A program made the translations under genes and the position numbers. The notes beneath the pieces are model-generated. The model was not told the DNA's origin and made no database searches. It saw only the letters and a list, made by a program, of their open reading frames with translations. DNA of 64,000 bases from Yoonia ponticola (GTDB lineage: Bacteria; Pseudomonadota; Alphaproteobacteria; Rhodobacterales; Rhodobacteraceae). The DNA lies in the NCBI RefSeq assembly GCF_014199395.1, contig NZ_JACIJM010000003.1:186001-250000 (forward strand), given 5' to 3'. Below are positions 1-64,000 of the stretch, piece by piece. Every line of letters begins with the position of its first letter. Positions within the stretch are counted from its first letter, which is position 1.

Positions 1-160
1 TTTTCGCCTGCCCTGCGTAGTTTTCAGCTTCGGCTGCGACGTTTTCTGCGACACCTTGTGCGCCAGCTTTGATTTCTTTTGTTGCGGCGTTTGTCGCCTC
101 TTTGGCTTTTTCGCCAAAAGATTTATCAGCGCCGAAATTGGAATTATCCGTAGTCGTCAT
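1..160 (-). CDS. Partial small hydrophilic stress-type protein (C-terminus outside window)
   Basis: The N-terminal 53 residues are visible; the gene continues past the left edge. It starts MTTTDNSNFGADKSFGEKAK and is rich in Ala, Glu, Lys and Asn with no hydrophobic segment so far, giving an amphipathic, helix-prone pattern. This resembles the N-terminus of ElaB/YqjD (DUF883) or LEA-like proteins, but the diagnostic C-terminus is missing. A strong GGAGG ribosome binding site lies 5 bases before the ATG. It lies just downstream of a 22-residue membrane peptide gene on the same strand, and both may be read from the EcfG-like promoter at 287-311, which would make it a general-stress gene. Function unknown. 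Confidence 0.55.
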   Translation of the reverse strand, partial: MTTTDNSNFGADKSFGEKAKEATNAATKEIKAGAQGVAENVAAEAENYAGQAK

Positions 161-175
161 GATGACCTCCTTTGA

Positions 176-244
176 TTAAAATGCGAGATTGATGATGGCC
201 AAAACGATCACGATCAGGCCGATAAGATAAAAGATGCGGTTCAT
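176..244 (-). CDS. 22-residue single-pass membrane peptide
   Basis: A short gene encodes MNRIFYLIGLIVIVLAIINL plus AF: a charged start followed by one unbroken hydrophobic helix of about 18 residues. An AGGAGA ribosome binding site stands 7 bases before the ATG. A longer in-frame reading upstream to 358 exists, but its extra N-terminus is polar and unremarkable and would run through the promoter, so I use the internal start. The gene sits between an EcfG-like promoter and the partial hydrophilic gene, probably co-transcribed with it. Tiny one-helix proteins of this kind are common in Roseobacters and have no assigned function. Confidence 0.6.
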   Translation of the reverse strand: MNRIFYLIGLIVIVLAIINLAF

Positions 245-459
245 TGAATTTCTCCTGATTGTTGATTTGTCTGTCGTTGGAAAATCAACACATTGGACCG
301 CGTTAAGTTCCGTGTTTTTTTGACGAAAACGTGTTCGCAGTGCGTTTGACGCGCTCATTTGTGTGATGAAACGGTTTTGTTTTTATGGTGGTTTTTCATC
401 GGAAAACGGAACGGCCAAGGCCGCGCGCATTGGCTTTGCGAGACTGCAAAATAACGCTG
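245..459. other. Intergenic region, no further gene seen
   Basis: About 215 bases separate the membrane peptide gene from the end of the MgtC-family gene. Apart from the EcfG-like promoter, I see only T-rich stretches (for example near 314-320 and 370-390). No open reading frame with a credible ribosome binding site was found. Confidence 0.5.
287..311 (-). promoter_or_regulatory. EcfG-type general stress response promoter
   Basis: On the minus strand the sequence reads GGAAC, 16 bases, then TGTT. The known alphaproteobacterial EcfG consensus is GGAAC, 16-17 bases, cGTT, so only the weakly conserved first base of the -10 element differs. It lies 43 bases before the ATG of the 22-residue peptide, leaving a short leader with a good ribosome binding site. 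Found by eye; expression under stress is inferred. Confidence 0.6.
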
Positions 460-909
460 CTATTTCTTGTTGATGTTCCGAATATGCAGCCAGTCGAAAA
501 AGTTAAGAACGATAAAGATCAGCGCCGAAATAAATGCCGCTTCTTTCAAAAACCCAAGCCCGCAAGCGATGCCAATTGCCCCCACAGCCCAAATCGCAGC
601 GCCGCTGCGCACGCCTTTTAATCGTCCATCATCGCTGGGCGACATGATCGCGCCCGCGCCGAGAAATCCGATGCCGCCGACGATGCCTTGGATTAATCGT
701 GTGGGGTCAATCGAGATTGCAGCGTCTTCGGCCATGCTGCTTAACGCGAAGCTGAGGGTCACTGTCATCAGCGCCGCTGATCCAATCGCGACAAGCACGT
801 AAGCCCCTGCCCCCAATGGTTTTCCTTTGATCTCGCGATCTAGTCCCACGACAAGGCCACATCCGCTTGCAAACAGAACGCGCAGGACAAATTCGGAAAA
901 CTCGATCAT
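460..909 (-). CDS. MgtC/SapB family membrane protein
   Basis: This 149-residue protein carries the hydrophobic MgtC/SapB domain: an N-terminal helix, the conserved GLDREIKGKPLGAGAYVLVA stretch (residues 22-41) with its Asp-Arg-Glu, a helix rich in Gly and Ala, then GGIGFLGAGAI (about 78-88) and a final helix ending at a short basic tail. MgtC proteins are inner-membrane factors linked to low magnesium, acid stress and ATP synthase control; the exact role here is inferred. The C-terminal cytoplasmic domain of Salmonella MgtC is absent, as in most short homologues. It is downstream of katE on the same strand, separated by a hairpin at 938-962, so it may be transcribed separately. Confidence 0.85.
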   Translation of the reverse strand: MIEFSEFVLRVLFASGCGLVVGLDREIKGKPLGAGAYVLVAIGSAALMTVTLSFALSSMAEDAAISIDPTRLIQGIVGGIGFLGAGAIMSPSDDGRLKGVRSGAAIWAVGAIGIACGLGFLKEAAFISALIFIVLNFFDWLHIRNINKK

Positions 910-937
910 TTGGTGGGCCTCGCGGTTGGGTTATGTG

Positions 938-965
938 AAGGGCGACCGTGCTGGCCGCCCTTTTT
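938..965 (+). terminator. Terminator-like hairpin between katE and the MgtC-family gene
   Basis: AAGGGCG (938-944) pairs with CGCCCTT (956-962), with a further short CC/GG pairing inside the loop. A run of T follows at 961-965 on the plus strand. Both flanking genes are on the minus strand, where no U tract follows the stem. It could therefore be an mRNA 3' structure for katE rather than a classic terminator. Confidence 0.4.
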
Positions 966-988
966 AGATTTGGCTCGTTCCGGTTGCT

Positions 989-3100
989 TTATTGAACGCG
1001 ATCCCAGAAACGCAGCGCACCACAGGTTTTGACGAAATCAGCGCAATCGTCGGATTTGCTGATCTCGATCACCCCGTCGTCGAGTTTATCGACGCCCGCC
1101 GCGCTAAACAGGTCTTTTGCGTCACCCGCCAACGCGATGTATTTCGCGTGGGCAAAGGCGTCAGCGGCAAACCCTTTTGCGGGGTGCATTGCGCTCAATT
1201 TCTTTGCGCCCTCCGCCGATGCCATCACCGCAACCGCATCGTATAACACGGAGGGTCCGCCATCTATTTTCTGGTCGGCTGGCACACGTTCGCCTTGGGA
1301 TGTTTTGATGCCGCCGATGGTGGGGGCGATGATTTCGGTCATGCCGCCCGCATCTTTGACTGCCTCTTGCAGTGCCGAGAGCAGGTCGCCGTCGATCCCA
1401 TCGGTCAGCAAAATGCCCAGTTTGCGGCCCTGAAAACTGTTCGGTCCGTTTTTGAGGATCGACAGCGCGTCTGATGTTTTCAAACCTTCGACGACCTTGC
1501 GCCGTGGCGTTTGTGCTTTGGGCAGCGTGTCGAAACCCAGCCCATCTGCTACAGCCTGAGCAAGATCAGCGTCGATATTCGGCAAATGTGCGACAACACG
1601 TTCGCGGATTTCCAGCACCTCGCATTTGGACAACTCGAAGATCAGCGCGTCTGCGATATGGCCTTGTTCGACCTTTGTTTGGCTTTCGTAGAATTGACGG
1701 GCTTGGCTGTAGTGGTCTGCAAAAAGCTCTGCGCGCACTTTGCGTTTTTCGCCTTCGACCTCTTCGGGATATGACTTAAATCCTGCGTCCTGATCGGCAC
1801 GCGGGCCGCCGTCTTTCCAACTGTTCGGCTCGTAATTGGCGCGTCCTGCCGGATTATGCATCGCCATATGTCCGTCCTGCTGGAAGTGTGCATAGGGACA
1901 TTTCGGTGCGTTAACAGGGATATGGGTGAAGTTCGGCCCGCCCAGACGTTTGATCTGCGTATCGAGGTAAGAGAAATTGCGGCCCTGCAGCAGCGGGTCG
2001 TTTGTGAAATCAATCCCTGGCACGATGTTCTGGGTGCAAAATGCGACCTGTTCGGTTTCAGCAAAGAAGTTATCGACAACACTGTCCAGCACAAGGCGGC
2101 CAATGATGCGGACTGGCACGTCTTCTTCGGGGATCAATTTGGTCGCGTCCAGCACGTCGAAATCGAATTTGTCGGCAAATTCGTCGTCGAAAACCTGTAC
2201 GCCCAGTTCCCATTCCGGAAAATCGCCAGCTTGGATTGCGTTCCACAGGTCGCGGCGGTGGTAATCGGGGTCCGCGCCGTTAATCTTGACCGCCTCGTCC
2301 CAGAGGACCGATTGTAGGCCCTGTTTCGGTTTCCAGTGGAATTTCACGAAATGGCTTTTGCCGTCTGCGTTCACGAAACGGAACGTATGAACGCCGAACC
2401 CTTCCATGAACCGGAAAGAGCGCGGGATACCACGGTCCGACATGGTCCACATCACCATGTGCATGGCTTCGGGCATCAACGAGATGAAATCCCAAAAGTT
2501 GTCATGCGCGGATTGGGCCTGCGGGAAGGCGCGGTCGGGGGCTTCTTTGACGGAATGCACGAGGTCGGGGAACTTCATCGCGTCTTGGATAAAGAACACG
2601 GGGATGTTGTTGCCAACGATATCCCAATTGCCTTCTTCGGTATAAAGTTTCACGGCAAAACCACGTGCGTCACGCGCCAGATCCATCGATCCTTTGTTCC
2701 CCGCGACGGTGGAAAAACGGACGAAAGCCGGTACTTTGCGCCCTTTTTCCTGCAGCAAGTGCGCAGAGGTGAGTTCGGGGATCGCGTCTGTTGTCTCGAA
2801 ATATCCGCGAGCCCCGTAGCCGCGCGCATGCACGACGCGTTCAGGGATGCGTTCATGGTCGAAATGGAACATCTTCTCGCGAAACTGGAAGTCCTCAAGC
2901 AAAGCCGGACCGCGCGCACCCGCTTTAAGAGTATTTTGATTATCGGAGACAGGCACGCCCTGTGCCGTGGTCATGCGCGGACCACCCTGTGCATGCTGGT
3001 GCGTCTCACCACCCTGCCCCACGGTTTCAGCTCGCTTGGCCGTTTGGTTCGTTTTTTGAGTTTCAATAGAAGGGCGGAATGAGGGCGTTTTGTCAGTCAT
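989..3100 (-). CDS. katE: Large-subunit monofunctional catalase (HPII type)
   Basis: This 703-residue protein converts hydrogen peroxide to water and oxygen with haem. The length and an added C-terminal glutamine-amidotransferase-like domain (about residues 560-700) mark clade 2 catalases such as E. coli HPII. The catalytic His is at residue 91 in the [10 protein letters not shown] motif, the Asn lies in VGNNIPVFF, and the haem Tyr is in the [13 protein letters not shown] motif. The N-terminal 50 residues are a low-complexity extension rich in Gln, Thr and Gly, as in HPII. The gene is divergent from nhaC. A degenerate EcfG-like match upstream (3198-3222) fits the stress role usual for these catalases. 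The start gives the expected length. Confidence 0.96.
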
Positions 3101-3480
3101 CTATTTTCTCCAGCGATGCAGTTGGGTGCGCGATCATGCGTGCGGTTGGTAGAACGCATGGGGCGTCACGTGATCTTTTGAGGGCTTCAACTGGATTAAT
3201 GCGTGGGAATAAAAAAGGTTCCCGACTTTGGGGTGAAGGGTTGTTTGGACGTTTTAAACGGGTCGCCACTTGACACGTTTTTGGACATATCTGTGGGCGA
3301 ACTTTACGGTGAAGAACATAACGATTTGCTGAGAGTAGCTTGCTGCAAACCCACTCTCACCCAACCTGCTTGTTTTGACTCATTGGCGCGATATCATTAG
3401 GAATGATCGAGAATACAGCATGTTACGTATGAAAACGCCTGTCAGGCTAAGATAGGCAGAGACATAGGAATACAGACACG
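3101..3480. promoter_or_regulatory. Divergent katE/nhaC promoter region
   Basis: These 380 bases hold no credible gene. On the minus strand, 3222-3198 reads GGAAC, 16 bases, CATT, one mismatch from the EcfG -10 core (cGTT); it is a weak candidate for katE. A 7-base inverted repeat TGAGAGT (3330-3336) / ACTCTCA (3353-3359) lies about 120 bases before nhaC and could be an operator or an RNA hairpin. Both readings are inference from pattern alone. Confidence 0.35.
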
Positions 3481-4974
3481 ATGGATGACAAAGACCTCCC
3501 CCCTCTCCCATTAGCCCTTTTGCCAGTCGTTTTAACGCTGGGATTGCTGGCGCTTCAGCTATTTTATTATGGTGACTTTACACCGCACATCCCTTTGATT
3601 TTGGGCCTTGCGATCACCTCCTTGCTGGGGGTGCTGCGCGGACAGGGGTGGATGGATATTCGCGAGGGTATTTTCCACGTGATCCACGTCTCTATGCCGT
3701 CCTTGGCGGTGTTGATCGTTGTGGGCATGATTATCGGGGTCTGGATTGCATCCGGCACCGTGCCGACGTTGATTTACTACGGTCTGACCTTGCTCACGCC
3801 GTCGATCTTTTTGGCAGCGGCGATGATCCTTTGTGCGGTTGTCTCACTGTCGCTCGGCACAAGCTGGGGCACCGTAGGGACGATTGGTCTGGCGTTGATG
3901 GGCATTGGTGCGGGCTTTGGCATCCCCGCCTATTGGACGGCGGGCGCTGTTGTGTCCGGTGCGTTCTTTGGCGACAAGGTGTCGCCGCTGTCGGATACCA
4001 CCAACCTTGCCCCTGCTGTGACGGGCACAAACGTCTTTGACCATATCAAGAACATGTTGCCGACGACGGTGCCTGCGATGCTGATTGCCTTGGTGATCTA
4101 CGTCGTCGTGGGGTTCATGCTGATGGGTGACACTGTGGGTGATATGACGAGCATCAGCAGCATCACCTCTGGCCTGTCCGAGCGGTTCAATCTTGGGCTG
4201 GTGCCGCTGCTTCCCGCGCTTGTTGTGATTGCGTTGGCACTGATGAAAAAGCCGCCATTGCCGTCCTTGTTTGCGGGTGTGCTGGCTGGTGCGATTGTCG
4301 CGATTTTCTGGCAGGGTGCGGGCGTGCATGACGTGTTCGCTTTTGCGCAATCGGGCTATGCGATTGATACGGGCATTCCGGACATTGATAGCTTGCTAAA
4401 TGCAGGTGGTATCCAGTCGATGATGTGGACCATTTCACTGATGCTGATTGCCCTCGGGTTTGGTGGCGCGTTAGAGCGCACGGGCTGTCTTGAGGCGATC
4501 ATCATGGCGATTATCAGCCGTGTGAAAAGCTTTGCCGCCGTTCAGACGTCCGCGATTGGCACAGCCTTTGCGACCAATATGGTTGCTGGTGATCCGTATA
4601 TTTCGATTGCCTTGCCGGGCCGGATGTTTGCGCCGCTCTACCGTGGTATGGGCTATTCGACGCTAAACCTAAGCCGTGCGGTTGAGGAAGGTGGCACAAT
4701 GATGAGCCCGCTGATCCCATGGAATGCGGGCGGTGCCTTTGTCATCTCGGCGCTTAGTCTGGGTGTGATGGACGGAAACCTGACCAATCTTCTGTATATT
4801 CCGCTTGCTTTTGCATGCTGGACGGCCCCTGTGATCGGGATATTCTATGCCATGACGGGGATGTTTTCACCGATGGCCTCGGACGAAGATCGGGCTGAAT
4901 GGTCAAAGCAGGATGAAGACGTCATGGATCTTGGCGATCACGAACTTGCTTACGACGAGACGGCTGCGACCTGA
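3481..4974 (+). CDS. nhaC: NhaC family Na+/H+ antiporter
   Basis: This 497-residue inner-membrane protein has about 11-12 hydrophobic helices and exchanges sodium for protons, which suits a marine bacterium. The conserved NhaC stretch GDKVSPLSDTTNLAPAVTGT lies near residues 163-183, and a second conserved half-helix near 370 reads AFATNMVAGDPYISIALPGR. The C-terminus ends in an acidic cytoplasmic tail (SDEDRAEWSKQDEDVMDLGD). It is a single-gene unit divergent from katE. Substrate range (Na+/H+ alone or malate/lactate exchange, as in some NhaC members) cannot be settled from sequence. The start at 3481 gives a short polar N-terminus before helix 1. Confidence 0.9.
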   Translation: MDDKDLPPLPLALLPVVLTLGLLALQLFYYGDFTPHIPLILGLAITSLLGVLRGQGWMDIREGIFHVIHVSMPSLAVLIVVGMIIGVWIASGTVPTLIYYGLTLLTPSIFLAAAMILCAVVSLSLGTSWGTVGTIGLALMGIGAGFGIPAYWTAGAVVSGAFFGDKVSPLSDTTNLAPAVTGTNVFDHIKNMLPTTVPAMLIALVIYVVVGFMLMGDTVGDMTSISSITSGLSERFNLGLVPLLPALVVIALALMKKPPLPSLFAGVLAGAIVAIFWQGAGVHDVFAFAQSGYAIDTGIPDIDSLLNAGGIQSMMWTISLMLIALGFGGALERTGCLEAIIMAIISRVKSFAAVQTSAIGTAFATNMVAGDPYISIALPGRMFAPLYRGMGYSTLNLSRAVEEGGTMMSPLIPWNAGGAFVISALSLGVMDGNLTNLLYIPLAFACWTAPVIGIFYAMTGMFSPMASDEDRAEWSKQDEDVMDLGDHELAYDETAAT

Positions 4975-5288
4975 TATGAAGACCAAGCGGGACTGCTGTG
5001 CGCATCGTCGCAATCACGGTCCCGCTGACCACATCGAACCTAGCATCACACGCACCCAACAGATGCCAGCACGATCCGCCTTGAGCAACGGCAGCTGACA
5101 TTGCAAGCGGCCTTGGCTGATCGTAAAGAACCTCTTTGCCCGCGTGGCTAAACGAAGAAGTCCGAACCCATAAAAGGCAAGCACAATGTCTTACCCTCAG
5201 GATGCTTTCGCAGTGCAGCAAAAACAGGTCGTTTTATTGCGCTCGATTTAACGAGCAACAAAATATACGTCGATGAATTAAGGAAATG
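4975..5288. other. Intergenic region downstream of nhaC
   Basis: These 314 bases contain no convincing gene. An 8-base inverted repeat AGCGGGAC (4986-4993) / GTCCCGCT (5019-5026) with a 25-base loop lies 12 bases after the nhaC stop and may form an mRNA 3' hairpin, but no T run follows. The remainder is featureless up to the tRNA-Arg gene. Confidence 0.4.
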
Positions 5289-5365
5289 TGGTGCACCCAG
5301 CAGGATTCGAACCTGCGGCCTCTGCCTTCGGAGGGCAGCGCTCTATCCAGCTGAGCTATGGGTGC
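5289..5365 (-). tRNA. tRNA-Arg (anticodon CCG)
   Basis: The minus strand folds as a cloverleaf of 77 bases including an encoded CCA end. The acceptor stem GCACCCA pairs with TGGGTGC, followed by discriminator A. The anticodon stem CTGCC/GGCAG holds the loop CTCCGAA, giving anticodon CCG for CGG codons, and the T loop is TTCGAAT. It lies about 100 bases beyond the 3' end of the suf operon. No integrase or duplicated tRNA end was seen nearby. Confidence 0.95.
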
Positions 5366-5460
5366 CTGACGTTGACGTAGCACCACGCGCCGCCCCTCGC
5401 AACAGTCAAAATCATGCATTGTGCGAAGTTTTGACAGGAACGTGCCGCGTGGGGCGGGAT

Positions 5461-5502
5461 CGAATTTTCTGGAAAATTCGTCCGATTTTTCGCGAAAAAT
5501 CG
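5461..5502. repeat. Dual-palindrome element, copy 1 (after sufS)
   Basis: Two 20-base palindromes lie side by side with TC between them. The first (5461-5480) has arms CGAATTTTC/GAAAATTCG around TG, and the second (5483-5502) has arms CGATTTTTC/GAAAAATCG around GC. The element begins 4 bases beyond the sufS stop codon on the minus strand. The same 42-base design recurs at 13203, 47560 and 52603. As RNA it would form two short AU-rich hairpins. It could act as a 3' processing or termination structure, a protein-binding site or a REP-like repeat; none of these is shown. Confidence 0.85.
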
Positions 5503-5506
5503 CGGC

Positions 5507-6730
5507 CTAGGCGAATAGGTCGTGGCAGAGTTCGAGCGCATCGACCAGCGCGTCAACGTCGCCAGTTGTGTTGTACATCCCCATCGACGCGCGGCAGGTC
5601 GCCGTGACGCCCAAGTGGTCCATCAGCGGCATTGCGCAATGGCTCCCTGCCCGCACCGCCACACCTTTTTTGTCCAAGACCGTCGAGATGTCATGCGCGT
5701 GCGCCGCGCCGTCCAGTGTGAACGAGAAAATCGCGCCTTTGGTAGCCGAATTGCCCTGCACTTGCAGCCAGTTCAACCCGCCCAATTTCGCGTTCGTGTA
5801 GTCGCGCAGCGCGTGTTCGTGGGCCGCGATGTTGTCCATGCCGACGTCCATCATGTAGTCCAGCGCCACGCCCAGCCCAATCGTTTGCACGATGCCGGGG
5901 GTGCCTGCTTCGAACTTCATCGGCGCGTCGTTGTAGTCGATTCCGTCGCGGCGCACGTCTTTGATCATGTCGCCGCCGCCCAAGAACGGGCGCATCTCGG
6001 CCATGCGCTCTTTGGTGACGTAAATGCCGCCAGAGCCGGATGGACCGTATAGTTTGTGACCTGTGATCGCGTAGAAATCGCAACCGATATCTTGCACATC
6101 GACCGGCAAATGCACGGCTGCTTGCGACCCGTCGACCAGTACCGGTACGCCTTTGGCACGCGCACCTGCGCAGATCGCTTTGACGTCAACAAGCGTGCCA
6201 AGCACGTTGGACATATGTGTCACGGCCACCAGTTTGGTTTTCGGTCCAATCGCGTCGATCACCGCCTGCGGGTCCAGATCGCCGTTCGCGTCCACATCGA
6301 CCCATTTGATCACAACGCCTTGGCGTTCGCGCAGAAAGTGCCACGGCACGATATTCGCGTGGTGTTCCATGATCGACAGCACGATCTCGTCGCCCGCCTC
6401 CAAGCGCGGCATGGCCCAACTGTAGGCGACCATATTGATGCCTTCGGTGGTGCCGGAATTAAAGATGATTTCGTCTTCGGAACCCGCATTCAGGAATGTC
6501 GCCAGCTTGCCGCGCACGCCCTCGTATTTGTCGGTTGCCAGATTGCTGAGGTAGTGCAGCCCGCGGTGCACGTTTGCGTATTCTTCGGCGTAGCCCTTGG
6601 TGATCGCGTCGATCACGACCTGCGGCTTTTGCGCAGAGGCCCCGTTGTCCAGATAGACCAGCGGTTTGCCGTTCACTGTGCGTGACAGGATCGGGAAATC
6701 CGCACGGATCGCATTGATGTCATAGGTCAT
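5507..6730 (-). CDS. sufS: Cysteine desulfurase SufS
   Basis: This 407-residue PLP enzyme removes sulfur from cysteine for the SUF iron-sulfur assembly machinery. The PLP lysine is K226 in AITGHKLYGPSG and the active Cys is C365 in RAGSHCAMP, the short-loop type II (SufS) signature. The N-terminus ADFPILSRTVNGKPLVYLDN is typical. It is the last gene of the suf operon and overlaps the preceding YIP1 gene by 4 bases (ATGA), implying coupled translation. The dual-palindrome element follows its stop codon. No sufE, sufA or sufT follows, so the sulfur acceptor partner must be encoded elsewhere. Confidence 0.96.
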   Translation of the reverse strand: MTYDINAIRADFPILSRTVNGKPLVYLDNGASAQKPQVVIDAITKGYAEEYANVHRGLHYLSNLATDKYEGVRGKLATFLNAGSEDEIIFNSGTTEGINMVAYSWAMPRLEAGDEIVLSIMEHHANIVPWHFLRERQGVVIKWVDVDANGDLDPQAVIDAIGPKTKLVAVTHMSNVLGTLVDVKAICAGARAKGVPVLVDGSQAAVHLPVDVQDIGCDFYAITGHKLYGPSGSGGIYVTKERMAEMRPFLGGGDMIKDVRRDGIDYNDAPMKFEAGTPGIVQTIGLGVALDYMMDVGMDNIAAHEHALRDYTNAKLGGLNWLQVQGNSATKGAIFSFTLDGAAHAHDISTVLDKKGVAVRAGSHCAMPLMDHLGVTATCRASMGMYNTTGDVDALVDALELCHDLFA

Positions 6731-7320
6731 ACCGGACCTCCTACAAAGGCGGCACCGCCGACGAGCAAAAGTATAAAGCTAAGCCCGAAGACAAAGCCAA
6801 TGATTGAGACGGCAAAGAGGCCGAACGCTTTGCCCAGACTGTCAAACCCGTGCAGGACATTCAAGAAGTGCAACAAGCACCAAATTTGCAAACCAAAACC
6901 CACCAAACTGACGAGCGTTGCCACCGCTGGTGCAATCAGCACCGCGAAAAACTGGATCACCACGAGGAATAACACGATGGTCTGGAACCATGTCATCACC
7001 AAAAGGGTGCCGCCGAACGACCCCTTCCCGCCCATCGCGAGCCCTGCATAGTAGAGCACAAAGATGAACACGACCGTCATTGAGCCCATGAAGAGCGCAT
7101 CAACAAACGGACTTCCGCCCAGATTGGACAGCATTTCAGGACGACCGGGGATCATGCGTTCTGCCGTGACCAGCATCACCGTCAGGATCGTCACAAGTGC
7201 CAACATCATCCAGCCCACAGAATGCGGCACACGTAGTCGCGTGATCTGATCGGCCATATTGGCCGGATCACGTAGCGATTGTCCGATGAGGGTCAGGATA
7301 GTGGGCAGATCAAAGCGCAT
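6727..7320 (-). CDS. YIP1 family membrane protein (second of a pair)
   Basis: This 197-residue protein has about five hydrophobic helices and resembles the YIP1 domain of small bacterial membrane proteins. A soluble N-terminal stretch (about 45 residues, RFDLPTILTLIGQSLRDPAN) precedes the membrane part, and the last helix ends with Gly-Gly repeats. It overlaps the upstream YIP1 gene by 11 bases and sufS by 4 bases, so it is translated as part of the suf operon. No catalytic motif is visible. A membrane role connected with Fe-S assembly, such as anchoring the Suf complex, would be pure inference. The pair may be old duplicates that have diverged. Confidence 0.75.
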   Translation of the reverse strand: MRFDLPTILTLIGQSLRDPANMADQITRLRVPHSVGWMMLALVTILTVMLVTAERMIPGRPEMLSNLGGSPFVDALFMGSMTVVFIFVLYYAGLAMGGKGSFGGTLLVMTWFQTIVLFLVVIQFFAVLIAPAVATLVSLVGFGLQIWCLLHFLNVLHGFDSLGKAFGLFAVSIIGFVFGLSFILLLVGGAAFVGGPV

Positions 7321-7819
7321 GGGTTTCGCCTTCGGCCACGCGGAAACATTGCGACCAGATGACGAACAGTGCGACGCCCCAAATGACGCCTACGAGATTG
7401 GTCGCAGCCCCTGCCCCGATCAGGCCAGCGGTGAGGCCGTGTAGTAGACCGACGGGCGTCGTCGCCAGAAACGCCCAGAACAACGCAAGACGTGCGCTGT
7501 AATGTGTGCCTTTTGCCTTAAATATTTTGGCCACCAGATGCGTAATCGCCGCAATGATATAGAGCCCAAGCGGCCACACGATCAGCATTGCGAAGAACGC
7601 AATACCTGCGTTCATCTGAAATTCAGACGCTCCGTCTGGACCCAAAAGCTGAAGCTCTTCGACACGTTTCAGGCGCGGCCATTGCGCGACATAAAGGATC
7701 AGACAAGCGGCCATCACATAAGCGATGGCCCTGTCTTCACGTTGTCCATGCGCCAGCAGCTCGCGCATCACAACACGCGGGCTGCGCCATGTGCGCATGA
7801 TGTCGGTCGTAACGGCCAT
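7310..7819 (-). CDS. YIP1 family membrane protein (first of a pair)
   Basis: This 169-residue protein has a polar N-terminus (about 30 residues with TWRSPRVVMRELLAHGQRED) followed by four hydrophobic helices, consistent with the YIP1 family. It starts on the last base of sufD and its end overlaps the second YIP1 gene, so both sit inside the suf operon between sufD and sufS. No enzyme motif is seen. Related genes occur at this place in suf operons of other Rhodobacterales as I recall them, which suggests a conserved but undefined link to Fe-S assembly; that point is from memory and untested here. Confidence 0.72.
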   Translation of the reverse strand: MAVTTDIMRTWRSPRVVMRELLAHGQREDRAIAYVMAACLILYVAQWPRLKRVEELQLLGPDGASEFQMNAGIAFFAMLIVWPLGLYIIAAITHLVAKIFKAKGTHYSARLALFWAFLATTPVGLLHGLTAGLIGAGAATNLVGVIWGVALFVIWSQCFRVAEGETHAL

Positions 7820-9102
7820 CAGCCGTGCCGAGCCAACCAGCCTTCAAGCCGGTCGCGCAACTCTTCGGCCAAAGCCTCGTCTGCGATTTCGTCCAACGCT
7901 TCGGCCAAAAACGCCAATGTCAGCAAGGTTGTCGCCTGTTGCTCTGGCACACCGCGTGAGCGCAGGTAGAACAGTGCTGTCTCGTCAATCGCACCCGTTG
8001 TGGACCCGTGTGAACAGGCCACGTCATCAGCGTAGATTTCGAGTTCAGGCTTGGCGAGGAATTGTGCATCTTCGTCCAAAAGCAACGACTGGCTGATCTG
8101 GTAGCCGTCAGTCTTTTGCGCACCCGCTTTCACAAGGATCTTACCTTGGAACACGCCTGTCGCCGCGTTGCGCAGCACCTTTTTGAACACCTGACGGCTT
8201 TCACCGTTCAGCGCGTCATGGGTGATGAACACGGTGTCGTCGTGGTGAAAGTCCTTGCCGTCGCCGACACAGACACCACCAACATGCACAACAGCGTCGT
8301 CGCCGATTATATCGGCCACAAATTCGTTGCGTGTCATTTTACCGTTCATTGCAAGCGTGAAGGACTTCAGCGTAGCTTCGGTCCCGACACGCGCAAACAG
8401 ATGCGTCGCAACCGCGCGGTTATGCGCACGGCCTTGTGGGCGGACATGGTGCAGGGTTGCGTTGTCAGCGACATCGACCTCAAGCACGACATTGCTGCGC
8501 GCACCCGGTGTGCCGGTTTCCAACAGCGTCAGTTCTGTGCCTGCGTCAAGTTTCACAACATGGTGCAGCACAACATCGGACGCATCCGACGACTGGCGGT
8601 AAGAAATATGCAGTGGTTTGCTAGGCTTACCCGTCACATGGAGACAGACACCATCTGTCGCAAATGCCGTGTTCATGATCGCCAAAGGACGGTCCACAGG
8701 GTTTTGTCCAGCGGTTTCCAACTGACCATAAAGCCCCTGCGCCCAATGCACATCAGCCGCTTGAGCATCAACCAACCGCGTGATTTCAACGCCTTCCAGC
8801 GTTGGATCATCGGATGCGTCGGCGTCAAACACACCATCAACAAAGATCAGGCGTACCTTGTCTTTGTCCATAAAGATCGGCGTGTCGGTCCGCAGGGCTT
8901 CACTCGGTGAAACCTCGGCGCCTACCAGCAAAGCCGGATCAGTATAGCGCCAGTATTCGTCGCGTTTATGCGGCAAGCCCATGGCGATCAGACGGTTCAG
9001 CGCGTCTTGGCGGGCCGTCGTGGCCCATGCACCGCAGGCGGGCATCGCCATGCCGATCAAGCGGTCTTTGGTCGCGTCTGCTTTGATTTGTGGCAAAGCC
9101 AT
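7819..9102 (-). CDS. sufD: Fe-S assembly scaffold subunit SufD
   Basis: This 427-residue protein is the SufD subunit of the SufBC2D scaffold that builds Fe-S clusters in the cytoplasm. The C-terminal half has the SufB/SufD beta-helix core, including VGGVCVGDGKDFHHDDTVFI and the conserved stretch DVACSHGSTTGAIDETALFY near residues 360-380, where the His takes part in cluster building on the complex. The last 50 residues are helical, with the usual RSRGVPEQQATTLL segment. It begins at the last base of sufC and ends at the first YIP1 start, so translation is tightly coupled. Confidence 0.95.
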   Translation of the reverse strand: MALPQIKADATKDRLIGMAMPACGAWATTARQDALNRLIAMGLPHKRDEYWRYTDPALLVGAEVSPSEALRTDTPIFMDKDKVRLIFVDGVFDADASDDPTLEGVEITRLVDAQAADVHWAQGLYGQLETAGQNPVDRPLAIMNTAFATDGVCLHVTGKPSKPLHISYRQSSDASDVVLHHVVKLDAGTELTLLETGTPGARSNVVLEVDVADNATLHHVRPQGRAHNRAVATHLFARVGTEATLKSFTLAMNGKMTRNEFVADIIGDDAVVHVGGVCVGDGKDFHHDDTVFITHDALNGESRQVFKKVLRNAATGVFQGKILVKAGAQKTDGYQISQSLLLDEDAQFLAKPELEIYADDVACSHGSTTGAIDETALFYLRSRGVPEQQATTLLTLAFLAEALDEIADEALAEELRDRLEGWLARHG

Positions 9103-9857
9103 TAGGACACCTCTGCCAAGATATCGGCGTAACCGTTGTTTTCAACTTCCAGAGCCAGCTCTGGGCCGCCTGTTTTGATGATACGACCGTTGGCCATGAT
9201 GTGCACAACGTCCGGTTTGATGTGGTCAAGCAAACGCTGGTAGTGCGTGATCACGAGGAACGAACGGCCCTCGGAGCGCAGCGCATTCACGCCTTCGGAC
9301 ACGAGTTTCATCGCATCAACGTCCAAACCGGAATCGGTTTCATCCAGAACGCACATTTTTGGCGCAAGCATCGCCATTTGCAGGATTTCGTTGCGCTTTT
9401 TCTCGCCACCGGAAAAGCCCACGTTGACAGGGCGTTTCAGCATGTCAGCGTCGATTTTCAGATCTTTCGCACGGGCGCGGACTTCTTTCAGAAAGTCGCC
9501 AGCGGACATTTCTTCTTCGCCACGTGATTTGCGCTGTGCGTTTACGGCTGTGCGCAAAAACGTCATGTTACCAACGCCCGGAATTTCCACTGGGTATTGG
9601 AACGCAAGGAATAGGCCCGCGGCGGCGCGCTCTTCCGGGTCCATGTCGAGCAGGTCAACATCTTCCAATGTGGCGGACCCGTCGGTCACTTCGTAGCCGT
9701 CTTTGCCGGACAGCACGTAGGACAATGTGGATTTACCAGAGCCATTTGGCCCCATGATCGCGTGCACTTCACCAGCGCCGATTTTAAGATCGACACCTTT
9801 GAGGATTTGCTTGTCCTCTTCTTCGAGTTGGACGTGCAGGTTTTTGATCTCAAGCAT
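9102..9857 (-). CDS. sufC: Fe-S assembly ATPase SufC
   Basis: This 251-residue ABC-type ATPase powers the SufBCD scaffold; unlike transporters it has no membrane partner. Walker A GPNGSGKST is at residues 36-44, the signature is SGGEKKRNEILQ, and Walker B is MCVLDETDSGLD, with the Glu-Thr-Asp-Ser-Gly-Leu-Asp form typical of SufC. The switch His is in VITHYQRLLD. A ribosome binding site (AGGAG) precedes the ATG. A strong hairpin at 9885-9912 stands just upstream and separates it from the unknown gene. It is coupled to sufD by a one-base overlap. Confidence 0.97.
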   Translation of the reverse strand: MLEIKNLHVQLEEEDKQILKGVDLKIGAGEVHAIMGPNGSGKSTLSYVLSGKDGYEVTDGSATLEDVDLLDMDPEERAAAGLFLAFQYPVEIPGVGNMTFLRTAVNAQRKSRGEEEMSAGDFLKEVRARAKDLKIDADMLKRPVNVGFSGGEKKRNEILQMAMLAPKMCVLDETDSGLDVDAMKLVSEGVNALRSEGRSFLVITHYQRLLDHIKPDVVHIMANGRIIKTGGPELALEVENNGYADILAEVS

Positions 9858-9884
9858 AGTTATCTCCTTGGAAGACGTAGAAAG

Positions 9885-9912
9885 GCCGCGTCAGGACAGT
9901 GTCCTGCGCGGC
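9885..9912 (-). other. Intra-operon hairpin upstream of sufC
   Basis: GCCGCG (9885-9890) pairs with CGCGGC (9907-9912), and CAGGACA pairs with TGTCCTG around a single G, with one bulged T at 9891. The result is a stem of about 12-13 base pairs, 28 bases before the sufC start. There is no T run, so it is more likely an mRNA-stability or processing structure than a terminator. Structure seen; function inferred. Confidence 0.55.
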
Positions 9913-9944
9913 GTGTTCGTGTGATGACGCAGATGCGCCAGATG

Positions 9945-10457
9945 TTAGATTGTAATGCTGGTGCCCGCGATGTTCAGCGACATCGGATCGGTTGCAGCGA
10001 GAATTTGATCCACAAAGTCCTGCGAAAAGACCATCGCGAATTGATCGGGTGCAAGCCAGACGGCGTTGTGCATCGTCATGGCGGCCAATGCGGCCCCCGC
10101 CATATGCCCGACCATGTGTTTGAACGACTTCTGACGGACGATGCCGCCAATCGTAAAGGCCATGACACCCGCCATGCCCAATTCGAAGATCAACGCGTTG
10201 GGAACGCTGGGTTTGATGTCCAGAAACGCGATCTGCAAATAGCGGGCGACAATCAGACACAACGCACCCAAGATCATCGCCATCAAAATGCGTGACACCG
10301 TCACTGGTGGCGTTTTGCCGTTTGCCAAGATGCGGTCGCGCCCGACCCGCTTGGGGATTTTCATGCCCGTTTCCGGATCCAAGTAAAACGTGTTGCGCGG
10401 ATTGTTGATGCTCTTGACGCGAGCTTGAAAAATAGCCGTCTGTTCTTGCGTGGCCAT
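9945..10457 (-). CDS. Unknown membrane protein encoded between sufB and sufC
   Basis: This 170-residue protein has a basic, soluble N-terminus (about 50 residues, with NPRNTFYLDPETGMKIPKRV) followed by two to three hydrophobic helices and a short C-terminal tail rich in Asp, Ala and Ser. I do not recognise the family. I use the ATG at 10457 (MATQEQ) instead of the GTG four codons upstream. It is flanked by hairpins on both sides (9885-9912 and 10474-10523), so its expression may be set differently from sufB and sufC. Its place inside the suf operon suggests a link to Fe-S assembly, but no motif supports a specific role. Confidence 0.7.
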   Translation of the reverse strand: MATQEQTAIFQARVKSINNPRNTFYLDPETGMKIPKRVGRDRILANGKTPPVTVSRILMAMILGALCLIVARYLQIAFLDIKPSVPNALIFELGMAGVMAFTIGGIVRQKSFKHMVGHMAGAALAAMTMHNAVWLAPDQFAMVFSQDFVDQILAATDPMSLNIAGTSITI

Positions 10458-10473
10458 GATATGTGACACCTGT

Positions 10474-10523
10474 CCCGTTTCGTCCCCACATCTGGCTAGC
10501 AGACAAAGTGGGGCAAAAACGGG
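10474..10523 (-). other. Nested hairpin in the sufB-downstream leader (structured RNA candidate)
   Basis: Three inverted-repeat layers nest in order: CCCGTTT (10474-10480) with AAACGGG (10517-10523), CCCCAC (10484-10489) with GTGGGG (10508-10513), and TCTG (10491-10494) with CAGA around a 5-base loop. Small internal loops separate the layers. On the minus-strand transcript it lies 53 bases after the sufB stop and 17 bases before the next start codon. It may control read-through or translation of the downstream genes. No known riboswitch class matched by eye. Confidence 0.55.
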
Positions 10524-10575
10524 GCAAGGCCGTGGCCGCGGTGCGGCTATATGTCAGGCAAGTGACAGTCATAAT

Positions 10576-12099
10576 TTAGCCAACCGACCCTTCGAGGCTG
10601 ATCGCAACCAAGGCTTGTGCTTCCATCGCGAATTCCATCGGAAGGGCTTGCAGCACTTCTTTGGCGAACCCGTTGACGATCAAGGCCACGGCCTCTTCTT
10701 CGTCCATACCGCGCGAGCGGCAGTAGAACATTTGATCGTCGTCGATTTTCGATGTGGTCGCTTCGTGCTCAACCCGAGACGAGTTATTCTTCACCTCGAT
10801 ATACGGCACCGTGTGTGCGCCGCATTTGTCGCCAATCAGAAGGCTATCACACTGGGTGTAGTTCCGGCTGTTCTTGGCTTTAGGGTGCATAGAGACCAGA
10901 CCCCGGTAGGTGTTCTGTGCCACACCCGCAGAGATACCTTTGGACACGATCCGTGACTTGGTGTTTTTGCCAAGGTGGATCATCTTTGTGCCCGTGTCGG
11001 CCTGCTGGTGATTGTTAGCAATGGCAATCGAATAGAATTCGCCTTGGCTGTCGTCACCGCGCAGAATGCAGCTTGGATATTTCCACGTGACAGCAGAACC
11101 GGTTTCGACCTGTGTCCACATCACCTTGGAACGATCACCACGGCAATCGGCCCGTTTGGTCACAAAGTTATAGATGCCGCCCTTGCCGTTTTCATCGCCG
11201 GGATACCAGTTTTGAACGGTGGAATATTTCACTTCGGCGTCTTCTTCGATGATGATCTCGACCACAGCCGCGTGCAGCTGGGCTGTGTCGCGTTTCGGCG
11301 CAGTACAGCCTTCGAGGTAGGATACATAAGACCCTTTGTCAGCGATGATCAACGTGCGTTCGAACTGGCCTGTGTTTTCCGCGTTGATGCGGAAATACGT
11401 GGACAGCTCCATCGGACAACGAACACCCGGCGGGATGTACACAAACGACCCATCCGAGAACACGGCAGAGTTCAACGTCGCGTAAAAGTTGTCGGACGGC
11501 GGCACCACTGTGCCAAGGTATTTCTTGACCAACTCAGGGTGGTTCACAATCGCTTCGGAGATTGAACAGAAGATCACGCCAGCCGCTGCCAGCTCTTTCT
11601 GAAATGTCGTCCCGACGGACACGGAATCGAATACCGCATCAACTGCAACCTTGCGGCCCTCGGCAGGTGGGGCATCGGCGCCCTCAACACCCGCAAGGAT
11701 CGCTTGCTCCTTCAAAGGAATGCCGAGTTTCTTGTATGTTTCCAAAAGCTTGGGGTCAACGTCGTCCAAAGACTTCGGCTTTTCCTCCATGCTTTTTGGA
11801 CGGGCGTAGTAATAGATATCTTGGAAATCGATGTCAGGATAGTTGACCATCGCCCAAGTCGGTTCTTCCAACCCCTGCCAGCGTTCAAACGCGGACAGAC
11901 GCCATTCGGTCATCCATTCCGGCTCATTATTCTTGCCCGAGATCAGCTTGACGATATCGGTGTTCACGCCTTTAGGGGCGTATTCCATCTCGATTTCGGT
12001 TTCCCAGCCGTACTTGTAATTTCCTGACAGCGCAGACACCGCATCTACGGTATCCTGATCCACACCATCTTTGACCTGAACTTCATCCAAAGCTGTCAT
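10576..12099 (-). CDS. sufB: Fe-S assembly scaffold subunit SufB
   Basis: This 507-residue protein is the main Fe-S scaffold subunit of SufBC2D. Typical SufB stretches are present: [40 protein letters not shown] containing the conserved Cys of the sulfur-accepting region, and [20 protein letters not shown] near residue 450. The length (about 500) matches alphaproteobacterial SufB. The start at 12099 gives [20 protein letters not shown] with a GGAT-type ribosome binding site. It follows the IscS-type desulfurase by 25 bases and precedes the unknown gene after 118 bases, the longest gap in the operon. Confidence 0.97.
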
Positions 12100-12124
12100 C
12101 GCATCATCCTTTTCCCTACGGGCA

Positions 12125-13156
12125 TTACGCCGCAGTCATCCGTCGTTTTTTCCGCGTCCATGCATCTGCAAAGCGCAAAATCTCATCTTCCGTCGTGTCA
12201 ATTCCCAGCGAGACCCGCAAGGAACACGACGCCAATTCATCCGTATAGCCAAGTGCTGGCAGAACGCCGCCAACCTTGACCTTTCCGCTCGAACAAGCCG
12301 AGCCCGCAGACACCGCAAATCCAGCCAAATCCATCGCCATCACTTGCGTCTCACCCTTCCAGCCGGGGCTGAGGAAACACGAGGTATTTGGCAAACGCGC
12401 AGCATCCTGACCTACAAAGATAGTATCGGGGGCTGCGTCCTCAATGGCCTTTTCTAGAATATTTCTAAACTGCGCAACCTGATCCCAACGCCCGTCAGTC
12501 AAATCTTTTTGAGCTTCCTTAGCGGCAGCTGCAAAACCCGCAATCAAGATCAGATTTTCAGTGCCAGACCTACGACCCATTTCCTGACCGCCACCCTTGA
12601 TTTGGGCCGGAACATCAGCGCCCGCGGGCACAACCAAGGCGCCAACACCCTTGGGGCCACCGAACTTATGGGCCGACAAGATCGCAGCCCCAACGCCGGA
12701 CCAATCAAACGCAAATGCAAAACGGCCAAACCCTTGGGTAATATCCGTGACGGCCACGCCATCCACATTTTGTAGCAAACCGGTCTCGGAATTGGCCAGT
12801 TGCACAACCGACACCGCAGGATCAGTGACCTGCACAATACTGCCCGCAACAGGCAAACTCGGATCAATCCACGCCGCAACCGCCGCATGCTCTAATCCAG
12901 ACCCCACCAGATCACGCCCAGCCAGCGCCAAAGCAGCAGCCTCGGTCGCCCCCGATGTGAACACGATATCAGCGCCAGCGGCACCTAACGTCTCGGATAA
13001 ATCCGCGCGGCACTGCTCAAGCAACCGCTTGGCGGCACGGCCTTCGGCATGGACCGACGACGGATTACCGACCAAATCCATGGCCGCAATCATCGCGGCG
13101 CGGGCTTCGGCACGCACAGGCGTCGTCGCGTTATGATCCAAATAAACCCGGTTCAT
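12125..13156 (-). CDS. IscS/NifS-type cysteine desulfurase
   Basis: This 343-residue class V aminotransferase-fold PLP enzyme is the second desulfurase of the operon. The PLP lysine is K164 in [12 protein letters not shown], and the catalytic Cys is C288 in the [15 protein letters not shown] loop, the type I (IscS/NifS) form that differs from the SufS form. I start at [20 protein letters not shown] (13156); an in-frame ATG ten codons upstream adds an unlikely leader close to the palindromic element. It follows iscR, separated by copy 2 of the dual-palindrome element. It is shorter than E. coli IscS (404 residues), matching the small Rhodobacterales version. Confidence 0.93.
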
Positions 13157-13202
13157 GATCCACACATTTTCATTTCGCCAAAACAACTCTCGCCGAAGGC
13201 CG

Positions 13203-13244
13203 CGATTTTTCGCGAAAAATCGTCCAAATTTTCTGGAAAATTTG
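13203..13244. repeat. Dual-palindrome element, copy 2 (after iscR)
   Basis: The first palindrome (13203-13222) has arms CGATTTTTC/GAAAAATCG around GC. TC follows, and the second palindrome (13225-13244) has arms CAAATTTTC/GAAAATTTG around TG. The order of the two palindromes is reversed relative to copy 1 on the plus strand. It begins 2 bases beyond the iscR stop codon and lies between iscR and the downstream desulfurase, so it could tune read-through from the regulator into the operon. Confidence 0.85.
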
Positions 13245-13246
13245 AC

Positions 13247-13711
13247 CTAGCATCCCTCGTCCACCACTTCGAAAAGCGCGGGCACTGCGGGACATGGTGC
13301 CAGACCGTTACCCACAACATCAGACAAACGCGCTTGATGTAGGAAGACATAGACATGCGCGCTCAGCCCTTCCCAGAGACGGTTCGACAGCGATTGCGCC
13401 CGTGATCCCGACGCGCCGCCAGAGGCACCTGCCCCTTTGTGCATCGCACTCACGGTTTCATCGACAGCCGAAAGAATATCAACAACGCGGATTTCCGACG
13501 CCGGATGCGCCAGCCGATAACCGCCGCCCGGTCCGCGCACAGACAGAACCAGATCAGCGCGACGCAACTTCACGAACAATTGCTCAAGATACGCCAGCGA
13601 TATGTCCTGCCGCTTTGAAATCTCGGTCAAATTGACCAAAGCCCCATCCGGTTGCAGAGCCAAGTCAGCCAGTGCGACAACCGCATACCGTCCTTTTGTG
13701 CTCAGCTTCAT
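13247..13711 (-). CDS. iscR: Rrf2-family iron-sulfur regulator IscR, cysteine-poor type
   Basis: This 154-residue winged-helix regulator starts with the classic MKLSTKGRYAVVALADLALQ helix and has the Rrf2 wing GPGGGYRLAHP (60-70) and ILSAVDE. E. coli IscR binds a 2Fe-2S cluster through three cysteines near residue 100; the matching stretch here (91-107) has none, and the only cysteines are C140 and C154. IscR from Rhodobacter sphaeroides is reported to lack the triad as well, so this is a lineage trait rather than decay. It probably represses its own operon through the inverted repeat at 13738-13768. The gene is the first of the suf operon and diverges from a hydrolase gene. Confidence 0.92.
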   Translation of the reverse strand: MKLSTKGRYAVVALADLALQPDGALVNLTEISKRQDISLAYLEQLFVKLRRADLVLSVRGPGGGYRLAHPASEIRVVDILSAVDETVSAMHKGAGASGGASGSRAQSLSNRLWEGLSAHVYVFLHQARLSDVVGNGLAPCPAVPALFEVVDEGC

Positions 13712-13737
13712 CTAAAAATCCCATCAGGTTAATTACA

Positions 13738-13768
13738 TTGACCTTTCGCAACTGCGCTATTAGGTCAA
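13738..13768. promoter_or_regulatory. Inverted repeat in the iscR promoter region (putative operator)
   Basis: A perfect 7-base inverted repeat, TTGACCT (13738-13744) and AGGTCAA (13762-13768), has 17 bases between the arms and lies 27-57 bases upstream of the iscR start codon. The TTGACC in each arm also resembles a -35 element in either direction, so it may serve the divergent hydrolase gene too. Binding by IscR or another iron regulator is inferred from position. Confidence 0.45.
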
Positions 13769-13886
13769 AACATCAATAACTGGACCATTTGGCCCAAGTT
13801 TAGAATCTTTCTAAGGTGACTGAGCGTTTTCGTCAAGAATTCACGTGACGATTTCCGCAGCCGCCGCGAACAAAAGACGGATGCAT

Positions 13887-14540
13887 ATGCCCGAAGTAAT
13901 CTTCCCCGGACCAGAAGGCCGCCTAGAAGGCCGCTACCACCCGCAAAAAGACCGCGATGCCCCTATCGCAATCGTTTTGCACCCGCATCCGCAGTTTGGC
14001 GGCACGATGAACAACCGCGTTGTTTATAACCTGCACTACGCCTTCTATAAGATGGGCTTTACGGTGCTACGTTTTAACTTCCGTGGTGTTGGCCGGTCCC
14101 AAGGTGAATACGATCAAGGTGTGGGCGAATTGTCTGATGCGGCGTCAGCGCTCGATTATCTGCAGTCGATGAACAACAACTCCAAGCATTGCTGGGTTGC
14201 TGGTTTCTCGTTCGGCGCGTGGATCGGCATGCAATTGTTGATGCGTCGTCCAGAGATCACAGGCTTTATCTCGATTTCACCGCCTGCGAACATGTATGAT
14301 TTCAGCTTCTTGGCCCCTTGCCCCGCATCTGGCTTGATTATGAACGGCTCAGCCGACCGCGTGGCCCCGCCGCAAGATACTGTGAACCTCGTCAATAAAT
14401 TGCACGAGCAAAAGGGTATCACCGTGACGCACAACACGATGGAAGGTGCTGGTCACTTCTTTGAAGATCCGCACATGGACCCGATGATCGACACTGTCAC
14501 AGATTACGTGCGTCAGCGTTTGACCGAAACCACACGGTAA
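13887..14540 (+). CDS. Alpha/beta hydrolase
   Basis: This protein of about 217 residues has an alpha/beta-hydrolase fold. The oxyanion region is VLHPHPQFGGTMNNRVVYNL, the nucleophile elbow is GFSFGAW (GxSxG), the acid region is NGSADRVAPP, and the catalytic His is in GAGHFFEDPH. This subgroup is widespread in alphaproteobacteria and its substrate is unknown. I prefer the start MPEVIFPGPEGR at 13887; in-frame ATGs at 13881 and 13845 are possible. It is divergent from iscR. Its stop lies 3 bases before the next gene, so it likely heads a four-gene unit ending with an HD-domain phosphohydrolase. Confidence 0.85.
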   Translation: MPEVIFPGPEGRLEGRYHPQKDRDAPIAIVLHPHPQFGGTMNNRVVYNLHYAFYKMGFTVLRFNFRGVGRSQGEYDQGVGELSDAASALDYLQSMNNNSKHCWVAGFSFGAWIGMQLLMRRPEITGFISISPPANMYDFSFLAPCPASGLIMNGSADRVAPPQDTVNLVNKLHEQKGITVTHNTMEGAGHFFEDPHMDPMIDTVTDYVRQRLTETTR

Positions 14541-14543
14541 ATC

Positions 14544-14843
14544 ATGTCAGAATATACCGACAACACCGCCAACGAACTTGCCGATAAGGCGCTTGCCGAA
14601 GCCGAACTATGCGGTGACGACAAGATCGTGGACCGGATTGGTGAAATCCTTGGGGCGTCGTCCCAGTCACTGGAAGAAGCCTATCTGACCGCAATTCGTG
14701 TCCGCCGCGCTGAAAAGCGGGCGCGGGCGTTGCTGGCGGATAGTGCGGCAAAACGGGTGGCCGCAACAGCGGCTGCCCTCGCGGCTGAAACGCCAGACGC
14801 AGATGCACCATCAGACGACGACGGTGCAACCGAAATCGCATGA
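14544..14843 (+). CDS. Unknown 99-residue alanine- and acid-rich protein
   Basis: The family is not recognised. The protein is charged and helical throughout, with no membrane segment. The middle (residues 28-75, GEILGASSQSLEEAYLTAIR onward, with alternating Arg, Ala and Glu) looks coiled-coil-like, and the C-terminus is an acidic tail (ETPDADAPSDDDGATEIA). It starts 3 bases after the hydrolase stop and overlaps the next gene by 4 bases (ATGA), so it is made together with its neighbours. A structural or adaptor role is possible, but nothing in the sequence shows it. Confidence 0.7.
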   Translation: MSEYTDNTANELADKALAEAELCGDDKIVDRIGEILGASSQSLEEAYLTAIRVRRAEKRARALLADSAAKRVAATAAALAAETPDADAPSDDDGATEIA

Positions 14844-15277
14844 TTTACGCCCAAGCTGACTATTTCCGCATTCCCTTGCTCGACGGCCAATTTGGTGTCG
14901 GGCAAGTGTTTGAGGTAGCAGCGGGCGACGAAAACGCCCTATTTTGCGGCATTTCAACCATCCGCGCCGATACGACCACCGATATTGCCCCGTTTGACTT
15001 GCCCGACGTTATTGCAATGGTCCGTGTGCAGGACACCGCGATTGCGGGTGGCGACTGGCCCTTGGCGGGCTTTAACCAAATCCCCCGTTTTCGCAGTGTG
15101 CTGAACTATAATGGCGCAAAAGCGCTGGGTTTTCCCGATATGCCTGTGCTTGAACCTGCTGTGATCGAAGCCTTCACCAACGCTGTGCATGGCCTGTATC
15201 CGTGGGACGCATTTGGCCCCCTGTTCGACCAGATCAAACGCAGCGATTTAGACACGCCACCAAAGGCCATCCGATGA
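14840..15277 (+). CDS. Unknown 145-residue protein, possible Imm26-like fold
   Basis: This soluble protein starts with the pattern YFRIPLLDGQFGVGQVFEV and continues with VIAMVRVQDTAIAGGDWPLAGF. These resemble the beginning and the D-x-x-I-x-x-G-x-WP segment of Imm26-like proteins, a family annotated as immunity proteins of contact-dependent toxins. No toxin gene is nearby, so an immunity function is not supported and the resemblance may mean only a shared fold. It is coupled by ATGA overlaps to both neighbours (unknown gene before, HD-domain gene after). Fold assignment is tentative. Confidence 0.65.
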   Translation: MIYAQADYFRIPLLDGQFGVGQVFEVAAGDENALFCGISTIRADTTTDIAPFDLPDVIAMVRVQDTAIAGGDWPLAGFNQIPRFRSVLNYNGAKALGFPDMPVLEPAVIEAFTNAVHGLYPWDAFGPLFDQIKRSDLDTPPKAIR

Positions 15278-15870
15278 CAGATCAATCATCCGCCCGTATC
15301 GCCGCACAATTCGCATTTCTGACCGAAGCTGACAGGCTGAAGTCGGTGCTACGCGCCACAAAACTCTGCGACGGGTCGCGGTTTGAGAATACGGGCGAAC
15401 ATTCGTGGCATGTCGCCCTTTATGCGCTGGTGATGGCTGAACATGCCGCCAAGCCAGTTGATGTCAGTCGCGTCATTAAGATGATGTTGATCCACGATCT
15501 GGTGGAAATCGACGCAGGTGACACGCCGATCCACAGTGCTGCGGCCCTTGATCCGGCTTTGCAAGCGGCTGAGGAACAAACGGCTGCTGATCGCATTTTT
15601 GGCCTGTTGCCTGCCGATCAAGCCGCCGATTTCCGCGCCCTTTGGGACGAATTTGAAGCGGCAGAGACCGACGACGCGATTTTTGCTAAATCCATCGACC
15701 GCGTGCAGCCTGTGATTTCCAACCTCGAAACAGGCGGCCAGTCTTGGTTGGAGTACAACGTCTCGCGTGACCAGCTTGAACACCGTGTTGGTGGTAAGGT
15801 CAGTCGCGGCGCACCTGCGCTGTGGACGGCCCTGAAACAGCGGCTCGATCTGTGGTTCAACGCACGTTAA
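15274..15870 (+). CDS. HD-domain phosphohydrolase (YfbR/HDDC2-like)
   Basis: This protein of about 198 residues carries an HD metal site: H in NTGEHSWHVA (about 45), HD in MMLIHDLVEIDAGD (about 76-77), and a later Asp in AKSIDRVQPV. The arrangement fits the YfbR/HDDC2 group, where known members are 5'-deoxynucleotidases acting on dNMPs; the substrate here is unproven. I take the ATG at 15274 (MTDQSSARIAAQFAFLTEAD), which overlaps the previous stop by ATGA. Longer readings upstream lie inside the preceding gene. It is the last gene of the hydrolase-led unit. Confidence 0.88.
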   Translation: MTDQSSARIAAQFAFLTEADRLKSVLRATKLCDGSRFENTGEHSWHVALYALVMAEHAAKPVDVSRVIKMMLIHDLVEIDAGDTPIHSAAALDPALQAAEEQTAADRIFGLLPADQAADFRALWDEFEAAETDDAIFAKSIDRVQPVISNLETGGQSWLEYNVSRDQLEHRVGGKVSRGAPALWTALKQRLDLWFNAR

Positions 15871-16042
15871 AATCCGTATTTCATCAATAAAGTAAACGCC
15901 TTACACGGCGAAGCTTATCCATCACATCAAGGTCGCGGTCACGCAATCGCTATCGCGGATTAGCGCTTTGCTGCCGATGCTTGGTTGTGGGTGGATTGGA
16001 AAACTGCAAAAGAACGCCAGACCTTATTCGTTGGATACCACT

Positions 16043-16906
16043 ATGATCCGTGCCTTTGGTAAACGTCATCCGCGCAGAATTGCTCTTGTTGCATTCAGTT
16101 TGCTGACTGCGATCTATGTCTTGCCTTACGTCTTTTTGGGCGCGGTTGATGTGACCGAAGGCACCGGCGTGTTGACCTTTGACGCGCTGACTGGCGGGGT
16201 CATTTGGCAGATCGTTTTGACGGTACTTATCTTATGTATGGTGTGGGCCGTGGGCTGGGACGATATTACTGGCCTGCGCGGGCCACGCGACAAGGCGGGC
16301 ATGGCGTCCGCTTATTGGATCGGCGCCTACCCCGCGATTGGCGCGATCACCTTTGCCACGGCGTTGTTTTCGGCGGATCACGTATCCAGCCCGATTGCTG
16401 TCATCGCAGTGGTGCTGACGTTGAACCTGTTTGTCGGCATGTCCGAAGAGATCATGTTTCGCGGCATCATCTTTGGCGCGATCCGTGAAAAGCATACGCC
16501 GTTCACTGCTGTTTGCGTGTCATCTATCGCCTTTGGCTTTTTGCATCTCGTGAACCTCGGGATGGGTCAGGCGTTTTCGCTGACCGCATTCCAAGTGCTA
16601 AACGCCACCGTGCTCGGCGTGTTGTTCTGTGCGCTGCGCCTGCAAACCAATAGCATCTGGCCACCGATTTTCCTACACATGATCTGGAACAGCTACGTGA
16701 TGCTAGGCCAAGCTGTGGTCGAATCCAGTGCAGAGCCCCTGCCCGACGCCGCCGCCTCTACGCAGCTACAGCCCGCAGCCTTGATCCTGCCGCTGCTTGT
16801 GCTGCTTGTCGCGGTGTGGGTATTTTACCGTTATACGCGACGTACCGGGCATTCGCTGTTTCGCCACGTCCCAAAATCGACTATGATTGATACGATACGC
16901 GCTTAG
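16043..16906 (+). CDS. CPBP-family intramembrane glutamic protease
   Basis: This protein of about 287 residues has seven to eight hydrophobic helices. The CPBP (Abi, Rce1-like) motifs are visible: SEEIMFRGII (E-E-x-x-x-R), FGFLHLVNL (F-x-x-x-H) and HMIWNSY (H-x-x-x-N). The family cleaves within membranes; some bacterial members process peptides or protect against bacteriocins. I use the start MIRAFGKRHPRR at 16043, because the upstream extension is non-conserved and polar. The gene stands alone, with the 172 bases before it empty. A basic C-terminal tail follows the last helix. Confidence 0.85.
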   Translation: MIRAFGKRHPRRIALVAFSLLTAIYVLPYVFLGAVDVTEGTGVLTFDALTGGVIWQIVLTVLILCMVWAVGWDDITGLRGPRDKAGMASAYWIGAYPAIGAITFATALFSADHVSSPIAVIAVVLTLNLFVGMSEEIMFRGIIFGAIREKHTPFTAVCVSSIAFGFLHLVNLGMGQAFSLTAFQVLNATVLGVLFCALRLQTNSIWPPIFLHMIWNSYVMLGQAVVESSAEPLPDAAASTQLQPAALILPLLVLLVAVWVFYRYTRRTGHSLFRHVPKSTMIDTIRA

Positions 16907-16991
16907 CAGCCCGCGCGACCCGCTTTACCCCTAGACACGCGGATGCAACAGGCATAGGGCGCAACACTTATCTATCAGCGGAACGCACCTT

Positions 16992-19181
16992 ATGATCTCG
17001 ACTCTCGCAGCAGCCCTTGAAAAACAAGGCTACGACACCCTCACACCTGTGCAGGAGTCTGTCACCAATCCTGAGTTGGAAGGCAAAGATCTGCTGGTGT
17101 CCGCCCAAACCGGCTCTGGTAAGACCGTGGGCTTTGGTTTGGCCATTGGGCCGACCATCCTTACGGAAGACGGCACTTTTGGCCCAGCTGGCCGTCCCTT
17201 GGCACTTTGTATTGCCCCAACACGCGAACTTGCCCTGCAGGTAAAGCGCGAATTGCAGTGGCTCTATGCACCTGCTGGTGTTGTGATGGCGTCTACTGTT
17301 GGCGGGATGGACTTCCGCGACGAAAAACGTGCGCTGGAACGCGGCGCGCATATCGTTGTGTCCACACCCGGTCGTCTGAAAGACCACATCATGCGCGGCA
17401 CGTTGGATATGTCCGACATGCGTGCGATTGTTCTCGATGAAGCCGACGAAATGCTAGACCTTGGCTTCCGTGAAGACCTTGAATTCATTCTGGGCAAAGC
17501 CCCTGCGGATCGCCGCACGCTGATGTTCTCGGCCACTGTGCCGCCGATGATCGCAAAACTGGCGAAATCTTACCTGACAGATTCGGTACGTGTTTCGACC
17601 GTCACCAAAGAATCCCAGCACAGCGATATCGAATACCGTGCGCTGACATGTACGCAATACGACGCGGACAATGCGATTATCAACGCGCTGCGCTACTACG
17701 ATGCGCCTAACGCGATCGTTTTCGCCAACACCCGCGCGATGGTCACACGCCTGACGACGCGCCTGTCGAACCGTGGTTTTGCGACCGTGGCCCTGTCAGG
17801 TGAGCTGTCCCAGCAAGAGCGGACACATGCCCTGCAAGCCATGCGCGACGGTCGTGCGAAGGTCTGTGTGGCAACGGATGTTGCGGCACGCGGGATCGAT
17901 TTGCCGAACTTGGAACTGGTTATTCACGCTGAATTGCCAACCAACGCTGAAATTCTGCTGCACCGCTCTGGCCGGACGGGTCGTGCGGGTCGCAAAGGTA
18001 TCTCTGCGCTGATCGTCACGCCGAAAATGCGTCGCCGTGCGGAAAACCTGCTCAAATGGGGCAAGTTGAAAGCCGAATGGGCATCCCCACCATCTGCGGA
18101 CGAAGTTAAAGCCAAAGACGAAGAGCGTTTGTTGACGGATGAAGTCTGGTCATCGGAATTCACCGAAGGCGAAACAGAATTCGCCGCGAAATTGCTGGCA
18201 GAACACACGCCAGAAAAAATCGCCGCAGCTTATCTGCGCCTGTACCAAGGCAAGCAATCCGCACCGGAAGAGCTAACAGTCGTTGATCCGAACGCCCCTG
18301 CGGGCGGTCGCGATTCCCGTGAGCCACGCGAACGCAAAGAACGCGCACCGTTTGGCCCGTCCAAATGGTTCAGCGTCGATGTGGGCCGCGAAGGCAAAGC
18401 AGAAGCACGTTGGTTGTTGCCAATGATCTGTAAAGCCGGCGACATCACAAAGAACGAAATCGGTGCGATCCGCATTCAGCCACAAGAAACTTTTGTGGAA
18501 ATTTCTGAAGCCGCTGTGCCGAACTTCCTGAAGGCGGTTGGCGGGGACATGAGCCTCGAAAACCAAGCCAAGTTGACGGCGCTTGACGGACCTCCGCAGA
18601 TTTCCGAGCGCGGCGCACGTCCGAGCAAGCGGTCTTATGACAACGATAAACCACGCGGCGAATACAAAGGTCGCGATGACAAACCACGCGGCGATTATAA
18701 ATCCCGTGATGACAAACCGCGTGGCGACAAAAGATTCGACAAACCACGCGATCACTCGGCGCCGCCCCCATCCCGTCAGGATGATATGGCACCTGTTGCA
18801 AAACCAGGTTCAGACGATACGGCACGCAAATCGCGTCACAAGAAAACTGATTTCAGCAAGCCAGCCCGCAAGGATCACGGCGACGCAGTTGTCGCCCGTG
18901 GACCAAAGCCGCCGTATAAACCACGCGACGGCGAACGCCCTGCGTACAAAGGCAAATCCGACGGTAAACCAGGTGGCTTTAAAGGCAAACCGAGTGCTGG
19001 CGGCGGCAAGCCCGGCGGCTTTAAGAAAGCCGACGATGGTCGTCCTGCGAAGCCACGTGCGTCTGCGAATGATACGTCCAAACGGTTTGTACCGCCGGGT
19101 GGAAAACCCGCTGGTCGTAAAGGTCCAGGCGGTAAAGGCGGCGCACAGCCACCAAAACGTGGCGGTCCAAAAGCGCGCTAA
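16992..19181 (+). CDS. DEAD-box ATP-dependent RNA helicase with long repetitive tail
   Basis: This 729-residue helicase has motif I AQTGSGKT (38-45), PTRELALQ, TPGR, DEAD at 149-152, SAT, and HRSGRTGRAGRKG (about 329). A DbpA-like RNA-binding domain follows at about 445-510 (WLLPMICKAGDITKNEIGAI). The last 200 residues are a basic, disordered tail rich in Lys, Arg, Gly and Pro, with an 11-residue repeat built around DDKPRGDYKSR. CsdA/DeaD relatives unwind structured RNA in ribosome assembly and cold adaptation, and a cold-marine role is plausible. It is a single-gene unit with a hairpin at 19256-19280 after it. Confidence 0.92.
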   Translation: MISTLAAALEKQGYDTLTPVQESVTNPELEGKDLLVSAQTGSGKTVGFGLAIGPTILTEDGTFGPAGRPLALCIAPTRELALQVKRELQWLYAPAGVVMASTVGGMDFRDEKRALERGAHIVVSTPGRLKDHIMRGTLDMSDMRAIVLDEADEMLDLGFREDLEFILGKAPADRRTLMFSATVPPMIAKLAKSYLTDSVRVSTVTKESQHSDIEYRALTCTQYDADNAIINALRYYDAPNAIVFANTRAMVTRLTTRLSNRGFATVALSGELSQQERTHALQAMRDGRAKVCVATDVAARGIDLPNLELVIHAELPTNAEILLHRSGRTGRAGRKGISALIVTPKMRRRAENLLKWGKLKAEWASPPSADEVKAKDEERLLTDEVWSSEFTEGETEFAAKLLAEHTPEKIAAAYLRLYQGKQSAPEELTVVDPNAPAGGRDSREPRERKERAPFGPSKWFSVDVGREGKAEARWLLPMICKAGDITKNEIGAIRIQPQETFVEISEAAVPNFLKAVGGDMSLENQAKLTALDGPPQISERGARPSKRSYDNDKPRGEYKGRDDKPRGDYKSRDDKPRGDKRFDKPRDHSAPPPSRQDDMAPVAKPGSDDTARKSRHKKTDFSKPARKDHGDAVVARGPKPPYKPRDGERPAYKGKSDGKPGGFKGKPSAGGGKPGGFKKADDGRPAKPRASANDTSKRFVPPGGKPAGRKGPGGKGGAQPPKRGGPKAR
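18645..18752 (+). repeat. 33-base direct repeats inside the helicase tail
   Basis: Three in-frame tandem units of 33, 33 and 27 bases, plus a partial fourth, each begin GAYAAACCNCGYGGC and encode variants of D-KPRGDYK-R-D. The third base of codons varies between copies while the peptide stays similar, so the repeat is kept at protein level and copy number may vary between strains. Confidence 0.75.
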
Positions 19182-19255
19182 TCTTAGCCGCCTACCCGTT
19201 ATTTTGCCTGATTGTTTCTGTTTTAGGCAGATTCCACGTTTTTGACACATTTCAG

Positions 19256-19280
19256 ACTCGGCAGCGCCACGTTGCCGAGT
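19256..19280 (+). terminator. Hairpin downstream of the helicase gene
   Basis: ACTCGGCA (19256-19263) pairs perfectly with TGCCGAGT (19273-19280) around a 9-base loop, and TATACAGTTT follows. It lies 75 bases after the helicase stop and may end its transcript. The T tract is weak, so termination is uncertain. Confidence 0.4.
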
Positions 19281-19362
19281 TATACAGTTTCTATCGGTAG
19301 TTTGTTTTCCTGCCGTACCTCTCTGCGATACGTCGCTGAGCTATGTTAGTGAGGATTTTGTT

Positions 19363-19464
19363 ATGTTGAATACAACGCCTAAGGATACCCGCCAGACCCC
19401 GCCAACGGGGCAGAGTAAGCCTAAGCCACAAACCCCTGTTTATCGCGATTACGCCAGCATTTAA
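19363..19464 (+). CDS. Putative 33-residue proline- and threonine-rich small protein
   Basis: An ATG preceded by GTGAGGA (7 bases upstream) opens a 33-codon frame: MLNTTPKDTRQTPPTGQSKP, then KPQTPVYRDYASI and TAA. The peptide is polar and rich in Pro, Thr and Lys, with no membrane or signal segment, and is probably disordered. I do not know a named family. It fills an otherwise empty 434-base gap between the helicase and the TfoX-domain gene, whose start is 152 bases downstream. Support is the ribosome binding site and coherent codon use only; it could be a chance frame. Confidence 0.4.
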   Translation: MLNTTPKDTRQTPPTGQSKPKPQTPVYRDYASI

Positions 19465-19615
19465 GAATTTCGGGAACGTCAGCGCGTTTTTCCCCCCTTT
19501 TCGACGTGCTGACATGCCGATAATGGCCAGTGGTGGTTTGGGTTTTAGTACTCTCCCGTTCTCTCCCACCCCGACCCCACTGGTCCTTTTTTTCCGTCCG
19601 GCATAGATTGCCGCC

Positions 19616-19939
19616 ATGGCGAAAATATCCACCATCCGAAATCTTGGTCCTGTGATCGAAACGTCCTTAAACAAAGCGGGAATCATGACGGCTGAAGAGC
19701 TGCACGAGATCGGCGCAGATGCAGCCTATCGACGGTTGCTGGAACGCGGCACCCGCCCCCATTTCATCGGATTTTACGTGCTGCACATGGCGCTGCAAGG
19801 CCGCCCGTGGAACGATTGCAAGGGCGACGAGAAAAAGGCGTTGCGCGTTAAATTCGACAGCCTGAGCGCGCAAAGTTTTGACGCGACCCGATCCGAACTC
19901 GAAGCGTTTCTTGACCGCATTGGCGTCATTGAACTTTAG
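19616..19939 (+). CDS. TfoX C-terminal domain protein
   Basis: This 107-residue protein matches the stand-alone TfoX C-terminal domain: ISTIRNLGPVIETSLNKAGI, then TAEELHEIGADAAYRRLLER and a WNDCKGDEKKALRVKF-type end. The domain has a helix-hairpin-helix-like fold. In gamma-proteobacterial TfoX/Sxy it accompanies a competence regulator, but here the N-terminal TfoX domain is missing and competence cannot be assumed. It is a monocistronic gene 65 bases ahead of the DUF4112 gene. Confidence 0.85.
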   Translation: MAKISTIRNLGPVIETSLNKAGIMTAEELHEIGADAAYRRLLERGTRPHFIGFYVLHMALQGRPWNDCKGDEKKALRVKFDSLSAQSFDATRSELEAFLDRIGVIEL

Positions 19940-20003
19940 CCCCCCAAAGATTGCGCATGTAAATAGCCTTCACATGACATCAAAAGCATGCTATGTTAAC
20001 GGC

Positions 20004-20411
20004 ATGAACATACAATATGACATAGACGAAGAACTTCGCCGCCTGCGGGTTTTGGCAACGCGCATGGACGCATTATTCTACATTCCCGGCACCCGTATTT
20101 CCGTCGGCTTGGACAATATCTTGGGGCTAGTCCCTGTTGTAGGCGACCTTGCGTCTGCCGTGCCATCGGTCTGGATGATCCACCGCGCCTACCGCATCGG
20201 GGCCACACCGGGGGCATTGGCCTATATGACGCTGAACATTGTGCTCGACTTTGCGTTTGGGTCTATTCCAGTGATCGGTGACGCATTCGACGTTGTTTAT
20301 AACGCAAACCTGCGCAATTATGCGGCCCTTGAGGCCAATTTGAACAGGCGTGCGGCCCGCGCTAAACCCGTCGGCAATGGGCAGCTGCCGGCTAACTCAC
20401 AGGTGATTTAA
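20004..20411 (+). CDS. DUF4112 family protein
   Basis: This 135-residue protein matches DUF4112: the conserved MDALFYIPGTRISVGLDNIL (22-41), followed by GLVPVVGDLASAVPSVWMI and, near residue 88, FGSIPVIGDAFDVVYNANLR. Two hydrophobic segments suggest membrane association. The start MNIQYDIDEELRRL is chosen over longer readings that enter the preceding gap. No biochemical function is known for the family. Its stop is directly followed by the ATG of a Pmp3-like gene, so the two are likely co-translated. Confidence 0.85.
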   Translation: MNIQYDIDEELRRLRVLATRMDALFYIPGTRISVGLDNILGLVPVVGDLASAVPSVWMIHRAYRIGATPGALAYMTLNIVLDFAFGSIPVIGDAFDVVYNANLRNYAALEANLNRRAARAKPVGNGQLPANSQVI

Positions 20412-20588
20412 ATGTTTTGGATCAGATTAATCGTGATGGTCATTATCCCGCCGATCGGTGTTTTCCTGACCGTGGGATTGCGGGGCGCGTTTTGGTTGAA
20501 CCTGCTGCTGACCCTGTTCTTCTACATTCCGGGGTTGGTGCATGGGGTCTATATCTTGACCCGATCCCTACCGCCCGAACACAGATAA
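20412..20588 (+). CDS. Pmp3/YqaE (UPF0057) family small membrane protein
   Basis: This 58-residue protein has two helices: FWIRLIVMVIIPPIGVFLTV, then FWLNLLLTLFFYIPGLVHGVYIL. The pattern PPIGVFL ... FWLNLLLT ... YIPG ... HGVYI is the recognised Pmp3/YqaE signature. The family is linked to salt and cold tolerance and to membrane potential in yeast and plants; here that is inferred only. The ATG abuts the stop codon of the DUF4112 gene. A strong bidirectional terminator follows 13 bases after the stop. Confidence 0.85.
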   Translation: MFWIRLIVMVIIPPIGVFLTVGLRGAFWLNLLLTLFFYIPGLVHGVYILTRSLPPEHR

Positions 20589-20601
20589 CCATCAGACACA
20601 A

Positions 20602-20629
20602 AAAAGGGCGCCTCACTGGGCGCCCTTTT
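20602..20629. terminator. Bidirectional Rho-independent terminator
   Basis: AAAAGGGCGCC (20602-20612) pairs with GGCGCCCTTTT (20619-20629) around a 6-base loop. The A run on one side and the T run on the other let it work in both directions, ending the Pmp3-like gene (plus) and ndk (minus), which converge on it. Confidence 0.85.
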
Positions 20630-20649
20630 CCGTCTATGTCTGCAAAGAC

Positions 20650-21072
20650 TTAGCCAACCAGTTCAAGACCGGAGAAGAAGAATGCGATTTCTTCTGCTGC
20701 TGTTTCTGGCGCGTCGGAGCCGTGTACAGAGTTCTCACCGATGGACAGTGCGAATTCTTTACGGATTGTGCCGTCTGCTGCATCTGCTGGGTTCGTAGCA
20801 CCCATAACTTCGCGGTTTTTCGCGATTGCGTCTTCGCCTTCAAGAACCTGAACAACGATTGGCTCAGAGATCATGAATTCGCACAATTCGCCAAAGAACG
20901 GACGCTCGGAATGCACACCGTAGAACTGCTGCGCTTGAGCAAGTGTCATCTGGATGCGCTTGGATGCAACAATGCGCAGACCTGCGTCTTCGAATTTCGC
21001 AGCGATCTTGCCTGTCAGGTTACGCTTTGTGGCGTCTGGCTTGATGATCGAGAATGTACGTTGAATTGCCAT
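20650..21072 (-). CDS. ndk: Nucleoside diphosphate kinase
   Basis: This 140-residue enzyme transfers the gamma phosphate from ATP to other nucleoside diphosphates. The start [18 protein letters not shown] contains the conserved IIKPDA, and the catalytic His lies in [12 protein letters not shown], the family's NxxHGSD motif. The length and sequence fit a typical tetrameric bacterial enzyme. An AGAGG ribosome binding site precedes the ATG. It converges with the Pmp3-like gene on a shared terminator and diverges from the ABC-F gene. Confidence 0.97.
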
Positions 21073-21196
21073 GTCGGGCCTCTTTCAGTGGATGCAGGCG
21101 GTCCCTGCGTTGAATTTCTGGCTGGGCAGTAGCATGCAGCGTACCCCTTGAAAAGCGGCGATTGACCCCGCGCTCGTGATCAGGCAAAGCAACCTT

Positions 21197-23047
21197 ATGC
21201 TAAAGATATCAGACATCACATATTCCGTCTCTGGCCGCACGCTGGTTGAAAACGCAACAGTCACGATTCCGACCGGTCACAAGGTTGGGCTCGTGGGCCG
21301 AAATGGATCGGGCAAGACAACCTTGTTCAAGATCATTCGGGGCGAAATGGTGCTCGACACCGGCTCGGTCGATATCCCAAAAGGTTGGAAAATCGGCGGC
21401 GTCTCGCAAGAGGTTCCGGGCAACGAAGTCTCGTTGATCAACACCGTGTTGCGGGCCGATGTGGAACGCGAAGCATTGCTCGCGGAATCCGAAACGGCCA
21501 CCGACCCGACGCGCATCGCGGATATTCAAACCCGTTTGGCTGATATCGACGCTTGGTCCGCTGAAGGACGCGCGTCCTCGATCCTCAAGGGTCTTGGTTT
21601 CACCGACGACGAACAACGCCAGCCTTGCTCTGCATTCTCTGGTGGCTGGCGGATGCGTGTGGCCTTGGCCGCCGTGCTGTTTTCCGAACCTGATTTGTTG
21701 CTGCTCGACGAGCCGACAAACTATCTCGATCTCGAAGGTGCGCTGTGGCTCGAAGCATACCTCGTCAAATATCCGCACACTGTTTTGATCGTCTCGCACG
21801 ACCGCGAACTGTTGAACCGTTCCGTCGGCGGCATCCTGCATCTCGAAGACAAGGGCCTGATCTACTACACAGGTACTTACGATATGTTCGCCAAGCAACG
21901 TGCTGAAAAGCGGGCCCTTTTGTCGGCTGCGGCGAAAAAGCAGGACGCGAAACGCGAACACCTGCAAGCCTTTGTGGACCGGTTCAAAGCCAAGGCATCC
22001 AAGGCGAAACAGGCCCAGTCCCGCGTGAAAGCGTTGGAAAAAATGGAAACCATCCGCGCACCCGAAGACGTGGCGCGGACCGTGTTTACCTTTCCGAAGC
22101 CAGAAGAATTGTCGCCGCCGATTATCGCCACAGAATCTGCGGCTGTGGGTTACGGCGACACGATCATTCTGCACGACCTGAACCTGCGCATCGACCAAGA
22201 CGACCGCATCGCGCTTTTGGGCCGGAACGGTGAAGGAAAATCTACGCTTTCCAAGATGTTATCAGGCAGACTTGATGTTGCGCGTGGCAGCATGCAGACC
22301 TCGAATAAACTGCGCATCGGTTTCTTTGCCCAGCACCAAGTTGACGAATTGTATATCGATGAGACGCCGTTGCAGCACCTTTTGCGTGAACGCGCCGAAG
22401 AAGGCCAAGCAAAATTGCGGGCCCGTCTAGCAGGGTTCGGCCTTGGTGCCGATCAGGCCGACACCGAAGTGCGCCGCCTGTCTGGTGGTCAAAAAGCGCG
22501 TCTGTCGCTGCTGCTTGCCACCCTGCCCGCGCCGCATCTGCTGATCCTCGATGAGCCGACAAACCACCTAGATATCGAATCGCGCGAGGCATTGGTTGAC
22601 GCGCTGACCGCCTACACGGGCGCTGTGATCTTGGTCAGCCACGACATGCATCTGCTGTCGATGGTCGCGGACCGTCTGTGGTTGGTCAAAGACGGCCATG
22701 TGACGTCCTACGATGAAGATCTGGAAACCTACCGTAAGCTGTTGATCACGCCGGAAAAACCAAAGGCTGCGGAAAAACCAAAGCCGAAACCAAAGGTTTT
22801 GACCCGCGACGAACTGCTGGCTCTTAAATCCGACGTTCGCAAATCCGAAGAGCGCGTCAAGAAAATCAACGACATGCGTGACAAGCTTGCCAAGAAACTG
22901 GCCGATCCTGTACTTTATGAAGATGGTCGCAAAGGCGAGCTTGAAACATGGAACAAAAAGTACGCCGAGGTCATGAATGGCCTTGAGCGCGCTGAAGCCA
23001 TGTGGATGCAGTCCCTTGAAAATCTGGAAAAAGCGCAGAAGTCTTAG
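21197..23047 (+). CDS. ABC-F family ATPase (Uup/YheS-like)
   Basis: This protein of about 616 residues has two ABC cassettes and no membrane helix, the ABC-F layout of ribosome-associated translation factors. Walker A sites are GRNGSGKTT and GRNGEGKST, and the signatures are FSGGWRMRVALA and LSGGQKARLSLL; both are followed by LLDEPTNYLD/ILDEPTNHLD. A linker rich in basic residues (RAEKRALLSAAAKKQDAKRE) joins the cassettes, and the last 90 residues form a coiled coil (KSDVRKSEERVKKINDMRDK), as in Uup. I start at MLKISDITYS. Its substrate state of the ribosome is unknown; resistance is not implied by this subgroup. Confidence 0.92.
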   Translation: MLKISDITYSVSGRTLVENATVTIPTGHKVGLVGRNGSGKTTLFKIIRGEMVLDTGSVDIPKGWKIGGVSQEVPGNEVSLINTVLRADVEREALLAESETATDPTRIADIQTRLADIDAWSAEGRASSILKGLGFTDDEQRQPCSAFSGGWRMRVALAAVLFSEPDLLLLDEPTNYLDLEGALWLEAYLVKYPHTVLIVSHDRELLNRSVGGILHLEDKGLIYYTGTYDMFAKQRAEKRALLSAAAKKQDAKREHLQAFVDRFKAKASKAKQAQSRVKALEKMETIRAPEDVARTVFTFPKPEELSPPIIATESAAVGYGDTIILHDLNLRIDQDDRIALLGRNGEGKSTLSKMLSGRLDVARGSMQTSNKLRIGFFAQHQVDELYIDETPLQHLLRERAEEGQAKLRARLAGFGLGADQADTEVRRLSGGQKARLSLLLATLPAPHLLILDEPTNHLDIESREALVDALTAYTGAVILVSHDMHLLSMVADRLWLVKDGHVTSYDEDLETYRKLLITPEKPKAAEKPKPKPKVLTRDELLALKSDVRKSEERVKKINDMRDKLAKKLADPVLYEDGRKGELETWNKKYAEVMNGLERAEAMWMQSLENLEKAQKS

Positions 23048-23117
23048 GGACAGTAATCGCTTCTTTGGCTTTCTTTAAATCCCCGCCGGAGGCTCCCGCA
23101 CTCACAAAAGGTAGCTC

Positions 23118-23750
23118 ATGTCAGATTTACCCGCCCTCATCGCCGCGTTCACCACCCTGTTTGTGATCATTGATCCACCGGGCACAACGCCGCTATTTTT
23201 GGCGCTAACCCAAGGCATGACACCTGCTCAGCGCCGCATCATCGCGATCCGCGCGATTGTGATTTCCTTTGCGCTGATGATCGCGTTCATCCTGATTGGT
23301 GAGGCATTACTGGGCTTTATCGGTATTTCGATGCCCGCATTCCGCATCGCAGGCGGCATCCTGTTGTTCCTCACCGCCCTTGAGATGTTGTTCCAGAAGC
23401 GCCAAGCGCGGCGCGAAGATAACGCCAACGAGGCCGCAATCGAACACCAAGACGACCCGTCCGTGTTCCCTCTTGCCATGCCGCTGATCGTGGGTCCTGG
23501 GGCCATCACAACGCTGATCCTGCTCGCTGGCGAAGCGAAAAGTTTCACCGATTTTGCGTCTATCATCGGCGTCGTCGCTGCCGTTTTGATCTGTTTGCTT
23601 GGCTTCTTGTTCGCCTCGAACCTCGTTGAACGCGCCTTGGGCAAGACTGGATTGAACATCGTGACCCGTCTTCTGGGCATGCTTCTGGCCGCTTTGGCGA
23701 TCCAATTTGTACTTGATGGTATCAGCCAGTCTTTTGGGATCGGGCTTTAG
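23118..23750 (+). CDS. MarC family membrane protein
   Basis: This 210-residue protein has six hydrophobic helices and the MarC pattern: AAFTTLFVIIDPPGTTPLFL at the start, IGISMPAFRIAGGILLFLTA in the middle, and FPLAMPLIVGPGAITTLIL. Despite the historical name (multiple antibiotic resistance), the family has no proven transport role. It is preceded by an AGGTAG-type ribosome binding site and lies 17 bases before the aspartic protease gene, with which it is probably co-transcribed. Confidence 0.88.
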   Translation: MSDLPALIAAFTTLFVIIDPPGTTPLFLALTQGMTPAQRRIIAIRAIVISFALMIAFILIGEALLGFIGISMPAFRIAGGILLFLTALEMLFQKRQARREDNANEAAIEHQDDPSVFPLAMPLIVGPGAITTLILLAGEAKSFTDFASIIGVVAAVLICLLGFLFASNLVERALGKTGLNIVTRLLGMLLAALAIQFVLDGISQSFGIGL

Positions 23751-23766
23751 TCCCTATATCGATGTC

Positions 23767-24342
23767 ATGAATACAGATCAGATCATACAACTGGCCTACC
23801 TCGGCCTGCTCGGCGCGGCCATTGTCGGCTCGTATATTTTTGCGAACAAAAGCAACCTTGGCAAAGTCGCGCAACAGGCTGCGATCTGGGGTATGATCTT
23901 TGTCGGCGTCATCGCCGCTGCTGGGCTTTGGGGCGATATCAGCCGCGATATTGCACCGCGTCAGTCGATTGCAGGTTCTGAAATCGTGCTGCCGCGTGCG
24001 AACGATGGCCACTATTACGTAACGCTGGATGTAAACGGCACCGATGTGGATTTTGTTGTGGATACAGGGGCTTCTCAGGTAGTCCTCACCCAAGATGACG
24101 CCCGCCGCATCGGATTTGCCCCCGACGATCTGCGTTATCTCGGCATTGCCCGCACTGCAAATGGACAAGTTCGCACCGCCGCCGTGAAACTGGATCAAGT
24201 CACCCTTGGCCCCTACACCGACACCGGTTTGCGGGCGACGGTGAACGAGGGGCAAATGGATATGTCACTGCTTGGCATGACGTACCTTGGACTTTACGAC
24301 AGTATCTCGATCACCGATGGTAAATTTATTCTGTCGCGCTAA
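23767..24342 (+). CDS. Membrane-anchored retropepsin-like aspartic protease (TIGR02281 type)
   Basis: This 191-residue protein has two N-terminal hydrophobic helices (residues about 8-25 and 36-56). A clan AA domain follows, whose active site FVVDTGASQVVLTQDDARRI contains the DTGAS triad; the second conserved stretch SLLGMTYLGLYDSISITDGK closes the domain. One triad per chain means it must dimerise, like retropepsins. The protease domain is expected on the periplasmic side. I start at MNTDQIIQLAYLGLLGAAIV. The substrate is unknown. It is flanked closely by marC and a small lipoprotein gene. Confidence 0.88.
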   Translation: MNTDQIIQLAYLGLLGAAIVGSYIFANKSNLGKVAQQAAIWGMIFVGVIAAAGLWGDISRDIAPRQSIAGSEIVLPRANDGHYYVTLDVNGTDVDFVVDTGASQVVLTQDDARRIGFAPDDLRYLGIARTANGQVRTAAVKLDQVTLGPYTDTGLRATVNEGQMDMSLLGMTYLGLYDSISITDGKFILSR

Positions 24343-24352
24343 AGGAAACGTC

Positions 24353-24454
24353 ATGATCCGTTTATTCCTCGTCTGTGGCCTGCTGACCGTGGCGGCATGC
24401 GCTTCCGCGCCTACCGCCTTGCCAGAAGATTTCAACGCCGACTTCGCGTTCTAG
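24353..24454 (+). CDS. 33-residue putative lipoprotein
   Basis: This short frame encodes MIRLFLVCGLLTVAACASAP and continues TALPEDFNADFAF. The N-terminus is a lipoprotein signal with lipobox V-A-A-C (Cys16), leaving a mature peptide of only 18 residues. A good AAAGGAAA site lies before the ATG, and the gene starts 10 bases after the protease stop. Its last 4 bases overlap the end of the convergent HpcH gene. Such mini-lipoproteins (entericidin-like) are common; function unknown. Confidence 0.6.
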   Translation: MIRLFLVCGLLTVAACASAPTALPEDFNADFAF

Positions 24455-25215
24455 CGTAGCGCGTCCATCGTCGCCTTGAGCGCACGCCCAAAGATCGCGA
24501 TATCCGCACCGATTCCGACGAATCCAACGCCGCGATCCGCGTAATAGCGGCTACGATCTGTCGCAAAGGTTAAGATACCGGAAATTTTGCCCGCCGCGTG
24601 GATTCGATCAATCATATGGTCAATCGCGGCCAGCACGTCTGGGTGATCCGCCTCGCCCGGATAGCCCATGTCCGCCGACAGGTCCGCGGGCCCGATGAAC
24701 ACGCCGTCCACGCCTTCGGCACCCGCAATCGCATCGATATTCGCAAGGGCTGCCGCACTTTCCGCCTGCACCAAAAGGCAGACCTGCGCATCGGCCTCGC
24801 GCACGTAATTGGGCATATTCCCGTAGTTTGACGCCCGCGCAATAGACGCGCCCATGCCGCGCATCCCGTGCGGTGGATAGCGCATCGCACGGCCCATCTC
24901 GGTCGCTTGCTCGCCTGTGTCAACCATCGGTACAAGCACGGTTTGAGCACCGATATCAAGGACTTGCTTAATCATCCAAGGCTGCGCGTCTGCGACGCGA
25001 ACGACTGCATGCGTCGGCGTGGTGGCCAACGCCTGGAGCTGCGGCACCATATCCGACAGCGTCTGTGGGCCATGTTCGCCGTCGATCAGACACCAATCAA
25101 ACCCGCTATGCCCCGCGAGTTCGGCCACCACATGCGATCCGGTATTCAACCAAATGCCGTATTGTGTTTCGCCCGCCAGCATCGCGGCCTTTAGGCCATT
25201 TTCAGGAACGTTCAT
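24451..25215 (-). CDS. HpcH/HpaI family aldolase
   Basis: This 254-residue metal-dependent class II aldolase cleaves 2-keto-3-deoxy acids such as 4-hydroxy-2-oxoheptanedioate to pyruvate and an aldehyde. The signature is DWCLIDGEHGPQTL; the metal ligands Glu (QAESAAALANIDAI) and Asp (GVFIGPADLSADMG) are visible. The length fits the family. The exact substrate cannot be read from sequence; members also act on sugar acids. It is monocistronic and convergent with the small lipoprotein, with which it shares 4 bases. No other aromatic catabolic genes lie nearby. Confidence 0.9.
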   Translation of the reverse strand: MNVPENGLKAAMLAGETQYGIWLNTGSHVVAELAGHSGFDWCLIDGEHGPQTLSDMVPQLQALATTPTHAVVRVADAQPWMIKQVLDIGAQTVLVPMVDTGEQATEMGRAMRYPPHGMRGMGASIARASNYGNMPNYVREADAQVCLLVQAESAAALANIDAIAGAEGVDGVFIGPADLSADMGYPGEADHPDVLAAIDHMIDRIHAAGKISGILTFATDRSRYYADRGVGFVGIGADIAIFGRALKATMDALR

Positions 25216-25378
25216 GATCTACCTCGTGATATTTGGCCGCCATGCAGCCACAGACCTGCGCCAGTGGCAAGCCGTGACCCACTGCGTTTGGGAAAACAGG
25301 CTAGGCACATTCGGCCCCATGACTTATGCAAACAACGACATTGCACGAATCTCGTAACCATAATGCAAGGACACCATC

Positions 25379-26710
25379 ATGAATTTCAGCCGCGCAGACT
25401 TTCCTGATGATTTCGTTTTTGGGGCAGCGACAGCAGCCTACCAGATCGAAGGCCACGCATTTGGAGGTGCCGGATCGACCCATTGGGACACGTTTTCGGC
25501 GACCCAAGGCAATGTGTTTCAGGCGCATAATGGCGCCGTCGCCTGCGATCATTATCACCGCTACGAGGCCGATCTGGACCTGCTGAAAAACGCAAACATG
25601 GACGCCTACCGCTTTTCCACAAGCTGGGCACGGGTGCTGCCTGAAGGGCGCGGTGCGGTGAACCAAGAGGGCTTGGATTTCTATGACCGTCTGGTCGATG
25701 CTATCCTAGCGCGCGGTTTAAAGCCGTTTCAGACGTTGTATCATTGGGAAATGCCGTCTGCACTGGCTGATCTTGGCGGCTGGACAAACCGTGATGTGGC
25801 GCAGTGGTTTGGTGATTTTACCGACGTGATCATGGACCGGATCGGTGACCGTGTTGAGAGTGTCGCGACACTGAACGAGCCGTGGTGCGTCGCATATCTG
25901 TCGCATTACATCGGCCACCACGCGCCCGGTTTGCGCGACATTCGTGCCACCGCCCGCGCCATGCACCACGTCAATTTGGCCCATGGCGAAGCGATGACCC
26001 GTCTGCGTGCCCGAGGTCAGAAAAACTGTGGGATCGTGCTGAATTTTGACCGCTCTGTCCCTGCCGATGACACGCCTAGCGCACTGGCCGCGGCGGACGT
26101 TCAAGACGGAATTAACAATCGTTGGTTTATCGAGGCGATCAGCAAGGGCACCTATCCGGACGTTGTTTTACGAGGGTTCGAGGGACATATGCCAAAAGAC
26201 TGGCAGGACGATATGGCGCAGATTAGCCAACCCATCGACTGGCTAGGCGTGAACTACTACACGCGCCATCTGATCGCTGAAGACGCGGGTGAAATTTGGC
26301 CGGCGACGAAAAACATGGACGATCCGCTGCCGAAAACAGGCATGGATTGGGCCATTCACCCCGAAGGGTTACAGTATTTTCTGAACCGTCTCGCTGCGGG
26401 TTACGTCGGTGATTTGCCGCTATTTGTGACCGAAAACGGCATGGCTTGGGATGATGAAATCGTCGACGGGGCTGTGACTGATCCGGTCCGCGCGAATTTT
26501 GTGAACGACCATATTCTGGCGACAAAAGACGCGATTGCGCAGGGTGCGAATGTGAAAGGCTTTTTCTACTGGTCGCTTTTGGATAATTACGAATGGGCCT
26601 TTGGTTATGACAAACGATTTGGTATCGTTCACGTAGATTATGAAACACAGGTGCGCACGCCTAAGGCGTCGTATTACGCGCTGGCAACGGCATTGCGTCG
26701 CAACCGCTGA
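25379..26710 (+). CDS. Glycoside hydrolase family 1 beta-glucosidase
   Basis: This 443-residue TIM-barrel enzyme hydrolyses beta-glucosides such as cellobiose. The GH1 N-terminal signature DFVFGAATAAYQIEG is at 11-25. The acid/base Glu is E167 in TLNEPW and the nucleophile is E352 in FVTENGMAW. No signal peptide is present, so it acts in the cytoplasm on imported sugars. It is followed 10 bases later by glucokinase, which would phosphorylate the glucose it frees, giving a compact two-gene unit. No transporter is adjacent. Confidence 0.95.
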   Translation: MNFSRADFPDDFVFGAATAAYQIEGHAFGGAGSTHWDTFSATQGNVFQAHNGAVACDHYHRYEADLDLLKNANMDAYRFSTSWARVLPEGRGAVNQEGLDFYDRLVDAILARGLKPFQTLYHWEMPSALADLGGWTNRDVAQWFGDFTDVIMDRIGDRVESVATLNEPWCVAYLSHYIGHHAPGLRDIRATARAMHHVNLAHGEAMTRLRARGQKNCGIVLNFDRSVPADDTPSALAAADVQDGINNRWFIEAISKGTYPDVVLRGFEGHMPKDWQDDMAQISQPIDWLGVNYYTRHLIAEDAGEIWPATKNMDDPLPKTGMDWAIHPEGLQYFLNRLAAGYVGDLPLFVTENGMAWDDEIVDGAVTDPVRANFVNDHILATKDAIAQGANVKGFFYWSLLDNYEWAFGYDKRFGIVHVDYETQVRTPKASYYALATALRRNR

Positions 26711-26720
26711 GACCAGATTT

Positions 26721-27686
26721 ATGACACATCCCCAGAATAAATATGCGCTGGTCGCGGACATCGGTGGCACTAATACGCGGGTCGCGCTTGCTGACGGAAC
26801 GCGAGTTTTGCCTGATACAATCCGGCGTTACGCCAACATGAACTTCGCGGGCTTAGAGCCTGTTCTACAACAATACTTGTCTGAAGAAGGTGATGTCTCA
26901 CCCATCGCTACCTGCGTCGCAGTGGCTGGTCCGGTTCAAGACGGGCAAGCCACAATGACCAACCTCGATTGGACAATGACAAACGCATCGCTGGCCGCCG
27001 CGACCAATGCGCCGACCGTTGCGATTTTGAACGATCTGCAGGCGCAGGGCTATGCGGTCGGGCATATTGCTGACGAAAACCTTGATACGGTTCTTGCTGG
27101 TGATGCGGCGAAACCAACTGCTGCGAAATTGGTCGTTGGGGTTGGCACCGGATTTAACGCCGCCCCCGTGATCGAAAGCGCTGGGGGGCGTGTTGTCCCG
27201 CCATCCGAGAGCGGTCATGTGACACTGCCGACGCTAACGCCTGCCGACCGAGACCTCGCTGATTTTGTAGCGCAAATTCATGGATTTCCGTCTGTCGAAG
27301 ACGTCCTGTCCGGCCGCGGCATTGAGAATGTTTACCGCTTTGTCACCACGCAAAAAGGCACACCCGCACAAATGAAGGCGCAGGCGATCATGGCTGCTTG
27401 CGATGCGGGCGACGCCGATGCGTTGGAAACTGTGGCGATTTGTGTGCGCATGTTGGGGGCCGTCTGTGGCAATCTCGCGTTAACGCTATTGCCTTTTGGT
27501 GGGATCTATTTGGTTGGCGGCGTGTCGCGTGCCCTTGCTCCGCACCTCGAAAAATGCGGGTTTGCAGCGGCATTCCAAGACAAAGGCCGCTTTGCCGACT
27601 TCATGCAGCAGTTCCCGATTTCGGTGGTCACTGATGATTATGCCGCACTGACGGGGTGCGCCGCCTACCTCGCGCAGATCGATTAA
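26721..27686 (+). CDS. glk: Glucokinase
   Basis: This 321-residue enzyme is of the bacterial glucokinase group (ASKHA fold). The start MTHPQNKYALVADIGGTNTR carries the phosphate-1 loop DIGGTNTR, and the sugar-binding Asp lies in TVAILNDLQAQGYAV. A VGVGTGFNAAPV phosphate-2 loop and GGIYLVGGVSRAL adenosine loop follow. An upstream in-frame ATG at 26640 lies inside the beta-glucosidase gene, so I reject it. It provides glucose 6-phosphate for zwf, encoded 12 kb away. It converges with cckA, overlapping by 4 bases. Confidence 0.93.
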   Translation: MTHPQNKYALVADIGGTNTRVALADGTRVLPDTIRRYANMNFAGLEPVLQQYLSEEGDVSPIATCVAVAGPVQDGQATMTNLDWTMTNASLAAATNAPTVAILNDLQAQGYAVGHIADENLDTVLAGDAAKPTAAKLVVGVGTGFNAAPVIESAGGRVVPPSESGHVTLPTLTPADRDLADFVAQIHGFPSVEDVLSGRGIENVYRFVTTQKGTPAQMKAQAIMAACDAGDADALETVAICVRMLGAVCGNLALTLLPFGGIYLVGGVSRALAPHLEKCGFAAAFQDKGRFADFMQQFPISVVTDDYAALTGCAAYLAQID

Positions 27687-30031
27687 TGTAACTGCCCCTG
27701 CACGGTGTTTGTCAGGTCGTTTAACGAGAACGGCTTGGGCAAGAATACCGAGTTCGGTATTTTCGTTTTGCCGTCACCGAACGCATCCTCGGCGTAGCCG
27801 GACACAAAGACGACCTTTGTATCTGGCCTGTCGCACAAGGCTTCGCGCACCCACGTTGGGCCGTCCATGCCCGGCATAATCACGTCCGTCACAAAAATAT
27901 CGACGTTCAAATCGGGGTCGGACAGCAATTGCAACGCGGCCTCTGCGCATTCAGCTTCAATCACTGTGTAGCCACGCAAACGCAAGGCGCGAGACGCAAA
28001 GGCCCGCACGGGTGCCTCGTCTTCGACCAACAACACCACACCGTCCGACGTGGAGGTGAGCGGCGTCGGAACCGGCGCTTCGTGCTGGATGACATCGGCG
28101 ATGGGCGCGTCGTGATGCGGGAACAACAGCGAAAATTGCGTGCCGCGCCCGACTTCGCTATCCGCGAAAATGTAGCCGCCGGTTTGTTTGACGATGCCGT
28201 AGGCTGTCGACAGGCCGAGGCCGGTGCCTTCGCCGAGACGTTTGGTGGTGTAGAACGGCACGAAAATCTTGGACATGATTTCGGGCGGGATACCTTTGCC
28301 TTCGTCGTTGACCTTTACCACAACATATTCGCCCGCAGGAACAAAAGCCCGGTCGCGTTCGATTTCACGGTCAAGGACTAGGTTCTCGGTGACAACTTGG
28401 ATCGTGCCGCCGTCCGGCATGGCGTCTCGGGCGTTCACAACGAGGTTCATAAGCACCTGTTCTAGCTGCCTTTTGTCAGCTTTGATCGGTGACAGATTTG
28501 GATCGTGGTTCAGCGTGAGCGTTACTTTTTCCCCAACCAAGCGGTTCAGCAAATGCGTCAAGTCAGAGAGCGTATCGCGCAGATCAACGATCTCTGGTTG
28601 CAGGTTTTGCTTGCGTGAAAACGCGAGTAATTGCCCGACGAGGCTGGCCGCCCGGTTCGCATTTTGATGAATTTGTAGCAGGTCGCTATAATCTTGATCG
28701 CCTTGGTCATGGCGCAGCAACAACAGGTCGCAATGCCCTGATATTGCTGTCAAAAGGTTGTTAAAGTCATGAGCCACGCCACCTGCCAACTGGCCAATTG
28801 CATGCATTTTCTGGCTTTGAACGAACTGTGCTTCGAGCGATTTTAACTCGGTTACATCGTTCAAAACAGCGATCAAATGCGCGTCACTATCAACGCCGAC
28901 TGCGTTCAAGGTCACTTGAATCACGTGGTCTTGGCGGTCACCTTTTCCTTGCAAGAATTGCGATGCTTGCCCTTCTTTGTTCTCGAATATTTCCTTGACC
29001 CAATCGTCTACCGGACGGCCAAGTCCGTCGAGCATTTCCGTCATGCGGCGGTTTTCGGTGGATTGCACGCCCAACAACATCCGTGCCTCGCGGTTGGATT
29101 CAATAATATCGCCTTTGCCGGACACTTTCATAAGCGGTACGGGCAGGTCTTCGATCACGCTCCAGCTGGTGGATACTTGTTTCTCCGTCCACGGCCCGAT
29201 GGTGGTGGGTGGCGCTGGTAGCGCGTAGATTTCGCGGCGACCGGGTCCGCCTGACACCTCGGCCACGATGCAATCGACGGTGCCGCCGGTGGTTTTTATG
29301 CGGTGCAGATCGCCGGACCGGATCGGATCAGGCCCAAAAACATCTGAAACGGCGCGAGGTCTGCATTCCAATAGCCGTCGAAATGCGTCGTTCAAAAACA
29401 GGATTGCCCCGCTTTTTCCCACGGTCATCATCGGCAAGGATAGCGTCGCGGATGCCCGTTCTGTTTTCGCGCTGGCCTGTGCAAGGTCATCAAAGCGCCA
29501 CAAGAACATCATTGGGCCGACGCGCGCCACGGACAGGCGGTATTGCCCTGCGCGCGTGACGATATCCTCGCGGGCAGAGGCCATCGTGATCGCCCGTGAT
29601 TGCAAGCGGTACAGCACCGCATCGGGGTTCGCGATCACCGTGGCGAGCCGCGCCGCCAAAGATTCATCTGATGTCTCGGTAAATCGTTCGTTTGCCGCGT
29701 CGTTCGCGTAGGCGATCACGCCGTCAACATCGGTCAGAAACGCGGGGTTCAGGTCGTTGCTGACCAGTAATGGCACGGCTTCGCTAAGTAGTCGCTGCCG
29801 TAAAATCACCCGTCGCCGCGCCAATATGCCCATGACCGCCAAAATGCCCAGTGTGATCGCGGACACCATGAGGCCAAGTTCCACGACAAGGTCCGGCACC
29901 ATGAATGATGCCCCCAGCAGAAACGGGATCGGGAACGCCAAAAGGACGGGATGCATCGCATGCGCCCAAAAGCTTTCAAACCCTAAAGGTCGCTTTGCAT
30001 TCGCTTTCACGCGGATCCCTTCCCGATTCAA
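27683..30031 (-). CDS. cckA: CckA hybrid histidine kinase
   Basis: This 782-residue kinase feeds the CckA-ChpT-CtrA phosphorelay that controls cell-cycle and, in Roseobacters, motility and differentiation genes. Two N-terminal transmembrane helices (about 30-75) are followed by PAS-like domains. The H box AGGVAHDFNNLLTAISGH has its His near residue 420, the HATPase has N, G1 (NDEGKGIPPEIM) and GLGLSTAYGIV boxes, and the C-terminal receiver has its Asp near 712 in DIFVTDVIMPGMDGP. The layout matches alphaproteobacterial CckA. A perfect TTAA-N7-TTAA CtrA box at 30058-30072 suggests feedback control by its own output. Confidence 0.93.
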   Translation of the reverse strand: MNREGIRVKANAKRPLGFESFWAHAMHPVLLAFPIPFLLGASFMVPDLVVELGLMVSAITLGILAVMGILARRRVILRQRLLSEAVPLLVSNDLNPAFLTDVDGVIAYANDAANERFTETSDESLAARLATVIANPDAVLYRLQSRAITMASAREDIVTRAGQYRLSVARVGPMMFLWRFDDLAQASAKTERASATLSLPMMTVGKSGAILFLNDAFRRLLECRPRAVSDVFGPDPIRSGDLHRIKTTGGTVDCIVAEVSGGPGRREIYALPAPPTTIGPWTEKQVSTSWSVIEDLPVPLMKVSGKGDIIESNREARMLLGVQSTENRRMTEMLDGLGRPVDDWVKEIFENKEGQASQFLQGKGDRQDHVIQVTLNAVGVDSDAHLIAVLNDVTELKSLEAQFVQSQKMHAIGQLAGGVAHDFNNLLTAISGHCDLLLLRHDQGDQDYSDLLQIHQNANRAASLVGQLLAFSRKQNLQPEIVDLRDTLSDLTHLLNRLVGEKVTLTLNHDPNLSPIKADKRQLEQVLMNLVVNARDAMPDGGTIQVVTENLVLDREIERDRAFVPAGEYVVVKVNDEGKGIPPEIMSKIFVPFYTTKRLGEGTGLGLSTAYGIVKQTGGYIFADSEVGRGTQFSLLFPHHDAPIADVIQHEAPVPTPLTSTSDGVVLLVEDEAPVRAFASRALRLRGYTVIEAECAEAALQLLSDPDLNVDIFVTDVIMPGMDGPTWVREALCDRPDTKVVFVSGYAEDAFGDGKTKIPNSVFLPKPFSLNDLTNTVQGQLH

Positions 30032-30057
30032 TCTTCTACCTAAGTATCAAATCCAAA

Positions 30058-30072
30058 TTAACTAAAAGTTAA
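30058..30072. promoter_or_regulatory. CtrA-binding motif upstream of cckA
   Basis: The sequence reads TTAA, 7 bases (CTAAAAG), TTAA, the full consensus CtrA site known from Caulobacter and Rhodobacterales. It lies 27 bases upstream of the cckA start codon, in the 63-base gap after rsmB. The match is exact on the eight defined bases; binding is inferred. Confidence 0.65.
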
Positions 30073-30094
30073 CAGAAGTTTTCGCGTCCCGCTT

Positions 30095-31264
30095 CTACTC
30101 AGATTTAGTGAGTTTACACAGGAAAAAGCCATCAGAGGTGTCGCTTGGCATTAATCGCAACGTATCTTGCGCGGTCCATTCGGGGTGATTTTCGGTGAAC
30201 CGCGTGATAACCGCGTCGTTCTCGTTTGAGAACACCGAACAGGTCATATAATAAAGCGTGCCGCCGGATTTAACGTAGCTTGCAGCGTCTACAATAACGT
30301 CGCCTTGTAGTGCGTTGAAGTTGCTTAATTTATCTGGCGTGAATGACCACTTTTCTTCGGGATTACGCCGCCATGTGCCGCTACCACTACACGGTGCGTC
30401 AGCGATCACGACGTCATAGATTGCCGTCAGCACATCAGTCGTCACAACGTCGATTTGCACGCCTGCGCGGTCTGCACGGGGTTCGATATCTTTGGTCCGC
30501 TGTGTCGCCACGTCGTGTGCCGTCACGGCACAGTCGAATTGGTCGGCAATCGCGAGCGCCTTGCCGCCGCCGCCTGCACAATAATCCAGCACCTGTGCCC
30601 CTTTTGGCACGTCCATCGTTGCGACCGCGATCTGCGATGCCGCGTCTTGGACTTCGACCAAGCCGCTCTCGAAGGCCTCGGACAGCTTCACGCGGCGCGG
30701 GTTTGTGTCGACCTGCAAGCAGCCTTCCTGCGTGGGGTGTGCGCTGACGGTGATGTTCTCGGCGGCGAGTGCGGCAATCGCGTCCTTCACCGTCCCGCGC
30801 CGTTGGTTTACCCGCAGATAAAGCGGTGCGCGGTGGCGTAATGTTTCGGCGGCTGCGACCGCTGCGTCGCCCAGATCGGCTTGCCACACGGGCCAGAGCC
30901 ATGCGGGTAGATCAACCGCGTCATGGTCCGAAATTCCGGGGTTTGCGGCCAGATGTGCCGCCTCGTCGTCGGTCAATGCGTCTGGCGCGTGACCTTCACC
31001 TGTGAACATCGCTGCAGGATCGCCGCCGTCGCTGGCAAACAAACCGATCATCAAGCCGCGTCCCGTCAAGCTACCGCCAAGTGCCGCACATGATCCGCGT
31101 TTGCGCAGCGCATCAAACACCAGATCGCGCAGTGCCGCGCGGTCTTTGGAGCCTGCAAAGCGGCTGTTGCGCCCCCAATCGGACAAAGCTTTTTCAGCCG
31201 TCCGGTCTGTCAGGATATCATCAAGTACGGTGATCGCAGCAGCGACGCGAGCGGCAGGTGTCAT
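30095..31264 (-). CDS. RsmB-like rRNA cytosine-5 methyltransferase
   Basis: This 389-residue protein has an N-terminal helical NusB-like region (about 1-130) and a C-terminal SAM-dependent RNA m5C methyltransferase (RsmB/NOP2 family). The SAM loop is VLDYCAGGGGKALA, the conserved PCSGSGTWRRNPE follows, and the catalytic Cys sits in YMTCSVFSNEND. RsmB of E. coli modifies C967 of 16S rRNA; that target is likely but not proven for this shorter homologue. It lies between guaB and cckA on one strand, with a strong hairpin upstream at 31291-31324. Confidence 0.88.
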   Translation of the reverse strand: MTPAARVAAAITVLDDILTDRTAEKALSDWGRNSRFAGSKDRAALRDLVFDALRKRGSCAALGGSLTGRGLMIGLFASDGGDPAAMFTGEGHAPDALTDDEAAHLAANPGISDHDAVDLPAWLWPVWQADLGDAAVAAAETLRHRAPLYLRVNQRRGTVKDAIAALAAENITVSAHPTQEGCLQVDTNPRRVKLSEAFESGLVEVQDAASQIAVATMDVPKGAQVLDYCAGGGGKALAIADQFDCAVTAHDVATQRTKDIEPRADRAGVQIDVVTTDVLTAIYDVVIADAPCSGSGTWRRNPEEKWSFTPDKLSNFNALQGDVIVDAASYVKSGGTLYYMTCSVFSNENDAVITRFTENHPEWTAQDTLRLMPSDTSDGFFLCKLTKSE

Positions 31265-31290
31265 CGGGTATCCGTTATATTATGTGGGTG

Positions 31291-31324
31291 ATATCCACGC
31301 CAAACATGTGTTTAGCGTGGATAT
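31291..31324 (-). terminator. Long hairpin between guaB and rsmB
   Basis: ATATCCACGC (31291-31300) pairs perfectly with GCGTGGATAT (31315-31324). After one mismatch, AAAC pairs with GTTT around a 4-base loop, giving a stem of about 14 pairs. It starts 11 bases after the guaB stop. No T run follows, so it may act as an attenuator or mRNA 3' protector rather than a full terminator. Confidence 0.5.
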
Positions 31325-31334
31325 GCGTCTGGAC

Positions 31335-32885
<1,551 letters not shown>

Positions 32886-32905
32886 TTACTGACCATCAAC
32901 GCCGG

Positions 32906-33595
32906 ATGAACGCAAACGAACCAGTGAAACCAGACGTGAAACAGCGCCCCTCGTGGCGGCGTGCGCTCTGCTGGGTTGCTGGATTCGGGCTATGTGTTTT
33001 TGTGCTACATCTGATTTTGAACTGGTCGATGGATTTTGTCAGCGGGATGAACGCGATGTCCGGGTCCGGGGCGATGATCGGGCTGATCGCGGTGAGTTTG
33101 GTGATTTACGCCTTGCTGATTGCGACACCGTTTATGCCGGGGATTGAGGTCGGTATCGCGCTGTTGATGCTCAAAGGCGCATCGGTGGCCCCGTTTGTTT
33201 ATCTCGCGACAGTCGTGGGGCTGATGGTGGCTTATGTGATCGGGCAGACAATTCCGCTGGCGTGGTTGCATAAGGTCTTCCGCGATTTGAGATTGAAAAA
33301 AGCCTGCGCATTTATTGACCGGATCGAGACAACGCCCCCTGCCGAACGGCAAGCCGCCCAACGTGCCTTGCTGCCTGCGTGGCTGGCAAAGCTGACGATT
33401 GACTACCGCTATGCGACGATTGGGCTGCTGCTGAACGTGCCCGGCACGTTTGCGATTGGCGGCGGTGGCGGCATCCTGATGGCCGCAGGTCTGTCGCGCC
33501 TGTTCAGTGGCTGGGCGATCTTCGTGACGCTGCTGGTGGCCACCCTGCCCGTCCCGCTGGTGGTTTGGGTGATGGGTGTGTCGGTGCTGGGTTAA
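32906..33595 (+). CDS. Membrane protein of unknown function, possibly VTT (TVP38/DedA)-like
   Basis: This 229-residue protein has about five to six hydrophobic segments after a basic N-terminus (KPDVKQRPSWRRAL). A stretch with a P-G-x-E motif (ATPFMPGIEVGIALLMLKGA) and following glycines resembles the VTT/SNARE-associated fold of TVP38 and DedA proteins, and GTFAIGGGGGILMAAGLSRL resembles a second half-motif. I am not certain of the family. It is a single gene, divergent from guaB and 140 bases before the corrinoid reactivator gene. Confidence 0.7.
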   Translation: MNANEPVKPDVKQRPSWRRALCWVAGFGLCVFVLHLILNWSMDFVSGMNAMSGSGAMIGLIAVSLVIYALLIATPFMPGIEVGIALLMLKGASVAPFVYLATVVGLMVAYVIGQTIPLAWLHKVFRDLRLKKACAFIDRIETTPPAERQAAQRALLPAWLAKLTIDYRYATIGLLLNVPGTFAIGGGGGILMAAGLSRLFSGWAIFVTLLVATLPVPLVVWVMGVSVLG

Positions 33596-33735
33596 GGCAC
33601 TATGTCACCGACGCCTGAGCGAAATGGCCTGCACCAAATCGAAAAATGCCGCTACGCATAATCATTATGACGGTATTGGCCATTCCGATCCCCGTCGTTG
33701 CGCGGTAGCCTGTGGCTAACAATACAGGCGGCACC

Positions 33736-35775
33736 ATGACCAAAGATCCTCTCGTTATTTTCACGCCTTCGGGCAAGCGCGGCAATTTTCCGGTTGGCAC
33801 ACCGATCCTGACGGCCGCGCGTCAGCTTGGCGTTGATCTGGATTCGGTCTGTGGTGGCCGTGGGATTTGCTCAAAGTGTCAGATTGCGCCGTCGTTCGGT
33901 CAGTTCTCGAAACACGGGGTGACGGTGGCGGACGATGCCTTGTCCGAGTGGAACAGCGTGGAACAGCGATACGACGACATTCGCGGCTTGGCCAAGGGGC
34001 GGCGTTTGGGCTGTCAGGCCAAGGTGCAAAAGGACGTAGTCATTGACGTGCCCGAGACCAGCCAAGTCCACAAACAGGTCGTGCGCAAACGTGCAGAGGC
34101 TCGCGATATCACGCTGAACCCTACCACGCGGCTGTATTACGTCGAAGTCGAAGAGCCGGACATGCACGACCCGTCTGGCGATCTAGAGCGCCTGATCGTG
34201 GCGCTGCGACGCGATTGGGATTTGCCCGACTTAGAGGCTGATTTGACGGTGCTGAAGGCGCTGCAACCTGCGCTGCGCAAGGGCCAATGGAAAGTCACTT
34301 GCGCCGTGCATCTGGGCGACGACACATTTGCGCCAAGGATCATGCAGGTCTGGCCCGGCTACTTTGAAGGCGCGATCTACGGGCTGGCCGTGGACCTTGG
34401 ATCGACCACAATCGCGACCCACTTGTGCGACCTGCACAGCGGCGAAGTTGTGGCGTCTTCGGGCATTATGAACCCGCAAATCCGCTTTGGCGAAGACCTG
34501 ATGAGCCGCGTCAGCTATTCGATGATGAACGCATCAGGCGCGGTTGAGATGACCACCGCCGTGCAAGAAGGCATGAACGCGTTGTTCACCCAGATCGCCT
34601 CTGAGGCGCAGATCGACCGTAACCAAATTATGGACGCGGTGTTTGTGTGTAACCCTGTGATGCACCACCTGTTTTTGGGCATCGACCCGTTTGAATTGGG
34701 GCAAGCGCCTTTTGCTTTGGCCACATCGGAATCCCTGTCGCTGCGCGCGATAGAGCTGAACCTCAACATCCACCCCGCCGCCCGCATCTACATCCTGCCC
34801 TGCATCGCGGGACACGTGGGCGCGGACGCGGCAGCGGTGGCATTGTCAGAGGCACCGGACAAGTCCGAAGACCTTGTGCTGGTTGTGGACGTGGGCACCA
34901 ACGCGGAAATCCTGCTGGGCAACAAAGACAAGGTGCTGGCCTGTTCATCACCCACCGGACCCGCATTTGAAGGCGCACAGATCAGTAGCGGCCAACGGGC
35001 AGCACCGGGTGCGATTGAGCGGGTCGAGATTGATCCGGTGACAAAACTGCCGCGCTTCAAGGTGATCGGATCAGACCTGTGGTCCGACGATCCCGACTTC
35101 GCGAAAGAAACCGCAAGCACAGGCGTCACTGGCATTTGCGGGTCCGGCATCATCGAGATGGTCGCGGAAATGCGGATGGCGGGGATTGTGGACGCGCCCG
35201 GCTTGATCGGGACGGCAGAGCAAACCGGATCGCCGAACTGTTTCACCGATGGCCGCACGCAAAGCTACCTCGTGCATGATGGCACCGCGACAGGCGGGCC
35301 GAAAATCACGGTCACAAACCGCGACATCCGCGAAATCCAGATGGCCAAGGCGGCGCTCTATTCCGGCGCACGCTTGCTCATGGATAAATTCGGGGTCGAT
35401 AACGTGGATCGCATCGTGCTTGCAGGGGCATTCGGGGCGCATATCTCGCCCAAACACGCGATGGTGCTGGGAATGATCCCAGACGCACCGCTGGACAAGG
35501 TCACATCGGCAGGCAACGCGGCAGGCACTGGGGCGCGGATCGCCCTGCTAAACCGCGACGCACGGGCCGAGATTGAGGACACAGTGCATAAAATCCACAA
35601 GATCGAAACCGCGATAGAACCGCGGTTCCAAGAGCATTTTGTGAACGCATCGGCCATTCCCAACGCGGTTGAACCATTCCCGATTTTAAACTCGATCGTC
35701 ACGCTGCCCACCGCGACACATAACACGGGCGGCGGGGGTGAAGACGGCGGACGGCGGCGCAGGCGGCGGGGTTAA
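33736..35775 (+). CDS. Corrinoid-protein reductive activator (RACo/RamA-like, ASKHA domain)
   Basis: This 679-residue protein starts with a plant-type 2Fe-2S ferredoxin domain: C39, C45 and C48 in SVCGGRGICSKC, then C93. A linker follows, then a large ASKHA ATPase region with VDLGSTTIATHLCDLHSGEV, VVDVGTNAEILLGN and VLAGAFGAHISPKHAM. The family uses ATP to reduce inactive Co(II) corrinoid proteins so they can work in methyl transfer. I prefer the ATG at 33736 to a GTG eight codons upstream because GGCGGC precedes it. The last residues are GGRRRRRRG, an odd basic tail. The likely client methyltransferase family is encoded at 60108. Confidence 0.88.
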   Translation: MTKDPLVIFTPSGKRGNFPVGTPILTAARQLGVDLDSVCGGRGICSKCQIAPSFGQFSKHGVTVADDALSEWNSVEQRYDDIRGLAKGRRLGCQAKVQKDVVIDVPETSQVHKQVVRKRAEARDITLNPTTRLYYVEVEEPDMHDPSGDLERLIVALRRDWDLPDLEADLTVLKALQPALRKGQWKVTCAVHLGDDTFAPRIMQVWPGYFEGAIYGLAVDLGSTTIATHLCDLHSGEVVASSGIMNPQIRFGEDLMSRVSYSMMNASGAVEMTTAVQEGMNALFTQIASEAQIDRNQIMDAVFVCNPVMHHLFLGIDPFELGQAPFALATSESLSLRAIELNLNIHPAARIYILPCIAGHVGADAAAVALSEAPDKSEDLVLVVDVGTNAEILLGNKDKVLACSSPTGPAFEGAQISSGQRAAPGAIERVEIDPVTKLPRFKVIGSDLWSDDPDFAKETASTGVTGICGSGIIEMVAEMRMAGIVDAPGLIGTAEQTGSPNCFTDGRTQSYLVHDGTATGGPKITVTNRDIREIQMAKAALYSGARLLMDKFGVDNVDRIVLAGAFGAHISPKHAMVLGMIPDAPLDKVTSAGNAAGTGARIALLNRDARAEIEDTVHKIHKIETAIEPRFQEHFVNASAIPNAVEPFPILNSIVTLPTATHNTGGGGEDGGRRRRRRG

Positions 35776-35821
35776 TTCAGGGGCCTACATGAGGGGCCAA
35801 GCTGGCGGCGCGATGTACAAT

Positions 35822-35877
35822 GAGGCCAGCCCCCAAACGCCACGTGTATTGGTATTGGGGGCCAGCCCCCAAACCCC
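35822..35877. repeat. Short direct repeat with GC-rich hairpin
   Basis: GGCCAGCCCCCAAAC occurs twice about 28 bases apart (from 35824 and 35860). The second copy lies in a 7-pair hairpin TTGGGGG-CCAG-CCCCCAA (35855-35872), 80 bases after the corrinoid reactivator stop. It may be a degenerate terminator or a small repeat remnant. The rest of the 216-base gap up to tRNA-Gly is featureless. Confidence 0.5.
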
Positions 35878-35990
35878 CGGGATTTAAAGAGCCAAAGAAG
35901 CAAAAGGCCCTCGCCCGTCGTTATCGTCAGTGACCTGCGTCGTTTTCGCGTTGACGGCATTCGCGGGCTTAGCTATTTCAATCCTAGCGC

Positions 35991-36064
35991 GCGGGTATGG
36001 TGAAAAGGTATCACGAAAGCTTCCCAAGCTTCAGTTACGAGTTCGATTCTCGTTACCCGCTCCA
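35991..36064 (+). tRNA. tRNA-Gly (anticodon CCC)
   Basis: A 74-base cloverleaf with encoded CCA: the acceptor GCGGGTA pairs with TACCCGC, the D stem is GTGA/TCAC, the anticodon loop TTCCCAA gives CCC, and the T stem ACGAG/CTCGT encloses TTCGATT. The anticodon stem has four good pairs and one A-C mismatch at its base. It lies between the corrinoid reactivator and the RidA-family gene. No integrase is nearby. Confidence 0.9.
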
Positions 36065-36102
36065 ATCCCTTCCCGCATCATCTTTGACCAAAGGAAGACA
36101 CC

Positions 36103-36453
36103 ATGTCAGACATTACTCGTATCGATTCCGGCCCACGCATGAGCCACGCTGTTGTTCACGGCGGGGTTGTTTATCTCGCGGGCCAAGTTGGCGTCGAAGG
36201 CGCCTCTGTGACAGAGCAAACAAAGGCTGTTCTCGACAAGATCGACGCCCTGCTGGAGAAAGCCGGCACAGACAAAACCAAAGTGCTGACAGCCCAAGTT
36301 TGGGTTGCCAATATCGCCACCGATTTTGCCGATATGAACGCTGTTTGGGACGCTTGGGTCGCCCCTGGTCACGCCCCTGCGCGCTGGACTGGTGAGGCGA
36401 AACTAGCCACGCCTGGTTACTCTGTCGAGATCATCGTCACAGCGGCTGTCTAA
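36103..36453 (+). CDS. RidA/YjgF-family protein without the catalytic arginine
   Basis: This 116-residue protein has the small RidA trimer fold: ISRIDSGPRMSHAVVHGGVV-like start, VYLAGQVG, and an ARWTGEAKLATPGYSVEIIV end. RidA enzymes hydrolyse reactive enamine/imine intermediates using an Arg near residue 105 before VEI; here the position before the VEI run is Gly-Tyr-Ser, and no such Arg is seen, so it probably belongs to a non-deaminase Rid subfamily. An AAGGAAG ribosome binding site precedes the ATG. The thioesterase gene starts 1 base after its stop. Confidence 0.85.
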   Translation: MSDITRIDSGPRMSHAVVHGGVVYLAGQVGVEGASVTEQTKAVLDKIDALLEKAGTDKTKVLTAQVWVANIATDFADMNAVWDAWVAPGHAPARWTGEAKLATPGYSVEIIVTAAV

Positions 36454-36454
36454 G

Positions 36455-36925
36455 GTGACACTCCCGTTTTTGACACCATTGACCGAGGACCAGTTGCGGG
36501 CGCAGGACGTGCCTGCGCCTTGGTCTTTCGGCATGGCTGACCGTGTGCGTTTTGGTGAAATCGATGTGCTTGGTCACGTCAACAACGCCGCTTATCTGCG
36601 CTGGTTCGAAAATCTACGGATTCACTATTTCGAGGTTTACGGGGTTGCGACCTACGACCATATCCCACCGAAAATTGTGTTGCGAAACATCAGCTTGGAC
36701 TTCAAAGCTGAAGTAAAACTGAACGATACTTATGTGCTGACAGGCCGCACGGTCGAAATGCGCACGAGCAGTTTTACCATGCATTATGGCGTTTATGTGC
36801 GTGGTGTTTTGACAACCACAGGCACTGCCGTGATCGTCAATTTGAACCAAGACAACACGAAACGTCCCCTCGCCGACAGTTTGCGCAGCACCTTGGCGCT
36901 GCGCGATGGTACTGTGCAGCTTTAG
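36455..36925 (+). CDS. Acyl-CoA thioesterase (hot-dog fold, 4HBT type)
   Basis: This 156-residue protein has the 4-hydroxybenzoyl-CoA thioesterase pattern [20 protein letters not shown] with the catalytic Asp and GHVNN, followed by the long hot-dog helix ([14 protein letters not shown]). The start is GTG immediately after the RidA-family gene; an ATG 26 codons later would cut an N-terminus ([20 protein letters not shown]) that looks conserved among Roseobacters from memory. The acyl substrate is unknown. Its end overlaps pgi by 4 bases in a convergent layout. Confidence 0.85.
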
Positions 36926-38520
36926 ACGCCGTGTTTTTGCAGAAAATCGACAAGGGCGGCGGTTGAGCCGTCCTTGTTATCAGTCCCCGCCGTGCCCTCG
37001 ACAACGGGTTGCAATGCAGTGGCGAGTTCCTTGCCCAATTCAACGCCCCATTGGTCGTAGGAATTGATGCCCAGTACCACACCTTCGACGAACACACGGT
37101 GCTCATAAAGCGCGATCAGTTGGCCTAAGACAAACGGCGTCATCTGCGGATAAGCGATTGTCACCGATGGCCGATTTCCGGGGAAGACGCGGTGTTTAGC
37201 TTGGCGTTCCAGCTCGTCACCGTCGAATTTAACCGCGACCTTTGCACGGGCCTCGTCCAATGTGCGGCCTGTCATCAAAGCTTCGGATTGTGCAAGGCAA
37301 TTGGCGACCAAAAGCTGATGTTGGTGGTGTAAATCGTCTTCGTGACCACGTGCCGCGACCAAGAACTCGCAAGGCACCACCCGCGTGCCTTGGTGGATCA
37401 ATTGGTAGAACGCATGTTGGCCGTTGGTGCCCGGTTCGCCCCAAACAACAGGACCGGAATTGACCGTCAGATCAGCCCCGTCCATGCTAACGCCCTTGCC
37501 GTTGCTTTCCATCTCAAGTTGTTGAAGATAGGCCGGTAAGCGGTTGAGATTGTTATCATAAGGAAGAACAGCCCGCGTCGCATAGCCGCAAATCTGGTTG
37601 TGCCAGATGCCCACAACGGCGAGCAATGCAGGCAGATTTTCGGACCAATCTGCGGATTTGAAATGTACGTCCATGGCTTGGGCGCCGCGCAGGAATGACT
37701 TGAACGCATCCGCCCCAATGGCGATCATCAGCGACAGGCCAATCGGCCCCCACAACGAATAGCGACCGCCGACCCAATCTTCAAACCCGAACACCCGCTC
37801 TGGCGCGATGCCAAATGCTGCGGTTTTGTCTTCGGCGGTGGAAAGTGCCGCGAATTGTGCGCCCGTGTCGGTCACGACCTCGGCCATCCACGCTTGCGCC
37901 GTGCGGGCGTTGGTCATGGTTTCAATCGTGGTAAAGGTTTTCGACGCCACGATCACCAGCGTCGTTGCGGGGTCACATGTGCGTAAAACGCCAGCGATAT
38001 CAGCCGGATCCACGTTGGAGACAAAATGGCAGCGCGGCTCGTTGTGATAAGGTGCAAGCGCATTCACTGCCATGGCAGGCCCAAGGTCAGAGCCGCCGAT
38101 GCCGATATTGACCACATCCGTGATCTTGCCGCCCTGCCCTGTGAACGCACCGCTGCGCACGTCTTCTGCAAAGGCGGACATGTTGGCGAGCGTCCGCAAC
38201 ACATCGGGCATCACGTCTTTGCCGTTTACCATCACCGCGTCGCCATCAAGGTTGCGCAAAGCGGTGTGCAGCACGGCGCGGCCTTCGGTTTCGTTGATCG
38301 CCTCGCCTGCAAACATCGCGTCGCGCTTGGCGGTGACACCTGCGGTTTCGAGCAGATCAATCAGCAGATCGCGTCCGGTTTTGTCGATATTGGTCTTGGC
38401 GTAATCCAGACGCATATCGCTGGCTATGACGCTGAAATCATTGGCTCGGTCCGCGTCTACCAGTTCAATAAACTTGCGATCTGCGACCGTCGCGTGATGC
38501 TTTTTAAGTGCGTTCCACAT
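36922..38520 (-). CDS. pgi: Glucose-6-phosphate isomerase
   Basis: This 532-residue enzyme interconverts glucose 6-phosphate and fructose 6-phosphate. The family signature [20 protein letters not shown] is followed by [20 protein letters not shown], and the active-site region [17 protein letters not shown] contains the conserved His. The length (about 530-550) fits proteobacterial Pgi. It is the last gene of the zwf-pgl-pgi unit on the minus strand, three bases after pgl, so the three are likely one transcript. Confidence 0.96.
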
Positions 38521-38523
38521 GTC

Positions 38524-39195
38524 TTATGCCTTTGCCCAGTGGACCATTGTCCCTTGCAAGATTGCCGCAACTGGCGCGTCCTCTGGCATCATGCCGGACG
38601 CTTTTTCCAAAGCTGCGCGTTTCTCGTCGCCGATGATCACGATGTGCCGTCTGATCGCGCCATTCAGCACGCTGGCGGACAAGGTCACGCGCGGTTCAGG
38701 CGCACCGGGCGCGCGCATTGGCACTAAGGTGGCGTCAGTCGTTAATGCCTCGTTCAGCTTGTCGGCGCCGGGGAAAATGCTTGCGGTGTGCATGTCTGCG
38801 CCCATCCCGAGCAACATGACCGAGATCGGCAAGTGCGGCGCGATGGCGTCGGTGAGGCCCGGAATGCCCTCTTCTGGGGTCTCAAACGGCGCGTAAAGCG
38901 GCAGATATTCCGCCGCCGCGGCCTTTTCGATCAACAGCCGTTCCCGCAACAAGCGTGTGTTCGACCGGTCGGATGTTTCCGGCACCCAGCGTTCGTCCGT
39001 CAACAGCACGCTCACCCTTCCCCAGTCCAAATCGACGCCACAGAGCGCGTCGAAAATCGGACCCGGTGTGGTGCCGCCCGGCACGGCAAATGACGCGCGG
39101 TCGTGGGTCAGCAATGCGTTTTTCAACTCGCCCGCCAAGACGTTGGCCAAGTCGATCATCATCATTTCTGCGTCAGGGTATTCGGTGAATTCCAT
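38524..39195 (-). CDS. pgl: 6-Phosphogluconolactonase
   Basis: This 223-residue enzyme hydrolyses 6-phosphogluconolactone to 6-phosphogluconate, the step after zwf. It has the DevB/SOL-type pattern: SFAVPGGTTPGPIFDALCGV, VLLTDERWVPETSDRSNTRL and PISVMLLGMGADMHTASIFP. I start at MEFTEYPDAEMMMIDLANVL (39195), with AAGGAT upstream; a longer reading starts inside zwf. It lies 4 bases after the zwf stop. The neighbouring edd and eda genes of the Entner-Doudoroff route are not in the window. Confidence 0.94.
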   Translation of the reverse strand: MEFTEYPDAEMMMIDLANVLAGELKNALLTHDRASFAVPGGTTPGPIFDALCGVDLDWGRVSVLLTDERWVPETSDRSNTRLLRERLLIEKAAAAEYLPLYAPFETPEEGIPGLTDAIAPHLPISVMLLGMGADMHTASIFPGADKLNEALTTDATLVPMRAPGAPEPRVTLSASVLNGAIRRHIVIIGDEKRAALEKASGMMPEDAPVAAILQGTMVHWAKA

Positions 39196-39199
39196 CGGT

Positions 39200-40651
39200 C
39201 TATCCTTTGATTTCACGCCATTTTCTGCCGTCACGGTGCAGCAGCATCAAGGCGTCGTCAGGCCCGCTTGATCCGGCGGAATAGGTTTTAGGCACGTCGT
39301 TGCGCGCTTCCCAGCCTTCAATGATTGGGTCGGTCCAACCCCATGCGGCTTCGACTTCGTCGCCACGCATAAACAAAGTCTGGTTGCCGCGAATGACATC
39401 CATAATCAGGCGCTCGTAGGCGTCCGTGACCTCGACATCCGAGTCGCCAAGCGCCTCTGCGAAGGTCATATCAAGCGGCACGTTAACCAAGCGCATACCG
39501 CCCGGACCCGGTTCCTTGATTGTCACCTGAAGGTCGATGCCTTCGTTGGGTTGCAGGTGGATTGCGAGAATATTCTGCTGCTCTTCTTGGCCCTCAAAAA
39601 TCGAGTGGCCAAGAGGTTTGAACACAACAGCAATTTCAGAGGTCCGCGCCTTAAGCCGCTTGCCGGTCCGCAGGTAAAACGGCACGCCGGACCAGCGCCA
39701 GTTCGAAATGTGGCACTTCATCGCGACAAAGCTTTCGGTGTGGCTGCGCGGGTTTTCCGCGTCCTCGCGATAGCTGGGTCCGTTCGCGCTATTTTCGTAT
39801 TGCCCGCGCACGATGTGGTGCGGCATAATCGGCTCTAACGCACGGATAACTTTGAGTTTTTCGTCACGGACCTCATCCGCGCCAAATTGCGACGGTGGTT
39901 CCATTGCAATCAAGCAGAGCAACTGCATGAGGTGATTTTGCACCATATCACGCATCGCACCGGACTTGTCGTAATATGAACCACGCCCGCCAACACCGAC
40001 GGTTTCAGCGACCGTAATCTGGATGTGATCGACGTAATGGTTGTTCCAAAGCGGCTCGAACAGCACGTTGCCAAAGCGGACAGCCATCAAGTTCTGAACG
40101 GTTTCTTTACCAAGATAATGGTCAATGCGGTAAATCTGGCCTTCGTCGAAATGTAGCGCCAGCACGTCGTTCAGTTTGCGCGCACTTTCCAGATCGCGGC
40201 CAAACGGCTTTTCGACCACAATCCTGCTGGTTGCTGACGCGATTTTGTGGCGGTGCAGGCGTTCTGCCAAATCGCCGAACAAAGACGGCGCGACCGAGAA
40301 ATAGAAAGCTTGGACAACGTCGTTGCGGACCAATTCAGCCAGTTCGACCCAACCACCCTCGCCTTTTGCGTCAATTGGCACATATTCAATCTGCGCCAAA
40401 AATGCGTCTAAGCCGTTGCTGTCTTGGGATTCTTCGCCGCCAAATTCCAAAATCGCTTCTTTGATCATGGTGCGGTAGCCGTCGGAATCGATGTCAGAGC
40501 GTGCAGCCCCGATGATCCGCGATTCAACTGGCATTTGCCCTGACAAATATCGCCGGAACAAGCCGGGTAGAATTTTTCGACGGGCTAGGTCCCCTGTCCC
40601 ACCAAAGATGACAAGATCAAAATCCTCGACCGGAATCACGCGCGCGACCAT
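39200..40651 (-). CDS. zwf: Glucose-6-phosphate 1-dehydrogenase
   Basis: This 483-residue enzyme oxidises glucose 6-phosphate, producing NADPH. The nucleotide loop FGGTGDLARRKILPGLF is at the N-terminus. The active-site signature RIDHYLGKETVQNLMAVRFG contains the conserved DHYLGK, and GRGSYYDKSGAMRDMVQNHL follows. Length fits the family. It leads the pgl-pgi unit. A perfect 14-base palindrome at 40672-40685, 21 bases before the start, is a likely LacI-type operator, so the unit is probably sugar-regulated. Confidence 0.97.
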   Translation of the reverse strand: MVARVIPVEDFDLVIFGGTGDLARRKILPGLFRRYLSGQMPVESRIIGAARSDIDSDGYRTMIKEAILEFGGEESQDSNGLDAFLAQIEYVPIDAKGEGGWVELAELVRNDVVQAFYFSVAPSLFGDLAERLHRHKIASATSRIVVEKPFGRDLESARKLNDVLALHFDEGQIYRIDHYLGKETVQNLMAVRFGNVLFEPLWNNHYVDHIQITVAETVGVGGRGSYYDKSGAMRDMVQNHLMQLLCLIAMEPPSQFGADEVRDEKLKVIRALEPIMPHHIVRGQYENSANGPSYREDAENPRSHTESFVAMKCHISNWRWSGVPFYLRTGKRLKARTSEIAVVFKPLGHSIFEGQEEQQNILAIHLQPNEGIDLQVTIKEPGPGGMRLVNVPLDMTFAEALGDSDVEVTDAYERLIMDVIRGNQTLFMRGDEVEAAWGWTDPIIEGWEARNDVPKTYSAGSSGPDDALMLLHRDGRKWREIKG

Positions 40652-40671
40652 AGTATGCCCTTTTCAATTTC

Positions 40672-40685
40672 CGTTAGCGCTAACG
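40672..40685. promoter_or_regulatory. Palindromic operator upstream of zwf
   Basis: CGTTAGCGCTAACG is a perfect 14-base palindrome centred 28 bases upstream of the zwf start codon. Its form (TTAGCGCTAA core with central CG) is typical of LacI-family operators that control sugar genes. No LacI-family regulator gene lies in this window, so the regulator is elsewhere. Confidence 0.6.
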
Positions 40686-40905
40686 TGTTCCGTTTAGCCG
40701 CCACTTGATGTGAAGTCTAGCAATCACTGTTACGAGCATCGCTGTTTTCGGTATCATCGACCCTAAGCCTTTGATTTCATTAAAACGACAGCCTTTTGAC
40801 GGGTCATCGCGTTTTGGTCAGGTTAGCATCAATCTTCCCGATGTGGCAAACGCCAACCCTCCTGAGCCACCCGAATTTGGTTAATTTCTGCTGATATCTT
40901 GGCTT

Positions 40906-40921
40906 TGTACCGCGCGGTACA
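40906..40921. promoter_or_regulatory. Palindromic operator upstream of the flavin oxidoreductase
   Basis: TGTACCGCGCGGTACA is a perfect 16-base palindrome 25 bases before the start codon of the LLM oxidoreductase gene. TetR-family operators often have this TACC...GGTA layout. No TetR gene is adjacent. The rest of the 295-base zwf to LLM gap holds no gene I can support. Confidence 0.6.
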
Positions 40922-40945
40922 TAGGTGAGCGGAAAGGAACTCGTT

Positions 40946-41938
40946 ATGCAAAAATTCTCACTTCTCGATCTGTCGCCCATCCCCGAAGGCAAAACCGCAG
41001 CCGACGCGCTTGCGAATACCGCGGACTTGGCCGTGGCCGCTGAAAATGCTGGCTATCACCGTTTTTGGTTGGCCGAACATCACAACATGCCCGGAATTGC
41101 TAGCGCCGCCACGTCTGTTGTGATCGGTCATGTCGCGGCTGCAACCAAAACGATCCGCGTTGGTGCGGGCGGTATTATGTTGCCGAACCACGCCCCGCTG
41201 ATGATCGCAGAGCAATTCGGGACGCTGGCGACGCTATTCCCTGACCGGATTGATCTGGGATTGGGCCGCGCACCCGGCACGGACATGGCGACCGCGCGGG
41301 CATTGCGGCGACACATGGCGCCGGACGATACGTTCCCAGATGATGTGCAAGAATTGATTGGTTATCTCCAAGATCCAACGGGCGCTGCGGCTGTTCGTGC
41401 GGTTCCGGGCGAAGGGACAAATGTCCCTGTTTGGATCCTTGGGTCCAGCCTCTATGGTGCGCAGCTCGCCGCGTATCTTGGGTTGCCCTATGCGTTCGCG
41501 TCGCATTTTGCGCCGGATATGTTGGAACAGGCGATTTCAATTTACCGCTCGACCTTCAAACCGTCAGCGACATTGGCCAAGCCGTATGTGATGGTTGCGG
41601 CTGGCGTTTGTGCCGCAGAAACCGAGGCCGAAGCAGATTACCTGCGGTCGTCGCAATACCTCGCGTTTGCGAATTTACGTACTGGTAAGGCTGGAAAATT
41701 ACCGTTGCCCGTTGAGAATGTCGAAACGCAAATACCGCCGCAGGTCCTTGCACAGGTCAAACATGCGTTGTCATGTTCCGCATCAGGCACCGCCGATATG
41801 GTTCATGCGCAGTTGAAAGGCTTGATCGCCAAATATCAGCCTGATGAATTGATGGTGACGGGTATGATCCACGATCCGGCGGCGCGGATACGGTCGTTTG
41901 ATATCGCGGCCAAAGCGTTGAACGACCTGCAGGCCTAA
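40946..41938 (+). CDS. Luciferase-like (LLM class) flavin-dependent oxidoreductase
   Basis: This 330-residue TIM-barrel protein belongs to the bacterial luciferase-like monooxygenases. It shows [60 protein letters not shown] and [11 protein letters not shown]. The class uses reduced FMN or F420; the start of this group (LSxIPEG, HHN, GIASAA) is the YhbW/MsnO8-type subgroup with FMN. The substrate is unknown. The start is ATG 40946, with AAAGGA upstream. A perfect palindrome just upstream suggests regulation by a TetR-like repressor. Confidence 0.9.
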
Positions 41939-41981
41939 TTGTGGGCTAGGATTTTCCGGTACTGGCGTGGATTGACACGAT

Positions 41982-42566
41982 TTATGCTTCGAGTTCCGCA
42001 TCCCAGTACAGGAAATCCAACCAGCTTTTGTGCAAGTGGTTTGGTGGGAATTTGCGTCCGTTGTTTTGTAGCTGACCTGTTTCCGGTTGGCGCGGCGGTT
42101 TGCGTAGTTTCATGCCCATTTGTTTCAGGCTTTTTGACCCTTTGCGCAGATTGCATGGGCTACATGCGGCGACCACGTTTTGCCATGATGTAATGCCACC
42201 GCTGGCCCGTGGAATCACGTGATCGAAGGTTAAATCGCCTTTGCTGCCGCAATATTGGCACCGGAATTCATCGCGCAAGAATAGGTTAAAGCGGGTGAAG
42301 GCCACCGTCCGTTGTGGTTTCACATAGTCGCGTAGCACGACCACCGACGGAATTTTGATTTCGGTAGAAGGGCTGTGCACCACTTCTTCGTATTCCGCGA
42401 TGATATCCACGCGGTCGAGCCACGCTGCTTTTACCGCGTCTTGCCAAGGCCATAGCGACAGTGGGTAATAGGATAACGGCCTGTAATCGGCATTCAGCAC
42501 AAGCGCCGGAAAATGCTTGAGGTCCGCTGCATCACGCACAAAGTTGGTTCGAAAGTCGCCGTTCAT
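41982..42566 (-). CDS. HNH endonuclease
   Basis: This 194-residue protein has an HNH nuclease domain in its middle: CQYCG (first Cys pair), TFDHVIPRASGGITSWQNVV with the catalytic His, and ACSPCNLRKG (second Cys pair), forming the structural zinc site. The N-terminal part (PALVLNADYRPLSYYPLSLW) is the conserved extension of the stand-alone HNH group in alphaproteobacteria. I use ATG 42566; a second in-frame ATG at 42578 is equally possible. No restriction methyltransferase or phage gene is next to it, so its role is unclear. Confidence 0.88.
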   Translation of the reverse strand: MNGDFRTNFVRDAADLKHFPALVLNADYRPLSYYPLSLWPWQDAVKAAWLDRVDIIAEYEEVVHSPSTEIKIPSVVVLRDYVKPQRTVAFTRFNLFLRDEFRCQYCGSKGDLTFDHVIPRASGGITSWQNVVAACSPCNLRKGSKSLKQMGMKLRKPPRQPETGQLQNNGRKFPPNHLHKSWLDFLYWDAELEA

Positions 42567-42728
42567 GGTCAAAATCATCCCTGCTCTGTCGCCCGGAGGT
42601 GCAGAGCGGGAGCCCCGCTCCGGCCGCATATCAAAACTATATCTAGTGTTTTCCAAAGGGCAACGCCCAATTGATCATCCAGATATCACACGCATGATCG
42701 CAGTTGGTGACAGTGTTATGACGCGTGG

Positions 42729-43502
42729 TTAACCGACGGCACGCCGGATCGCGGATTTTTGCGGATCAGGGGACGCTAGGTCGCGGGAAAGTCCCATCGC
42801 ATATTGTTTTCGCCCGCCCGCTTTGGCCTGATAAAGCGCGATGTCAGCCGTGTGAAACGCCCGTCGCGTTTCTAAATCGTACCCCACCTGCGTTATACCC
42901 GCAGAGGCCGTGATCCTGATACTGTCATGGCCGTCAATCGGCACATCAATGCCGTTACAGATCGTCGTGACCATCGCCTGAACCGCAGCCAAGTCGGTAT
43001 TTACGAACAAAATGCCGAATTCCTCGCCGCCAAGGCGCGCACAACGTCCCCCATCGGGCAGAACAGCGCGCATGTGCTGCGCCATAGCGACCAGACAATC
43101 ATCGCCAACGTCGTGCCCAAAGGTATCATTGACCCCCTTAAACTCGTCCAAATCCAGCAGGACAAGCGTATGCCCCCGTTTCAGATGGGCCGGAAGATGA
43201 TCCATAAACCAACGCCTATTGGGCAATTGCGTCAGTTGATCGGTTGTGGCCTGCAAATACAGACATTGTTGCAGCGTATTCAGATACTGGATCAAAAACA
43301 GTGCTAAAATGCTCATCGGCAACGCCGTGAACGTGGCCGTTTTAAGGTTGTATGCAAAGGTATTTGCATCCGCGACGCCGAATGACAGCACCGCCCGCGT
43401 GTGGTTCATGGCCCCACATAACACCACAAAGAAAACAAGCTTGAAAAGGAAATCAAGCTTGTTCCGAGGTGCAATAATCTTGACGAACCGTTGCATGTGC
43501 AC
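42729..43502 (-). CDS. Diguanylate cyclase (GGDEF), membrane-bound
   Basis: This 257-residue protein has two N-terminal hydrophobic helices (about 18-37 and 52-72) and one GGDEF domain: TDQLTQLPNRRWFMDH at its start, VLLDLDEFKGVNDTFGHDVG, and the active site RLGGEEFGILF (GGEEF variant, which is catalytically competent). It makes cyclic di-GMP, which favours attachment over swimming. No inhibitory RxxD site was found just before GGEEF (the residues are RCARLGG). It is a single gene. The start could be Met1 or Met3. Confidence 0.9.
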   Translation of the reverse strand: MHMQRFVKIIAPRNKLDFLFKLVFFVVLCGAMNHTRAVLSFGVADANTFAYNLKTATFTALPMSILALFLIQYLNTLQQCLYLQATTDQLTQLPNRRWFMDHLPAHLKRGHTLVLLDLDEFKGVNDTFGHDVGDDCLVAMAQHMRAVLPDGGRCARLGGEEFGILFVNTDLAAVQAMVTTICNGIDVPIDGHDSIRITASAGITQVGYDLETRRAFHTADIALYQAKAGGRKQYAMGLSRDLASPDPQKSAIRRAVG

Positions 43503-43549
43503 ACCTTAAAAGATCAACGCAGGTATAGCGCACATAGATTTCGTTTCCG

Positions 43550-44218
43550 TTAACTCACGCCAAGCCGTTCTTGCATAAATGCCAAGGCGACTTGCAGCCC
43601 GTCGGGTGCGATGCCGTGGCCTGTGCCTTTCATGACGTGGGCGTAGACTTCTTTCCATCCGGCTGCTTGCAAGGCTTCGGCGGCTTCGGGCAGTGATTGC
43701 GGCGGTAGTACGTCGTCTTGGTCACCGTGGATCAGTAGCACGGGCGGTTTGCATTGTACTTCGTCGATCAGCAATTCAGGCTCTAACAGGCGACCGGAAA
43801 AGGCCGTGATCCCTGCCACGGCATCTTCGCGGCGTGGCAGCACATGCAGCGCCATCATTGTGCCTTGGCTAAAGCCGAGCACCATGACTTGTTCTGGCAG
43901 CAAGTCTTCATCGACCATCACACCGTCGAGAAATGCGTTCAAATCAGCTGCCGCGTTTTCCAGACCTGCCTTGGATTCTTCCTCAGATGATCCGTCGATC
44001 CACGGAATCGGGAACCACTGGAAACCCATTGGCGATCCTGCGCAATCTTCTGGCGCGTCGGGCGATAGGAACAGTGTGTCTGGCAGATGTTCGGCCAATG
44101 GATCGGCCAGCCCCAAAAGGTCGGCTCCATTGGCCCCGTAGCCGTGCAAGAAAACAACCGCTGATCTGATTTCGCCTGAAACCGGCTCGCGCCGTCCTGC
44201 TGTAAGTGCCCGTGTCAT
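43550..44218 (-). CDS. Phospholipase/carboxylesterase-type hydrolase
   Basis: This 222-residue protein has the acyl-protein-thioesterase/carboxylesterase pattern (PF02230-like): AVVFLHGYGANGADLLGLAD, the nucleophile in LGFSQGTMMAL, the acid in IHGDQDDVLPP, and the His in KGTGHGIAPDG. It has no signal peptide, so it acts in the cytoplasm, on small esters or acylated proteins. I start at MTRALTAGRREPV (44218), which overlaps the AlkA stop by ATGA; a longer reading starts inside alkA. It is the last gene of the cbiD-cobK-alkA-esterase run. Confidence 0.88.
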   Translation of the reverse strand: MTRALTAGRREPVSGEIRSAVVFLHGYGANGADLLGLADPLAEHLPDTLFLSPDAPEDCAGSPMGFQWFPIPWIDGSSEEESKAGLENAAADLNAFLDGVMVDEDLLPEQVMVLGFSQGTMMALHVLPRREDAVAGITAFSGRLLEPELLIDEVQCKPPVLLIHGDQDDVLPPQSLPEAAEALQAAGWKEVYAHVMKGTGHGIAPDGLQVALAFMQERLGVS

Positions 44219-44850
44219 CTGATGCCGTCCCTTTGTTTGATGTCTGCGTAATACGCCCATAGCAGCCGTGCCGCAACCGATCGCCAAGGCGTCCACGCGG
44301 CCGCCATTTTGCGCAGGTCTTTTTCCTTTGGGCGCTCTGGTAGTGCGAACAGATCTTGTGCTGCGATTTGCAGAGCTAAGTCCCCTGCCGCGAAAATATC
44401 AGGCCGCCCAAGCGAGAATTTCGCGTAGATTTCAGCGGTCCACAGCCCGATGCCTTTGACTGCCGTGAGCGTTTTTATCACCTCCGCATCCGGCAAGTCG
44501 CGCAGGCCCGCGTAGTCGATCTGCGCCTTGGCGAGCTCATGAGCATAAAGCGCCTTTTGACGGCTGAGCCCTAAGGCGCGTAGGTCGTCGGGCGTCGCGG
44601 TCACCACGTTTTCGGGCTGATCCATCCCCGCCTCTACCATCCGCGCCCATGTTGCATTGGCCGAGGCCACACTGACTTGCTGGCCAAGGATCGCGGACAT
44701 GACTTGACCAAAGCCTTCGGGTCTGAGGCGCAGGGGTAATGGGCTGAGCATTTCTGCGACATCGGCAAAGCGCGGCTCGATTTTGCATAATGCCCCTAGC
44801 CCCGCCGCCACATCTGCATCGCATGTAATGATCAAAGTGCTGCAGCCCAC
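44215..44850 (-). CDS. alkA: DNA-3-methyladenine glycosylase II
   Basis: This protein of about 211 residues is a helix-hairpin-helix base-excision glycosylase that removes alkylated purines. The HhH motif is LTAVKGIGLWTAEIYAKFSL and the catalytic Asp lies in FAAGDLALQIAAQDL. The start is uncertain: GTG at 44850 overlaps cobK by 19 bases, while TTG at 44835 forms a TTGA overlap with the cobK stop and gives a shorter N-terminus (206 residues). Both coupled starts support one transcript with cobK. It shares a DNA-repair theme with ada at 57167 but is not near it. Confidence 0.88.
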   Translation of the reverse strand: MGCSTLIITCDADVAAGLGALCKIEPRFADVAEMLSPLPLRLRPEGFGQVMSAILGQQVSVASANATWARMVEAGMDQPENVVTATPDDLRALGLSRQKALYAHELAKAQIDYAGLRDLPDAEVIKTLTAVKGIGLWTAEIYAKFSLGRPDIFAAGDLALQIAAQDLFALPERPKEKDLRKMAAAWTPWRSVAARLLWAYYADIKQRDGIR

Positions 44851-45560
44851 GCCAGCGCGTCATCCACAGTTTCAACTTTGGGGCCATCCGGCATTGGCGG
44901 TCTACGGATCATCAGCACGGGGATATTCAAGTCACGGGCCGCCACGAGTTTCGTGCGACTACGTTCGCCGCCTGCATTTTTAACCACCAGCCAATCAACG
45001 CCAAGCCGTTTAAACAAAGCGACTTCATCCGCAACAGGAAACGGTGGTCGCCCAACTAGGAATTCCCCACCGGCAAAGGGGAACGGCCCCGTCGGCGGAT
45101 CAATCTGGCGGCAAATAATCCGGCAATCCGCGACATTTGCAAAGCGGTCCAGTGTTTGCCGTCCGGTGCCTAAAAAGACCGTTTGCCCCGCGATGAAATG
45201 CGCAGCGGCGTCTTCTTCGCGGTCGATCTGCGTCCAGTTATCGCCCGCCTCTGGTGTCCATGTGGGGCGTAGGAATTGGATATAAGGAAGGTTCGACTCT
45301 GCGCAAATCTGCGCCGTGCGGTCTGTGATCTGATGCGCAAACGGATGGGTCGCGTCAAGCACGGCTGTGATCCCCGCCTCTGCCAGATAGCTGCGAAAAC
45401 CGTCAGCGCCGCCAAAACCACCGATGCGGGTTTCCAATGCCAATGGTTTGGGTGCGCGTGTGGCCCCAGCCAGCGATGCAATCGCGGTGACACCCGCGTC
45501 CGCGAGGCCGCGTGCGATGTCCTTGGCCTCGCCCGTGCCTGCCAGCAAAAGCAGCGTCAT
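44832..45560 (-). CDS. cobK: Precorrin-6A reductase
   Basis: This 242-residue enzyme reduces precorrin-6A with NADPH in cobalamin corrin-ring synthesis. The N-terminal LLLLAGTGEAKDIARGLADA is the characteristic glycine-rich start. TAVLDATHPFAHQITDRTAQ and FLRPTWTPEAGDNW follow, and LKRLGVDWLVVKNAGGERSRTK is the usual C-terminal segment. It overlaps cbiD by 4 bases and alkA by the TTGA or longer overlap, forming the unit cbiD-cobK-alkA-esterase. Confidence 0.93.
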   Translation of the reverse strand: MTLLLLAGTGEAKDIARGLADAGVTAIASLAGATRAPKPLALETRIGGFGGADGFRSYLAEAGITAVLDATHPFAHQITDRTAQICAESNLPYIQFLRPTWTPEAGDNWTQIDREEDAAAHFIAGQTVFLGTGRQTLDRFANVADCRIICRQIDPPTGPFPFAGGEFLVGRPPFPVADEVALFKRLGVDWLVVKNAGGERSRTKLVAARDLNIPVLMIRRPPMPDGPKVETVDDALAWAAAL

Positions 45561-46600
45561 AGACCGGCCCGCCCGATAATGGCACCCGCGCGGTCGATCA
45601 CGACGATGTCAAATTGCATAGCAGGGTATGCAGATTGGACGCGGGTTAAGGCTAAATCTGCGATCGCTTTTGCCAATGGTGGGCCTGCGATTGTGTATGC
45701 CTCTAACACGGTATTGGCGTCTTTTAACGCGGGTATGCCTGCCATGTCGGCCAGCGCTGCGAAATCCACCTGAGACCGCGACGAATGTAGATCAACGGCC
45801 CCTTGCGCGAGTTTGGTCAGTTTGCCGATTCCACCGCCGATCGTGACGCGTTCGATTGGGTTTTTGTTGAGGTATTTCAACATCCCCCCCGCGAAATCCC
45901 CCATATCCAGCATGGCGTGATCGGGTAGATCATAGAGCTTTTGCACAGTGGTCTCGGACGTCGCACCGGTGCAGCCTGCGACATGGGTCACGCCGCCAGC
46001 ACGGGCCACATCAATACCGCGATGGATCGACGCGATCCACGCGGCACAGGAAAACGGGCGCACGATACCAGTAGTGCCAAGGATCGAAAGCCCGCCTTTG
46101 ATCCCCAGCCGCGGGTTCCATGTTTTCTCGGCAATGACCGCTCCATTGGGCACAGAAATCTCGATACAAACATCAGGGGTCGCGGCATAATCTGCGGCGA
46201 CCTCGCCCACCACATCATCCATCATCGCACGGGGCACAGGGTTTATCGCGGCCTCGCCCACGGCAATCGGCAGCCCCGCTTTGGTCACGATGCCCACGCC
46301 GTCGCCCGCACGAAACTGAACGCCGCCGTCAGAGACCGACACCTTGGCGATAATCAATGCGCCATGCGTCACGTCGGGATCGTCGCCTGCGTCTTTGGTG
46401 ATGCCAACCGACACCCAACCGTCACCGCGATCTGAGATCGTGATCGGGGTCTCGAACACCTCGCCCTTGGGCAAAACAATCGACACACGGTCAGGAACGT
46501 CACCACCCCATAGCCCGATCAACGCGGCCTTAGTGGCAGCCGTCGCACAAGCCCCTGTGGTCCAGCCACGGCGCAACTCTCCCTTGGGTTTGCGTGTCAT
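45557..46600 (-). CDS. cbiD: Cobalt-precorrin-5B C1-methyltransferase
   Basis: This 347-residue enzyme methylates C1 of the corrin ring; CbiD is the name from the anaerobic cobalamin route. The start MTRKPKGELRRGWTTGACAT contains the family signature R-x-G-W-T-T-G-A-C-A. Further CbiD blocks are IGGGIGKLTKLAQGAVDLHS and GYADWT-like ends reading backwards at 45700. The gene is divergent from cobA and overlaps cobK by 4 bases. Its pairing with the aerobic-route-named cobK is discussed in the findings. A longer reading to 46642 is possible but unlikely. Confidence 0.9.
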   Translation of the reverse strand: MTRKPKGELRRGWTTGACATAATKAALIGLWGGDVPDRVSIVLPKGEVFETPITISDRGDGWVSVGITKDAGDDPDVTHGALIIAKVSVSDGGVQFRAGDGVGIVTKAGLPIAVGEAAINPVPRAMMDDVVGEVAADYAATPDVCIEISVPNGAVIAEKTWNPRLGIKGGLSILGTTGIVRPFSCAAWIASIHRGIDVARAGGVTHVAGCTGATSETTVQKLYDLPDHAMLDMGDFAGGMLKYLNKNPIERVTIGGGIGKLTKLAQGAVDLHSSRSQVDFAALADMAGIPALKDANTVLEAYTIAGPPLAKAIADLALTRVQSAYPAMQFDIVVIDRAGAIIGRAGL

Positions 46601-46696
46601 GCGCGCACTATAATCCGGCAAGCCCATGACGCCAATGCGCAAATAGAGGTCGCTTGATCTCTTTCCAAAACTGCAGCGTCACGGCATAAGCGGCGT

Positions 46697-47551
46697 ATGA
46701 CACAGACAATTTCCCTGCCCGCCCACGAATGGCCGCAACTTGAACCCGGATGGGTGTGGCTTTGTGGTGCCGGACCGGGTGATCCGGGGTTGCTGACGTT
46801 GCATGCACTGAACGCGCTGCGCCAAGCGGATGTGGTGATTTATGACGCGTTAGTGCAAGAGGCGATCCTTGATTGGGCCCCGCAAGCCGAGCACATCTAC
46901 GCAGGCAAACGCGGCGGAAAACCGTCCGCAGTGCAACGCGATATTTCGCTGCAATTGGTGGAATTAGCCCGCGCTGGCAAACGTGTGCTGCGCCTCAAAG
47001 GCGGTGATCCGTTTGTATTCGGGCGTGGTGGCGAAGAAGCCCAAACCCTCGTCCAACATAACGTCCCCGTCCGTATCATTCCGGGCATTTCAGCGGGTAT
47101 CGGCGGCTTGGCCTACGCCGGAATTCCAGTAACACACCGCGACGTGAACCAGTCGGTCACGTTCATCACCGGACACGACCAATCGGGTAACGCGACTGGA
47201 TCACTGAACTGGCAAGCGATCAGCGATGGATCGCAAGTGTTGGTGATCTATATGGGCATGAAACATATCGCGCAGATCAGCGCGAAACTGATTTCAGCGG
47301 GACGCCCAAAATCCGAACCTGTCGCCGTGGTAACAAGTGCGACGACCACAGAGCAACGGGTGTTAGAGACAACACTTGGGAGCATCGTGGACGACATCGC
47401 GACGTCCCGAATGGAGCCGCCCGCGATCATCTGCGTCGGCGCATCCGTCTTGATGCGGCAAGTGTTGGACTGGCAAGGCATGGCCGCAGGCATCCCGCCG
47501 CGCAACCTCGATCCATTGGGGCGCGGTAAACCAGCCGAGTCCCCCTCGTGA
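46697..47551 (+). CDS. cobA: Uroporphyrinogen-III C-methyltransferase
   Basis: This 284-residue enzyme methylates uroporphyrinogen III twice to precorrin-2, the entry to the cobalamin (and sirohaem) pathway. The signature WVWLCGAGPGDPGLLTLHAL is at the N-terminus, RVLRLKGGDPFVFGRGGEEA near 95-115, and GIPVTHRDVNQSVTFITGHD in the middle. It lacks the extra domains of CysG. It diverges from cbiD, with a 96-base gap that is too short for a typical cobalamin riboswitch. The dual-palindrome element copy 3 separates it from cobB. Confidence 0.95.
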   Translation: MTQTISLPAHEWPQLEPGWVWLCGAGPGDPGLLTLHALNALRQADVVIYDALVQEAILDWAPQAEHIYAGKRGGKPSAVQRDISLQLVELARAGKRVLRLKGGDPFVFGRGGEEAQTLVQHNVPVRIIPGISAGIGGLAYAGIPVTHRDVNQSVTFITGHDQSGNATGSLNWQAISDGSQVLVIYMGMKHIAQISAKLISAGRPKSEPVAVVTSATTTEQRVLETTLGSIVDDIATSRMEPPAIICVGASVLMRQVLDWQGMAAGIPPRNLDPLGRGKPAESPS

Positions 47552-47559
47552 GGTACGAC

Positions 47560-47601
47560 CAAATTTTCGCGAAAATTTGTACGATTTTTCTAGAAAAATC
47601 G
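47560..47601. repeat. Dual-palindrome element, copy 3 (between cobA and cobB)
   Basis: The first palindrome (47560-47579) is CAAATTTTCG followed by its complement. TA separates it from the second (47582-47601), CGATTTTTCT followed by AGAAAAATCG. It begins 8 bases beyond the cobA stop and ends 14 bases before the cobB ATG, so it is part of the intercistronic leader, where it could affect cobB translation as well as cobA mRNA stability. Confidence 0.85.
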
Positions 47602-47615
47602 GCCCCCGTCGCCAG

Positions 47616-48869
47616 ATGAGTTTTCTGATTGCAGCCCCCGCGTCCGGCTCTGGCAAAACCACAATCACGCTTGGCCTGCTGCGTGCATTGTCCCAAGATG
47701 GCATCACCCTGCGCGGCGCAAAGTCCGGCCCTGATTACATCGATCCACGGTTTCACGAAGCCGCTTGCGGTCAGCCCTGCCTGAACCTTGATGCTTGGGC
47801 GATGTCAGCGGATCGCATCCAATCTCTCGCCAGCGGATCGCCCTTGATCGTTGAAGGTGCCATGGGCTTGTTCGACGGTGCGCCGCCTGACGGCAAAGGC
47901 GCCTGCGCCGATCTGGCCCGCCAGTTGAACTTGCCTGTGGTCTTGGTCGTTGATGCGTCGCGCATGGCGCAATCCATCGCGCCCATCGTCAAAGGGTTCG
48001 CGATCCATGATCCCAGCATCACCATCGCGGGCGTGATCCTGAACAAAGTGGGCTCGCCGCGCCATGAGGCCATGCTGCGCCACGCCTTGCGCGACACGGG
48101 CATTTCCGTCATCGGTGCGATCCCGCGTAACACGGCGCTCGTTCAACCGTCGCGCCACCTCGGTCTTGTCCAAGCCCAAGAACGTCCCGATCTTGACCGA
48201 TATTTATCGCAAGCCGCTGACATCGTGCGCGAGCATCTCGATCTGACTTTGCTGCCCAAGCTGTCGCCGCTGAGCGGAGCCCCCACCACACGGATCACGC
48301 CGCCGGCACAGTCCATCGCAATCGCACGCGATGCGGCTTTTGCATTCGCCTATCCGCATCTGTTGGATGACTGGCAATCTGCTGGGGCAACTATCCAGAC
48401 GTTCTCGCCGCTCGCCAATGATCCTGTCCCCGCCGCTGACCTGATCTACCTGCCAGGCGGCTACCCCGAATTGCACGCAGCGCGATTGGCCAGCAACACA
48501 CGTTTTCTGACCAGCCTCCAGACTGCCGCTAAAACCACCGACATCTACGGCGAATGCGGTGGCTACATGGCGCTGGGCGAAACGTTAACCGACGCCGATG
48601 GCCACCGCCACAAAATGGCGGGACTGCTCGCGCTCAACACGTCGTTTGCAAAACGCAAACTCCACCTCGGCTACCGCAGCATCACCGCATCCACTGGCCC
48701 CTTCGCCGGATCATGGACCGCGCACGAATTCCATTACGCGACAACCACGTCCGCCACAGGCCAATCGTTGTTCCAAGCGCAAGATGCAATGGGCGACACG
48801 CTCGCCGATATGGGTCTGATATCCGGCCGTGTCAGCGGGTCGTTTGCCCATATCATTGACCGCGCGTAA
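47616..48869 (+). CDS. cobB: Cobyrinate/hydrogenobyrinate a,c-diamide synthase
   Basis: This 417-residue ATP- and glutamine-dependent amidase adds two amide groups to the corrin ring. The N-terminal ATP loop is APASGSGKTTITLGLLRALS, the GPDYIDPRFHEAACG pattern is the CobB/CbiA signature, and the C-terminal glutaminase half has the nucleophile Cys in YGECGGYMAL with YLPGGYPELHA. The start ATG is at 47616. It is the last gene of this cob cluster and is followed by an MFS carrier. The synthases of the later steps (cobO, cobQ) are not in the window. Confidence 0.93.
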   Translation: MSFLIAAPASGSGKTTITLGLLRALSQDGITLRGAKSGPDYIDPRFHEAACGQPCLNLDAWAMSADRIQSLASGSPLIVEGAMGLFDGAPPDGKGACADLARQLNLPVVLVVDASRMAQSIAPIVKGFAIHDPSITIAGVILNKVGSPRHEAMLRHALRDTGISVIGAIPRNTALVQPSRHLGLVQAQERPDLDRYLSQAADIVREHLDLTLLPKLSPLSGAPTTRITPPAQSIAIARDAAFAFAYPHLLDDWQSAGATIQTFSPLANDPVPAADLIYLPGGYPELHAARLASNTRFLTSLQTAAKTTDIYGECGGYMALGETLTDADGHRHKMAGLLALNTSFAKRKLHLGYRSITASTGPFAGSWTAHEFHYATTTSATGQSLFQAQDAMGDTLADMGLISGRVSGSFAHIIDRA

Positions 48870-48914
48870 CGCGGCCTCTGGACACCACCCAATCTCAAGT
48901 CTAACGAATATCGC

Positions 48915-50153
48915 ATGACAGATATTTCCGATAGCCGCGCCAAGCGTAACGTAGCCGTTCTGGTAATTGCCCAAGCAATTTTGGGCGCACAGATGCCGAT
49001 GATCTTCGTGATTGGCGGGCTTGCGGGCAGTATGCTGACGTCAAACCCGTGTTTGGCGACGCTGCCGATTTCGTTCATTGTGTTTGGCTCAATGACCACT
49101 GCGCCGTGGATCAGTCCGCTGATGCAGCGCCGCGGCCGACGGTTCGGGTTTATCATCGGGGCGCTGGGCGGTGCATCGGGTGCGGCGGTCGCGGCCTACG
49201 GTCTATATACACAGTCGTTCATGATCCTGCTGATTGGGTCATACCTCACGGGTATTTACATGTCCGCACAGGGTTTTTACCGTTTCGCAGCCGCAGATAG
49301 CGCGTCAGATACGTTTCGCCCCAAAGCGATTTCCTACGTCATGGCAGGCGGCCTCATGTCGGCGATTTTCGGGCCGCAGTTGAACAAACTGGTCAGTGAT
49401 CTCTACGTTGTCCCGTTCCTCGGCACTTACATCGCAATCATCTTTTTGAACCTCTTCGGCTTGCTTCTGTTCTTTGGGCTTGATCTGCCCAAGGGCACCA
49501 ATAGCACGCCCTCTGTGGCCATCGTCAAAGGCCGCTCGCGCCGCGACCTTTTGCGTGATCCGCGCATCGTCGTGGCGATCATCTGCGGCATGGTCAGCTA
49601 TTCGCTGATGAACCTCGTGATGACCTCAACACCGCTGGCTGTTGTCGGCTGCGGCTTCACAGCATCGGACGCAAATGACATCGTTTCTGCGCATGTGCTG
49701 GCGATGTTTGCACCGTCCTTCTTTACAGGCCACCTGATTGCGAAATTCGGGGTCGAAAAGATCATCGGCACGGGCCTCGTGATCCTCGCCGGAGCCGGAT
49801 CTGCCTCGCTCTTTGGCATTGAAATTGGCGGCGGCGATCCCGCCCTCTGGAGCTTCTATCTCGGGCTCATCCTGCTGGGCCTCGGTTGGAACTTTGGCTT
49901 CATCGGCGCAACATCCATGCTGGCCGAGGCCCACCGTCCAGAAGAACGCGGCGTTGTGCAAGGCATGAACGATATGCTGGTGTTCGGTTTTGTGACCATC
50001 GCGTCCATCGCATCAGGTGGCTTGATGAACTGCTCTGGCGGCACACCCGTCGAAGGCTGGACCGCGGTCAACTATGCAATGGTGCCGTTCTTGCTATTGG
50101 CGGCAGGGTCGCTGGGCTGGCTGGCGTTGCGCGGCAAGCAGCGGATCGACTGA
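48915..50153 (+). CDS. Major facilitator superfamily transporter
   Basis: This 412-residue protein has about 12 hydrophobic helices and the MFS pattern: a first-half loop SPLMQRRGRRFGFIIGALGG (D/G-x-x-G-R-R-type motif) and a second-half loop HLIAKFGVEKIIGTGLVILA. The substrate cannot be predicted; the fold resembles small drug or sugar carriers of the family. It lies 45 bases after cobB, possibly in one unit, and converges with the squalene-synthase-like gene, 1 base apart. A corrinoid link is not shown. Confidence 0.85.
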   Translation: MTDISDSRAKRNVAVLVIAQAILGAQMPMIFVIGGLAGSMLTSNPCLATLPISFIVFGSMTTAPWISPLMQRRGRRFGFIIGALGGASGAAVAAYGLYTQSFMILLIGSYLTGIYMSAQGFYRFAAADSASDTFRPKAISYVMAGGLMSAIFGPQLNKLVSDLYVVPFLGTYIAIIFLNLFGLLLFFGLDLPKGTNSTPSVAIVKGRSRRDLLRDPRIVVAIICGMVSYSLMNLVMTSTPLAVVGCGFTASDANDIVSAHVLAMFAPSFFTGHLIAKFGVEKIIGTGLVILAGAGSASLFGIEIGGGDPALWSFYLGLILLGLGWNFGFIGATSMLAEAHRPEERGVVQGMNDMLVFGFVTIASIASGGLMNCSGGTPVEGWTAVNYAMVPFLLLAAGSLGWLALRGKQRID

Positions 50154-50154
50154 T

Positions 50155-50931
50155 CTACCAGCGGCCCACAAGGCTACGCCAAACCAAGCTGCCTTTCTTG
50201 CGAAAGTCCGACAGCCCAAGACTGCCGTCCACAACACGGCGCGGATCAGCAATCGCCTGACGCAAAATCGGGGCGGTCATCCATGCCGCCCGTAGCGCGG
50301 GCACGGCATCACCAAACCGCACTGCTTTGTGCGTATTCAGCAGCTTGAGCCCCCGTTCGGCCCGCGCAATCAAAACATCACTGTCCAGATCATCCGCCGC
50401 TACACGCTTGTGCCCCACCAAATCCGGCACGGCACGGAGCCAGAGCGCAATGCCCATCGCCTCGCCAACATCCGTGGCCGCGGCATCATCCACACCACAA
50501 GCGGCAGCCGACAACCCCATCAAATGCCCCGCCGTGCGCCGCAAATAAACGTCCAGATCAAAGCCAACCTGACCCGCGTCGTTGGGATAAATATCAAACC
50601 TGCGGGCAGCAATCATCTGATCCAACACCTCCGCGTCCAAACCAGCCTCTGCAATCAATCCCGCCAACGGTGCCGCAACCTCATGCGCCCGCACCGCCTT
50701 GCCAGCGACAGCATCTGCCACAACATCACGCCAGAACTGCAACCGCATCTCAGCGATCATCGGCTCTTTGGTCACAAAGGGCGCCTTTGCGACTTCTAAA
50801 TTCAGCGCATACAGCACAAATAACCGCGCCCGCACATCGACAGGAGCCGCCATCGCCGCCAGAAACCGTTCAGGATCACCCGCTTCAACCAGCGCCGCAC
50901 AGGCGTTTACGGATTGGGCATCTAAAGACAT
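50155..50931 (-). CDS. Squalene/phytoene synthase family protein (NDUFAF6-like)
   Basis: This protein of about 258 residues has the helical trans-prenyltransferase fold: FVLYALNLEVAKAPFVTKEP, MRLQFWRDVVADAVAG and YLRRTAGHLMGLSAAACGV. The two Asp-rich prenyl-phosphate motifs (DxxxD) of real phytoene synthases are not present in intact form, so it may be one of the non-catalytic homologues linked to complex I assembly (NDUFAF6-like) in alphaproteobacteria. I start at MSLDAQSV (50931). It converges with the MFS gene and follows cimA's end by 35 bases. Confidence 0.82.
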   Translation of the reverse strand: MSLDAQSVNACAALVEAGDPERFLAAMAAPVDVRARLFVLYALNLEVAKAPFVTKEPMIAEMRLQFWRDVVADAVAGKAVRAHEVAAPLAGLIAEAGLDAEVLDQMIAARRFDIYPNDAGQVGFDLDVYLRRTAGHLMGLSAAACGVDDAAATDVGEAMGIALWLRAVPDLVGHKRVAADDLDSDVLIARAERGLKLLNTHKAVRFGDAVPALRAAWMTAPILRQAIADPRRVVDGSLGLSDFRKKGSLVWRSLVGRW

Positions 50932-50966
50932 GTCCGCCCCTTCATTTCGCCTAAACAACTCAAATC

Positions 50967-52583
50967 TCAGACATCCGCATCACGCACCAACTTCCAATTG
51001 ATCGCATCCAGCAGCGCCTCGAACGACGCATCCACAATGTTCGCAGACACCCCCACGGTGGACCAGCGTTTGCCCTGCCCGTCTTCGCTGTCGATAATAA
51101 CGCGGGTGACGGCTTCGGTGCCGCCGTTGGTGATCCGCACTTTGAAATCGACCAAACGCATGTCGTCGATGATGTGCTGATATTTGCCTAAATCCTTGCT
51201 CAACGCGCGGTTCAGCGCGTTGACTGGACCCTGATCCGATCCGTCCTCGCCCAAGCTATCGGACACGTTCAGTACCTTGTCGCCGTCGATCTTAACCACA
51301 ACCACGGCTTCGGACAGCGACACCATCTGACCGCGTTTGTTGCGGCGGCGTTCGACCGTGACGCGGTAGCGTTTGACCTCAAAGAATGATGGCAATTGGT
51401 TTAGCTCTTCGCGGGCCAACAGCTCAAAGCTCGCCTGTGCCGTATCGTATGAATAGCCCCGCGCCTCTTGTTCTTTGATCCGGTCCAGAATGCGTGTCAG
51501 CGCCGGATCGCCTTTTTCCACGACTAGCCCTGCGTCGGTCAACCGCTTGCGCAGGTTCGACTGACCCGCTTGGTTCGACATCGGCACGATACGGGTGTTG
51601 CCGACCAGTGCGGGGTCGATGTGTTCGTATGTCGTGGGATTTTTCAGAATCGCACTCGCATGCAGTCCCGCTTTGTGCGCAAAGGCCGAAGCCCCTACAA
51701 AAGCGGCCTGTTTCGCGGGCACACGATTCAATATATCGTCCAAGCTGCGCGACACTTTGCGCAGACCCTTGAGCGCATCGCGCGTCACACCCGTCTCGAA
51801 CAGGCTCGCAAACGGTTCTTTCAACAACAACGTCGGAATGATCGCCGTCAGGTTCGCATTGCCGCAGCGTTCGCCAAGGCCGTTCAATGTGCCTTGCACC
51901 TGCCTCACGCCGGCCAAAACAGCGGCCAGCGATCCCGCCACCGCTTGTTCCGTATCGTTATGCGTGTGGATGCCCAGATGATCGCCCGGAATGCCGCTCG
52001 CGATCACTTCGCCAATAATCCGGCTGATCTCGGCAGGTTGCGTGCCACCATTTGTGTCGCACAGCACAATCCAGCGACAGCCCGCATCATACGCGGCGTG
52101 AATAGCCTCAAGCGCGTAATCACGGTTTGTCTTATACCCGTCAAAGAAGTGTTCCGCATCAAACAAAGCCTCGCGCCCCTGCCCCACAATATGCTGAAAA
52201 CTGCCCGACACATTCTCGGTATTCTCGGCCAATGTAATGCCAAGCGCGTCGGTCACATGAAATGCGCTCGACTTGCCCACCAGACAAATTGCAGGCGTAT
52301 TTGCATTCATCACAGCGGCCAGAACATCGTCGTTTTCCGCAGAGCGTCCGGCCCGTTTGGTCATCCCAAACGCGGTCATCGTCGCGCGGGTTTTGGGGGC
52401 CGCATCGAAAAAGTCGCTATCCGTCGGGTTCGCCCCCGGCCAGCCGCCCTCAATATAATCGACACCAAGCGCGTCGAGCATCTCGGCAATGCGCTGCTTT
52501 TCAGCGGTCGAGAACTGGACGCCCTGCGTTTGCTGGCCATCGCGCAACGTGGTGTCGTACAGATACAGGCGTTCTTTGGTCAT
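50967..52583 (-). CDS. cimA: (R)-Citramalate synthase
   Basis: This 538-residue enzyme condenses pyruvate and acetyl-CoA to citramalate, feeding isoleucine synthesis from pyruvate. The N-terminal barrel begins LYLYDTTLRDGQQTQGV with the catalytic DGxQ. HTHNDTEQAVAGSLAAVLAG and a LeuA-type C-terminal regulatory dimer domain (about 400-530, SVGVSANI region) follow. I start at MTKERLYLYD (52583), with GGGAGG 9 bases upstream; upstream frames run through the palindromic element. cysS ends just beyond it, with copy 4 between them. Confidence 0.92.
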   Translation of the reverse strand: MTKERLYLYDTTLRDGQQTQGVQFSTAEKQRIAEMLDALGVDYIEGGWPGANPTDSDFFDAAPKTRATMTAFGMTKRAGRSAENDDVLAAVMNANTPAICLVGKSSAFHVTDALGITLAENTENVSGSFQHIVGQGREALFDAEHFFDGYKTNRDYALEAIHAAYDAGCRWIVLCDTNGGTQPAEISRIIGEVIASGIPGDHLGIHTHNDTEQAVAGSLAAVLAGVRQVQGTLNGLGERCGNANLTAIIPTLLLKEPFASLFETGVTRDALKGLRKVSRSLDDILNRVPAKQAAFVGASAFAHKAGLHASAILKNPTTYEHIDPALVGNTRIVPMSNQAGQSNLRKRLTDAGLVVEKGDPALTRILDRIKEQEARGYSYDTAQASFELLAREELNQLPSFFEVKRYRVTVERRRNKRGQMVSLSEAVVVVKIDGDKVLNVSDSLGEDGSDQGPVNALNRALSKDLGKYQHIIDDMRLVDFKVRITNGGTEAVTRVIIDSEDGQGKRWSTVGVSANIVDASFEALLDAINWKLVRDADV

Positions 52584-52602
52584 AGGCATTGGCCTCCCAC
52601 AC

Positions 52603-52644
52603 CGAATTTTCGCGAAAATTCGCCCGATTTTTCGCGAAAAATCG
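52603..52644. repeat. Dual-palindrome element, copy 4 (after cysS)
   Basis: The first palindrome (52603-52622) is CGAATTTTCG with its complement CGAAAATTCG. CC separates it from the second (52625-52644), CGATTTTTCG with CGAAAAATCG. It abuts the cysS stop codon directly and lies 20 bases before the cimA start, again as an intercistronic leader between two amino-acid genes. Confidence 0.85.
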
Positions 52645-54108
<1,464 letters not shown>

Positions 54109-54325
54109 ATCTTCACCTATCTTGGCCCACACACGGGCAAACGGTTTTCGCCTGCGGGCATAACGACTTCAAGGATCAGATGAAACGTGAAAGAGCAGCC
54201 CGCGACGAAGTCAGCAGGAAATAATAATACAGCAAATAATGATGCGGTGGCTCTTCATAGCGCAATGACTAGCAGGAGGTCCGCACCTCGTCTAGTGTTT
54301 CGTCACACACCACAGGATGCAGCCC

Positions 54326-54655
54326 ATGACACGCGATGACATCGACGCACTTTGCAAAACCCACGCGGGCGCCACCGCCGCCGATCCGACGACTGAACTG
54401 GATAGCTGGAAGGTCGGCGGCAAGATGTTCGTCTGCTTTGGCGACCGTATCGACGGGTTCTGCACCAAGACTGACAGCATCGAGACAGCACAGATGCTGA
54501 TCGACGCAGGTGCCGCGACCAAAGCCCCCTATTTCCATAAATCATGGGTATTGGTCAGCATGGACGTGGACAGCGATGAGGCCGCGCACCGTATCGCAAC
54601 CTCGTATGATATTGTCCGCAAGGGCCTGACCAAGCGTGTGCGTGACGCGCTGTAG
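54326..54655 (+). CDS. MmcQ/YjbR family protein
   Basis: This 109-residue protein matches the YjbR fold: MTRDDIDALCKTHAGATAAD, WKVGGKMFVCFGDRIDGF, and KAPYFHKSWVLVSMD. The family has a CyaY-like fold and no proven function; DNA binding has been suggested for relatives. The start is either this ATG or one three codons upstream (54317). It is a single gene divergent from cysS. The 217-base gap before it shows no clear gene. Confidence 0.85.
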   Translation: MTRDDIDALCKTHAGATAADPTTELDSWKVGGKMFVCFGDRIDGFCTKTDSIETAQMLIDAGAATKAPYFHKSWVLVSMDVDSDEAAHRIATSYDIVRKGLTKRVRDAL

Positions 54656-54667
54656 CCCGCTTTTCCG

Positions 54668-54838
54668 TCAATGCTTGGCGCATATCTGCACGGCGGATGA
54701 CAGGAACCCAGCCGCATCACCCAAGGTTGCAACGGCGCCGGCATCGCCAAACATTGCGACGTGCTGGCGTCGCTTGTCGATCATAGAGCCTGCGAGACGG
54801 TTCACACCCGCCCCGCCACCGATCAATAGGCGGTAAAC
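54668..54838 (-). pseudogene. Possible decayed coding fragment
   Basis: On the minus strand, an open frame between stops reads VYRLLIGGGAGVNRLAGSMI and ends QHVAMFGDAGAVATLGDAAG plus 14 residues. It has plausible codon use but no clear start and no full domain. FGDAGAVATLG recalls the FGDGAG segment of ketoacyl synthase III, but the match is short and could be chance. It lies in the otherwise empty 264-base gap between the YjbR-like gene and the metallopeptidase. Confidence 0.2.
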
Positions 54839-54919
54839 GTCCTATATTTGTGCAGGAGTTGCCCTAGTTGCCGCATCGTTTATCTCGACTTGCGCACGGC
54901 ACGGCGCTAGCGTCGTGAC

Positions 54920-55876
54920 ATGCACATATTTCAGAATCCTGCTGGTGACGGCACCATCTATTTCGACAACCTTCTCGCGCCAGAGAATATTCCTGTCGCC
55001 TACGATCCCGTTGCACGGGAATTCGTGGCCGAAGCTCTGTTCTGCAAAAACCGCGAATTGATCGGCTGCAACTGGGTGGCCACTGGCCCCGATGCGCTGT
55101 GCGTGTCCTGCGCCATGACCGCGATGTCGCCAGACGCGTCTCTGCCCGATGCCGTCGAGAACTGGGGCAAGACCGAAGAAGCCAAACGCTGGGTGCTGGA
55201 TAACCTGCGCCAATGGGGGTGGTTTACCGACACAGACACAGGCGCACGCCCGATTTTCCACATGCTTGCCGAAGGTGTGAAGCCTGTCGTCATGGGGCAT
55301 CACACGGGTGTCGTGACTATCAACATCGACGAATCCGATCCTGTACTGCGGGCCGAGCGCCGCGAAGACTTGGGCGAAAACTACCGCACGATGATCGGCC
55401 ATATGCGCCATGAGATTGCACATATGTTGTGGTGGCGTCTAAGCATCTCGACGACATTCCTGACAGAATTTCGGGCTTTGTTCGGTGACGAACAGGCGGA
55501 TTACGGCGTTGCGTTGAAAAAGCATTACGCCGACGGCCCGCCTTTGGATTGGCAGGACAGCTATCTGACGCCCTATGCCTCGTCCCATCCGCATGAAGAT
55601 TGGGCTGAAACCACCGCCCACATGCTGCATTTGATCGACATCGCCGATAGCTTTCTGGCGACGAACCTGTCTGCCCCGCATGCGCCCAAAGGCGGCTGGG
55701 ACCCCTATAAGGAACCCAACGGGGACAAGCTGACGACCTTTGCCGCCGAGTTGACGATCAAAATTAATCACGTGAACAGGTCGATGGGGTTGGCCGATCT
55801 CTATCCCTTCGTGTTGACCGATAAGTCGCGTAAAAAACTGTCGTTTGTGCATCGCTGGTTGTTCCAAGGCCCGTAG
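54920..55876 (+). CDS. Zinc-dependent metallopeptidase with zinc-ribbon (putative)
   Basis: This 318-residue protein starts with cysteines that suit a rubredoxin-like zinc ribbon (LFCKNRELIGCNW, then CVSCAMTAM). It then has a zincin motif MIGHMRHEIAHMLWWRLSIS (HExxH near residue 163), followed by the Glu-containing stretch HPHEDWAETTAHMLHL. This layout is the putative zinc-binding metallopeptidase (DUF2248-type) family of proteobacteria. No signal peptide is seen, so it is likely cytoplasmic. The substrate is unknown. It stands alone; no transglutaminase or peptide-ligase neighbour, often seen with the family, is present. Confidence 0.8.
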   Translation: MHIFQNPAGDGTIYFDNLLAPENIPVAYDPVAREFVAEALFCKNRELIGCNWVATGPDALCVSCAMTAMSPDASLPDAVENWGKTEEAKRWVLDNLRQWGWFTDTDTGARPIFHMLAEGVKPVVMGHHTGVVTINIDESDPVLRAERREDLGENYRTMIGHMRHEIAHMLWWRLSISTTFLTEFRALFGDEQADYGVALKKHYADGPPLDWQDSYLTPYASSHPHEDWAETTAHMLHLIDIADSFLATNLSAPHAPKGGWDPYKEPNGDKLTTFAAELTIKINHVNRSMGLADLYPFVLTDKSRKKLSFVHRWLFQGP

Positions 55877-55932
55877 TCGCGGCGTTCCAACACCTGCTTG
55901 ACAATACCCTGCCGCCAAGGCCCATTGGCGGC

Positions 55933-57117
55933 ATGCAAGTATCAAATAGACTCAATACAATTAACGGCACTGGCGACGACGGTTGGGGGCTTTTCAATCG
56001 GTCCCGCAAGATGATCGCGGATGGCGTTAAAATCACGGAACTGACAATCGGCGAACATGATATTCGCACCGATGCCAGTATCTTAGACGCAATGCACGCA
56101 TCGGCTAAAGGTGGTCATACTGGCTACGCGACGATCCCCGGCACCAATGCGCTGCGCGATGCAGTGGCGGCGCGTATCCAGTCGCGAACTGGAGTGCCTA
56201 CAACACGCGCCAACATCATGATTACACCCGGTGGTCAGTCCGCGCTTTATGCGACGCATTTGGCGGCTTTGGATCACGGCGACACCGCTTTATTCATCGA
56301 CCCGCATTATGCGACCTACCCCGGCACCGTGCGCGGTGTGGGCGGCGTGCCTGTGGCCATTGCAGCCACGCCCGAGAATGATTTCCAACCGCAAATCGCG
56401 GAACTGGCAGCGGCGGCATCCGATCCCCGCGCCAAGTCCCTGCTGATCAACACCCCCAACAATCCAACAGGCGTTGTCTACAGCCGCGACACCTTGGACG
56501 GCATCGCACAGGTCTGCAAAGATCATGACCTGTGGCTGATCTCTGACGAAGTGTACGATACCCAAGTATGGGACGGCGACCACCTCTCGCCCCGCGCCCT
56601 GCCCGATATGGCCGCACGCACGATGGTCGTCGGATCAATGTCGAAAAGCCACGCAATGACAGGCAGCCGTGTTGGCTGGATTTGTGCGCCTGAAGATATG
56701 ACCGAACATTTGATTAACCTCGCCACGAACACCAACTACGGCGTGCCGGGCTTTATCCAAGACGCGGCTTTGTTCGCGTTGAACGCAGGCGAAGCGTTGG
56801 AAACCCAAGTCGCCGCCCCGTTCCGCCGCCGCCGCGATCTGACATTGGCAGCCCTCGCGGGTCAAAACGTCGTGCAAATCGTGCCTGCGCAGGGTGCGAT
56901 GTATGTGATGTTGGATATTCGGGCGACGGGTTTAAGCAGCTGGGACTTTGCCAATGCCTTGCTTGACCAGGAACACATCGCGGTGATGCCGGGCGAAAGC
57001 TTTGGTGCCGCAGCCTCCGGCCATATCCGCGTAGCGATGACGATTGATGATGCGGCTTACGTCGATGCGATCAACCGTCTGGTGAATTTCGCAAAATCGC
57101 GCATCAGCGAGAAGTAA
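55933..57117 (+). CDS. Class I/II PLP-dependent aminotransferase
   Basis: This 394-residue fold-type I enzyme has the class I pattern: GYATIPGTNALRDAVAARIQ, LINTPNNPTGVVYSRDTLDG, and the PLP lysine in VGSMSKSHAMTGSRVGWICA. The Asp in DHDLWLISDEVYDTQVW is the PLP pyridine ligand. The amino-acid specificity (aspartate, aromatic or alanine type) cannot be read from sequence. It is 49 bases before ada and may be transcribed with it. The start MQVSNRLNTINGTG is near the usual family N-terminus. Confidence 0.9.
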   Translation: MQVSNRLNTINGTGDDGWGLFNRSRKMIADGVKITELTIGEHDIRTDASILDAMHASAKGGHTGYATIPGTNALRDAVAARIQSRTGVPTTRANIMITPGGQSALYATHLAALDHGDTALFIDPHYATYPGTVRGVGGVPVAIAATPENDFQPQIAELAAAASDPRAKSLLINTPNNPTGVVYSRDTLDGIAQVCKDHDLWLISDEVYDTQVWDGDHLSPRALPDMAARTMVVGSMSKSHAMTGSRVGWICAPEDMTEHLINLATNTNYGVPGFIQDAALFALNAGEALETQVAAPFRRRRDLTLAALAGQNVVQIVPAQGAMYVMLDIRATGLSSWDFANALLDQEHIAVMPGESFGAAASGHIRVAMTIDDAAYVDAINRLVNFAKSRISEK

Positions 57118-57166
57118 CGCCCGAAAAGAGACGCCACGCCTCGGGGGAATCGTCTAGAGTTGTCAC

Positions 57167-58216
57167 ATGCTCTTTGATCTTCCCCCTGATGACGTCCTTT
57201 ATGCTGCCCTGATTGCCCGTGATGCGGGCTATGACGGGCGTGCTTGGGTCGGTGTGACCACGACCGGTATCTTCTGCCGTCCGTCCTGCCCTGCCCGCAA
57301 ACCGAAGCCTGAAAATTGCAAATGGTTTGATGCTGCGGGTGATTGTATCGCGGCTGGGTTCCGACCTTGTAAGCGGTGCAAGCCGCTGCATGATATGGCT
57401 GATCCCAGCGTTGCGGACCTGTTGACTGCACTTGAAGCGGACCCCGAGCACCGTTGGTCTGAAGGCGACGTGATCGCACGCGGTTTCGATCCATCCACCG
57501 TGCGCCGCGCCTTCAAACGCGCCTTTGGCATGACGTTTCTTGACCTCGCACGGCAACGCCGTTTGGCTTTGGGCTTTACCGAATTATCCGCAGGGCGCGT
57601 GGTTGATGCGCAGGTCGCGGCAGGTTTTGAGAGCGCATCGGCCTTTCGCCGCGCCTTTACCCGTTGGCTCGGCATCCGCCCCGGTGATCTGCCTGCGACC
57701 TCGCTGCTCAGGGCCACATGGATCACCACACCGCTGGGCGATATGGTCGCGGTGGCCGATCAACACAGCTTGCATCTGCTAGAGTTCACCGACCGCAAAG
57801 CCCTGCCTACCGAGTTGAAAAAGCTGCATGCACGTCATCCCGTCAGTATCGGTTATTTTGATATTTTTGATCAACTGAAGTCAGAACTCGATGATTTCTT
57901 TGCAGGATGCTCTGCCACCTTCACAATCCCGCTGACCTACCACGGCACGCCGTTTACCCAAACTGTTTGGGATGCCTTGCGCAAAATCCCCGCTGGCCGC
58001 ACGCAAAGCTATACCAACATCGCGCAAACTATCGACCGCCCAACCGCCACCCGCGCCGTCGCCCGTGCAAACGGAGCAAACCAAATCGCGATCCTGATCC
58101 CATGTCACCGCATCATTGGTGCTGACGGATCATTGACCGGATATGGCGGCGGGTTGTGGCGCAAAGATCGGTTAATCGCCGTTGAAAAATCATACGCAGA
58201 CAAGGACAGACCATGA
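57167..58216 (+). CDS. ada: Bifunctional Ada methyltransferase and transcriptional regulator
   Basis: This 349-residue protein joins three parts. The N-terminal zinc domain has C37, C41, C68 and C71 in GIFCRPSCPAR and FRPCKRCKP, where C37 accepts methyl from phosphotriesters. An AraC-type helix-turn-helix follows (about 90-170). The C-terminal O6-methylguanine methyltransferase has its acceptor Cys at C313 in ILIPCHRIIGADG. It repairs alkylated DNA and then activates its own regulon. It overlaps the PEP-mutase-like gene by 4 bases. alkA lies elsewhere, at 44215, so the usual ada-alkA pair is split. Confidence 0.96.
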   Translation: MLFDLPPDDVLYAALIARDAGYDGRAWVGVTTTGIFCRPSCPARKPKPENCKWFDAAGDCIAAGFRPCKRCKPLHDMADPSVADLLTALEADPEHRWSEGDVIARGFDPSTVRRAFKRAFGMTFLDLARQRRLALGFTELSAGRVVDAQVAAGFESASAFRRAFTRWLGIRPGDLPATSLLRATWITTPLGDMVAVADQHSLHLLEFTDRKALPTELKKLHARHPVSIGYFDIFDQLKSELDDFFAGCSATFTIPLTYHGTPFTQTVWDALRKIPAGRTQSYTNIAQTIDRPTATRAVARANGANQIAILIPCHRIIGADGSLTGYGGGLWRKDRLIAVEKSYADKDRP

Positions 58217-59028
58217 CCGATATCGGAGCCACATTCCGCGCCCTTCACATCCCCGGCAAACCGTTCATCCTCGCTAATGCGTGGGACATCGGGTCGGCGA
58301 AAATGCTCGCGGGGTTGGGCGCTCAGGCGCTGGCGACGTCGTCCGCCGCCCATGCGTTCACGCAAGGCAAAGCTGACGGAGGCACATTGACCCGCGATGT
58401 GGCTTTGGCCCATGCGCAAGACATCGTGGCAGCGACCCCACTACCCGTCCAAGGCGATTTCGAGAACGGCTTTGGTGATGATCCCGAAACGTGCGCGGAA
58501 ACCGTCAGGCTCGCTGCTGAAATCGGACTGGCGGGGATTTGCATCGAGGATATTATCCCGGCGACCACGGACGCCTATGATTTCGACCTTGCCGTGGACC
58601 GGATTAAAGCGGCAGCAAGCGCTGCCCGCGCCCTGCCCCGCGACTTTGTTTTAACAGCGCGTGCTGACGGAATTATGTGGGACCGATACGACGTGGACGA
58701 GGCGATCCGCCGACTGCAAGCCTTTGAGGCGGCGGGCGCTGATTGCCTTTATGCGCCAATGCCAAAAACCGCCGCTGATCTTGCAAAAATTACCGCTGCT
58801 GTCTCGGCGCCCGTCAACGCATTGATTGCGGGCGATTATACACAAATGGACATCGCAGCATTCGCCAAACTGAACGTCGCGCGGCTGTCGCTCGGGTCGA
58901 GCCTTGCGCGGATCACCCACCGCGCGATCTACGATGCGGCGCAAGAGATGTTCGGGAATGGCGGGTTCACGTCACTCGGCCATGGGATCGACGGCGCTAA
59001 AATCGACGCCATGATGACCGACACATAA
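58213..59028 (+). CDS. Isocitrate lyase/PEP mutase family protein
   Basis: This 271-residue TIM-barrel protein belongs to the PEP mutase/isocitrate lyase superfamily: NAWDIGSAKMLAGLGAQALA, PVQGDFENGFGDDPETCAET (the D-x-E-x-G-x-G type metal site), GICIEDIIPATTDAYDFDLA and FVLTARADGIMW. Members cleave or form C-C or P-C bonds (oxaloacetate decarboxylase, 2-methylisocitrate lyase, phosphonopyruvate-type); the reaction here is unknown. The KKCGH active-site loop of isocitrate lyase is not seen. Translation is coupled to ada by an ATGA overlap. Confidence 0.88.
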   Translation: MTDIGATFRALHIPGKPFILANAWDIGSAKMLAGLGAQALATSSAAHAFTQGKADGGTLTRDVALAHAQDIVAATPLPVQGDFENGFGDDPETCAETVRLAAEIGLAGICIEDIIPATTDAYDFDLAVDRIKAAASAARALPRDFVLTARADGIMWDRYDVDEAIRRLQAFEAAGADCLYAPMPKTAADLAKITAAVSAPVNALIAGDYTQMDIAAFAKLNVARLSLGSSLARITHRAIYDAAQEMFGNGGFTSLGHGIDGAKIDAMMTDT

Positions 59029-59035
59029 GCACCCC

Positions 59036-59074
59036 GAAAAACGCAACGGCGCCACTGCAGAACAGTGACGCCGT
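59036..59074 (-). terminator. Terminator of the outer-membrane barrel gene
   Basis: Left arm ACGGCG-C-CACTG and right arm CAGTG-A-CGCCGT (59046-59074) form a stem of 11 pairs with one mismatch. On the minus strand the stem is followed by GCGTTTTTC (59036-59044), a T run. It ends transcription of the barrel gene and lies just after the convergent PEP-mutase-like gene. Confidence 0.75.
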
Positions 59075-59100
59075 CAATCTTCCTAAGAAGATGTGTAGTC

Positions 59101-59706
59101 TTAGAAGTTGTAAGACACGCGCAATGCAGCTGTGTCAGCTGAGATGTCGCCTTCACCGCCGTTGAATTCTTCGAATTCGTGACGCAGGTACTCAGCACCA
59201 ACTGTGAAGCTGTCGGATACTGCGTAATCAACACCAACGCCGTAGAAGTAACCTTCGTCTTCGTCACCATCTACAGTTGCTTGTGCTACACCGGCTGCAA
59301 CGTATGGCAGGAAGTTGCCAGCGTCGTAACCTGCACGTACTTTAGCGCGCAGAACTTGGTCCAGCTCAAGGCCAGTTTCGTCGTTTGTGAAATCGTCTGT
59401 GCCGATTGCTTCGAATTCAGCACCCAGAACCACGTTGCCGAGGTCGTAGTTATAACCGACGTGACCGCCGAATGTTGTGCCTTCAAAGTCGCCGTCAACG
59501 CCGTCTGCGTCAACATCGCCGTAGCCAAGTGACAAACCAGCGTATGCGCCAGTCCAGTCTTTGCCGGAAGCGATGATCACAGGTGCGACTGCAACAGGTG
59601 CCGGCGCAGGTGCGACAACGGCTTCAGCGAGACCACCAGCGGTTGCGAATGTGCCAGCTACAACCAGTGGGGCTGCGATCAGGGCGGATGTAAGTGTACG
59701 TTTCAT
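59101..59706 (-). CDS. Outer-membrane beta-barrel protein (porin-like, OmpA/Opa-type fold)
   Basis: This 201-residue protein has a signal peptide MKRTLTSALIAAPLVVAGTF, a Pro- and Ala-rich linker (APAPAPVAVAPVI) and an eight-stranded barrel of alternating hydrophobic residues ending in Phe, the outer-membrane insertion mark (RVSYNF). Strands such as WTGAYAGLSLGYGDV and TTFGGHVGYNYDLGNVVLGA are typical of Roseobacter barrel proteins. Loops are rich in Asp and Glu (DGDEDEGYF). An EcfG-like promoter (59747-59771) and a 3' terminator frame it, so it is probably a stress-regulated surface protein. Confidence 0.88.
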   Translation of the reverse strand: MKRTLTSALIAAPLVVAGTFATAGGLAEAVVAPAPAPVAVAPVIIASGKDWTGAYAGLSLGYGDVDADGVDGDFEGTTFGGHVGYNYDLGNVVLGAEFEAIGTDDFTNDETGLELDQVLRAKVRAGYDAGNFLPYVAAGVAQATVDGDEDEGYFYGVGVDYAVSDSFTVGAEYLRHEFEEFNGGEGDISADTAALRVSYNF

Positions 59707-59746
59707 ATCAGTTTCCAATTCTGTGGTAGTTCCGTTGTGGGGCTAC

Positions 59747-59771
59747 AACCCGTAACTTTGTCATTCGTTCC
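59747..59771 (-). promoter_or_regulatory. EcfG-type promoter of the outer-membrane barrel gene
   Basis: The minus strand reads GGAAC, 16 bases, GGTT. The GTT core is exact and the spacing is that of the alphaproteobacterial EcfG consensus. It lies 41 bases before the start codon, closely matching the spacing of the promoter at 287-311. Found by eye; regulation by general stress is inferred. Confidence 0.55.
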
Positions 59772-60107
59772 CAAAATGATAGAGGGCCTCACGCGCCTGT
59801 GATCGGCACCTCTCGCGTCCGTGATCAAAATGGCTGAAATATGCCACTGGCTGTGCGGAGAACCGCATATCAATGTGCGAAAATCTACTTTTCCGTGGTT
59901 CAAACACGACATCAGGTCGCATTTAGAACAGATCGATTTTGGCTTTGCGCAAGACTGGTGCAATCGGAGAGGACGCCATGACGCATCACGCTTCCAAATT
60001 CGTGAGAATCACCCGCACCATCGGTGCGCGCAGAGGCAGGGCGGCCCGTGGCAGGCCACAGTGGGGCTGATCACCCCTTTTTCCTGAATTCTGCGAAAGA
60101 TCACACC
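59772..60107. other. Gap between barrel gene promoter and MttB-family gene
   Basis: This 336-base region holds the divergent signals of its two neighbours and one small frame (59978-60070, listed separately). Short A+T-rich stretches around 59830 and 59880 could carry the methyltransferase promoter, but I cannot assign boxes. Nothing else is supported. Confidence 0.4.
59978..60070 (+). CDS. Putative 30-residue basic leader peptide
   Basis: An ATG with GGAGAGG five bases upstream opens a 30-codon frame: MTHHASKFVRITRTIGARRG, then RAARGRPQWG and TGA. It is rich in Arg and Gly and has no membrane segment. It ends 37 bases before the methyltransferase ATG. It could be a regulatory leader or chance; the ribosome binding site and position are the only support. 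The RGRAARGR composition resembles the N-terminus of the following protein. Confidence 0.3.
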   Translation: MTHHASKFVRITRTIGARRGRAARGRPQWG

Positions 60108-61673
60108 ATGAAAGATGAATCCATTTCACCCGCCTGCGGACGCCCTGCCCGCTCTGGTGGCCGCGCGGCACGTCACGCAATGCGCGCCGCCCCCTTGACC
60201 GAAGCCAAGCGCCCGATCCGCGCAGGCATGTCCGGCGGCACCTACCGTCCCTTGAGCCAACAAGACATGGAACGGATTTACGAGACCGCTCTGATAGCTC
60301 TTGAGCAGATCGGCCTTGCTGATGCGCCGCCAAGCGGTGTCGCCGTGATGACCCGTGCGGGTGCTATATTAGGTGACGACAATCGGCTGCGGTTCCCGCG
60401 TGCCTTGGTCGAGCAGATGTTGGGTCTGGCAAACAAGGCAATCACGCTACATGCCCGTGATCCTCTACATGACCTACATCTGAGCGGCACAAAGGTGCAT
60501 TACGGCACGGCGGGCGCGGCCGTGCATATGGTTGATGTGCTGGGACGTCATTACCGCGAAAGCACGTTGCAGGATTTGCATGATGCGGCAAGGATCGTGC
60601 AACAGCTCGACAATATACACTTTCTCCAGCGGCCCATGGTGGCCCGCGATGTGACCGATAACCGCGAAATGGACCTGAATACGATCTATGCATGTTGTGC
60701 GGGCACGGCCAAACACGTGGGCGTTTCGTTCACCGAACCGGATTTCACCGCTGATGCGCTTGAGATGTTGCACCTGATGGCAGGTGGTGAAGACCAATGG
60801 CGGGCGCGGCCTTTTGTGTCGAACTCGAACTGTTTTGTTGTGCCGCCAATGAAATTCGCCACGGAATCCTGTCTGGTCATGGAAAACTGCATCGCGGGCG
60901 GCATGCCGGTGTTGTTGCTGTCAGCGGGCCAAGCTGGTGCGACGGCCCCCGCTCCAATCGCGGGGGCAATCGTGCAAGCTGTCGCGGAATGTCTGGCGGG
61001 TGTCGTCTATGTCAACGCGATCAAACCCGGTCATACGGCGATCTTTGGCACATGGCCGTTTGTGTCCGACCTGCGCACGGGTGCAATGTCAGGCGGTTCG
61101 GGCGAACAAGCCCTTCTGACCGCCGGATGCGCCCAGATGCATCATTTCCTCGGCATACCGGGCGGTGCTGCGGCGGGCATTGCGGATGCAAAACTGCCAG
61201 ACATGCAGGCCGGATGGGAACAGATGTGTTCCAACGTCATGGCAGGCCTGTCAGGGCTGAACATGGTTTACGAAGCCGCTGGCATGCATGCGTCACTATT
61301 GGGCTTTTGTTTTGAATCGCTGATCCTCGGCGACGATCTACTGGGCCAAGCGATGCGCTGCGTGCGCGGTATTGAAATCACGGATGAGACGCTGGGCATT
61401 GAGACGATGCGCGACGTCTGCATTGGTGGGCCGGGACATTATCTAGGGACCGACCAAACACTGGGGCTGATGGAAACCGAATACGTCTACCCCGTTGTGG
61501 CCGACCGGACCTCGCCGAAAGAATGGGTCGAGCGTGACAAACCCGACCTGATCCAAAGTGCGATTGCCCGCAAGGAATCCATCCTTGGCAAACCCACTGC
61601 CGTGCCATTCCCGCCCGAGACAGATGCCGCGATCCGCGCACGGTTCAACATCCATCTGGGGCCAGTGGCGTAG
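60108..61673 (+). CDS. MttB-family trimethylamine/betaine-type corrinoid methyltransferase (non-pyrrolysine)
   Basis: This 521-residue protein has a TIM-barrel MttB fold: SGGTYRPLSQQDMERIYETA, HDPLHDLHLSGTKVHYGTAG-like stretches and LSAGQAGATAPAPIAGAIVQ. MttB enzymes move a methyl group from a methylamine to a corrinoid protein. True TMA enzymes use pyrrolysine at an in-frame TAG; none is seen, so this is a non-pyl homologue of the type now known to act on glycine betaine and related quaternary amines. The start ATG 60108 avoids an upstream extension. No corrinoid protein is adjacent; the reactivator for such proteins is at 33736. Confidence 0.9.
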   Translation: MKDESISPACGRPARSGGRAARHAMRAAPLTEAKRPIRAGMSGGTYRPLSQQDMERIYETALIALEQIGLADAPPSGVAVMTRAGAILGDDNRLRFPRALVEQMLGLANKAITLHARDPLHDLHLSGTKVHYGTAGAAVHMVDVLGRHYRESTLQDLHDAARIVQQLDNIHFLQRPMVARDVTDNREMDLNTIYACCAGTAKHVGVSFTEPDFTADALEMLHLMAGGEDQWRARPFVSNSNCFVVPPMKFATESCLVMENCIAGGMPVLLLSAGQAGATAPAPIAGAIVQAVAECLAGVVYVNAIKPGHTAIFGTWPFVSDLRTGAMSGGSGEQALLTAGCAQMHHFLGIPGGAAAGIADAKLPDMQAGWEQMCSNVMAGLSGLNMVYEAAGMHASLLGFCFESLILGDDLLGQAMRCVRGIEITDETLGIETMRDVCIGGPGHYLGTDQTLGLMETEYVYPVVADRTSPKEWVERDKPDLIQSAIARKESILGKPTAVPFPPETDAAIRARFNIHLGPVA

Positions 61674-61675
61674 GT

Positions 61676-62779
61676 TTACGTCGACGACACGGGCCGCGAC
61701 AAGGTGCCGCCAGACACTGCGGCCTTGACGCCCGTTGTGGTGCGGCAAGACGTGGGCAGCCCACGTGCGACACGGACGGCAAGATAGGCAAAGGCTTGGG
61801 CCTCTAACATATCGCCGTCCAATCCGACGTCCTCAACTGGCACCACGGGGCACTCCAGCCCTGCGGATAACATCGCCATTAATGTCGGATTATGTCGCCC
61901 GCCGCCCGTCGCCAAAACTTTGCTCGGCGTGCTTGGGCAATGCGTCATGCTTTGTGCGACGCTCATCGCACAGACGGCAGTCAAAGTCGCAGCGGCATCC
62001 GCATCGGACAAATCCGCGACCTCTGCTGCCAAGCCGATGAACGCATCACGGTCCAACGACTTTGGCGGGATTTTGTGGAAATAGCTGTGGTTCAAGAACC
62101 GCTCAACCACATCATCCGCGACATCCCCCTGCGCCGCCAAGGCCCCGCCTACATCACATGACAGACCCAGCCGTAGCTGCATCAGATCATTCAGCGGTGC
62201 ATTTGCGGGTCCGGTATCAAACGCCAGCAACGCCCTATCGTCATTGGGTTTTTCTGCTGTAGGGTCAATCCACGTCAGATTACCGACACCACCAAGGTTC
62301 AAAAACGCAATCGGCGCAACTGCCTTGATATATTTCGCCAAAGCAAAGTGGAAAAACGGGGCCAGCGGCGCACCTTCACCGCCCAAGCGCACGTCAGCAC
62401 TGCGAAAATCCCACACGACAGGTTTGCCCAAAACTTCGGCCAGCACAGCACCGTCGCCGCATTGATGCGTGCCGCGCCCGTGTGGATCATGCGATAGCGT
62501 CTGGCCGTGGAACCCCACGACCTCTGCATCCTTAAAATCATGCAATATCTGCGCATGTGTGGTCTCGATCAACTCGGGCAGATCGCCCAAGTCGTCTTCT
62601 TGCCATTTGCCCAAACCACCGCGCAACACAGCACGCTCTTGATCAGAGTAAGCCCGATAAGCCGTTGGTCCGAATTCAAAAACCGACACACCGTCGGTCA
62701 CAATTTCAGCGGCATCGACACCGTCTAACGATGTCCCTGACATCGCGCCCACGGCCCGAATCCGTCCTGTCTTCAACAT
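61676..62779 (-). CDS. anmK: Anhydro-N-acetylmuramic acid kinase
   Basis: This 367-residue sugar kinase (ASKHA fold) phosphorylates anhydro-MurNAc during peptidoglycan recycling. The start [20 protein letters not shown] carries the AnmK signature MSGTSxDGxD. [14 protein letters not shown] and [20 protein letters not shown] are further family blocks. The length fits. It converges with the MttB-family gene 2 bases away and diverges from tyrS. The other recycling genes are not in the window. Confidence 0.95.
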
Positions 62780-62841
62780 GTGCTTTCCCTAACCAGCCAC
62801 GCGCCTTATAGGATGCACTGCACACTAGCCGGGAACAAGAT

Positions 62842-64000
62842 ATGACCTACCACCCCAAGTCCGAATTTATCGCAATCATGATGGAACGCGGCTTTTTAGC
62901 CGATTGTACCGACTATCAGGGTCTTGATGATGCTTTTTCGCGTGGGGTTGTGCCTGCTTATATCGGCTATGACGCGACGGCAAAATCGCTGCACGTCGGG
63001 CATTTGATGAACATTATGATGCTGCGCTGGCTCCAGAAATGCGGCCACAAGCCGATCACCCTGATGGGCGGCGGCACAACAAAGGTCGGCGATCCGTCGT
63101 TCCGGTCCGATGAGCGTCCGTTGCTGGATGATGCGGCGATCCAGTCCAACATCGACGGTCTGGAAAAGGTCTTCGCGAAATACCTCAGCTACGGCGACGC
63201 GGATAACGACGCGATGATGCTGAACAACGCAGAATGGCTGGACGGGTTGAACTACCTATCCTTCCTGCGCGACATCGGGCGGCATTTCTCGATCAACCGC
63301 ATGTTGTCGTTTGAAAGCGTGAAATCACGGCTCGACCGCGAACAGTCGCTGTCTTTCCTCGAATTCAACTACATGATCTTGCAAGCCTACGACTTCCTTG
63401 AGCTGAACCGCCGCTACGGTTGTTTGCTGCAGATGGGCGGATCGGATCAATGGGGCAACATCGTCAACGGGATCGACCTGACGCGGCGCGTGCTGGACCA
63501 TGAAATTTACGGGCTGACGACGCCATTGTTGACCACGTCTGATGGCCGCAAAATGGGCAAATCCCAAGGCGGTGCGATCTGGTTGAACGACGAAATGCTG
63601 TCGTCCTATGAATTCTGGCAGTTCTGGCGCAACACAACGGACGCGGACACGGGCAAATTCCTGAAAATCTTCACGGAACTGCCTGTTGCTGAATGTGACC
63701 GCCTTGGCGCGTTGGAAGGGTCCGAGATCAACGCGGCGAAAATCATCCTCGCGAATGAGGTCACAACCCTGTTGCACGGCGCAGACGCGGCAGCAGCAGC
63801 CGAGGCCACAGCACGCGAAGTATTCGAGAGAGGCGGCATCGGTGACGACCTGCCAACGCTGACCCTATCGGCGGCAGACCTCGGCGACGGCATGTCCATC
63901 GTGCAAGTCATCGTCAAAGCCGGCCTTGCCGATTCCGGCAAAGCGGCGAAACGCTTGATCTCTGAAAACGGGGCAAAGCTGAATGACGAGCCACTGACTA
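62842..64000 (+). CDS. tyrS: Tyrosyl-tRNA synthetase (3' end outside window)
   Basis: The first 386 residues of a class I synthetase that charges tRNA-Tyr are visible. The HIGH-like motif is [20 protein letters not shown], the tyrosine-binding [10 protein letters not shown] motif is at about 200, and the KMSKS-type loop is [13 protein letters not shown]. The S4-like C-terminal domain begins near residue 360 ([20 protein letters not shown]). The start ATG is at 62842 with a GGAACAAG site. It is divergent from anmK, with 62 bases between them. Confidence 0.96.

Follow-up and report, generated by a model that had tools for sequence, protein, structure and literature searches.

The motif that stands before cckA in the window analysed here, a 64-kb stretch of the Yoonia ponticola genome, is very probably a real and conserved CtrA binding site, as judged from the comparison of related upstream regions. 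The bases TTAACTAAAAGTTAA at 30058-30072 form an exact TTAA-N7-TTAA, in which the two TTAA half-sites lie exactly 7 bp apart as in a full CtrA site, and they are the sole exact match in the window; the sequence and coordinates given by the first-pass annotation are confirmed. Because the motif is self-complementary, its strand carries no meaning, and the C that completes the fuller consensus TTAA-N7-TTAAC appears at this box only when it is read away from cckA. The features on which the argument turns are collected in Table 1.

Table 1. Features at and around the CtrA box, in positions of the 64-kb window
Feature	Position	Strand	Basis and remarks
Full CtrA box TTAA-N7-TTAA, candidate	30058..30072	(-), strand of cckA	Exact match and conservation
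cckA, hybrid histidine kinase	27683..30010	(-)	Pfam PAS, HisKA, HATPase_c, receiver
cckA start codon GTG, likely	30008..30010	(-)	47 nt past box, AAGGGA before it, conserved spacing
cckA transcription start, predicted	30034..30035	(-)	23-24 nt past box end, R. sphaeroides distance rule
GANTC (GATTC) in predicted cckA leader, candidate CcrM methylation site	30025..30029	.	Sequence match
rsmB, 16S rRNA methyltransferase	30095..31264	(-)	Best NCBIfam hits are rsmB models, with scores under cut-off; upstream, co-directional
guaB, IMP dehydrogenase	31335..32855	(-)	TIGR01302 above cut-off; same direction, read-through from it into rsmB-cckA possible

Conservation was assessed in 110 loci, made up of the best 80 of 485 named loci and 30 other loci including the window's own. 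The rsmB-cckA intergenic region was scanned in each; some species occur in both sets, and removal of identical regions left 101 distinct ones. An exact TTAA-N7-TTAA is present in 94 of the 110 loci and in 87 of the 101 distinct regions, while TTAA pairs spaced by N6 or N8 occur in none of the 101, TTAA pairs at other spacings in at most 7, and other half-site words in at most 11. The 94 box sites contain 73 different spacers, and therefore the half-sites are held while the spacer is free. Elsewhere in the same loci, 856,458 bases contain only 7 other TTAA-N7-TTAA sites. Four extra relatives carry an exact site in three cases and a site with one mismatch in the other. The search was also extended to other families of the class, where 24 genomes gave 16 cckA-like loci (one without an alignment, leaving 15); only one of these 15 has a full site close to the start of cckA, and there it is located inside the ORF. 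The pattern resembles the trace that a regulator recognizing two half-sites would leave, within the cckA of the Rhodobacteraceae type.

Fourteen distinct regions are without the exact box. Eight of these retain a site with one mismatch and four (L006, L010, L013, and L035) have at least two mismatches, while the remaining two are uninformative, since L017 ends at a contig edge and L102 is anchored inside the gene. A coupling between loss of the box and loss of ctrA finds no support, as ctrA is still present in all 11 tested genomes whose locus is without the exact box; thus, the box can decay while CtrA stays. One relative (G021) has two cckA-like loci in a single assembly (L096 and L206), one of them with internal stops, and is possibly a mixed bin.

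The genome from which the window comes (G000) contains one CtrA match, 75% identical to a typed Caulobacter query, and the two proteins are identical over query residues 148-201, which lie in the DNA-binding half. A cognate CtrA with a conserved DNA-binding domain, as expected for a promoter with a full site, is present in the genome. The promoter of its own ctrA gene has neither a strict full site nor a strict half-site, and features TTAACTAT, one base off a half-site; across 30 ctrA loci, a strict half-site is found within 300 nt in 24 and a full site in 5. The full sites of this genome were inspected in 52 of 55 cases (51 across 47 stretches, plus the cckA site), with crude ORF calls. One of them, at position 1194 of L171 (C6:183190-185590), is an exact TTAA-N7-TTAA directly before an ORF that by eye resembles clpX; in Caulobacter, CtrA is degraded by ClpXP. 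At the end of contig C13 (L187, positions 1194-1230), three exact TTAA-N7-TTAA overlap in tandem and a fourth lies 133 nt further on, with no ORF assigned to them.

The protein encoded after the box carries PAS and receiver domains as well as HisKA and HATPase_c. Its top two NCBIfam matches are the CckA models, at 518.8 and 426.6 bits against a curated cut-off of 1000; since these scores fall below the cut-offs of models named for Brucella and Caulobacter proteins, its orthology to CckA rests on best hits and synteny. A plus-strand ORF (26640-27686) beyond the end of cckA converges on it, and no divergent gene starts at the box, which makes cckA the obvious target. On the upstream side, rsmB lies within 300 nt of cckA in 100 of the 110 loci. 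A simple scan of the minus strand from 29950 to 33000 gave no terminator-like site, and guaB and rsmB are co-directional with cckA, so that read-through into cckA is possible.

The position of the box relative to cckA depends on which start codon is used. Of the 94 loci with a box, 87 offer a start codon preceded by a loose SD match, at 41-55 nt past the box in 79 of the 87; the start scoring favoured 30-70 nt from the box, and the evidence is therefore the tightness inside that range rather than the range itself. The longest cckA ORF begins at TTG 30031, and the conserved spacing together with an SD-like stretch favours GTG 30010 as the likelier start. The earlier description of a 63-base gap between rsmB and cckA accordingly holds for the longest ORF (30032-30094), whereas with GTG 30010 the gap is 84 bases, and the distance from the box start to this codon is 62 nt. 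In R. sphaeroides, CtrA promoters are reported to start transcription 23 or 24 nt past the end of the site (PMC6180460). By this rule, the 5′ base of the box would lie at -37 or -38 of the predicted cckA start, with a leader of about 25 nt. In Caulobacter, activated promoters are marked by full CtrA motifs whose 5′ base is near -35, and repressing half-sites sit over the -10 (PMC4287350). The transcription start is itself a prediction from distance, because no sigma-70 match was found at the expected place before cckA and a small motif search among the box loci gave no convincing shared -10 element.

It is probable, on the basis of this geometry and conservation, that the box serves as operator in a CtrA-dependent promoter belonging to cckA, which would place a positive transcriptional loop on the kinase; by analogy, activation appears to be the likelier effect of CtrA on this gene. 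Phosphorylated CtrA would occupy both TTAA half-sites, overlapping the -35 region of the cckA promoter, and help RNA polymerase to start some 23-24 nt downstream of the box, giving an approximately 25-nt leader before GTG 30010. The additional CckA would then feed the CckA-ChpT-CtrA relay and so close the loop. Read-through from guaB-rsmB may supply a CtrA-independent floor for cckA, in which case the loop would act as a boost rather than as a switch.

Expression tests in relatives give a mixed picture. In Ruegeria sp. KLH11, supplying ctrA left cckA-lacZ unaltered, although its full site lies as far from cckA as the box does here (Zan 2013, PMC3692519). In a ctrA mutant of R. capsulatus, a species of which one strain (locus L028) has the box before cckA, the cckA transcript is unchanged and the CckA protein is lower (cited in Zan 2013, PMC3692519). 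In stationary-phase D. shibae, cckA is lower in mutants of ctrA and of chpT; in exponential phase it is unaffected by the lack of ctrA, and deletion of cckA leaves ctrA unchanged (Wang 2014, PMC4046655). The wide conservation of the site argues that it matters despite these weak or absent effects in laboratory tests, and read-through from rsmB as well as growth phase provide concrete reasons why such tests could have missed an effect of CtrA.

These mixed data also fit a reading in which CtrA binds the box and represses cckA, or in which its effect is mostly neutral because read-through or other regulators dominate. The cckA promoter of R. capsulatus is reportedly under LexA control (PMC6473078), and the close placement of rsmB upstream in 100 of 110 loci is favourable to a contribution from read-through. 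However, full motifs near -35 go with activation in Caulobacter, where repression goes with half-sites over the -10 (PMC4287350), and cckA of D. shibae fell rather than rose without ctrA in stationary phase (PMC4046655), so that repression or neutrality is considered somewhat unlikely.

The two remaining readings deny that the motif is a CtrA site at all. The box could be a hairpin or terminator of rsmB, as it has six-base complementary arms in this genome, TTAACT and AGTTAA, that can pair around TTT. Yet 30040-30095 folds with unremarkable energy (z 0.45, with 126 of 200 shuffles folding equally well or better), no T run follows the arms, and among 77 dereplicated relatives complementarity at the three mirrored positions of the spacer amounts to 17, 29, and 25 cases (about 22, 38, and 32%, where chance would give about 25%). 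Together with the terminator scan, these results make a hairpin or terminator very improbable. A chance match in an AT-rich gap would agree with the motif counts, which alone do not separate the box from chance. The single exact match in the window compares with 0.22 expected and is equalled or exceeded in 19 of 100 shuffles, the 11 one-mismatch sites compare with 7.4 expected (reached in 13 of 100 shuffles), and the genome-wide count of 55 sites equals that of the reversed control pattern, at 53. What sets the box apart is that 87 of 101 distinct regions upstream of cckA have it in the same position, which renders a chance origin extremely improbable.

Between the box and the start codon, the predicted cckA leader contains a GANTC. 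In 33 of the 94 loci with a box, and in 29 of 77 after dereplication, a GANTC begins 38-50 nt past the box start; 15 control palindromes reach 0-6 of 77 at the same place. Mapped on a CckA tree of 86 rows (a quick tree with long-branch warnings, from which one short protein and seven duplicate windows were left out), presence of the GANTC requires 9 changes against 26.5 in shuffles. It is found in 31 of 55 rows of another clade of relatives and in 2 of the 31 rows of the window's own clade, these two being the window genome and a neighbour with a 99% identical CckA; the GANTC before cckA in this genome may be due to chance. The genome has GcrA as well as a RAMA-domain protein that is a candidate CcrM, the domain having matched only Caulobacter among 14 control genomes. 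If the reading as a CcrM motif were true, which is unlikely, the phosphorelay would again be tied to replication, in a group for which this relay has been described as isolated from CcrM and GcrA. In the excerpts of the literature that were searched, no GANTC with a constant position in the cckA leader of one clade was found, although GANTC sites upstream of cell-cycle genes were counted in a supplement of Brilli 2010 (PMC2877005).

The link between CtrA and cckA has already been described in related marine bacteria of the Rhodobacterales, and the finding in Y. ponticola is sound and mostly ordinary. CtrA was predicted to control cckA and divL in cluster B Rhodobacterales, an arrangement termed feedback (Brilli 2010, PMC2877005), a CtrA site at cckA and feedback on the kinase were described for D. 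shibae (Wang 2014, PMC4046655), and a CtrA-cckA feedback loop was described in words for Dinoroseobacter (Koppenhofer 2019, PMC6473078) and repeated in a 2020 paper (PMC7232146); the excerpts of PMC12363192 and PMC11655674 contain no statement on CtrA acting on cckA. The first-pass annotation had proposed that CtrA controls its own activator through the box, an idea that is reasonable and not new, since it has been published (Brilli 2010; Zan 2013; Wang 2014; Koppenhofer 2019). The identity of the site and a possible action of CtrA on cckA are well supported by conservation, position, and the CtrA of this genome, whereas the proposed regulation is condition-dependent or absent in relatives. 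What the present comparison of sequences adds is the exact conservation, spacing specificity, and position of the box across 101 distinct regions.

Among the characterized systems, Ruegeria sp. KLH11 shares the geometry of Y. ponticola, as its full CtrA site lies 62 bp before the cckA start (Zan 2013, PMC3692519), the same distance as from the box start to GTG 30010. The two differ in that a half-site overlaps the full site of KLH11, 51 bp upstream, where the corresponding bases in Y. ponticola (TTAATTTG) fail to match TTAACCAT, and the test by ctrA supply in KLH11 was negative. A CtrA site in the cckA promoter, interpreted as direct feedback on the kinase, is likewise predicted for the cluster B Rhodobacterales, which lack DivJ, PleC, and DivK, and for D. 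shibae (Brilli 2010; Wang 2014; Koppenhofer 2019), although these are other species than Y. ponticola. The box resembles those of the ctrA P2 promoter and other full-site CtrA promoters of Caulobacter crescentus (PMC4287350); ctrA P2 has TTAA-N7-TTAA as well, with the 5′ base at -39 there and at -37 or -38 of the predicted start here, but the target of P2 is ctrA itself, whereas in Y. ponticola it is the kinase gene.
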